DNA of 40,986 nucleotides, taken from positions 1 to 40,986 of the forward strand of contig NZ_APHY01000028.1 of the NCBI RefSeq assembly GCF_000417505.1, written 5' to 3'. Under the pieces are notes generated by a model that did not search any database, had not been told where the DNA came from, and saw only the letters and a list, made by a program, of their open reading frames with translations. The DNA is from Megasphaera sp. NM10. Lineage in GTDB: Bacteria > Bacillota > Negativicutes > Veillonellales > Megasphaeraceae. Made by a program: the position numbers and the translations under genes. Below, piece by piece: positions 1 through 40,986 of this stretch. Every line of letters starts with the position of its first letter. Position 1 is the first letter of the stretch.

Positions 1-31
1 AGTTTTGTTAGATTTTTCTAAAAAATCAGTA

Positions 32-60
32 TTGACAAATAGACTGATTGATTGTATTAT
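32..60 (+). promoter_or_regulatory. sigma-A promoter of the glutamine synthetase gene
   Basis: A consensus -35 TTGACA (32-37) is separated by 17 nt from TATTAT (55-60). Transcription should begin near 66, giving a leader of about 100 nt that carries a terminator before the gene. Confidence 0.8.
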
Positions 61-98
61 TTTAGCATGATTTGAAAATAAAATAGGTCATGAAACAA

Positions 99-148
99 GA
101 GTCAAAGAAGACTCCGAACCTTAACCACAGGGGCGGAGTCTTTTTTTT
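99..148 (+). promoter_or_regulatory. leader attenuator with two mutually exclusive hairpins
   Basis: An intrinsic terminator is visible: GACTCCG (110-116) pairs with CGGAGTC (134-140), followed by eight T (141-148). It lies between the promoter and the ribosome binding site of the downstream gene. The left arm of the terminator can instead pair upstream, GAGTC (99-103) with GACTC (110-114), around the hexaloop AAAGAA (104-109). That hairpin would prevent terminator formation. The loop has A at position 1 and G at position 4, as in RNA targets of ANTAR antiterminators, but the second hairpin of the canonical tandem pair is not evident. Termination potential is seen directly; ANTAR control is inference. 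Confidence 0.6.
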
Positions 149-165
149 CACCCAAAGGAGGAGTC

Positions 166-2070
166 ATGATGGCTAAAGATGATTTAGTATATGTAATCCC
201 TGCAGGTCAATATGGTAAAGAAGGTGTGCTGGCTTTACTCGAACAGCACCCGGAAATTAAATTTGTATCTCTCGTAGGCATCGACCTCGCCGGTAACGAT
301 ACGGACGAAAAGATTCCTATCAGTGTATTCTTCGATGAATACGATAAATTCTTCAATGCTACGGCTTTCCAGACAGACGGTTCTTCCGTTGTCCTGCCGG
401 GCATCGCTACCTTGTCCAATGCTCGTGTCGACATCAAAGCCGACCCCGGCGTCGACTGGTTCGTCGATTACAATGACGGCAATATCGATTCGGAAACGGG
501 CAAACCCGTCGGTACGCTCCGTATCCCGAGCTTCCTCCGCCATGCTACGGGCTTTATCGACTCCCGTTCCATCCTTCGCAACACCTGCGACTACGTAGGC
601 GACCAGATTTTGGCTCTTGTCAAGAAATACGGCATCAAAGGCACGTCCATCAATCCTGATGACATCGAAAAGATCGTCTTCACGACGGCTACAGAATTGG
701 AATTCTGGGTCAAGACCCCGAGCCAGGACGTAGCTACCCGACTCTTGTCGGCATCCCAGAAGATGCAGGAACAGTACTGGCAGCGTACACACGGCGTCGT
801 CCGCACGGCGCTTGAACAGACCGTCGAACGCCTTGAAAAATACGGCCTCGAACCGGAAATGGGCCATAAAGAAGTCGGCGGCGTCAAAGCCCAGATCGAC
901 GATTCCGGTAAATTGACCTTCGTCCTCGAACAGCTCGAAGTCGACTGGAAATACGCCAGCGACCCTGTACAGACAGCCGATAACGAAATCGCTGCCCGTA
1001 TCATCGTCCGCGAAGTCTTCCGCGAAAACGGCCTCGAAGTCACCTTCCAGGCAAAACCGATCCACGGTGTTGCCGGCTCCGGTGAACATACGCATCTCGG
1101 CATCGGCGCTATCATGAAGAATGGCAAATTCGTCAACCTCTTCAACCCGGATGACATGAAGAGCGAATTCCTCTCGGCCGTCGGCTATGGCGCTATCATG
1201 GGTATCCTCAAACACTACGAAGTCATAAACCCCTTCGTATCGTCGACGACGGACTCCCTCAACCGCTTGAAACCGGGCTTCGAAGCTCCTGTCTGCATCG
1301 TTACGGCTCTCGGCGGCGAAACACCGGACGTTCCGACTCGTAACCGTTCCGTCCTGGCCGGCCTCATCCGTGACATCACCAGCCCGGCAGCTACGCGTTT
1401 CGAACTCCGCGCTCCCAACCCGTTCACCAATACGTACATCGCCATCGCTATGTGCTACCTCGGCGCTCTGGACGGCATCAAATACGCTCTCTCCAGCGGC
1501 AAATCGACGGCTGAACTCCTGGCTGAACTCTCCAAGAAACCGGGCGAAGACGCAGATTACCTGGAAAAAGACCGGGCATACCGCTCCGAAGTCGACGTCT
1601 TCGAAAACTTCAGCGACGAAGAACGCAATGCCATGTTCGGCAAAGCTCCGCGTACGGTATGGGAAAACTTCAAAGCCCTTACGACGTATCCGGAAAAACT
1701 GGACGACCTCGCTTGCGACGCTTTCCAGAAACGCATCATGGAATCCTTCAAACTCGGCGCTCTCAGCCGCTGGGCACTGGAACTCCAGTACCGCATCATT
1801 CCGGAAAACCTCTCGAAAGTCATCGCTGCCGAACAGCTCCATGCTGATGGCGACAGCAATGCTCTCGAAGTCGAACGCTGGACCAAGATTAACGCTCTCC
1901 GCACGGAATTAGGCCGCGACACCGAAAAGAGCCTGTCCATCTTCTCCAAGATCAAACAGGCCCTGGCTGCTGACGACTACGATACCGCATCGGACCTCAT
2001 GGTCGAAATGAGCGACAAAATGGATCAGCTCACCGACATGTACTACGAATATTCTCATAACGCTTTCTAA
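166..2070 (+). CDS. glnA: glutamine synthetase family protein, large C-terminally extended form
   Basis: Predicted to make glutamine from glutamate, ammonia and ATP in the cytoplasm. Glutamine-synthetase hallmarks are visible: GSGEHTHLG around residues 304-312 (ATP/metal site histidine region), NRSVLAG from residue 393, and RFELRAPNP near 411 followed by NTYIAIAMCYLGALDGI, the usual PNPYLA...AGLDGI block. At 634 residues it is much longer than type I enzymes (about 440-470) and shorter than classical GSIII (about 700); a helical C-terminal tail of about 130 residues follows the catalytic core. AAAGGAGG precedes ATG 166; ATG 169 is an alternative start. Strong G/C-ending codon bias suggests high expression. 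It is monocistronic, with the attenuator at 99-148 upstream and a strong terminator at 2087-2121. Family assignment is firm; the exact subtype is not. Confidence 0.88.
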   Translation: MMAKDDLVYVIPAGQYGKEGVLALLEQHPEIKFVSLVGIDLAGNDTDEKIPISVFFDEYDKFFNATAFQTDGSSVVLPGIATLSNARVDIKADPGVDWFVDYNDGNIDSETGKPVGTLRIPSFLRHATGFIDSRSILRNTCDYVGDQILALVKKYGIKGTSINPDDIEKIVFTTATELEFWVKTPSQDVATRLLSASQKMQEQYWQRTHGVVRTALEQTVERLEKYGLEPEMGHKEVGGVKAQIDDSGKLTFVLEQLEVDWKYASDPVQTADNEIAARIIVREVFRENGLEVTFQAKPIHGVAGSGEHTHLGIGAIMKNGKFVNLFNPDDMKSEFLSAVGYGAIMGILKHYEVINPFVSSTTDSLNRLKPGFEAPVCIVTALGGETPDVPTRNRSVLAGLIRDITSPAATRFELRAPNPFTNTYIAIAMCYLGALDGIKYALSSGKSTAELLAELSKKPGEDADYLEKDRAYRSEVDVFENFSDEERNAMFGKAPRTVWENFKALTTYPEKLDDLACDAFQKRIMESFKLGALSRWALELQYRIIPENLSKVIAAEQLHADGDSNALEVERWTKINALRTELGRDTEKSLSIFSKIKQALAADDYDTASDLMVEMSDKMDQLTDMYYEYSHNAF

Positions 2071-2086
2071 TATATCGTTTGGATGT

Positions 2087-2222
2087 AAAAAGGAGCTGTC
2101 GCATTGCGACAGCTCCTTTTTGAGTTTTAAGTTTATAGTTTTTAGTTTGCAGCAAATGGTAAAAAATTTAAAATCAGCTTCTACAAACTACAAACTCCAC
2201 ATTACAAACTATAAAGAGAAAG
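2087..2222. repeat. dyad element (family A, copy 1) with strong bidirectional terminator
   Basis: A 17-bp perfect hairpin, 2087-2103 with 2105-2121 (TGCGACAGCTCCTTTTT on the right), ends the glutamine synthetase transcript. Its A- and T-rich flanks make it work in both directions. It is followed by a long imperfect dyad built of AGTTTATAG/AGTTTTTAG-like units (2124-2150) and ACAAACTAC/ACAAACTAT-like units (2185-2213). The same composite occurs at 16793, 20438 and 31204. Here it lies in the minus-strand orientation (dyad first, hairpin second). Confidence 0.75.
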
Positions 2223-2277
2223 GGATATCACATGATGGCAAAAGCCTTCGTGCGACAAGCCCTTTTTTTATAATGAC

Positions 2278-2376
2278 AAGCAACCCCTCAGTCAGCTACG
2301 CTGCCAGCTCCCCTATAAAGGGAGCCTTAAGCCTCTCCTGATAGGAGAGGTGGCCCATAGGGCCGGAGAGGTTGCC
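2278..2376. repeat. intergenic mosaic repeat, block B copy
   Basis: Contains the recurring units CCCCTCAGTCAGC, CAGCTCCCCTATAAAGGGAG and AGGTGGCCC...GGGCCGGAGAGG. The same units recur around 20225-20350, 21295-21456, 22083-22388, 29354-29518 and 32764-32878. No coding potential is apparent. Between this block and the minus-strand gene ending at 2448 lies a short run of CGAATGCGAACTGCGG-like degenerate repeats. Confidence 0.7.
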
Positions 2377-2447
2377 TTTTGCCGCCCCTGGGACGGCACT
2401 TACGATGCGGCCTGCGAATGCGAACTGCGGCCTGCGAACTGCGTCCT

Positions 2448-2951
2448 TTAAAAATGGAAGGTCACGCCGGCGCCGACGCCGTGTTCGTTGTCGCCGTCTT
2501 CGGGCATGTAGTTATGGTAATTGACGTTCAGGCCCCAGCCGAAGGCGATGTTGTAATTGAGGCCGGCCTGGGCTTCGGCAAAGTGCGAGCCCTTGACGTA
2601 GGTCGCATAGGGCTGGAGGCCCAGGATGTGCGGCGCAGCGACGCCGATGCCGCCGTAGAAGGACGTCGAGCTCGACTGTTCGTCGATGTTGTTGCGCCAG
2701 CCGCCGAGGAGCTGGACTTTCGAGCCGATGACATTGTATTTGGCATAGATGTCGTTCTGGTTGCCGTACTGGTCGCGGTCGGCCCGTTTATAGCCGATGG
2801 TCGTCCGCGGCAGGACTTTGGCTTCGGCGTACTGTTCTTTCGTGCCGACGCCGAGGCTGACACCGGCTTCGGGCAGGACGGACAAGGCGAAGGCCTGGGG
2901 CAGGGCAAAAGCCGTGCAGGCCAGTAAGGCTGTGGTCAATTTCTTTAACAT
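2448..2951 (-). CDS. small outer-membrane beta-barrel-like protein
   Basis: 167 residues, start ATG at 2951 preceded by AAAGGAG. The N-terminus has a Sec signal peptide: MLKK, a hydrophobic stretch to about residue 20, and an AFA-L cleavage site near 22. The mature part is rich in alternating polar/aromatic strands (GGWRNNI, TSFYGGIGVA, QPYATYVKGSH, WGLNVNYHNY) and ends in VTFHF. A terminal Phe is the classical outer-membrane assembly signal. About eight strands would fit a small OmpA/OmpW-sized barrel, though no specific family is recognised. It lies 24 nt downstream of the exonuclease III gene on the same strand and is probably cotranscribed. This supports a diderm host. Function unknown. 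Confidence 0.72.
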   Translation of the reverse strand: MLKKLTTALLACTAFALPQAFALSVLPEAGVSLGVGTKEQYAEAKVLPRTTIGYKRADRDQYGNQNDIYAKYNVIGSKVQLLGGWRNNIDEQSSSTSFYGGIGVAAPHILGLQPYATYVKGSHFAEAQAGLNYNIAFGWGLNVNYHNYMPEDGDNEHGVGAGVTFHF

Positions 2952-2975
2952 ACGTATCGCTCCTTTGCGAAAAAA

Positions 2976-3731
2976 TCATTTCAATTCCAGACCGACCGGG
3001 CAGTGGTCGCTGCCGGTGATGTCGGTGTATATGGCGGCTTTTTCCAGCCGGTCGTCGAGGTCCTTCGTAGTCAGGAAGTAGTCGATGCGCCATCCGGCAT
3101 TGTTCTGACGGGCTTTGAAACGGTAGCTCCACCACGAATACACACCGGTCACGTCGGGGTAGAAGTGGCGCCACGTATCGGTGAAGCCCGCTGCCAGGAG
3201 GTCCGTCATCTTCTGCCGTTCTTCATCGGAGAAGCCGGCGTTCTTATGGTTCGTCTTGGGGTTCTTGAGGTCGATTTCTTCGTGGGCCACGTTGAGGTCG
3301 CCGCAGACGATGACCGGCTTGTCCCGGTGCAGTTCCAGCAGGTACTGGCGGAAGTCGTCTTCCCATTTCATGCGGTACGGCAGGCGGGCCAGTTCGCTCT
3401 GGGAATTGGGCGTATAGCAGGTCACGAAGTAGTATTCCGGGAATTCCAGGGTGATCAGGCGTCCTTCGTGGTCGTGCTCGTCGATGCCCATGCCGTAGCG
3501 GACGGACAGGGAAGACAGGCGGGTGAAGATGGCCGTGCCGCTGTAGCCTTTGCGGTCGGCATAGTTCCAGTATTGTTCATAGCCCGGCAGGTCCAGGTCG
3601 ATCTGGCCGGCCTGGAGCTTTGTTTCCTGCAGGCAGAAGACGTCGGCGTCGAGGGCTTGGAACGTATCCATGAAGCCTTTCTTCATGACAGCCCGCAGGC
3701 CGTTGACGTTCCAGGAAATAAATTTTGTCAT
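2976..3731 (-). CDS. xthA: exodeoxyribonuclease III (AP endonuclease)
   Basis: Mg-dependent DNA repair nuclease that incises abasic sites and removes 3' blocks. Family motifs are in order: FISWNVNGLRA at the N-terminus, FCLQETKL (metal-binding Glu), CGDLNVAHEEIDLKNP (catalytic Asp/Asn), YSWWSYRFKARQNNAGWRIDY and GSDHCPVGLEL (catalytic Asp-His) at the C-terminus. The 251-residue length is typical of ExoA/XthA. An in-frame GTG lies nine bases upstream (3740), but ATG 3731 has AAAGGTGA at proper spacing and starts at the expected MTKFISWN. Divergent from pgm across about 175 nt. Confidence 0.95.
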   Translation of the reverse strand: MTKFISWNVNGLRAVMKKGFMDTFQALDADVFCLQETKLQAGQIDLDLPGYEQYWNYADRKGYSGTAIFTRLSSLSVRYGMGIDEHDHEGRLITLEFPEYYFVTCYTPNSQSELARLPYRMKWEDDFRQYLLELHRDKPVIVCGDLNVAHEEIDLKNPKTNHKNAGFSDEERQKMTDLLAAGFTDTWRHFYPDVTGVYSWWSYRFKARQNNAGWRIDYFLTTKDLDDRLEKAAIYTDITGSDHCPVGLELK

Positions 3732-3778
3732 GCAAATCACCTTTCTTCCTTATATATCTAGGATATTGATACATTTTT

Positions 3779-3787
3779 TGTTATAAT
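3779..3787 (+). promoter_or_regulatory. extended -10 promoter for pgm
   Basis: TGTTATAAT matches an extended -10 (TGnTATAAT). No good -35 is found at 17 nt. The resulting leader of about 115 nt contains a small GGGG...CCCC hairpin near 3832-3845 but no recognised riboswitch. Confidence 0.5.
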
Positions 3788-3908
3788 GAATGTAAACTAT
3801 AACAATGATGACGTACAGCCATGGGGAGTGGGGGATGGAACCCCGCATACTCGTCCTTATTGTATAAAATCGCTGTGCGATTGTCAAAATAATGAAGCAG
3901 GTGATAGT

Positions 3909-5546
3909 ATGGCAGTACATGAATTGGCAGGTACCAAAGTAAGAAAAGAAGACTACATTGATTTGAAAGCCATCGCTGCGGCATATCATACGACGCATCC
4001 CGATGTGGCGGATCCTCATCAGCAGGTCCGTTTCGGCACATCAGGCCATCGCGGCCAGGCCGGCAACGGCAGCTTTACCCAGGACCACGTGGCGGCTATT
4101 ACCCAGGCTGTCTGCAACTTCCGCAAGCAGTTCGGCGCCGAAGGGCCGCTGTTCGTCGGCGAAGATACCCATTATCTGTCGAAACTGGCTTATGAAACGG
4201 TCTTGTCCGTCCTGGCAGCCAACGGCGTCACGGCTTACGTCGATAGTGTTGGCGATTTCGTACCGACACCGTCTGTATCGCGGGCCATCCTGCGCTACAA
4301 CAGCCATCGTGGTGAACGCCTGGCCGACGGTTTGATCATTACGCCGTCCCACAATCCTCCGGAACATGGCGGCATCAAGTATAACCCCATTACCGGCGGG
4401 CCGGCCGGTTCGGATATCACCAAGGCTATCGAAAGGGAAGCCAACCGTCTCCTGGCCGGCCACAACGAAGGCGTCCAGATGATGGCCCATGACCAGGCCA
4501 AGGACAGCGCATTTGTCGTCCCTTATGATTACAAGGGCCTCTACGTGGCCGAACTGGACTCCATCATCGACATGGACGCCATCCGCGACGCTAAATTGCG
4601 CATCCTGGTCAACGCCCTGGGCGGGTCGGGCATGAACTACTGGCACCAGATTTCCGACACGTACCACCTGGACCTGGATTTCGTCAACGATACGTATGAC
4701 CCGCAGTTCACCTTCATGAATTACGACCACGACGGCAAGGTCCGCATGGACTGCTCGTCGGCCTATGTCATGTCGGCCGTCACCGGCCAGGCCGCAGACT
4801 ATAACCTCGTCCTGGCCAATGACCCGGACTACGACCGCTTCGGCATCGTCTCCGGCGCGGAAGGCATGATTTCGGCCAACGCCTTTTTGACCGTCGCGGC
4901 CCATTATCTCATGACGCACCGCAATTTCGAAGGCCTGGGCATCGCCAAGACCGTCGTCACGACGGATATGCTCGCCCGGGAAGCCAAGCTCCTGGACATC
5001 CCGCTCTATGAAGTCCCGGTCGGCTTCAAATATTTCGGCCCCCTCTATACAGATGGCAAGATCGCCTTTTCCGGCGAAGAAAGTGCCGGCGGCTCGTTCA
5101 TCGCCAAGGACCGCAGCGTCTGGACGACCGACAAGGACGGCATGATCATGTGCCTCCTGGCCGCTGAAATCCGCGCCGTCACGGGCAAATCGCCCATCGA
5201 ATATTACAACGACCTCTGTGAAAAACTGGGCCGGCCGTACACCATGCGCAGCGATGCACCGGCGACGCTGGAAGAAAAAGACAAGATCAGCGCCCTCACC
5301 GAAGCCGACGTCACGGAAAAGACCTTGTGCGGCAGCCCCATTACGGCCGTCCTCTCCAAGTCCCCGTATGGTGATTTCGCCATCGGCGGCGTCAAGATCA
5401 CGACCGACGACGGCTGGGTCGCCGCCCGCCCGTCCGGCACCGAAGACCTGTACAAATTATACGCTGAAAGCTTCGTTTCGCCCGACCAGGCCGGCAAGCT
5501 CCTGGAAGAAGGCAAGGCCCTCATCAGCAAGGCATTGAATAAATAG
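3909..5546 (+). CDS. pgm: phosphoglucomutase (alpha-D-glucose phosphate-specific)
   Basis: Interconverts glucose-1-phosphate and glucose-6-phosphate, feeding UDP-glucose and surface-glycan precursor synthesis. Landmarks: RFGTSGHRG at residues 41-49, catalytic serine in TPSHNPPEHGG (Ser147), metal-binding NDPDYDRFG with Asp305, 307 and 309, sugar-binding GEESAGGSF, and phosphate-binding RPSGTEDLYKLYAE at the C-terminus. Length 545 is almost that of E. coli Pgm (546), which supports ATG 3909 rather than the in-frame ATG at 3786. Only a weak ribosome binding site (AGGTGA) precedes it. Monocistronic between divergent xthA and the ACT gene. Confidence 0.95.
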   Translation: MAVHELAGTKVRKEDYIDLKAIAAAYHTTHPDVADPHQQVRFGTSGHRGQAGNGSFTQDHVAAITQAVCNFRKQFGAEGPLFVGEDTHYLSKLAYETVLSVLAANGVTAYVDSVGDFVPTPSVSRAILRYNSHRGERLADGLIITPSHNPPEHGGIKYNPITGGPAGSDITKAIEREANRLLAGHNEGVQMMAHDQAKDSAFVVPYDYKGLYVAELDSIIDMDAIRDAKLRILVNALGGSGMNYWHQISDTYHLDLDFVNDTYDPQFTFMNYDHDGKVRMDCSSAYVMSAVTGQAADYNLVLANDPDYDRFGIVSGAEGMISANAFLTVAAHYLMTHRNFEGLGIAKTVVTTDMLAREAKLLDIPLYEVPVGFKYFGPLYTDGKIAFSGEESAGGSFIAKDRSVWTTDKDGMIMCLLAAEIRAVTGKSPIEYYNDLCEKLGRPYTMRSDAPATLEEKDKISALTEADVTEKTLCGSPITAVLSKSPYGDFAIGGVKITTDDGWVAARPSGTEDLYKLYAESFVSPDQAGKLLEEGKALISKALNK

Positions 5547-5616
5547 CTCAGAGTTGCAAGTTTGTCGTCAATTCTATCATTTCGTATGCAGACAGTGGAA
5601 TTCAGTACGCTACCTG

Positions 5617-5625
5617 TGCTATAAT
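5617..5625 (+). promoter_or_regulatory. extended -10 promoter for the ACT-UPF0210 operon
   Basis: TGCTATAAT at 5617-5625 is an extended -10. The -35 region (GGAATT, 5597-5602) is poor. It lies about 40 nt before the GTG start of the ACT-domain gene. Confidence 0.5.
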
Positions 5626-5666
5626 AGGGAAGCATGGAATTTAATAACGAAAAGGAGTGGACAGCT

Positions 5667-5939
5667 GTGAAAGTTGTAATCACCGTAGTTGGCGTGGACC
5701 GCACTGGTATCATCGCCGCCGTCAGCCAGATCATGGCAGAAAATAAAGTCAATATCTTGACGATCAACCAGGTCATCTTAGATGGCATTTTCAACATGGC
5801 CATGATCGTGGACATGGATAATTCCGATATTACCTTAGATACCTTACAGGATTTGCTCAAACAGAAGGGCGATGCCCTCGGCGTTGAAATCCGGGCGCAG
5901 AACCAGGCTATTTTTGACGCAATGCATCGTGTAGGCTAA
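5667..5939 (+). CDS. ACT domain protein, UPF0237 family
   Basis: 90 residues forming one ACT fold ([37 protein letters not shown]...). Such domains bind small effectors, usually amino acids; this one has no catalytic partner domain. GTG 5667 is chosen because AAAGGAG sits nine bases upstream and 90 residues is the family length; an in-frame ATG at 5634 lacks a binding site. It is followed after 11 nt by the UPF0210 gene, the conserved partner in Firmicutes. The pair is probably regulatory or metabolic, but the true role is not established. Confidence 0.9.
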
Positions 5940-5950
5940 GGAGAAATGAT

Positions 5951-7309
5951 ATGCTGACAATCCAAGACGTACTTGAAACGAATCAGATGATTCAAAAGAA
6001 CAACCTTGACGTCCGCACCATTACCATGGGCATCAGCCTCCTCGACTGCTGCGCCAGCGACGGCAAGACCTTGTGCAACAATATTTACGATAAAATCACG
6101 AAATACGGTGAACACTTAGTCGAAACGGGAGAAGCCATCTCCCGCGAATACGGCGTGCCCATCATCAATAAGCGCGTCTCCGTGACGCCCATCAGCCTCG
6201 TCGCCGGGGCCAGCGACCTGACGAGTTACGTCGACATCGCCCGGACCCTCGACAAGGCAGCTAAAGAAATCGGCATCAACTTCATCGGCGGCTTCTCGGC
6301 CCTGGTCGAACGGGGCATGAGCAAAGGCGACCGCATCCTCATCGACTCCATCGCCGAAAGCCTGGCTGTGACCGACCTCGTCTGCAGTTCCGTCGCCGTC
6401 GGCTCGACGAAGGCCGGCATCAACATGGATGCCGTCGCCGAAATGGGCCGCGTCTTCAAGGACCTGGCCGAACGGACGAAGGACCAGGATGCCTTAGGCT
6501 GCGCCAAACTCGTCGTCTTCTCCAATGCCGTCGAAGACAACCCCTTCATGGCCGGCGCCTTCCACGGCGTCACCAATGGGGATTCGTGCATCAGCGTCGG
6601 TGTCAGCGGCCCGGGCGTCGTCAAAGTCGCCCTGGAACAGGTCAAAGGCCAGCCCTTTGACGTCGTCGCCGAAACCATCAAGAAGACGGCCTTCAAGATT
6701 ACCCGCGTCGGCCAGCTCGTCGCCATGGAAGCGTCGAAGCGCCTCAACATGCCCTTTGGCATCATCGACCTGTCCTTGGCTCCGACACCGGCAGTCGGCG
6801 ACAGCGTCGCATCGATTTTGGAAGAAATGGGCCTGGAAAGCTGTGGTGCCTGCGGCACGACGGCAGCCCTGGCGCTCCTCAACGACGCCGTCAAGAAGGG
6901 CGGCCTCATGGCTTCGTCCCGCGTCGGCGGCCTGTCTGGCGCCTTTATCCCTGTCAGTGAAGACAAGGGCATGCTCGAAGCCGTCGGCCGCGGCAGCCTG
7001 AGCCTGGAAAAACTGGAAGCCATGACCTGTGTCTGCTCGGTCGGCCTCGACATGATCGCCATCCCCGGCAATACGCCGGCCTCGACCATTTCGGCCATCA
7101 TCGCCGACGAAGCGGCTATCGGCATGATCAACAACAAGACGACGGCCGTCCGCGTCATCCCCGTACCGGGCAAGGACGTCGGCGACAATGTTGAATTCGG
7201 CGGCCTCCTCGGCCATTGCCCGATCATCAATGTCAATAAATACAAGTCAGATGAATTCATTGCCCGCGGCGGCCGCATCCCGGCGCCCATGCGCAGTCTG
7301 ACGAACTGA
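5951..7309 (+). CDS. UPF0210 (PFL-related) family protein
   Basis: 452 residues, start ATG with AAGGAGA. The whole chain matches the UPF0210 pattern: an N-terminal [15 protein letters not shown] segment, the [10 protein letters not shown] region, repeated small-residue-rich segments ([40 protein letters not shown]) and the C-terminal [13 protein letters not shown]. Structural genomics places the family near pyruvate-formate-lyase folds, but no glycyl-radical motif is obvious here and the reaction is unknown. Almost certainly cotranscribed with the upstream ACT protein; wecA follows after 27 nt and may belong to the same transcript. Confidence 0.9.
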
Positions 7310-7336
7310 TAGATTAATGGAAAGTAGGCGTGTGTT

Positions 7337-8374
7337 GTGCTCCAATATGTTGTACCCTTTGTAATTGCATTAGTCGTTTCTTATCTCCTGACGCCGAGCG
7401 TCAAGAAACTCGCTATCAAGATCGGCGCCGTGGACCGGCCCAATGCAAGAAAGGTACATACTCATGTCATCCCGCGGCTCGGCGGGCTGGCAATCTATAT
7501 CGGCTTCATGGCAGCCGTCTTGTTCTGCGTGCCTTTGCAGCATGAACTGGTCGGGATGCTCCTGGGCTGCACGGCTATCGTCGCCGTCGGCATCTGGGAC
7601 GACATCTGCAACATTCCGGCCAAGGTCAAGCTCGTCGGCCAGATCCTGGCCGCCTGCATCCCCATCGCCTTTGGCATCCAGATCGAATGGCTGACCAATC
7701 CTTTTGGTGATATCATCGTCCTGCCAGAAATCATTGCCATTCCCGTGACGATTTTCTGGATCATCGGCTTTACCAATACGGTGAACCTCATCGATGGTCT
7801 TGACGGCCTGGCAGCCGGCGTCGCCTTCATCGCATCGATTTCGATGTTCCTCCTGGCTTATAACCTGAACCAGTTCCTGCCGGCTCTGGTCATCGTGTCC
7901 ATGGCCGGGGCGGCTTTGGGCTTCTTGCAGTACAATTTCAACCCGGCCAAGATTTTCATGGGTGATACGGGCAGTATGCTCCTGGGCTATACCCTGTCCG
8001 TCGCCGCCGTCTTAGGCCTGGTCAAGACGGCAGCCACCGTGGCTCTCGTCGTACCCATCATCGCCCTGGGTCTGCCGATCCTCGATACGACGTTTGCTAT
8101 CATCCGCCGCAAGATGAGCGGCGTTCCGATTTTCCAGCCTGATAAGGGCCACCTGCATCATCGCCTGCTGGCTCTGGGCATGACACAGAAGCAAGCCGTA
8201 TTAATAATGTATTTTGTCAGCATGATTCTCGGCATCGTAGCCCTCTTTGTAGCCAACGTGAGCTATAAGACGGGTATCGTGACTGTCCTGGTCGTTCTTG
8301 CCGTCATCATTTATTCGGCAAAACGCATTGGCATATTGCGCAAATCAACGACCGATTCTACCCACAAACAGTAG
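7337..8374 (+). CDS. wecA: undecaprenyl-phosphate GlcNAc-1-phosphate transferase, WecA/TagO type
   Basis: Integral-membrane enzyme that transfers GlcNAc-1-phosphate (or a related sugar phosphate) to undecaprenyl phosphate, starting lipid-linked glycan synthesis. About ten hydrophobic segments are visible. MraY/WecA motifs are present: DRPNARKVHTHVIPRLGG (N-terminal cytosolic loop), NLIDGLDGLAAG (catalytic Asp cluster), FNPAKIFMGDTGSMLLGY and RRKMSGVPIFQPDKGHLHHRLL (His-rich loop). Starts at GTG 7337. Length 345 is typical. The stop codon sits inside a 15-bp hairpin (8351-8388). The 2-epimerase next door supports a role in surface-glycan synthesis rather than MraY peptidoglycan synthesis. Confidence 0.9.
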   Translation: MLQYVVPFVIALVVSYLLTPSVKKLAIKIGAVDRPNARKVHTHVIPRLGGLAIYIGFMAAVLFCVPLQHELVGMLLGCTAIVAVGIWDDICNIPAKVKLVGQILAACIPIAFGIQIEWLTNPFGDIIVLPEIIAIPVTIFWIIGFTNTVNLIDGLDGLAAGVAFIASISMFLLAYNLNQFLPALVIVSMAGAALGFLQYNFNPAKIFMGDTGSMLLGYTLSVAAVLGLVKTAATVALVVPIIALGLPILDTTFAIIRRKMSGVPIFQPDKGHLHHRLLALGMTQKQAVLIMYFVSMILGIVALFVANVSYKTGIVTVLVVLAVIIYSAKRIGILRKSTTDSTHKQ

Positions 8375-8388
8375 TGGGTGGAATCGGT
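8351..8388 (+). terminator. strong hairpin spanning the wecA stop codon
   Basis: ACCGATTC-T-ACCCAC (8351-8365) pairs with GTGGGT-G-GAATCGGT (8374-8388) around an 8-nt loop containing the wecA stop. It is followed by TGTCTT rather than a clean T-run, so it may be a weak terminator or an mRNA-processing/stabilising element between wecA and wecB. Confidence 0.55.
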
Positions 8389-8413
8389 TGTCTTATAAGG
8401 AGGTTTTTTTATT

Positions 8414-9559
8414 ATGATCAAGGTAATGACTGTATTCGGTACGCGGCCGGAAGCCATCAAGATGGCCCCTGTCGTACTGGAATTGCAGAAACATGCCGAC
8501 CGGATCCAGACCATCGTCGCCGTTACGGCCCAGCACCGTCAGATGCTCGACCAGGTACTGGATCTCTTCCAGATTACACCGGACTATGACCTGGATATCA
8601 TGTCCCAGGGGCAGACGCTGTACGACATTACGACCAAGTCCCTCATGGGCCTGAAAGATGTCCTGGCCAAGGAAAAGCCCGACCTGGTCCTGGTCCATGG
8701 CGACACGACGACGACCTTTGCCGGCGCCCTGGCCTCGTACTACCAGCAGGTCCCGGTAGGCCACGTCGAAGCCGGTCTGCGGACAGGGGACATCTATTCG
8801 CCCTTCCCGGAAGAAATGAACCGCAAGCTGACCGGTGCCATCGCAGCCATCCACTTCGCACCGACGGCGACGGCCAAGGCCAATCTGCTCAAGGAAAATG
8901 TAAATCCTTCTCATATTTATGTGACGGGGAATACGGTCATCGACGCCTTGATGATGACCGTTGCCGGCGACTATGACTTCGGCGACGACCTGAAGGACGT
9001 CGATTTCCATAACCACCGGGTCATCCTCCTGACGACGCACCGCCGGGAAAACCTGGGTGAACCGATGCGCCATATCTATAAGGCCCTGCGCCGCATTATC
9101 GAAGAGATTCCCGATACGGAAATCGTCTTTCCTGTCCACCGTAATCCGCTGGTGCGCAAAGTCGTCGAAGAGGAACTGGCCGGTGTCGACCGCATCCACC
9201 TCATCGACCCCATGGAATATGAACCCTTTGCCAATCTCATGAGCCTGAGCAGCCTGGTCCTCACCGACTCTGGCGGCATCCAGGAAGAAGCGCCGTCTCT
9301 CGGCAAGCCTGTCCTGGTCCTGCGCAATACGACCGAACGGCCTGAAGCCGTCGAAGCCGGCACGGTACGCCTCATCGGCACGGACAAGGATGTCGTCTAT
9401 GCCGAAACGAAGCGGCTCCTGACCGACCAGGCCGCTTACGATGCCATGAGCAACGCTGTCAATCCCTATGGCGACGGCAAGGCTTCGCAGCGCATCGTCC
9501 AGGCTATTCTCCACGTTTTTTCCGGGGAAGAAGCCGTTCCGGATGATTTTAGCCGCTAA
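8414..9559 (+). CDS. wecB: UDP-N-acetylglucosamine 2-epimerase (non-hydrolysing)
   Basis: Converts UDP-GlcNAc to UDP-ManNAc for surface polysaccharides. Family signatures: VMTVFGTRPEAIKMAPV at the start, VHGDTTTTFAGALASYY, GHVEAGLRTGD, FPEEMNR, LTTHRRENLGEP and DSGGIQEEAPSLGKPVLVLR with TERPEAVEAGT. Length 381 is normal. AAGGAGG precedes ATG 8414 by nine bases. It sits 39 nt after wecA with a hairpin between, so expression may be partly uncoupled. No UDP-ManNAc dehydrogenase is in the window. Confidence 0.95.
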   Translation: MIKVMTVFGTRPEAIKMAPVVLELQKHADRIQTIVAVTAQHRQMLDQVLDLFQITPDYDLDIMSQGQTLYDITTKSLMGLKDVLAKEKPDLVLVHGDTTTTFAGALASYYQQVPVGHVEAGLRTGDIYSPFPEEMNRKLTGAIAAIHFAPTATAKANLLKENVNPSHIYVTGNTVIDALMMTVAGDYDFGDDLKDVDFHNHRVILLTTHRRENLGEPMRHIYKALRRIIEEIPDTEIVFPVHRNPLVRKVVEEELAGVDRIHLIDPMEYEPFANLMSLSSLVLTDSGGIQEEAPSLGKPVLVLRNTTERPEAVEAGTVRLIGTDKDVVYAETKRLLTDQAAYDAMSNAVNPYGDGKASQRIVQAILHVFSGEEAVPDDFSR

Positions 9560-9624
9560 GTATTGTCTTAGGCTATACTGAGAATCGTTTTTAGCTATAA
9601 CGTTTAAATTTCTTTCATTTTGTA

Positions 9625-9653
9625 TTGATTTTCCAGATTTTCCGTGCTAAAAT
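9625..9653 (+). promoter_or_regulatory. promoter of the ATP synthase operon
   Basis: TTGATT (9625-9630), 17-nt spacer, TAAAAT (9648-9653) with an extended TGC just before the -10. It lies about 90 nt before atpZ. Confidence 0.65.
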
Positions 9654-9659
9654 AAGCCA

Positions 9660-9703
9660 ATAATCGTTGCTGGCAGTATATAACTGCTATACCAAACGAT
9701 TAT
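9660..9703 (+). promoter_or_regulatory. two-tier stem-loop in the atp leader
   Basis: ATAATCGTT (9660-9668) pairs with AACGATTAT (9695-9703), enclosing a second stem TGGCAGT (9671-9677) with ACTGCTA (9683-9689). It begins at the expected transcript start and lacks a T-run, so it is more likely a 5' stabiliser or protein-binding site than a terminator. Function unknown. Confidence 0.5.
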
Positions 9704-9740
9704 GGAAAACTGCCATCGCCCGAGCAGGAGTGTATGTAGT

Positions 9741-10016
9741 ATGAGACATCATGATGATCCTCACGATGACAAATTAAATCACATGAGGCTTTGGGATATT
9801 GTTGTCATTGCCGGTTCCTTAGGTTTGTCTCTCTTCGTCTGCATCTGTGTCGGCGTCGCCATAGGGCACTTCATCGATGTCCATGCCGGGACGTCGCCGT
9901 GGGGATTGATTCTTTTTTCCTTCATCGGTGCCATCTCCGGATTCTGGACCTTATATAAAAAAGCCTTGTCCTATCAGCAGGACGAGGCGCGCCATGGCCG
10001 GCATCTGCGCAAGTGA
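9741..10016 (+). CDS. atpZ: AtpZ/AtpI family membrane protein
   Basis: 91 residues with a His/Asp-rich N-terminus (MRHHDDPHDDK) and two transmembrane helices (about residues 15-38 and 50-70), ending in a basic tail. This is the layout of AtpZ-type proteins encoded just ahead of F1Fo ATP synthase genes, linked in some species to Mg/Ca transport and in others to enzyme assembly. ATG 9741 is preferred over the in-frame ATG 9702 because AGGAG lies upstream and the shorter form matches the family. Confidence 0.75.
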   Translation: MRHHDDPHDDKLNHMRLWDIVVIAGSLGLSLFVCICVGVAIGHFIDVHAGTSPWGLILFSFIGAISGFWTLYKKALSYQQDEARHGRHLRK

Positions 10017-10036
10017 AATGTCACGGAGGATAGCCT

Positions 10037-10405
10037 ATGGAAGCGTTTTATGCTTATGTAAAGGCAACAATATACAAGCTCGTTGGTTTTACGTGTATCG
10101 TCACGGCCGTCCTTTTTCTAGGAGGCTGGTGGCAGTACATAAGTGGCTGGTGTATCGGCAGCGGCTTGAACATCGTTTATTTCTTCATGCTCAGCAGCCG
10201 TTCGGTACGGGCCTTAAAATTGCCGCCTGGGCAGGCGGCGTCATTCATCCGCGGCGGTGCCGTGTTCCGGCTGGTCTTCATCTGCCTGGCCGTCATCGTC
10301 ATCCTGCAGTTCCCGTCCATTTCCCTGGGGGCTGCCGTGGCCGGTATCTTTTCGTACCGCGTCCTCGTCTTCGCAGATGTACTGACTGCGCGTCTCAGAC
10401 GGTAA
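10037..10405 (+). CDS. atpI: ATP synthase subunit I
   Basis: 122 residues, four hydrophobic helices (around 12-30, 38-55, 73-90 and 94-112), start ATG with GGAGGATAG. Position between AtpZ and subunit a, together with size and topology, identify AtpI, an assembly factor for the c-ring. Sequence is poorly conserved across the family, so the call rests mainly on context and topology. Confidence 0.75.
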   Translation: MEAFYAYVKATIYKLVGFTCIVTAVLFLGGWWQYISGWCIGSGLNIVYFFMLSSRSVRALKLPPGQAASFIRGGAVFRLVFICLAVIVILQFPSISLGAAVAGIFSYRVLVFADVLTARLRR

Positions 10406-10424
10406 AGGAAAGGAGGTATTGCGT

Positions 10425-11095
10425 ATGGAATTACATGCAGGGCATCATATGGTCGTCCAGCTCCTGGGTCTGAATGTCAACTTGGATACGCTCATGATGA
10501 CCTGGCTGGTTGCGGCTTTGGTCATTATCGTCACTGTCGCTGCGACAAGGGGCCGGTCCCTCGTCCCGTCAGGACTTCAGAACGCCATGGAAATCGTCAT
10601 CGAAGCATTGCTCGATCAGTTCAAGGAAACGTTGGGGCCGAAATACGGCCAGGTCGTTTCGGTCTTGCTGACGATGTTCCTGTTCATCCTCTTCGCCAAC
10701 GAATTGGGCATGCTGCCGAATCCGCATGTCCTGCTTCGCCGACGAATGATTTGAATACGACTGTCGCCCTGGCACTGGTTTCTTCCTTTATGGTCCACTT
10801 CATGGCCTTGAAGAACCAGGGGTTCAAAAAGCATTTCAAGCATTTCTTCGAACCCTTTGCGCCGTTTGTCGTCATCAATCTGATGGAAGAAATCACCAAA
10901 CCGTTGACACTGGCCTTCCGTCTCTTTGGCAACATCCTGGCCGGTGAAATCCTGTTGGAAGTCCTGTACTTCCTCGTGCCTGTCGCCATCCCGATGATTT
11001 GGATCCTCTTTAGCTTCGTCATCGGCCTCATCCAGGCATTCATCTTCACCATTCTGACTACATCGTATCTGGCACCGTCCTTTACGGAAGACTAA
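10425..11095 (+). CDS. atpB: ATP synthase Fo subunit a, broken by a single-base deletion
   Basis: Membrane stator subunit forming the ion half-channels. Start ATG 10425 with AAAGGAGG. The first frame runs to ANELGMLPNPHVL, then misreads and stops at 10754. The normal continuation (S-P-T-N-D-L-N-T-T-V) is in another frame from about 10733 and continues to 11095 with the essential-arginine motif TLAFRLFGNILAGE and the C-terminal helices. One base is missing near 10731 (CTGCTTCGCCG would need one more base after CTG). Without it the product would be about 223 residues, a normal length. No slippery heptamer is visible. Since the rest of the operon is intact, a sequencing error is the simplest explanation. 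Confidence 0.88.
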
Positions 11096-11136
11096 GAAAA
11101 GCTCAGATACCGTTACAACTTAGGAGGTTATTTATT

Positions 11137-11394
11137 ATGGAAAAAGCTCTCGTATTGGCATTATCTGCATTTGGTGCATGCTTAGGTATTGGTTTGGCAG
11201 CTCTCGGCGCTGCTATCGGTGACGGCCATGCCGCATCGAAGATGCTTGAAGGTACGGCCCGCCAGCCGGAAATGGGCGGCAAACTCCTGGTCAACATGCT
11301 TATCTCCATCGGCCTGATCGAATCCATGCCGATTATCGCAGCTGTCATCGCTATCGTATTGGTCTTCGCCAATCCGTTCGTCAGCCTGCTCTAA
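11137..11394 (+). CDS. atpE: ATP synthase Fo subunit c, with acidic residues in both helices
   Basis: 85-residue hairpin of two transmembrane helices forming the rotor ring. The loop ARQPE (residues 41-45) is canonical. The ion-binding carboxylate is Glu62 in helix 2 (GLIESMP), followed by Ser63. Helix 1 reads AAIGDGHAA and places Asp29 where Na-type rings have Gln/Glu (Gln32 of Ilyobacter tartaricus) and E. coli has Ile28. Two facing carboxylates recall the two-carboxylate Na-coupled ring of Fusobacterium nucleatum; Na or H specificity here cannot be decided from sequence. Strong Shine-Dalgarno (TAGGAGG) fits its high copy number. Confidence 0.95.
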   Translation: MEKALVLALSAFGACLGIGLAALGAAIGDGHAASKMLEGTARQPEMGGKLLVNMLISIGLIESMPIIAAVIAIVLVFANPFVSLL

Positions 11395-11432
11395 TCCGAA
11401 GATTCTAATATACAGCCGGGGAGGGAAGTACA

Positions 11433-11930
11433 TTGGTTAGTATTAATGGTACCTTGCTGTTCCAGTTCATCAACTTCTTCGTGTTAGTTGCCATTCTGGC
11501 AAAGTTCGCTTATAAACCGCTGCTCAAAGTCCTGGAAGACCGCCGCAACAAGATTGCGTCGGACCTCGACAACGCAGCCAAAGCCCGGGAAACGGCTGAA
11601 AAGATGAAAGCCGACTATGAAGCCCAGATCCGCGATGCCCGTGCTGAAGCCCAGGCCATTGTCGACAAAGCTGTCAAGCAGGCCGACAAAGAAGCCCAGG
11701 CCCAGCTGGAAGCCATCCGCGCCCAGATCGCCCGGGAAAAACAGATCGCCCAGACGGAAATCGCCAACGAACGGGAAGCGGCTATCCGGGAAATGCGTAA
11801 TGAAGTAGTCACACTGTCCATGGCTGTGGCAGAAAAACTGCTCCAGAAAAACATGGATCCTGACATGAACGCCAAACTGGTAGCCGATTGCATCGACCAG
11901 CTCCAGACGCACCGCGTAAAGGGGAACTGA
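11433..11930 (+). CDS. atpF: ATP synthase Fo subunit b
   Basis: 165 residues: one N-terminal membrane helix (about 8-27) followed by a long charged coiled coil (KARETAEKMKADYEAQI..., QADKEAQAQLEAIRAQ), the peripheral-stalk arrangement. It starts at TTG 11433 after GGGGAGGGA; no ATG is available nearby. Four nt separate it from atpH. Confidence 0.93.
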   Translation: MVSINGTLLFQFINFFVLVAILAKFAYKPLLKVLEDRRNKIASDLDNAAKARETAEKMKADYEAQIRDARAEAQAIVDKAVKQADKEAQAQLEAIRAQIAREKQIAQTEIANEREAAIREMRNEVVTLSMAVAEKLLQKNMDPDMNAKLVADCIDQLQTHRVKGN

Positions 11931-11934
11931 TCTT

Positions 11935-12501
11935 ATGATACCCGAAACGATCTATAGCAAATACAGCCAGGCGATGTTCGACATCGCCAGCGAACAGAAG
12001 AAGCTTACCGAGTTCGGAACAGAACTGAAAGGCGTACGGGACACGTTCCAGGAAAATCCCGATTTGTGGAAATTCCTGAATCATCCCCTCGTACCGCCGC
12101 AGTCTAAAAAAGACACACTTGCAAAGATTTTCAAGGACAGCCTATCGCCGATCGTCCTGCAGTTCATGTACGTCATGATCGACCGGCGCCGGGAAGCGGC
12201 CCTCTTGCTTGCCATTGACGGGTTCATCGATTTGGCCCGCAAGGCCCAGCACATCGAAGTGGCCAAGATCCGCGTCGTCAAACCACTGTCCAAGAAAGAA
12301 GAAACGAAACTGGTTGCCAGCCTGGAAGCCATGACGGGTCAGCACATCGAACCGCTGTACTACGTCGACCCGTCGCTCATCGGCGGCATGGTCATCCAGA
12401 TCGGCGACAAACTAATAGACGGCAGCCTCCGGCGGCAGCTGCGCGATATGCAGCATAAACTGCTCCAGGCTGACGTGACGAATGGGGTGACGGACGAATA
12501 A
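11935..12501 (+). CDS. atpH: ATP synthase F1 subunit delta
   Basis: 188 residues. The N-terminal helical domain ([18 protein letters not shown]) and C-terminal part ([45 protein letters not shown]) match the OSCP/delta family, which joins the b stalk to the top of F1. The stop codon overlaps the atpA start by one base (TAATG), implying translational coupling. Confidence 0.95.
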
Positions 12502-14036
12502 TGAAAATGAAGCCAGAAGAAATAACGGCTATAATCAAGAAACAAATCGAAGATTATAATGTGGAAATGAATGTCGACGACGTCGGCACCGTTCTGGAAG
12601 TCGGGGACGGCATTGCACACATTTACGGTTTGGACAAAGCCATGTCCGGGGAATTGCTGGAACTGCCTCACGGCGTTTACGGCATGGCCCTGAACCTGGA
12701 AGAAGACAACGTCGGCGCCGTACTGCTCGGCGATGACGCCCTCATCAAGGAAGGCGACACCGTCCGCCGTACAGGCCGCGTCATGCGTGTCCCTGTAGGC
12801 GAAGCCATGGTCGGCCGCGTTGTCAACCCCTTGGGGATACCTATTGATGGCAAAGGGGAAATCAAGACCAAAGATTCACGCCTCATCGAAGTCAAGGCTT
12901 TCGGCATCGCCGACCGCCAGCCGGTCAAGGTACCGCTCCAGACAGGCCTCAAGGCTATCGACTCCATGGTTCCTATCGGCCGTGGCCAGCGTGAACTCAT
13001 CATCGGTGACCGTGGCACCGGCAAGACGGCCATCGCCATCGATACCATCCTGAATCAGAAGGACACAGGCGTCATCTGCGTCTACGTCGCTATCGGCCAG
13101 AAGGCATCGACCGTTGCCCGCGTTGTCCGGACCCTGGAAGAACACGGCGCTATGGCCTATACCATCGTCGTCGCCGCTACGGCTTCCGACGGCGCACCGC
13201 TCCAGTACCTGGCCCCGTATTCCGGCGTTTCCATGGCCGAATACTTCATGCTCCAGGGCAAGGACTGCCTCTGCGTCTACGATGACTTGTCCAAACACGC
13301 TCAGGCTTACCGCGCCATGAGTCTGCTCCTCCGTCGTCCGCCAGGACGTGAAGCATACCCGGGCGACGTATTCTACTTACATTCCCGTCTCCTCGAACGC
13401 GCTGCCAAGCTGTCCGATGAACTCGGCGGCGGCTCGATTACGGCCCTGCCGATCATCGAAACCCTGGCCGGTGACTTGTCGGCCTATATCCCGACTAACG
13501 TCATTTCCATCACAGACGGCCAGATCTTCCTGGAAACAGAAGCCTTCAACTCCGGGATCCGCCCGGCTATCAACGTCGGCCTCTCCGTTTCCCGTGTCGG
13601 CGGCTCCGCCCAGATCAAGGCCATGAAGAAAATCGCCGGTACCCTCCGCCTGAGCCTGGCCCAGTACCGCGAATTGGCCGCTTTCGCCCAGTTCGGCTCC
13701 GACCTCGATAAGAGCACGAAAGCCCAGATCGACGCCGGCGAACGGACGATGCAGCTCCTCATCCAGCCGCAGTATCAGCCGATGCCCGTCGAAGACCAGG
13801 TCATGCAGATTTACCTGGCCGTCAAGAACTACCTCATGCCTGTACAGGTTGAAGAAGTTTCTCAGTTTGCTGACGGCTTCATCAAGTTCATGCACAGTAA
13901 CTATCCGGAAGTCGGCGAAAGCATCAAATCGACGAAGGAACTCGGCAAAGACGCAGAAGCTACGCTGCAGAAGGCTATCGCTGAATACACCAAGCAGTAC
14001 GGCGCTTCTCACGAACTGATCAAAGAGGAGGAATAA
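12501..14036 (+). CDS. atpA: ATP synthase F1 subunit alpha
   Basis: 511 residues, non-catalytic nucleotide-binding subunit. P-loop GDRGTGKT at residues 169-176; further landmarks are the [15 protein letters not shown] region, the [35 protein letters not shown] stretch and the signature [14 protein letters not shown] with the alpha arginine finger. ATG 12501 overlaps the atpH stop; ATG 12507 is an alternative. Codon use is strongly G/C-ending. Confidence 0.97.
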
Positions 14037-14039
14037 GCT

Positions 14040-16362
<2,323 letters not shown>

Positions 16363-16365
16363 TCT

Positions 16366-16788
16366 ATGGCAGAAGCAGGAAAGACCCTCCATCTGGAAGT
16401 CATTACACCCGATGCTGCCGTACTCCATGAAGATGTGGATTTCGTCCTCGTCCGCGCATTGGACGGCGACTTGGGCATCATGCCCAATCATGCGCCGCTC
16501 ATCGCGTCCCTGTCGATTTGGCCCCTGTGCTATGATAAAGGCGGAAAGCGCCAGTGCGTCACCGTAGCGTCGGGCTTCCTGGAAGTCCATGACAATACGG
16601 TCACAGTCATCACGCCAGCTTCAGAAAAACCGGAAGACATCGACGTAGCCCGCGCCCAATCGGCGGAAAAACGTGCCGAAGACCGCTTGGTTGCACACGC
16701 TGCCGACCTCGACGTGACCCGCGCCGAAGCGGCCCTGCAACGAGCCCTGCGCCGCCTGGACGTCGCCGAAAAATACGGCAAGCAATGA
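16366..16788 (+). CDS. atpC: ATP synthase F1 subunit epsilon
   Basis: 140 residues: N-terminal beta sandwich (LHLEVITPDAAVL, ALDGDLGIMPNHAPLIASL, ASGFLEVHDNTVTVI) and a C-terminal two-helix arm rich in Arg/Ala. It is the last gene of the operon, three nt after atpD, followed by the terminator at 16872-16905. Confidence 0.95.
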   Translation: MAEAGKTLHLEVITPDAAVLHEDVDFVLVRALDGDLGIMPNHAPLIASLSIWPLCYDKGGKRQCVTVASGFLEVHDNTVTVITPASEKPEDIDVARAQSAEKRAEDRLVAHAADLDVTRAEAALQRALRRLDVAEKYGKQ

Positions 16789-16792
16789 TAGT

Positions 16793-16905
16793 GAGTTTAA
16801 AGTTTTTAGTATAGAGTTTGTAGTGAATCCATTCAAAGTATTGATTACTGCAAACTACAAACTGCAAACTCAAAAGGAGCTGTCTCTACGAGACGGCTCC
16901 TTTTT
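16793..16905 (+). repeat. dyad element (family A, copy 2) ending in the atp operon terminator
   Basis: AGTTTAAAGTTTTTAG/AGAGTTTGTAG units (16794-16823) face GCAAACTACAAACTGCAAAC (16850-16869), able to form a long imperfect stem. A terminator hairpin follows directly: AGGAGCTGTCTC pairs with GAGACGGCTCCT (16875-16901) and then T-run. It closes the ATP synthase operon just before the glyQS promoter. Confidence 0.75.
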
Positions 16906-16906
16906 A

Positions 16907-16935
16907 TTGACTTTTCCCCCCATCTCTGCTATGAT
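16907..16935 (+). promoter_or_regulatory. promoter of the glyQS T-box transcript
   Basis: TTGACT (16907-16912), 17-nt spacer, TATGAT (16930-16935), with an extended TGC before the -10. The -35 abuts the preceding terminator. Confidence 0.75.
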
Positions 16936-16944
16936 AAGGTTTGT

Positions 16945-17167
16945 ACAAATCAATAGGCGATGCAGGAGAGTAAGTACGTATCATCCTCAGCGAAGCAGGG
17001 ACAGTGTGAGCCTGCTGCCGATGCGGAAGGCGCTCTGAAGGCCGCGGCCGGAAGTCTTTTCGATGTGTATGGCCGATGAATCAAGCGGGTCTTTGGACCA
17101 ATCAGGGTGGAACCGCGGGTACGTATACTCGTCCCTGTAACATGTCATGTGTTACAGGGACTTTTTT
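16945..17167 (+). promoter_or_regulatory. glycine T-box riboswitch
   Basis: The conserved T-box AGGGTGGAACCGCGG is at 17104-17118 (the TGGA pairs with the uncharged tRNA 3' end). It is followed by an intrinsic terminator, GTCCCTGTAAC (17131-17141) with GTTACAGGGAC (17151-17161) plus T-run. Upstream, the Stem I apical hairpin AGCAGG/CCTGCT (16994-17016) and a GGAGAGTA motif are present. A GGC triplet at 17029-17031, just before the closing GCTCTG, is the likely glycine specifier. Binding of uncharged tRNA-Gly should allow read-through into glyQS. Confidence 0.92.
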
Positions 17168-17186
17168 GTATTTAGGAGGGAATACG

Positions 17187-18065
17187 ATGAATTTTCAAGA
17201 CATGATATTTGCATTGAAGAGCTTTTGGTCTTCTCAGGGCTGTATCATCTACGAACCGTATGATGTAGAAAAAGGGGCAGGGACCATGAACCCGGCTACC
17301 TTCCTGCGCACGCTCGGGCCGGAACCGTGGCACGTTGCCTATGTCGAACCGTCTCGCCGCCCGGCTGACGGCCGCTATGGCGACAACCCGAACCGCCTGT
17401 ACCAGCATCATCAGTTCCAGGTCATTTGCAAACCGTCGCCGGACAACATCCAGGAACTCTATCTGAAGAGTCTGGAAACGTTGGGCATCAACCCGGCAGA
17501 ACACGATATCCGTTTCGTCGAAGACAACTGGGAATCGCCGACCCTCGGCGCCTGGGGCCTGGGCTGGGAAGTCTGGCTCGACGGCATGGAAGTCACGCAG
17601 TTCACCTACTTCCAGCAGGTCGGCGGCATCGACGTCGCTCCTGTTTCGTCGGAAATCACATACGGTATGGAACGCCTGGCCATGTATATCCAGGGCGTCG
17701 AAAACGTCTATGACCTCAAATGGAATGAAGACGTCACTTATGGCGACATCTTCCATCAGAACGAAGTCGAACAGTCGACGTATGCCTTTGAATTGAGCAA
17801 CGCCGACCTCTTGTTCCACCTCTTCGATGAATACGAAAAAGAAGCCATGCGGGTCATCAAAGCCGGCTTCGTCCTTCCGGCCTATGACTACGTATTGAAA
17901 TGCTCGCACACGTTCAACCTCCTCGACGCCCGCGGCGCCATCAGCGTCAGCGAACGGGCTGCCTTCATCGGCCGCGTCCGCAACATGGCACGGGCCTGCG
18001 CCAAAGCGTACTTGGAACAGCGTGAAAAATTAGGTTTCCCGATGCTGAATAAGGAGGAAAAATAA
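17187..18065 (+). CDS. glyQ: glycyl-tRNA synthetase alpha subunit
   Basis: 292 residues, catalytic subunit of the bacterial alpha2beta2 enzyme. Diagnostic stretches: [59 protein letters not shown] and [20 protein letters not shown] 17187 follows TAGGAGGG; an in-frame ATG at 17076 lies inside the T-box and is not the start. glyS begins one nt after the stop. Controlled by the T-box. Confidence 0.97.
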
Positions 18066-18066
18066 G

Positions 18067-20115
18067 ATGAGCAAAGATTTGTTACTTGAAATCGGTACTG
18101 AAGAAATCCCGGCTCATTATATGCCGAGTATCCTTTCCCAGGTCCGGGACCTGGCCGGGAAATCCTTTGGCGAATCCCATATCGCCTATGAATCGATCCG
18201 CACCCTCGGTACGCCGCGCCGCATCGCCCTCATCATGAAGGGCGTCGCTGAAAAACAGGCCGACGTATCGGCCAAACATAAAGGCCCGTCGGTCAAGATC
18301 GCTTACGATGCCGACGGTAACCCGACGAAAGCTGCCATGGGCTTTGCCCGGGGTCAGAAAATCGACGTCAAGGACCTCGTCGTTGAAGACGGCTACGTCT
18401 ATGCCAACGTCACCAGCGTCGGCGCTGACACAGCCGGCCTCTTGCCGGACCTCATGAAGGGCATCGTCACGGGTCTTAATTTCCCCAAGAGCATGCACTG
18501 GGGCAGCCTGGACTTCCACTTCGTCCGTCCTATCCGCTGGTTCGTCGCCCTCTTCGATAAAGATGTCATCCCCTTTGAACTGGCTAACGTCAAATCGGGC
18601 AACGTCAGCCGCGGCCACCGCTTCCTGGGTACCGGCGATTTCACCATCGAAAGCCCGGCAGCCTATGAAGAAACGTGCAAGGAACATTTCCTCATCGTTG
18701 ACCCGGAAGTCCGCAAGCAGATGATCCTCGAAGGTCTGCAGAAACTGGCTGACGAAAAGGGCGGCACCATCATCATGGACGACGACCTCCTGGAAGAAGT
18801 CGTCTACCTCGTCGAATACCCGACGGCCCTTTGCGGCGAATTCGATGAAGACTACCTGAAACTGCCGGAAGCGGCCATCATCACGCCGATGAAGGACCAC
18901 CAGCGCTATTTCCCTATGCGCGATAAAGACGGCAAGCTCATGAACCTCTTCCTGACTGTCCGCAACGGCAACGACTACCATCTGGAAACGGTCCAGCACG
19001 GCAACGAACGCGTCCTCCGCGCCCGCCTGGACGATGCCAAGTTCTTCTTTGAAGAAGACAAGAAACATAAGCTCGCCGATTACACGGAAAAATTGAAGAA
19101 AATCGTCTTCCAGGACGGCTTGGGCACGCTCTATGACAAAGCCCAGCGCCTGGAAAAGATTACGGTCTTCCTCAATCATAAACTCGACCTCGGCCTGGAT
19201 GACGCCAAGCTGCAGCGCGCATCGCTCCTGGCCAAAGCCGACCTGGCTACGCAGATGGTCATGGAATTCACGGAACTCCAGGGCGTCATGGGCAAGGAAT
19301 ATGCCCTCATCGACGGCGAAGATGCTGGCGTGGCCGAAGCCATCAACGAACAGTACCAGCCGCGCTTTGCCGGCGACGTCCTGCCGCAGACCGACATGGG
19401 TAAAGTCCTGGGCATTGCCGACAAGTTCGATACCATTACGGGCATGTTCAGCCGCGGCTTCATCCCGACGGGCTCGCAGGACCCCTTTGCCCTGCGCCGC
19501 CAGACCATCGGTACCCTCAACATCCTCATGGATGCCGGCTGGAACCTCAACTGCCATGAAGTCTTTGCCTTCGTCCTCAATCTCCTCGGCGTAGAAGGGG
19601 AAGACGCAGCCAAAGTCATGGGTCAGCTCGACGACTACTTCACGCTGCGCCTGAAGAACATCTTCCAGGATAAAGGCATGGATTACCACATCATCGACTG
19701 CGTCCTGGCTTCGGATACGCTCAACGCTTATGAAGAAGCCCGCCGTGCCCAGGCCCTCATCGATGCCGACATCATGGGCAAGACCGACCTCTTGCAGGCC
19801 TTCACCCGCGTCAGCAACATGATCAAAGGCGCCGACGATACCGACGTCAATCCGGACCTCTTTGAAACGGAAGAAGAAAAGGCCCTTTACAGCGCCTGCC
19901 AGGCCATGCAGGTCAACTTGCCGCAGAAATACGCCGTCTATGACTACGAAGGCGTAGCCGAAGTCCTCTCCGAAGGCATTGCCGCCATCAATGACTTCCT
20001 GGACAACGTCCTGGTCATGCACAAAGACGAAGCGGTCAAAGAAAACCGTCTCCACCTCTTGGCCCTGACCTACAGCCTCATCCAGCCCTTGGGCGACATC
20101 AAGAAATTGGCGTAG
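18067..20115 (+). CDS. glyS: glycyl-tRNA synthetase beta subunit
   Basis: 682 residues. LLLEIGTEEIPAHYMPS at the N-terminus, the GTPRRIAL segment, MHWGSLDFHFVRPIRWFVAL, ITPMKDHQRYFPM and GFIPTGSQDPFALRRQTIG (HD-like central region) are typical of GlyS, followed by the C-terminal anticodon-binding domain. GGAGG overlaps the end of glyQ, so the two are translationally coupled. Confidence 0.97.
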   Translation: MSKDLLLEIGTEEIPAHYMPSILSQVRDLAGKSFGESHIAYESIRTLGTPRRIALIMKGVAEKQADVSAKHKGPSVKIAYDADGNPTKAAMGFARGQKIDVKDLVVEDGYVYANVTSVGADTAGLLPDLMKGIVTGLNFPKSMHWGSLDFHFVRPIRWFVALFDKDVIPFELANVKSGNVSRGHRFLGTGDFTIESPAAYEETCKEHFLIVDPEVRKQMILEGLQKLADEKGGTIIMDDDLLEEVVYLVEYPTALCGEFDEDYLKLPEAAIITPMKDHQRYFPMRDKDGKLMNLFLTVRNGNDYHLETVQHGNERVLRARLDDAKFFFEEDKKHKLADYTEKLKKIVFQDGLGTLYDKAQRLEKITVFLNHKLDLGLDDAKLQRASLLAKADLATQMVMEFTELQGVMGKEYALIDGEDAGVAEAINEQYQPRFAGDVLPQTDMGKVLGIADKFDTITGMFSRGFIPTGSQDPFALRRQTIGTLNILMDAGWNLNCHEVFAFVLNLLGVEGEDAAKVMGQLDDYFTLRLKNIFQDKGMDYHIIDCVLASDTLNAYEEARRAQALIDADIMGKTDLLQAFTRVSNMIKGADDTDVNPDLFETEEEKALYSACQAMQVNLPQKYAVYDYEGVAEVLSEGIAAINDFLDNVLVMHKDEAVKENRLHLLALTYSLIQPLGDIKKLA

Positions 20116-20116
20116 G

Positions 20117-20350
20117 GGCCGTCCCGACGGACGGTCCGCAGGCCGCTTTGGAATCAGATGCCGCTGCGCGGCGACAGACTCAGGTGGACAACGACGCTTC
20201 GGGACACCCTCGGCGCGTAAAAAGCCTCCCCTGAGAAGGGGAGGGGGACCGCTTGCGGTGGAGGGGTTCTTTACGACATACCCTTAGCGTATTGTAGAGA
20301 AAGAACCCCTCAGTCAGCAGAGCTGGCCCAACGGGCCGGAGAGGTTGATT
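20117..20350. repeat. intergenic mosaic repeat (blocks C and B)
   Basis: 20117-20140 holds a GGGCCGTCC-type palindrome. 20141-20222 matches block C (ATCAGATGCCGCTGCGCGGC, CAGACTCAGGTGG, ACGACGCTTCGGGA). 20225-20350 holds block B units (GCCTCCCCTGAGAAGGGGAG, ACCCCTCAGTCAGCAGAGC, GGGCCGGAGAGGTTG). No coding potential is apparent. Confidence 0.7.
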
Positions 20351-20417
20351 GTACTTTCGCGGCTCGCCGCGAATCCCGTGGATAAAGCGGAAATTCAATG
20401 GCCAAAAATGAAAAATA

Positions 20418-20426
20418 TGATATAAT
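20418..20426 (+). promoter_or_regulatory. extended -10 promoter for the secreted orphan gene
   Basis: TGATATAAT is an extended -10; no convincing -35. A transcript from here must cross the dyad and hairpin at 20438-20560 to reach the gene at 20590. Confidence 0.45.
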
Positions 20427-20437
20427 GAATAGTGTCC

Positions 20438-20560
20438 AAGTTTGTAGTGTAGAGTTTGTAGTTTGTAGATGACAGGATTGAATTTGAGTTATTTACTGTA
20501 AACTAAAAACTACAAACTTCAAACTCGAAAAGAGGCTGCCTTCGTGTGACAGCCTCTTTT
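20438..20560 (+). repeat. dyad element (family A, copy 3) with hairpin terminator in a gene leader
   Basis: AGTTTGTAGTGTAGAGTTTG and neighbouring units (20439-20468) oppose AAACTAAAAACTACAAACTT and following units (20502-20525). Then a perfect 11-bp hairpin, AAAAGAGGCTG (20528-20538) with CAGCCTCTTTT (20550-20560), ends 29 nt before the start codon of the next gene. Confidence 0.72.
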
Positions 20561-20589
20561 CCGCATCTACCATAAAGGAGTGATCATTT

Positions 20590-21150
20590 ATGAAATTGAA
20601 GAATCTCGTCATGTTGGCAGCAGCCCTTACCTGTATTGCCGGTTCGACCGTCATGGCTGAAGAAAAGGTGGGCCTCAAGAGCGCCAGTGCCGACAGCTAT
20701 GAAGTCGTCCAGGTCATGACGACTAAAGACAAGAATTACTATCAGTACTATAACAGCGCCTATCAGTATGCCGTCGATATCCCCCGGGCTGCGACGACAG
20801 CCGACATGAATGCCGACGGCGATGGCTGCTATTTCCAGGATCCCAAAGACGATGCCGTCTACATGACCTATGCCGCCAAGAACACCATGGGCTTCACTAT
20901 CGACGAACTCTACAACATGGCTTTGGGCATGAACGGATCGCCGACACTGACGACCAACATCAAGACCAAGAACAGCTATGCCATCGGCTGGACGGACGGC
21001 AAGAAGTCTTACTACCACGAACTCTACATCAACGACAAGAACAAGACCTACACGGCCTTCACCGTCACCTATCCGACCAGCAAAAAAGATAAGTACCAGG
21101 CCATCATCGCCCACATGTCCCGCAGCTTCATGCCCAACGTACAAATGTAA
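20590..21150 (+). CDS. secreted/periplasmic protein of unknown function
   Basis: 186 residues, ATG after AAAGGAG. Signal peptide MKLKNLVMLAAALTCIAGSTVMA with cleavage near residue 23. The mature part is acidic-polar with many Tyr (NYYQYYNSAYQYAVDIP, DDAVYMTYAAKNTMGFTIDELYNMAL, SYYHELYINDKNKTYTAFTVTYP) and ends with an AIIAHMSRSFMP helix. The pattern of a YQYAVDIP strand, a central helix and a final 'M..SF' helix resembles small extracytoplasmic PsbP/DUF-type folds, but no family is recognised. Monocistronic between repeat blocks. Confidence 0.75.
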   Translation: MKLKNLVMLAAALTCIAGSTVMAEEKVGLKSASADSYEVVQVMTTKDKNYYQYYNSAYQYAVDIPRAATTADMNADGDGCYFQDPKDDAVYMTYAAKNTMGFTIDELYNMALGMNGSPTLTTNIKTKNSYAIGWTDGKKSYYHELYINDKNKTYTAFTVTYPTSKKDKYQAIIAHMSRSFMPNVQM

Positions 21151-21156
21151 TGATAG

Positions 21157-21460
21157 GGGATGCCCAATGGGCATCCCGCCGGTCGCAGTTCGCAGGCCGC
21201 AGGCCGCCTCGGAATCAGATGCGGCGTCCCGCCGCGACAGACTCAGGTGGACAACATCGCCTCGAGTAACCCTCGGCTCGTAAAAAATGCCCCGGCTGGG
21301 GCCTTCGTAGGGGCCGTCCTAAGCCTTTTTGGCCCGTCAGGTGCCGACCAACGAGAGGCGCAAGACGGTTGCCAAAACGGACAGCTGTGGCTAGGCGGCC
21401 CGCCGTGAATCCTGTGAATGCAGGGGAGGTGGCCCGAAAGGCCGGAGAGGTTGCTGCGCT
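21157..21460. repeat. intergenic mosaic repeat (palindrome, block C, block B)
   Basis: Begins with a nearly perfect palindrome GGGATGCCC/GGGCATCCC (21157-21177). Block C follows (21196-21285: TCAGATGCGGC, GACAGACTCAGGTGG, CCTCGAGTAACCCTCGGC), then block B pieces (CCTTTTTGGCCCGTCAGGTG, GACGGTTGCCAAAACGG, AGGTGGCCC...GGGCCGGAGAGG) to about 21456. No gene is visible. Confidence 0.7.
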
Positions 21461-21508
21461 TTCAAGCAGCCCTTTACGGAAGATGCCTATAAAATGGAAA
21501 AATCCCCC

Positions 21509-21537
21509 TTTACAGGACCGCGGCTTTATGGTATAAT
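21509..21537 (+). promoter_or_regulatory. rplS promoter
   Basis: TTTACA (21509-21514), 17 nt, TATAAT (21532-21537). The leader is about 90 nt and may fold (GTCGTGAAAGG, GGGGGCACGAATGTC) but I cannot confirm an L19-leader motif. Confidence 0.75.
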
Positions 21538-21633
21538 TCCCTTGTTAATTTAGGCAGTCCTCTGCTCGATACACGATTGTCGTGAAAGGTGGCGGCAACG
21601 GGGGCACGAATGTCTTATAGGAGGAAAAAAGAA

Positions 21634-21975
21634 ATGAACATTATCAGCGTACTTGAACAGGAACAGCTTCGTGACGATATCCCGGCATTCCGCCCTGGTG
21701 ATACAGTCAAAGTTCACGTAAAGGTTGTCGAAGGCAATCGCGAACGTGTACAGATTTTTGAAGGTGTCGTTATTGGCCGTCAGAACGGCGGTGTCCGCGA
21801 AACTTTCACTGTCCGCCGCGTTTCCTACGGTATTGGTGTTGAACGTACTTTCTTGGTACATTCCCCGCGTCTCGCTAAAATCGAAGTCGTTCGCCACGGT
21901 GTCGTCCGTCGTGCAAAACTGCACTACCTCCGTGGTCTTACAGGCAAAGCTGCCCGTATCCGCGAACGTCGGTAA
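21634..21975 (+). CDS. rplS: 50S ribosomal protein L19
   Basis: 113 residues. [79 protein letters not shown] are characteristic. ATG 21634 follows TAGGAGG. An in-frame upstream GTG (21589) would add a non-homologous tail and is rejected. Monocistronic, with its own terminator. Confidence 0.97.
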
Positions 21976-21997
21976 TTCATTGGCAAGAACACTTGAA

Positions 21998-22043
21998 AAA
22001 GAGGTTGTCCCACGAAGCATGGCTTCGCGGGCAGCCTCTTTTT
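21998..22043 (+). terminator. rplS terminator
   Basis: AAAAAGAGGTTG...CACGAAGC folds onto GCTTCGCGGG...CAGCCTCTTTTTT with T-run. The AGAGG-TTG/CAG-CCTCT base resembles the hairpin part of repeat family A. Confidence 0.75.
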
Positions 22044-22079
22044 TCATGACTCCATCGTAGGGGTCGTCCCCAAGGGTGG

Positions 22080-22388
22080 CCAAAGGCAACCTCTCAGTCA
22101 GCTGCGCTGACAGCTCCCCTATAAAGGGAGCCAAAGCCTCTCCTCATAGGCCCTTTTTGGCCCGTCAGGTGCTGACCGCAGGGAAGTGCAAGACGGTTGC
22201 CAAAACGGAGAGCCGAGCTGGAGGTGGCACGAAGCACAAATTCCCGTAAAGTCGGCGGTTGTCACTGCGCCAAAGCCTCTCCTCATAGGCCCTTTTTGGC
22301 CCGTCAGGTGCTGACCGCAGGGAAGTGCAAGACGGTTGCCAAAACGGAGAGCTGAGCTAGAGGTGGCCCGAAGGGCCGGAGAGGTTGG
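22080..22388. repeat. intergenic mosaic repeat, block B in direct duplication
   Basis: A segment of about 98 nt (22131-22228) starting CCAAAGCCTCTCCTCATAGG recurs almost unchanged at 22270-22367, a period of 139 nt. It contains CCCTTTTTGGCCCGTCAGG and GACGGTTGCCAAAACGGAG. It ends with the AGGTGGCCC...GGGCCGGAGAGG palindrome. The whole rplS-bioB spacer (about 560 nt) is repeat plus promoter. Confidence 0.75.
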
Positions 22389-22465
22389 TCTTAAACAAAT
22401 GGGCCGTCCTGCGATTCAGGATATCGTGTACTCATATTGTTAACCTTAATACAAACGAAATAAAG

Positions 22466-22494
22466 TTGACTGCAATCGCCGCAGCGAGTATAAT
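22466..22494 (+). promoter_or_regulatory. bioB promoter
   Basis: TTGACT (22466-22471), 17 nt, TATAAT (22489-22494), about 40 nt before the start codon. A TTGTTAACC half-site lies at 22437-22445, but a proper second arm for a BirA operator is missing. Confidence 0.75.
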
Positions 22495-22534
22495 AATCCC
22501 ATAGTTCACAATAAAAATAGGGAGTGGGTTGACA

Positions 22535-23497
22535 ATGAATACGATAGCAGCACTGACCGATAGCATTATACAGGGGTACCGCATCCAACGCGGCGATGAT
22601 TTATCGATTTTCCTGGAAGCACCTTTGGAAGAATTGCAGCAGGGAGCCGGCGTTTTACAGCGCCATTTTTGTGGCAATCATATTGATTTCTGCACCATCA
22701 TCAACGGCCGCAGCGGCCGCTGTGGGGAAGACTGCAAATACTGTGCCCAGTCGGCCTGCCACCATACGGGCTGCGAAGAATACGGTTTCCTGGCGAAAGA
22801 AGAAATCCTGGCCAACGCCAAGGCCAATCAGGATGCCGGCGCCAACCGCTTTGCCATCGTCACGTCGGGCCGGGCTCTGACAGGGGCGGATTTTGAAAAA
22901 GCCCTGGATACGTACCGCACGATGAAGCAGACGATGCACATCGACCTCTGTGCATCGCACGGCCTGCTGACGCCGGAACAGCTGCACCGCCTCCACGAAA
23001 CGGGCGTGACCAGTTATCACCATAATATCGAGACGTCGCGGCGTTTCTTCCCATACATCTGCACGACCCACACCTATGACGACCGCATCCGCACCATCAA
23101 GGCCGCTCAGAAAGAAGGGCTCTGCGTCTGTTCCGGCGGCATCATCGGCATGGGGGAAACCTGGGAAGACCGCCTGGACATGGCCATCAGCTTGGCCGAA
23201 CTGGGCATTCAGTCCATTCCCGTCAACGCCCTCATGCCCATTCCCGGCACGCCCCTGGAACATCGGCCCCAGCTCGACGGCCGCGATGTCCTGCGGACCA
23301 TCGCCTTCTTCCGCTTCATCAATCCTGAAGCTAACATCCGCCTGGCTGCCGGCCGCAAACTCCTGCCGGAAAACGGCGCCACGGCCCTGCTCCACGGCGC
23401 GTCGGCCTCGATTACGGGCAACATGCTGACCACGTCGGGCTCGACCATCGCCGAAGACATGGTCATGCTCCAGCGCCTGGGCTTGACTAATTCGTAG
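22535..23497 (+). CDS. bioB: biotin synthase
   Basis: Radical SAM enzyme inserting sulfur into dethiobiotin. The SAM-cluster motif C-x3-C-x2-C is at Cys63, Cys67 and Cys70 (RCGEDCKYCAQSA). Further BioB features are the NGRSGRCGEDCKYC context, FAIVTSGRAL, IDLCASHGLL, HHNIETSRRFFPYICTTHTY, VCSGGIIGMGE, PVNALMPIPGTPLE and IRLAAGRKLL, supplying Cys/Arg ligands for the auxiliary cluster. 320 residues, typical length. ATG 22535 is preferred over the in-frame TTG at 22529. No other biotin genes are in the window. Confidence 0.93.
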   Translation: MNTIAALTDSIIQGYRIQRGDDLSIFLEAPLEELQQGAGVLQRHFCGNHIDFCTIINGRSGRCGEDCKYCAQSACHHTGCEEYGFLAKEEILANAKANQDAGANRFAIVTSGRALTGADFEKALDTYRTMKQTMHIDLCASHGLLTPEQLHRLHETGVTSYHHNIETSRRFFPYICTTHTYDDRIRTIKAAQKEGLCVCSGGIIGMGETWEDRLDMAISLAELGIQSIPVNALMPIPGTPLEHRPQLDGRDVLRTIAFFRFINPEANIRLAAGRKLLPENGATALLHGASASITGNMLTTSGSTIAEDMVMLQRLGLTNS

Positions 23498-23511
23498 GTC
23501 GTAGGCCGTAG

Positions 23512-23564
23512 ATCGTTCGTCGTTGATGGTACGATTAAAAATCATAACTAATACGACGAACGAT
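23512..23564. repeat. 12-bp perfect inverted repeat downstream of bioB
   Basis: ATCGTTCGTCGT (23512-23523) pairs with ACGACGAACGAT (23553-23564) across a 29-nt loop. It is followed by A-rich sequence rather than T-run. It could act as a terminator only for a minus-strand transcript; otherwise it is unexplained. The rest of 23565-23656 shows nothing recognisable. Confidence 0.5.
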
Positions 23565-23656
23565 GAACGAAAAACGTTTGAATCTGCGAGGGCTATGTGC
23601 ATGATAGTCTATACTGGTGTATGACAAGCCCTGCACTAGCCTTCATCCTTTGTCTA

Positions 23657-23665
23657 TGATATAAT
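23657..23665 (+). promoter_or_regulatory. extended -10 promoter for ppaC
   Basis: TGATATAAT extended -10 about 48 nt before the start; -35 not evident. Confidence 0.45.
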
Positions 23666-23712
23666 GTTAGGGATATAGAAACATACATATACTTTTCAAT
23701 GAGGTGATTATC

Positions 23713-24985
23713 GTGGCAAAACAGATTTTTGTTACCGGTCATAAGAGCCCGGACACGGACTCCATTTGTTCTTCCATTGCCTATGCAAAATTAAAACAGT
23801 TACAGGGTATCGACGCTACGCCGATCCGCGCTGGCGAACCGAATAAGGAAACGGCCTTTGCCCTGAATTATTTCCACGTTGCTCCGCAGCCACTGGTCAA
23901 GGACTTCTACGTCAAAGTCAGCGAAGCTGTCCACACGGAAGTCGAAGCCCTTCCGGTCAGTGCCAGCCTGAAAGATGCTGCCAAATGGTTCGCATCCCAC
24001 GAAAGCGATGTCGCTCCCGTTGCCGATAACGGCCAGTTCGTCGGCGTCATCGAAAAAGGCCAGCTCGCCGATGAATTCGTCAAGACCGTCATGGGTGAAG
24101 AATTGAGCACGGTCAAAGCCTTGGCTCACGATCCGGAATTGTTCTTCAAGCCGACCGATAACGGCCATGATATCCCGGCTGATGGCAAATACGCTGTCGT
24201 CGAAAACGGCAAATACGTCGGCATGATCTGTGCAGACTGTGTCGCTGCTGTCGAAAAACAGCAGGTCATCCTCGTCAGACCACAACGAAAAGAAACAGAT
24301 CATCGACGGCATCGACGAAGCATCTATCGTCGGCGTCATCGACCATCACCGCATCGGCGGCACTTTGGAAACAGCCGGCCCTATTTCCATCCTCTTCAAA
24401 CCCGTCGGCTGCACGGCAACCATCGTAACGGGCTTGTATGAACAGGCTAAGGTCGACATCCCCAAAGACATTGCCGGCCTGCTCTTGTCGGCCGTCATTT
24501 CCGATACGGTCCTCTTCCGTTCGCCGACCTGCACGCCGGCTGACCGCGAAGCTGCCGAAAAATTGGCCAACATCGCTGGCGTAGACGTCGAAAAATACGG
24601 CATGGAAATGCTCAAAGCCGGTGCCAACGTCTCCGATTTGACGCCGGACCAGATCGTCCACAACGACATGAAAGAATTCTCCAGCGGCAATACGACCTTC
24701 ACCGTTGCCCAGGTCCAGGTCATGGATACGACGGACCTCCTCGACCAGAAACAGGTCCTGCTCAACGCCTTGGAAAAATTGCGCGCTGAACACGATTACG
24801 CCGCTTCCTTCCTGATGATCACCAGCATCATCGACGAATCGACGAACCTCATCTTCGCCGGTAATATGGACGACGTCGTCAGCAGTGCCTTCGGCAAGGA
24901 CGTCCTCGATAAGGAAGTCTACCTGCCCAAGGTCATGAGCCGTAAGAAACAGGTCATTCCGCCTATCCTTTCGGCAATGAAATAA
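23713..24985 (+). CDS. ppaC: manganese-dependent inorganic pyrophosphatase (family II) with CBS domains, frameshifted
   Basis: Hydrolyses pyrophosphate. N-terminal DHH-type motif [10 protein letters not shown] (His10, Asp14, Asp16). Between about 65 and 185 lies a regulatory insertion with two CBS-like repeats ([34 protein letters not shown] and [14 protein letters not shown]). Then come [21 protein letters not shown] (DHH) and the C-terminal [13 protein letters not shown] 23713 follows GAGGTG. An extra A at about 24277 (CTCGTC-A-GACCAC) shifts the frame, so one frame stops at 24441 and the true continuation reads to 24985. Corrected length about 423 residues, fitting a CBS-PPase without a DRTGG domain. 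Probable sequencing error. Confidence 0.9.
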
Positions 24986-24999
24986 GTGATGATTTTCAG

Positions 25000-25029
25000 A
25001 GGCCCCATCGACACGGTGTGGGCCTTTTT
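25000..25029 (+). terminator. ppaC terminator
   Basis: AGGCCC (25000-25005) pairs with GGGCCT (25020-25025), followed by five T. It lies 15 nt after the ppaC stop and just before the pcrA ribosome binding site. Confidence 0.65.
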
Positions 25030-25050
25030 ATCTATAAAGGGGAAGAATGC

Positions 25051-27251
25051 ATGAATCCTATTTTTGATACCCTCAACGACCGCCAGTGCGAGGCCGTCAA
25101 GCATACTGAAGGGCCGCTGCTGATCACGGCCGGTGCCGGATCGGGCAAGACCAAAGTCCTGACCTGCCGCATTGCCCATCTCCTGGAATTAGGCGTCGCG
25201 CCGTACCGCATCCTGGCCATTACCTTTACCAACAAGGCCGCCAAGGAAATGAAGGAACGTGTGACCAACCTCGTCGGTGCCCAGGCCGACAGCATCTGGC
25301 TGAGTACGTTTCACTCGTTCTGCGCCAAGCTGCTGCGCTTTGAAATCGACGGCTTCCATGGCTATACGCGCAATTTCACCATCTACGATTCGTCGGACCA
25401 GTTGGTCCTGGTCAAGGACTGCCTGAAAAAACTCAACCTCGACGACAAGCAGTTCACGCCGCGCTCCGTGTTGGGGACCATTTCATCGGCTAAGAACGTC
25501 CTCATGGACGCCAAGGCCTTTGCGGCGCAAGCTCCGATTTCTACGAACAGAAAGTCGCCGACGTCTACGCTCTGTATCAGGAAAAATTGCGGGAAAACAA
25601 TGCCGTCGATTTCGACGACCTTTTGTTCCTGGCCGTGCGCCTCTTGCAGGAAAACGAGGAAGTCCGGGAAAAATACCAGTCCCGGTTCCAATATATCCTG
25701 GTCGACGAATATCAGGATACGAACCATGCCCAGTATGCCCTGACCAAGATACTGGCCGCCCGCTGGCGCAATATCTGCGTCGTCGGCGATGCCGACCAGA
25801 GTATTTACGCCTGGCGCGGTGCCGATATCCGCAACATCATCGACTTCACGCGGGACTATCCCGATGCGGCGTCGATCAAACTGGAACAGAACTACCGCTC
25901 GACGAAGACTATCCTCCATGCGGCCAATGCCGTCATCGACAATAACGAAAGCCGGCCCAAGAAGACCCTGTGGACAGAGAACCCGACGGGGAACAAGATC
26001 ATCCATTACCAGGCCCAGACGGAACACGACGAAGCCGATTATATCGCCGGCGTCATCTACAACCGCCATGAAATCAGCCATGAACCGTATGGCGACATGG
26101 CCATCCTCTTCCGGACCAACGCCCAGTCCCGTGTCCTCGAAGAAAAGCTCATGCGCTATGCCATTCCCTATACCATGGTCGGCGGCACCAAGTTCTATGA
26201 CCGCAAGGAAATCAAAGATGTCCTGGCCTATTTGCGATTGCTCTACAACCCGGAAGACAGCTTGAGCCTGACGCGTATCATCAACGTGCCGAAACGGAAC
26301 ATCGGCGCCACGACGATGGAACACGTCGCAGCCTATGCGGAAGAACAGGGCATATCCTTGTTTGAAGCCCTGTCGTCGACGGACGAGATTCCCGTCACCA
26401 AACGAGCCCGGACATCGTTGGAAAACTTCGCCGCCATGATTTTCGACCTCCTCAACGACATCGAAGGCAAAGATGTTCTGAGCCTCATCGAAACGGTCAT
26501 CAAACAGACTGGCTACGGTGATATGCTCGATAAAGAAGCGGAACACGACCCGCAAGGCGAAAGCCGCAAGGAAAATGTCGGCGAATTCCTGTCTGTCGCC
26601 AAAGATTACATGGACAGCAATCCCGACGGCAACCTCCAGGACTTTTTGGAAAACGTCGCCCTGGTCAGTGATGTCGATGATTTTGAAAGCAGCGATTCCA
26701 AAGTGACCCTCATGACCCTCCATGCCGCCAAGGGCCTGGAATTCCCGGTCGTCTTCCTGACCGGCCTCGACGAAGGCCTGTTCCCGCACAGCCGGACCCT
26801 GATGGACCCAGCGCAGGTCGAAGAAGAACGGCGTCTGGCCTACGTCGGCATTACCCGGGCCGAACGGCAGCTCTACGTGACCAATGCCGTCACGCGGACC
26901 ATGTACGGCCGCATCTCGGCCTATATGCCCAGCCGTTTCCTGGCCGAAATCCCGCCGCAGTTCATGGAAGACTACCATCGCAAGAGCGCCATGCCCCAGA
27001 GCCGGACGACGGCGGTCCCGGGGAAACAGCGCGTCTCCATCCTGACCAAGCCCGTCGCGTCGAGCCTGCCCAAGAAACATGCCGTTACCGATACCTTTGC
27101 CAAAGGCGATAAAGTCCGCCACAAAATCTGGGGCATCGGCACTGTCCTCGACGTCATCGGCGAAGGCCCGAACATGCAGATGAAAATCCAATTCCCGACC
27201 AAAGGCGTCCGCCAAGTCGTCGTAAAATACGCCCCCTTAGAGAAAATATAA
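25051..27251 (+). CDS. pcrA: UvrD/Rep-family ATP-dependent DNA helicase PcrA, frameshifted
   Basis: SF1A 3'-5' helicase acting in repair and replication. Walker [10 protein letters not shown] at residues 26-34, the [14 protein letters not shown] motif, [12 protein letters not shown], then in the second frame [12 protein letters not shown] (motif II), [14 protein letters not shown] (III), LEQNYRST (IV), [17 protein letters not shown] (V) and [14 protein letters not shown] (VI). One base is missing near 25532 (GCGCAAGC-TCCGAT), so the first frame runs into nonsense while the helicase continues in another frame to 27251. Corrected length about 733, as for B. subtilis PcrA. ATG 25051 with AAAGGGGA is chosen. 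Followed by ligA, a common pair. Probably a sequencing error. Confidence 0.92.
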
Positions 27252-29348
<2,097 letters not shown>

Positions 29349-29755
29349 ATAAGCCACCTCTCAGTCAGCAGAGCTGCCAGCTCCCCTACAAAGGGAGCCT
29401 TAAGCCTCCCCTCATAGGCCCTTTTTGGCCCGTCAGGTGCTGACCGTAGGGAAGCGCAGGGCGGTTGCCAAAACGGAGAGCCGAGCTGGAGGTGGCCCAA
29501 CGGGCCGGAGAGGTTGCTTGTACTTTCGCAGGCCGCCGGTCGCAGTTCGCAGTTCGCAGGCCGCCTCGGACTCAGATGCCGCTGTGCGGCGACAGACTCA
29601 GACTAACAACGACGCTTCGGGAAACCCTCCGCGCGTAGCGGGCCGCCCTCTGGGACGGCCCCTACGGATGCCGCGGCGCGGCGACAGTAGAAATGCCCCC
29701 GGCTGGGGCTTCGTAGGGGTCGCCGCGTGGGCGACCCGCCACAGAACGAATGGAA
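29349..29755. repeat. complete composite repeat module B-C-D
   Basis: The ligA-to-29787 spacer is filled by one module in fixed order. Block B (29354-29518) contains AACCTCTC-type and CTCCCCTACAAAGGGAGCC units, CCTTTTTGGCCCGTCAGGTG and GGCGGTTGCCAAAACGGAG. Block C (29560-29640) contains ACTCAGATGCCGCTGTGCGG and ACGACGCTTCGGGAAACCCT. Block D (29706-29749) is GGGTCGCCGCGTGGGCGACC and flanks. No promoter was recognised for the following gene. Confidence 0.75.
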
Positions 29756-29786
29756 ATACCTAAACAGACTGAATGGAGATGATTTT

Positions 29787-30737
29787 ATGCGTGCTATGGA
29801 TAAAGTAATGAAAGAATTACATGCATTTATTGCTAAGAAGGCTCCGAACGGTGTTAAGAGCGAAGAAGAGATGCAGCAGATTATTGAAGAATTCATGATG
29901 CAGCATAATGAGGCTGTCCAACACTTGCAGGACTTTTTGCAGGAGAATGGGCAGGACGATACAGTACCAGCCGATGTCTATGATTATTTGGACTTAGCTG
30001 AGCAGGCGAGCCGAAAAAAAGACAAACGGGAATATTTGGCTAAAGCAGCCGAACTGGAGCCGGATAATGTGGAAGTCAAACTGGCCCAGGCTGAATTGGA
30101 TTCGAAAGGCCCCCTGGATATGCTTGAAATCCTTCCGGGCATGATTGCAGCCGAAGAAAAACGGTTAAAAGATCAGGAAATTTACCAGCGTAGCAAAGGT
30201 GATTTTTGGCTGGACTTTGAAACACGGCCTTATATGATGCTGCTTCAAGAATACTTGTCGAACTTGATTGAATGTGGTATCCACAACAAAGCCATCCAGA
30301 TAGGGGAAGAAATGCTTCGCCTCAATCAAAACGACAACTTGGGAATCCGTTTTCTGCTGATGCCGCTGTATGCTAAAATGTGCAATGAAATGAAGGCTTT
30401 GAAACTGTATAAACGGGGAAAATACGAACAAAAGAGTTCCTTTTATCTCTTGGCCTTAGCCTTGTTGTACTTCAAACTCGGCGATTGGCCCGAGGCGAAA
30501 TCATACTTGGAAACCTTGAAGCAGGAATACCCTATTACGAAAAAGCTCATCCGTTCCATTAAAAAGGGTGACCAGAGCATCTTCCAGCCCTACCTTGACA
30601 ACCCGCCATACGCCCCATTTTCCGATGAAGAACTCATCACTGCCTATCTGACGAACTATGCCATTTACGCAACCGAACCGTACTTCTTCGACTGGGCCGA
30701 CGAAGCCCTCATCGTCCATCGTAAAAAGAAGAAATAA
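29787..30737 (+). CDS. helical-repeat (TPR-like) protein of unknown function
   Basis: 316 residues, entirely alpha-helical in appearance. Tetratricopeptide-like pieces are visible: DYLDLAEQASRKKDKREYLAKAAELEPDNVEVKLAQAEL (about 75-113), NKAIQIGEEMLRLNQNDNLGIRFLLMPLYAKM, and SSFYLLALALLYFKLGDWPEAKSYLETLKQEYP (about 225-260). No signal peptide or membrane segment. A highly acidic/basic N-terminus and KKKK tail suggest a cytoplasmic protein-interaction role. ATG 29787 has GGAGATG. Its 5' leader is almost the same as that of the AAA ATPase gene at 33072, and both follow a B-C-D repeat module. Not in an evident operon. Confidence 0.7.
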   Translation: MRAMDKVMKELHAFIAKKAPNGVKSEEEMQQIIEEFMMQHNEAVQHLQDFLQENGQDDTVPADVYDYLDLAEQASRKKDKREYLAKAAELEPDNVEVKLAQAELDSKGPLDMLEILPGMIAAEEKRLKDQEIYQRSKGDFWLDFETRPYMMLLQEYLSNLIECGIHNKAIQIGEEMLRLNQNDNLGIRFLLMPLYAKMCNEMKALKLYKRGKYEQKSSFYLLALALLYFKLGDWPEAKSYLETLKQEYPITKKLIRSIKKGDQSIFQPYLDNPPYAPFSDEELITAYLTNYAIYATEPYFFDWADEALIVHRKKKK

Positions 30738-30868
30738 TCGGAATCAAATGCCGCTGCGCGGCAACAGACTCAAACTGACAACGACGCTTCGGGAAACCCT
30801 CAGCTCGTAAAAGATGTTCCCGGCTGGGGCGTAGGGGTCGCCACGTGGGCGACCCGCTACAGAACGAG
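30738..30868. repeat. partial composite repeat module, blocks C-D
   Basis: Block C (30738-30810: AAATGCCGCTGCGCGGC, ACGACGCTTCGGGAAACCCT) runs into block D (30825-30868: GGGGTCGCCACGTGGGCGAC). It starts at the stop of the TPR-like gene and immediately precedes a decayed ATPase fragment. Confidence 0.72.
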
Positions 30869-30882
30869 TAGTACGGAACTTA

Positions 30883-30980
30883 TCTTTGACACTCTTTCCA
30901 GTGGCTATGCAGCCGTTTTAGACATCGTCGTCGATTGATGATGTGGATGGAAACGAAAGCGGGTAAGTGTTATAAAATAG
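30883..30980 (+). pseudogene. decayed fragment of an AAA ATPase gene related to the one at 33072
   Basis: About 95 nt closely match 33645-33745 inside the intact ATPase gene: shared runs include CTTTGACACTCTTTCCAGTG and GGCTATGCAGCCGTTTTAGA. It encodes the same FDTLSSGYAAVLDIVVD signature segment. A lost T (CGATTTGATG becomes CGATTGATG) breaks the frame, and further substitutions follow. Similarity fades after TGTTATAAAATAGGAAG. There is no start or Walker motif, so it is non-functional. It probably remains from a duplicated or replaced copy of the ATPase module. Confidence 0.8.
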
Positions 30981-31034
30981 GAAGAATTGACTATCTCTTT
31001 GGGGAAGTCTATATCACCCGGAACGTTGGAAAAG

Positions 31035-31063
31035 TGGACAGATATTTAAATTTTCGTTATAAT
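31035..31063 (+). promoter_or_regulatory. promoter of the exopolysaccharide locus
   Basis: TGGACA (31035-31040), 17 nt, TATAAT (31058-31063). The first coding start is 250 nt downstream; the leader contains at least two terminator-like hairpins. Confidence 0.7.
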
Positions 31064-31153
31064 TAAAAATGTAGATGTCTGCATGGGAAGAGTGGTCTAT
31101 ATGCCATTTTCTGCCTTTGGGCAAGATCCCTATTTTTTTTAGCTAACGACGTA

Positions 31154-31203
31154 AAAGGGACTGTCGCACGGAGACTTCTACCATCATGCGTGGTCCCTTT
31201 ACT
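31154..31203 (+). terminator. leader terminator-like hairpin 1
   Basis: AAAGGGAC (31154-31161) plus CGCA (31065-equivalent arm at 31165-31168) pair with TGCG (31187-31190) and GTCCCTTT (31193-31200). The following TACTTTATAG is only moderately T-rich. Confidence 0.6.
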
Positions 31204-31270
31204 TTATAGTTTGTAGATACTGCAAACTTAAAACTCCAAAGAGGCTGTCGCACATGCGACAGCCTCTTTT
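31204..31270 (+). repeat. dyad element (family A, copy 4) with strong leader terminator
   Basis: TATAGTTTGTAG (31205-31216) faces TGCAAACTTAAAACT (31221-31235). A 15-bp perfect hairpin follows: 31238-31252 with TGCGACAGCCTCTTT (31255-31269). It lies between the locus promoter and the first gene, whose start is 43 nt further on, so it should attenuate transcription. Confidence 0.75.
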
Positions 31271-31312
31271 GCTATGACTTATTATCAGGGGAGAATCAGA
31301 GGAGGAGCTGTT

Positions 31313-32758
31313 TTGGAGACGCTATCGACGAAAGGGTCTATTTCTATCAAAAATAAATACAGCAATGAATTGTTGCCGATTGTTATGGTTATTGCTGATT
31401 ACATTGCTATCTGGCTGGCCGAGTATGCATCTTATGGACTGCGGGATTTTCTCGTTCCCGAAACGCATTTCCATCTCTCCTGGCTCAGTATCCACGTCAT
31501 CATACCGGTCGTATATATCCTTTTTTTGCAACTACATCATCTTTATACGCGACGTATGCAGTTCTGGCAGGTCATTTCCGGCCTTTTTAAATCCGTCTTT
31601 TATGCCGTCGCTTTACTGATCTTTTTTATCTATATCGCCCAGACGGCAGCCTCGACGTCGCGACTCTTTGTGGCCTTATTGTGGCTGACCTCTTTCTTTT
31701 TCCTGGTAGCCGAACGATACATCGTCAAACATATCCTGGGGCATTTCAAACTGCTCCAGCTGCCGGTCCTCATCATGGGAGCCGGTAAGACAGCAGCCAT
31801 CGTATTGGATTATTTTAAGCACGATACGGGCGTCAGCTATGATTTCATCGGCTATCTGGAAGACTATACGCCAGAAGCGAAAGTAGCGGCCATGATGCCG
31901 CATTTAGGCCGTTTTGAAGATGCCGAAGATGTTATCCGCCAGACCGGTGTCCAGCACGTCATGGTCATTGCACCGGGCCTCAGCAGTAACGCTGTCCAGA
32001 ACATCGTCTATCGCGTCCAGCCCTTGGTCAAGAAAGTCGCTTTTATCCCCGATATGGGCAGCCTGCCGTTGGCGACGCTCGACACGGAAAGCCTCATCGA
32101 CGGCCATATCGTTTCCTTCAGCTTCCGCAACAACCTGGCTCTCTGGTACAATCGGGCTGTTAAACGCGTCTTTGATGTCATCTGTACCAGCCTGGGGATT
32201 ATCTGTCTTTCGCCATTCTTTTTGGCCATCGCTCTATGGATCTATAAAGACTCGCCCGGACCTATCATCTTTAAGCACCGCCGCGTCGGCCGGAACGGCA
32301 AAGAATTCAACTGCTATAAATTCCGCAGCATGTGTGTTGATGCCGACGTCAAACTGAAAGAACTCCTGGCACGGGACCCGCAGGCCCGGAAAGAATGGGA
32401 AACAGAATTCAAACTGAAAAATGACCCGCGCATCACTAAAAGCGGGGCCTTCCTGCGCAAGACCAGCTTAGACGAATTGCCGCAGCTGTTCAACGTCCTC
32501 AAAGGCGAAATGAGCCTCGTCGGGCCACGGCCCATCATCCAGGCCGAAGTCCCGAAATACGGCCCGTACATCAAGGATTTCTACATGGTCCGCCCTGGCA
32601 TCACCGGCATGTGGCAGACCAGCGGCCGCAGCGATACAACCTACGAAGAACGTGTCCAGATGGACACTTGGTACGTCCGCAACTGGAACGTCTGGTTCGA
32701 CATTGTCCTCATTTGGCGCACCATCGCCGTCGTCCTGAAACACAAAGGAGCGTATTAG
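31313..32758 (+). CDS. WbaP-type undecaprenyl-phosphate sugar phosphotransferase (polyprenyl glycosylphosphotransferase)
   Basis: Transfers a hexose-1-phosphate to undecaprenyl phosphate, the first membrane step of repeat-unit assembly. N-terminal part: four to five transmembrane helices (residues about 10-150), then a CoA-binding-like domain ([19 protein letters not shown]). C-terminal catalytic domain: membrane-dipping helix [69 protein letters not shown] and [32 protein letters not shown] 31313 follows GAGGAGG and is preferred; ATG 31274 starts three nt after the terminator stem and has no ribosome site. About 481 residues. Donor sugar (galactose or glucose) not determinable. Confidence 0.9.
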
Positions 32759-33040
32759 TTATTAGCCTCGCCTCATAGGCCCTTTTTGGCCCGTCAGGTG
32801 CTGACCACAGGAAAGCGCAGGACGGTTGCCAAAACGGAGAGCCGAGCTAGAGGTGGCCCGAAGGGCCGGAGAGGTTGCTCTTGATTTCGCAGTCCGCCTC
32901 GGACTCAGATGCCGCTGCGCGGCAACAGACTCAAACTAACAACGACGCCTCGAGTACCCCTCGGCTCGTAAAAAATGCCCCGGCCGGGGCCTGCGTAGGG
33001 GCCGTCCTGTGAAGGCGGCCCGCAATAGAACTAGTGGCTG
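32759..33040. repeat. complete composite repeat module B-C-D
   Basis: Block B 32764-32878 (GCCTCGCCTCATAGGCCC, GACGGTTGCCAAAACGG, AGGTGGCCC...GGGCCGGAGAGG), block C 32890-32970 (GGACTCAGATGCCGCTGCGC, ACGACGCCTCGAGTACCCCT) and diverged block D 32984-33036. Same order as 29349-29755. It separates the WbaP-like gene from the ATPase-HNH pair. Confidence 0.75.
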
Positions 33041-33071
33041 CATCCATCACAGACTTAATGGAGATGATTTT

Positions 33072-34190
33072 ATGAATCAACATTTTATCACGCAAATACA
33101 TATTGATAAAGTACGGCACTTACAGAATATCACTATCCCATTATCAGAAACGACTTGCAAACACTTGATTCTGACCGGGAAAAATGGCAGTGGTAAAACC
33201 AGTGTCATGGAATCGTTGAAGGCATATTTGTCTATATATACAGAAGATAGTGATACTGTTGATATAGCCCAAGGCGTTACTGCTCAGTTTAACGACAAGG
33301 AAAGTATGCAGTCCAAGGTATACACGGGCGAATACATTTTTGCCTATTATGAAGCGGAACGAGGATATACAGCACATAACGAGAAAAATGTATCTAAAGT
33401 GGATTTAAAGGAAAGGTATACTATCCAGGAACATCCAGGGCAGGAGTTCGTAAAATACATTTTGAATTTGAAAACAGTAGGGGCCATGGCGGAAGTTGGT
33501 GGGAAAAAAGAAAGAGCTGAAGAAATCAAAGAATGGTTTCAACGATTTGACCACGTTTTACAAATCATATTTGATGCGCCGCAAGCTCATCTGGACTTTG
33601 ATATTGAAACCTTTGAGTTCCATATCGTCGTACCTGGCAGAGAACCGTTTACCTTTGACACTCTTTCCAGTGGCTATGCAGCCGTTTTAGATATCGTCGT
33701 CGATTTGATGATGCGAATGGAAAAGAAAGCGGGCAAACGTTATGATTTGGAAGGCGTCGTCTTGATTGATGAAATCGAAGCACATCTGCATTTAGAGCTA
33801 CAGAAAAAAATTATGCCGATATTGACAGGCATTTTCCCCAATATTCAGTTCATCGTGACGACACACTCTCCGTTCATTTTGAATTCTATCGAGAATACAG
33901 TTATTTATGATTTGGCAAATCATATGCTAGTTAATACTCCAGAAGGCCTTTCAAATATTCCTTATGATGGAATTGTAGAAGGCTATTTCAAGGCTTCGGT
34001 ACTTTCTGATGAGCTACAGAAAAAATATGAAAGATATAAACAACTGGCTTGCAAACAGGAACTAACCGATGATGATTATGAAGAAATTGCTAATTTGGAA
34101 TATTATCTTGATGAAATTCCTGACTATCTTGGGTTAGATTTTATGGCAGATTATAAAAAGCTCAAATTGGAATTATCGCAGAAGGAGTAA
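33072..34190 (+). CDS. AAA family ATPase, Septu PtuA-like
   Basis: 372 residues of the SMC/ABC-like AAA_15/AAA_21 class. Walker A GKNGSGKT at residues 36-43, ABC-type signature SSGY (199-202), Walker B VVLIDEIEAHLH with Asp233-Glu234, and H-loop VTTHSPFI soon after. A helical region (85-190) is inserted between. No nuclease domain is fused, but an HNH nuclease gene follows five nt later with its ribosome site inside this gene's end. ATPase plus small HNH protein is the Septu (PtuA-PtuB) layout, an antiphage system in which the ATPase controls the nuclease. The Septu call is inference from domain pairing; the ATPase itself is shorter than many PtuA. AT-richer than the housekeeping genes. ATG 33072 with GGAGATG. 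Confidence 0.75.
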   Translation: MNQHFITQIHIDKVRHLQNITIPLSETTCKHLILTGKNGSGKTSVMESLKAYLSIYTEDSDTVDIAQGVTAQFNDKESMQSKVYTGEYIFAYYEAERGYTAHNEKNVSKVDLKERYTIQEHPGQEFVKYILNLKTVGAMAEVGGKKERAEEIKEWFQRFDHVLQIIFDAPQAHLDFDIETFEFHIVVPGREPFTFDTLSSGYAAVLDIVVDLMMRMEKKAGKRYDLEGVVLIDEIEAHLHLELQKKIMPILTGIFPNIQFIVTTHSPFILNSIENTVIYDLANHMLVNTPEGLSNIPYDGIVEGYFKASVLSDELQKKYERYKQLACKQELTDDDYEEIANLEYYLDEIPDYLGLDFMADYKKLKLELSQKE

Positions 34191-34195
34191 GTACA

Positions 34196-34852
34196 ATGGT
34201 AAAATGTGATAAATCTCCGGTGGCACCAGCTTCTTTAAAAGTTGAAAAATTGAAGGGTGAAAACGGCTCGTATCGTGGAGAAGATGTCGTAGAACAATTG
34301 AAGACTGATTTTCATGATAAATGCTATATTTGCGAACTGAAAGGGTTACAAGACCCTGAAATCGAGCACTTGGTCCCGCATAAAGGAAATCTTGATTTGA
34401 AATTTGATTGGAATAACCTTTTCTGGAGTTGTGGTCATTGCAATAGCATCAAGAATCAAAGAAAATATGAAGGCAAGATCATTAACTGTTGCCAGGAAGA
34501 TCCAGAATTGCATATTCAATTTCTTTATACTAACGATAATATAGATGTCAAGCCTTTAGATGACCACGAAGAAACGCAAATGACAGCTAAACTAGTTGAT
34601 GAAGTGTTTAATCTAAGAAATACCGGAATGAGGGTTATCAAGTCAGCCCAGCGAATGAAAGCCTTACAGCGAGAAATGAATATATTTTTCAATGAATTGA
34701 AACGTTACCAAGAACATAAATCGGAAACTAATAAACGAAGAGTGGTTGTCCGATTGAAACGAAGCGCTGCGTTTGCAGCTTTCAAACGCTCGTATATTAG
34801 AAATAAAGATGAATATGCCGAATTTCAAGAATATGTAAGCCTTATAAAATAG
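34196..34852 (+). CDS. HNH endonuclease, Septu PtuB-like
   Basis: 218 residues. A zinc-framed HNH core is clear: Cys43-x2-Cys46 (CYIC), EHLVPHKG with His58, DWNNLFWSC with Asn73/74 and a second Cys79-x2-Cys82 knuckle (CGHCNSIK). The N-terminus (VKCDKSPVAPASLK) resembles the TIGR02646/PtuB type start. The C-terminal part is a basic helical region (RRVVVRLKRSAAFAAFKRS). AAGGAG lies inside the ATPase gene and the intergenic gap is five nt, so the two are co-translated. Predicted DNA (or nucleic-acid) nuclease effector of the pair. Confidence 0.78.
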   Translation: MVKCDKSPVAPASLKVEKLKGENGSYRGEDVVEQLKTDFHDKCYICELKGLQDPEIEHLVPHKGNLDLKFDWNNLFWSCGHCNSIKNQRKYEGKIINCCQEDPELHIQFLYTNDNIDVKPLDDHEETQMTAKLVDEVFNLRNTGMRVIKSAQRMKALQREMNIFFNELKRYQEHKSETNKRRVVVRLKRSAAFAAFKRSYIRNKDEYAEFQEYVSLIK

Positions 34853-34867
34853 AAAGGATTGACCATT

Positions 34868-35629
34868 TTGTCTATCAAAATCATCGTTGCAGCTCACAAA
34901 AAGTACTGGATGCCGACGGATACGGTTTATCTGCCTGTTCATGTCGGAGCGGAAGGAAAATCCTCAATTGGCTATACACCGGATAATACAGGTGATAACA
35001 TCAGCAGTAAAAACTCTCATTTTTGTGAACTGACGGGCCTTTACTGGGCCTGGAAGAACTTGGATGCCGATTATCTGGGGCTTGTTCATTACCGCCGTTA
35101 TTTTACTCGTAAAGAGGTCCATAACATCGAGGCCAAGAAAGACCAGATATTGACAGAAAAAGAATGGCAGCAGCTCTTATCCTGCCATCCCGTCATTGTT
35201 CCGGATAAGCGGAAATATTACATCGAAACGAACCGTTCCCATTATAACCACGCCCACCATCGGGAAGGGCTGGATGTGACGGAACAGATCATCAAGGAGC
35301 AGTGTCCAGAGTACCTTCCTGCTTTTGAAAAAGTCATGAATCGGACCTGGGCCCATATGTTCAATATGTTCGTCATGCGCCGAAATCTTTATGATGACTA
35401 TATGCAGTGGATGTTCTCTATCCTCTTTGAACTGGAAAAACGAGTCGACATCACTGGCTGGGATACCTATGAATCCCGCATCTACGGCTTCGTTAGTGAA
35501 CTTCTTCTTGACATCTGGCTAGAAAAGAATCAGATTGATTACTTAGAAAGCAATGTATCCTTTATGGAAAAACAAGATTGGATTAAAAAAGGTGGAGCAT
35601 TCCTTAAAAGGAAAATTTTTGGCCGATAG
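34868..35629 (+). CDS. DUF4422 family glycosyltransferase
   Basis: 253 residues. DUF4422 hallmarks: KIIVAAHKKYWMPTD at the N-terminus, VHVGAEGK, GYTPDNTGDNIS, NSHFCELTGLYWAWKNLDADYLGLVHYRRYF, YNHAHHREGLD, and MFNMFVMRRNLYDDYMQWMF. Proteins of this family are found in capsule and O-antigen clusters and are thought to transfer a hexose. TTG 34868 sits nine bases after AAAGGA; the TTG at 34859 directly touches that site and is unlikely. It follows the HNH gene by 15 nt. Confidence 0.85.
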   Translation: MSIKIIVAAHKKYWMPTDTVYLPVHVGAEGKSSIGYTPDNTGDNISSKNSHFCELTGLYWAWKNLDADYLGLVHYRRYFTRKEVHNIEAKKDQILTEKEWQQLLSCHPVIVPDKRKYYIETNRSHYNHAHHREGLDVTEQIIKEQCPEYLPAFEKVMNRTWAHMFNMFVMRRNLYDDYMQWMFSILFELEKRVDITGWDTYESRIYGFVSELLLDIWLEKNQIDYLESNVSFMEKQDWIKKGGAFLKRKIFGR

Positions 35630-35738
35630 ATAGCTGGTTATCATAATTCCTGCAAAAATTGATGAAATATGGTAAAATAAATCATCTAAGGAACGGCTTT
35701 TATTTTTCAATCAACTGAAATAGAAATAGAGGTAAAAT

Positions 35739-36866
35739 ATGCACTACCATCAACCGATTAGAATTCTACAGGCTTTTGTTGCTAATGATAAGGGAGGACT
35801 TACTGGATATATCTGTCAAAATTATCGATTTATCGATAAAAATAAAGTGCAATTTGATTTCTTGACTTTTGAAGATAGAAAATTAGATTTTGAAGATGAA
35901 TTTATTAGCATGGGTGCTAGATTTTATCATATCTCCAGACCATCACATCCGATTTCATATGCTAAGTCCTTAAAAGGCATACTAAATCAGACTGAATATG
36001 CAGCCGTTCATTTTAATATGTCTTATGCTAATTTTATTCCTATTATTATTGCTCGTTGGATAGGGGCCAAAAGAATTATCATGCATTCTCATAGCACTGC
36101 TATTGATGATCGACGTGATATCATACGTTTTGCTAAGATGATAATCCATAAATTAGGAAGACATTTGATGAACTATATGGCAGATGAATATTTAGCATGT
36201 TCCTCTTTAGCGGCTCGATGGATGTACCCTGTCTCGATTCTTCAATCTAAACGTTATCATATGGCCAAAAACGCTATTGATGTAAGTAAATATAATTATA
36301 ATCCTCATGTAAGAGCAGATATACGACGTAAATTAAAAATTAGTGATGATACCTTTGTTATCGGTCACGTTGGTCGCTTTACTTACCAGAAGAATCATGA
36401 ATTCCTGATTGATATTTTTAAACAGGTGCATGATAAACTGAATAATTCTTTGCTTTTGTTAATTGGGGAAGGACCGGAAGAAAATCAGATGAAAGAAAAG
36501 GTGGCATCATTGGAACTAGCTTCGCGTGTCTTATTTTTAGGCAGGAGAAACGATGTCCCCAAATTGTTTCAGGCAATGGATTGCTTTGTGTTGCCGTCGC
36601 GCTTTGAGGGCTTGGGGATTGTTGGCATTGAAGCACAGTCTTCGGGCTTGCAATGTATTTTTTCAGATGTTGTACCTAGAGAAGTTGATGTCGTGGGTAA
36701 ATCTATATTCTTATCGTTAGAACATTCTGGACAGTGGGTTTCTGAGATTTTAAAAATTAGTTCTTTAAATAACCGAAAAAATACAGAAGCACAAGTGGAT
36801 GCGGCAGGATATAATATCCATAGTGAAATAAAAAAGATTGAAAGTTTATATGAAGTTGATTTATGA
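35739..36866 (+). CDS. GT4 family glycosyltransferase
   Basis: 375 residues with a GT-B fold. N-terminal RILQAFVANDKGGLTGYICQNYRF (GGLTGY acceptor-side loop), AAVHFNMSYANFIPIIIARWIGAKRIIMHSHS, then C-terminal FVIGHVGRFTYQKNHEFLIDIF, LLLIGEGPEENQMKEKV, VLFLGRRNDVPKLFQAMDCFVLPSRFEGLGIVGIEAQSSGL, with the E-x7-E retaining motif. Resembles EpsF/CapM-type enzymes; sugar unknown. AGAGGT precedes ATG. Strongly AT-rich codons. A weak extended -10 (TGGTAAAAT, 35670-35678) lies upstream. Confidence 0.9.
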   Translation: MHYHQPIRILQAFVANDKGGLTGYICQNYRFIDKNKVQFDFLTFEDRKLDFEDEFISMGARFYHISRPSHPISYAKSLKGILNQTEYAAVHFNMSYANFIPIIIARWIGAKRIIMHSHSTAIDDRRDIIRFAKMIIHKLGRHLMNYMADEYLACSSLAARWMYPVSILQSKRYHMAKNAIDVSKYNYNPHVRADIRRKLKISDDTFVIGHVGRFTYQKNHEFLIDIFKQVHDKLNNSLLLLIGEGPEENQMKEKVASLELASRVLFLGRRNDVPKLFQAMDCFVLPSRFEGLGIVGIEAQSSGLQCIFSDVVPREVDVVGKSIFLSLEHSGQWVSEILKISSLNNRKNTEAQVDAAGYNIHSEIKKIESLYEVDL

Positions 36867-36898
36867 TTTTTGTTCCAATGAAAAGTGAGGTAGGTTCT

Positions 36899-38470
36899 AT
36901 GTATCTCAAAAGATTTAAGTTAAAAAATTTTCGTGGTTATAAAGAGGCTGTAGAAATTAATTTTGATGATTTGACTGCTTTTGTTGGAAAAAATGATAGT
37001 GGAAAATCAACTATATTGGAAGCATTAGATATATTTTTTAATGAGAATAAGGGAACCGTTAAATTAGATAAAGATGATTTAAATATAGACTGTAAAGATG
37101 CTGGCGACGTTGATATTATGATGACAGCATATTTTTCTGGGTTGCCAGATTCAATTATTATTGATGAAAGTAATCCTACTAGTTTGCAAGATGAATACTT
37201 ATTGAATAAAAATAATGAATTAGAGATAAAAAAGGTTTTTCATAACGCCTCATCTTCTTGCAAAACATATATTATAGCTAATCATCCTCAAAATTCAGAA
37301 TGTAATGATTTGCTTTGTCTAAAAAATGGTGACTTAAAGAAAAAGATAAAAGGTCTTGGGATTGATAGTGATATTGATTTAACGAAAAATGCAGAAATAC
37401 GCCAAGCAATATGGAAATATTACCGGGATAAATTGCAGTTAGCTGAGAGTAAAATTGATATTTCAAAAGAAGATGCTAAGAAATACTGGAATAAGATTTC
37501 AACATACCTTCCGATTTATAGCCTATTTCAATCAGATAGGAATAATTCTGATTCAGATGATGAAATTCAAGATCCATTAAAAAATGCTGTTAAAGAAATT
37601 ATTAGTTCAAATGTTTTACAAGAGGAGTTCGAAGAGGTAGCAGCGCAGGTTTTGGATAAATTAAATGAAGTAGCCTCACGTACTTTGGAAAAATTAAAAG
37701 AGATGGATGAAGAAACTGCTAAAACGTTGAAACCATCTATTCCAGATGTAAAACAACTAAAATGGGCAGATGTCTTTAAAAATGTATCTATTGCTGGTGA
37801 CGAAGGAATTCCTATTAATAAACGGGGCAGTGGAGTGCGTAGATTGATACTCTTAAATTTCTTCAGAGCAGAAGCAGAAAGAAAACTAGAAGAACAAAAT
37901 GAAAATAATTCAACGGCTAGCATTATTTATGCCATAGAAGAGCCGGAAACCTCACAACATTTTTCGAATCAAGTAAAGCTTGTCGAAGCATTTAAAACCC
38001 TGGCTTCCCTAAATAATGTTCAAGTTATCATGACAACACATAGTGGCACTATTGTTAAAAAACTTGATTTTAACGATTTGCGTCTTATTGATAATGAAGG
38101 AATTGATAAAGGGACGGCTGTTAAAACGATTAGACCTAATTGTTTACCTTATCCTTCATTGAATGAGGTGAATTATATTGCTTTTAATCAAATTACTGAA
38201 GAATATCATAATGAACTTTATGGTTATTTAGAGTCAAATAATTTGTTAAATGAATACAAAAAAGGTAAAAGAACAAGAAAATATATACAAATATGTAGAA
38301 ATAATGAACTTAAAGAAACAGATAAAATTTTAACTGAATATATCCGACACCAAATTCATCATCCAGAAAATGATAAAAACGAACCTTATAAGCCAGAAGA
38401 ATTAGAAGAATCAATCGAAATGATGAGAAATTTTATACAAAAACAAGATAACATAATGGATGATATGTAA
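36899..38470 (+). CDS. OLD-like AAA ATPase with C-terminal R-x4-H (HEPN-like) motif
   Basis: 523 residues. Walker A GKNDSGKS at 30-37 within YLKRFKLKNFRGYKEAVEINFDDLTAFVG; a long helical middle; signature RGSGVRRLILLNFFRAEAE; Walker B IIYAIEEPE with Glu347/348; H-loop MTTHSG. No TOPRIM domain as in OLD/GajA is visible. The last 100 residues hold IRHQIHHPENDKN with Arg483-x4-His488, the spacing used by HEPN RNases, so a fused RNA-cleaving effector is possible but unproven. ATG 36899 with GAGGTAGG is chosen; an ATG at 36863 overlaps the preceding gene and lacks a site. Sits between glycosyltransferases, AT-rich, probably a horizontally acquired defence-type gene. Confidence 0.75.
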   Translation: MYLKRFKLKNFRGYKEAVEINFDDLTAFVGKNDSGKSTILEALDIFFNENKGTVKLDKDDLNIDCKDAGDVDIMMTAYFSGLPDSIIIDESNPTSLQDEYLLNKNNELEIKKVFHNASSSCKTYIIANHPQNSECNDLLCLKNGDLKKKIKGLGIDSDIDLTKNAEIRQAIWKYYRDKLQLAESKIDISKEDAKKYWNKISTYLPIYSLFQSDRNNSDSDDEIQDPLKNAVKEIISSNVLQEEFEEVAAQVLDKLNEVASRTLEKLKEMDEETAKTLKPSIPDVKQLKWADVFKNVSIAGDEGIPINKRGSGVRRLILLNFFRAEAERKLEEQNENNSTASIIYAIEEPETSQHFSNQVKLVEAFKTLASLNNVQVIMTTHSGTIVKKLDFNDLRLIDNEGIDKGTAVKTIRPNCLPYPSLNEVNYIAFNQITEEYHNELYGYLESNNLLNEYKKGKRTRKYIQICRNNELKETDKILTEYIRHQIHHPENDKNEPYKPEELEESIEMMRNFIQKQDNIMDDM

Positions 38471-38505
38471 TGATAGAAATATACAATTTATAGGGAGCGC
38501 ATGAT

Positions 38506-39348
38506 ATGAATTTTGCGATGGCAGTTATATTATATCAGCCGGAAAAAAATGTTTTAGAAAATATACGATCTTATATTAATTTGACTGAAAAACTATATAT
38601 AATTGATAACTCAAATACTCAATCATTAATTATACATCAATTACAACAATATCCCCAGGTTAACTACCTTTCAATGCAGGGCAATAAGGGGATAGCAGCG
38701 GCTTTGAATGTGGGGGTTCATCAAGCTTTACAGGATAAAATAGACTATTTAATTACAATGGATCAGGACAGCCAATTTACTAATGATGTATTTTATGGGT
38801 ATATATATACGGCAAAAAGTCTGTTTAAGAAATTTTCAAATGCAGCAGTTATTGGTATCAATTATGATGGATATAGTCAAAAGAATCCTGATCAAGATAT
38901 AGAAGTTGCCGATGAAGTAATTACTTCTGGCATGATTATCAATTTAAAGATTATGAAGGAATTAGGTGATTTTATAGAGAAACTTTTTATTGACTATGTT
39001 GACTATGAATACTGTTATCGTGCACGAAAGGCGGGATATTTATGCCTTATGGTGAATAAGTACAAATTAAATCACCAGGTGGGGGGGATGAGACCCATCG
39101 TAAAGTATGGAATTCATTTTCGAAATCATAATGAACATAATGCGATTAGGCAATATTATATGGCGCGAAATGCTATTTATGTTATAAAGAAATATCCTGA
39201 GATGGCTATGAAATGGGTAAAAAATTTAATAAAGGCCCCCATTAAAATTATATTAGTAGATGATGATAAAGTAAGTAAAAGTAAGGGATATATTGAAGGT
39301 ATAATTGATGGACTACGTAATCATTATGGCCCTAAAACATATTTATGA
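38506..39348 (+). CDS. GT2 family glycosyltransferase (rhamnosyltransferase-like), first of a tandem pair
   Basis: 280 residues, GT-A fold. AVILYQPEKNVLENI at the N-terminus, LYIIDNSNT, MQGNKGIAAALNVGVHQA, metal-binding TMDQDSQF (DxD-like), VITSGMIINLKIMKELGDF, LFIDYVDYEYCYRARKAGY and the terminal GYIEGIIDGLRNHYG. These resemble RfbF-type rhamnosyltransferases; donor sugar is inferred only. GGGAGC precedes ATG. Eleven nt separate it from its paralogue. Confidence 0.87.
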   Translation: MNFAMAVILYQPEKNVLENIRSYINLTEKLYIIDNSNTQSLIIHQLQQYPQVNYLSMQGNKGIAAALNVGVHQALQDKIDYLITMDQDSQFTNDVFYGYIYTAKSLFKKFSNAAVIGINYDGYSQKNPDQDIEVADEVITSGMIINLKIMKELGDFIEKLFIDYVDYEYCYRARKAGYLCLMVNKYKLNHQVGGMRPIVKYGIHFRNHNEHNAIRQYYMARNAIYVIKKYPEMAMKWVKNLIKAPIKIILVDDDKVSKSKGYIEGIIDGLRNHYGPKTYL

Positions 39349-39359
39349 GGTGAAATAAG

Positions 39360-40202
39360 ATGAGATTAGCTGGCGTTATTACTTTATATCATCCTAATAA
39401 AAATGTCTTATCTAATATAAAGACTTTCTTAGACCAGTTGGATATTTTATATGTACTTGATAATACAGAAAATCCAGATATATCAATAAAGAAACTATTT
39501 TCCGAAATTGAAAAAGTTAAATATGTGGCTTTTGGTGATAATATGGGCATTGCATATGCAATGAATTATGCATTAAAAGCTTCAGACGGCTATGATTTCC
39601 TTTTGACGATGGATCAAGATAGTCATTTTATGCCGGGGATGATGGCAAAGTACAAGCAGGCAATAGAAGAGCAAGAAAAAATTAATCCACAAAGAACAGG
39701 CGTATATTCAGTAAACTTTGATCAGAGGGTGGATGCGGTAATACCAGGATACAAAAAAATTGATGTAGCAATTACTTCTGGATCTATTATTCCAGTTCAT
39801 ATTGCTAAAGCAGTTGGGGGGTTTGATGAAACTCTTTTTATTGATGAGGTGGACAACGAGTTTTGTTACCGAATCAAAAAAAATGGATATGATATTTTGG
39901 AATTTCCTTCTATCATTTTAAAGCATTCGCTGGGTCATCAAACTTTCCATCAGATTTTAGGATTTCATTATAATACATTTAATCACAATGCATTACGAAA
40001 ATATTATATGACTCGAAATCGAATATATGTTTTAAAAAAATATCCTGAAATAAGGTGTTGGTATATAAAAAATATAATAAAAGATGTAATTAAAGTGATT
40101 CTTGCAGAAAATGATAAGAAACATAAAATTAATTATATTATTAAAGGAATGAGAGATGGGATAAACAATCATATGGGAAAGTTTATTGAATACAATCACT
40201 AG
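39360..40202 (+). CDS. GT2 family glycosyltransferase (rhamnosyltransferase-like), second of a tandem pair
   Basis: 280 residues, the same length as its upstream neighbour and similar end to end: AGVITLYHPNKNVLSNIKTF, LYVLDNTEN, FGDNMGIAYAMNYAL, TMDQDSHF, AITSGSIIPVHIAKAVGGFDETLFIDEVDNEFCYRIKKNGYD, and MRDGINNHMG at the end. A tandem duplication followed by divergence is likely, giving two linkages in one repeat unit. GAGGTGA precedes ATG. Last intact gene of the locus in this window; no flippase or polymerase is seen. Confidence 0.87.
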   Translation: MRLAGVITLYHPNKNVLSNIKTFLDQLDILYVLDNTENPDISIKKLFSEIEKVKYVAFGDNMGIAYAMNYALKASDGYDFLLTMDQDSHFMPGMMAKYKQAIEEQEKINPQRTGVYSVNFDQRVDAVIPGYKKIDVAITSGSIIPVHIAKAVGGFDETLFIDEVDNEFCYRIKKNGYDILEFPSIILKHSLGHQTFHQILGFHYNTFNHNALRKYYMTRNRIYVLKKYPEIRCWYIKNIIKDVIKVILAENDKKHKINYIIKGMRDGINNHMGKFIEYNH

Positions 40203-40678
40203 TGTAGAATCAATTCCACTTGCGTAACAATTAGTTATTTACTTCAATTAGGTTACGAAGGTATCAGTTTAATTTTATTTTTTTCTTGGTGAATAACTAG
40301 TAAATCGGTGGTGGTTTTTTATTCCGCTCATTCGCTCATGCACGGAATTCATCCAAATGAGTTGTATCACTTCTTCGCTAGCGGTAAATCTGAGTTTGAC
40401 ATGTGAGTACTCTGTGGGGAGTCAAACTGTCCATCTAATATATCGTTTAGGAGGGCTGCTACAGTGCATCGTGACAATTCGAACTTCAATGGTGCCGCTA
40501 ATCTTATATGCGGTATTGTCATGATTAACATTGTAATTTAGAAAAGGTACGCACTGAAGCGAGCTTTCATAGTAGAACCTGATAATATGTAACCGTTTTC
40601 AGCGCCACACCGATAATATGCATAATTGTAGTATTAGAGGGGGGACAGTCCCGTACCATCAAAATTTGGTAGCATTTC
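40203..40678. other. gene-poor AT-rich spacer with inverted repeats
   Basis: No convincing long gene. Visible structures: ATTCCG (40320-40325) with CGGAAT (40342-40347); an 8-bp inverted repeat AGTTTGAC (40393-40400)/GTCAAACT (40421-40428); and GGGGGGACAGTCCCGTACC near 40639-40656, a phrase often seen at the edges of REP/IS200-like transposases. It looks like decayed mobile-element or gene-edge sequence. Confidence 0.4.
40464..40541 (+). CDS. possible 25-residue peptide
   Basis: GTG 40464 lies nine bases after a full AGGAGG (40449-40454). The predicted peptide has a polar start (HRDNSNFNGA) and a hydrophobic end (ICGIVMINIVI). Good ribosome site, but no homologue is recognised and no promoter is evident. 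It could be a chance frame, a small membrane peptide or a leftover gene start. Confidence 0.25.
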   Translation: MHRDNSNFNGAANLICGIVMINIVI

Positions 40679-40986
40679 TTAATGGTATTCGATGTCTTGC
40701 TCTAGCGTAAAACAGAGTTTAGATGATTGCGTTCCTTGTTCATCGATATAATTTTGTATCTGCATCCACTTATAATGAAATGCATCCGTGTTAATAACTA
40801 TATCTATGGGTGTGTCAAGAGTTTTGTGTAAATCGATTCAATAAGCAACATCGTATTGCTGCATAAGCTGAGACATCCTGTCGTCCATGAGCAGCTGGTT
40901 CCGGACCATCGCCCAGTTTGCGACGTGACGACCCTTCCATTTTTTATAGAGCTCTTGGATGCGTAGGTAGAAATCTTGAAGACCTG
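40679..40986 (-). pseudogene. broken reading frame running off the window edge
   Basis: On the minus strand one frame reads LQDFYLRIQELYKKWKGRHV and onward (NWAMVRNQLLMDDRMSQLMQQYDVAY) from the edge to a TGA at 40838-40840. The same frame then stays open for 52 more codons (IDLHKTLDTPIDIVINTDAF...FTLEQDIEYH) to TAA at 40679-40681. The W..NWAMVRNQLL segment vaguely recalls transposase C-termini (IS256-like), but I cannot name the family. Either the gene genuinely ends at 40838 or the TGA is a nonsense mutation. Confidence 0.4.

Follow-up and report, generated by a model that had tools for sequence, protein, structure and literature searches.

Which ion does an ATP synthase rotor carry when its c subunit places an acidic residue in each of its two transmembrane helices, and what does the second acid do? 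The question is raised by atpE of Megasphaera sp. NM10, located at 11137..11394 on the forward strand of the window, meaning the whole stretch of DNA that was analyzed (40,986 nucleotides, contig NZ_APHY01000028.1). The encoded c subunit of 85 amino acids has Asp29 in helix 1 in addition to Glu62, the universal ion-binding carboxylate of helix 2, which is followed by Ser63. A preliminary description of the sequence compared this arrangement with the Na+ ring of Fusobacterium nucleatum and proposed that an Asp version could change ion selectivity. The analysis favors instead, with a probability of about 0.75 and by analogy with characterized rings, a H+-coupled ring in which Asp29 would stay protonated and silent, acting like the Asn of Bacillus PS3.

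The atpE product is an unexceptional c subunit of an F-type ATP synthase, from a Megasphaera-like member of the Negativicutes. Its translation matches PF00137 with 60.4 bits against a cut-off of 24 (Pfam) and contains the two-helix hairpin, the RQP loop and the helix-2 carboxylate expected of this family, within an atp operon. The AlphaFold2 model, built from 20 alignment rows, is a confident monomer hairpin (pLDDT 92.9) with helices at residues 2-42 and 44-78. A Foldseek search with this model returned solved c-ring or ATP synthase chains as the best 50 of 132 matches; these 50 include H+-type, Na+-type and mycobacterial c subunits alike and bear on the monomer fold only. Named near relatives include the Megasphaera proteins of M. 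cerevisiae and M. massiliensis, each 98% identical, and the named relatives also identify the class as Negativicutes. A second rotary ATPase in the same genome was considered and rejected, since the only PF00137 match there is atpE itself.

The neighboring genes all lie on the forward strand. An AtpZ-like gene (ATPase_gene1; 9702..10016, PF09527, 56.9 bits) stands upstream of the operon and is followed by atpI (10037..10405, PF03899 at 25.2 bits with a cut-off of 25.1) and atpB, encoding subunit a (10425..11095). Downstream of atpE are atpF for subunit b (11433..11930, PF00430), atpH for delta (11935..12501, PF00213), atpA for alpha (12501..14036, PF00006, PF00306 and PF02874), atpG for gamma (14040..14903, PF00231), atpD for beta (14875..16362, with a putative start and named by eye from the open reading frame translation) and atpC for epsilon (16366..16788, PF02823 and PF00401). 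In this assembly a single-base frameshift, located between 10732 and 10733, breaks the atpB gene into two PF00119 halves. Its frame stops 109 amino acids after the ATG at 10425, whereas that of a 95% identical relative (L037), which has one extra base at this point, reads through 223 amino acids. Over 9670-12861 the contig record L001 agrees with the window letter for letter. The frameshift may be either a mistake of assembly or a genuine mutation. Open-frame length is no test of an intact atpB, because the second half lies in a frame of 229 codons that is open by chance. In Anaeroglobus geminatus (L039, L058), the frame carrying the conserved RLFGN motif of subunit a stops short at 132 codons, and the N-terminal half present in the 13 other genus relatives checked is missing; this is perhaps another split or misassembled atpB.

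The position of Asp29 (codon 11221..11223) was determined by alignment with c subunits in the PDB. Against the F. nucleatum ring (3zk1), Asp29 corresponds to the helix-1 Glu, Glu62 to the helix-2 Glu and Ser63 to the Ser, with Met64 opposite Thr and Ile67 opposite Tyr. The consulted passages of PMC3692424 number this helix-1 residue Glu32 and give Gln at the same position in Ilyobacter tartaricus, and Asp32 of the mycobacterial rings also aligns with Asp29. As judged by these alignments, Asp29 is a conserved residue at the ion-pocket position, and within the class it alternates with Asn. Several parts of the preliminary description are upheld by this result: acidic residues occur in both helices, the Asp29, Glu62 and Ser63 codons span exactly 11221-11325 (Glu62 11320-11322, Ser63 11323-11325), Asp29 takes the place of Gln32 of Na+ rings rather than lying outside the pocket, Ser63 is kept, and a two-carboxylate precedent with Glu in helix 1 exists in Fusobacterium (Glu32/Glu65). 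By the positions of its acidic residues, the window subunit is a two-carboxylate c subunit. Among the features of a Na+-type ring it retains the Ser or Thr after Glu in the form of Ser63, has Asp in place of the helix-1 Gln or Glu, and has Met64 and Ile67 (codon 11335..11337) in place of Thr67 and Tyr70.

The preliminary description proposed comparing AtpE across the Negativicutes. In 141 c genes, drawn from 132 genomes of this class, residue 29 proved to be Asp 121 times, Asn 19 times and Gln once. Glu62 is invariant in this set, and Ser63, present in 92 genes, is replaced by Ala in the remaining 49. These genomes form a non-random sample of the 355 with a match, comprising all 60 of the window's order and 72 picked for genus spread. 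Excluded from the count were 22 loci that gave no F-type row and were regarded as V-type (L002-L021, L028, L029) and, against double counting, the named loci L046-L125 as well as duplicate retrievals of a single gene. Within the order, 60 of the 61 genomes searched gave a match; 59 of these have Asp at residue 29 and the other has Asn. Asp29 is therefore beyond chance, and the alignments show it to be common to most relatives, not peculiar to the window organism. The one-base frameshift in the adjoining atpB of the same assembly could be taken to mean that Asp29 is likewise a sequencing error, or else an acidic residue that a single strain acquired by chance; given the conservation across the order and an identical protein in another genome of the genus (G333), this explanation deserves practically no credence and was ruled out.

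Asp and Asn coexist at residue 29 within four genera (g12, g30, g37 and g38). A tree computed without the residue 29 column and without the single Gln row implies at least eight Asp/Asn changes, four of which are forced by starred branches, with weak support overall: it is based on 81 columns, and 66 of its 115 inner branches are unresolved. The changes suggest that a neutral amide repeatedly substitutes for the acid. Since Asp-to-Asn takes one base change, the exchange alone is no proof of neutrality.

A second position varies together with residue 29. Among 201 genes sampled from the class and the rest of the phylum, Asp or Asn at residue 29 occurs with Ile, Leu or Met at residue 67 in 173 of 173 cases, and Gln or Glu with Tyr or Phe in 28 of 28. 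The class contributes all 140 of its Asp/Asn genes to the first group, and its lone Gln is accompanied by Tyr. The phylum sample outside the class (60 genes, 59 genomes) has Gln in 25, Asn in 17, Asp in 16 and Glu in two, with Tyr or Phe at residue 67 in all 27 Gln/Glu genes and Ile or Leu in all 33 Asp/Asn genes. It was drawn from 352 genomes with a match, 20 of which are in the class, by choosing only genomes outside it and favoring better-scoring loci, mostly one per family, and is thus non-random and covers one phylum. A c subunit identical to the Bacillus PS3 chain (L303) has Asn29 with Ile67, and M. smegmatis has Asp and Ile at the corresponding positions. The residue 29/residue 67 rule yields two kinds of pocket among the sampled c subunits. 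By this pairing Asp29 falls in the Asn class, that of Bacillus PS3, apart from the class with Gln or Glu plus Tyr to which Ilyobacter and Fusobacterium belong. Pocket class alone does not fix the ion, because the 2wie ring, called proton dependent in the title of its entry, has Gln and Tyr.

The samples also contained other c subunits. One genome of the class (G097) encodes, at L216 beside L215, a second c subunit with Gln29-Glu-Ser-Tyr67, unlike its main Asp-type gene; presumably this locus resembles N-type or alternate operons. Many genomes of families f5 and f6 also have the apparent V-type c subunits excluded above, and those that aligned (L003, L012, L014, L016) have Gln and Glu-Thr in the second hairpin. 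They may belong to a separate Na+ machine. Two loci (L073 and L089) from metagenome-assembled genomes titled Acholeplasmataceae encode Acidaminococcus-like c subunits, so that these labels are probably wrong.

In the preferred H+-coupled ring, Glu62 would carry the transported H+, and Asp29, permanently protonated, would donate a hydrogen bond to Glu62 in the role of the Bacillus PS3 Asn or the mycobacterial Asp32. Ser63 may contribute a further hydrogen bond. As a permanently protonated donor, Asp29 would neither carry a second ion nor set a Na+ selectivity. The Bacillus PS3 ATP synthase is H+-coupled. The abstract of PMC6377231 mentions the proton motive force in general terms. Silent second carboxylates have been described elsewhere. 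In F. nucleatum, according to the available text of PMC3692424, the second carboxylate keeps its proton at all times and this proton is not carried along with the transported ion; the authors anticipate that double-carboxylate H+ rings behave likewise. The excerpt of PMC5376962 treats the second carboxylate of the Burkholderia pseudomallei ring, a Glu, as permanently protonated. Full equivalence of Asp and Asn is counted against by an excerpt of PMC9264385, which doubts the viability of a D32N mycobacterial ring.

Asp29 could, by a different account, titrate in the physiological range and serve as a pH sensor or gate. It would then be a real second titratable group, tuning the pKa of Glu62 or gating the ring by pH throughout the class, a control that the Asn lineages would have given up. 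The Negativicutes include acid-producing fermenters, a point in favor of such a gate. If true, this would concern a class of anaerobes that includes many acid producers, and the class would offer a natural test set for the second rotor carboxylate. A gate of this kind was proposed for engineered two-carboxylate mutants of E. coli, but the consulted passages of PMC3692424, where this is discussed, attribute the pH effect instead to a lowered pKa at the site of transport. The repeated natural exchange of Asp with Asn also argues against it, and the account is very improbable.

The preferred H+ reading must also be weighed against a Na+-coupled two-carboxylate ring of the Fusobacterium kind, in which Na+ would be bound by Glu62, a protonated Asp29 and Ser63 and would follow a gradient made by an Rnf-type pump. 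Retention of the second carboxylate and of Ser63, a Na+-type residue that speaks against the H+ reading, fits such a ring. The genome also encodes a protein of the NqrB/RnfD family and, together with the Na+-dependent Rnf that a reference title from an Acidaminococcus/Megasphaera group reports, this makes a Na+ cycle possible in the window organism. A Na+ decarboxylase pump was considered and rejected after a search of the genome gave no OAD_beta match, an absence that also weighs against the Na+ ring. Two residues of Na+ rings are replaced, with Met64 and Ile67 standing where Thr67 and Tyr70 would be, and the pairing rule separates the two carboxylates: Glu29 is found with Tyr67 in two of two sampled genes, Asp29 in none of 137. 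The shorter side chain of Asp, compared with Glu or Gln, would probably also count against it. A Na+ ring is accordingly considered unlikely, also in view of the enzyme of a relative.

That relative is Sporomusa ovata DSM 2662 (L106, L267), which has one PF00137 match in its genome. Its sole c gene shares Asp29, Glu62, Ser63, Pro65 and Ile67 with the window (74% identity over 68 residues), differs in having Ile where the window has Met64, and contains no Gln except that of the RQP loop. According to the available passages of PMC9430772, the membrane ATPase of S. ovata is not stimulated by NaCl, a result that the authors term unexpected, and the c subunit is ascribed a Q...ET/S motif. The motif given in those passages is absent from the c gene, which has Asp in helix 1. 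With Asp in place of Gln, Na+ independence is no longer surprising, and the puzzle of a Na+-independent enzyme with a motif called Na+-type may be settled. The same text reports 198 uM contaminating Na+ in the "Na+-free" assay, at which a very high-affinity Na+ site would still be possible. The assay is that of S. ovata, and the window enzyme is known here from its sequence. Insensitivity to Na+, which the preliminary description gave as a refuting outcome, is thus reported for the ATPase activity of a relative, as distinct from carboxylate labelling or the window enzyme itself.

Taken as a whole, the preliminary description was right about the two pocket carboxylates, the Ser and the precedent. 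Its suggestion of a new or Na+-leaning Asp version is not supported: most c genes of the class have Asp at this position, an Asp/Glu pair exists in mycobacterial rings, Met64 and Ile67 take the places of the Thr and Tyr found in Na+ rings, Asp and Asn occur without an aromatic residue 67 throughout the 201 sampled genes, and S. ovata, with the same Asp, Glu, Ser and Ile67, has a Na+-independent ATPase. A literature search found no publication on the Megasphaera ATP synthase c subunit and sodium, the consulted part of the M. elsdenii and Rnf literature (PMC8473912) contained no statement on the ion of the ATP synthase, and among the papers listed by a search for Veillonella c-rings the sole one naming Veillonella was a polyphenol review. 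The significance is modest, in that the idea of a Fusobacterium-like Na+ ring is corrected, and natural Asp/Asn pairs within one genus would provide direct test material for the second rotor carboxylate.

Three known rings frame this assignment. The F. nucleatum Na+ c11 ring (3zk1) shares two carboxylates and the Ser after Glu with the window but has Glu in helix 1 instead of Asp, and Thr67 and Tyr70 instead of Met64 and Ile67. The Bacillus PS3 c-ring (1wu0, 6n2d) shares a short polar residue 29, the Glu and the subsequent Pro-Ile-Ile, and differs by Asn for Asp29, Ala for Ser63 and Leu for Met64. The mycobacterial rings (M. phlei 4v1f and M. smegmatis 7jg5; Asp32/Glu65), for which the comparison uses PDB sequences and passages of PMC8873251, PMC5874750 and PMC9264385, have the same Asp and Glu positions, the GDG motif and an aliphatic residue at the Tyr70 position, and 4v1f closely matches the fold of the window model with a TM of 0.77 and 39% identity in the structure match. 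They have Ala-Ala-Tyr after the Glu where the window has Ser-Met-Pro, with Ala opposite Ser63 and Tyr opposite Pro65. The Asp/Glu pair is present in these solved mycobacterial structures and is described in the available text of PMC8873251 and PMC5874750, and the window ring is thus a further example of a pair already known from mycobacteria.
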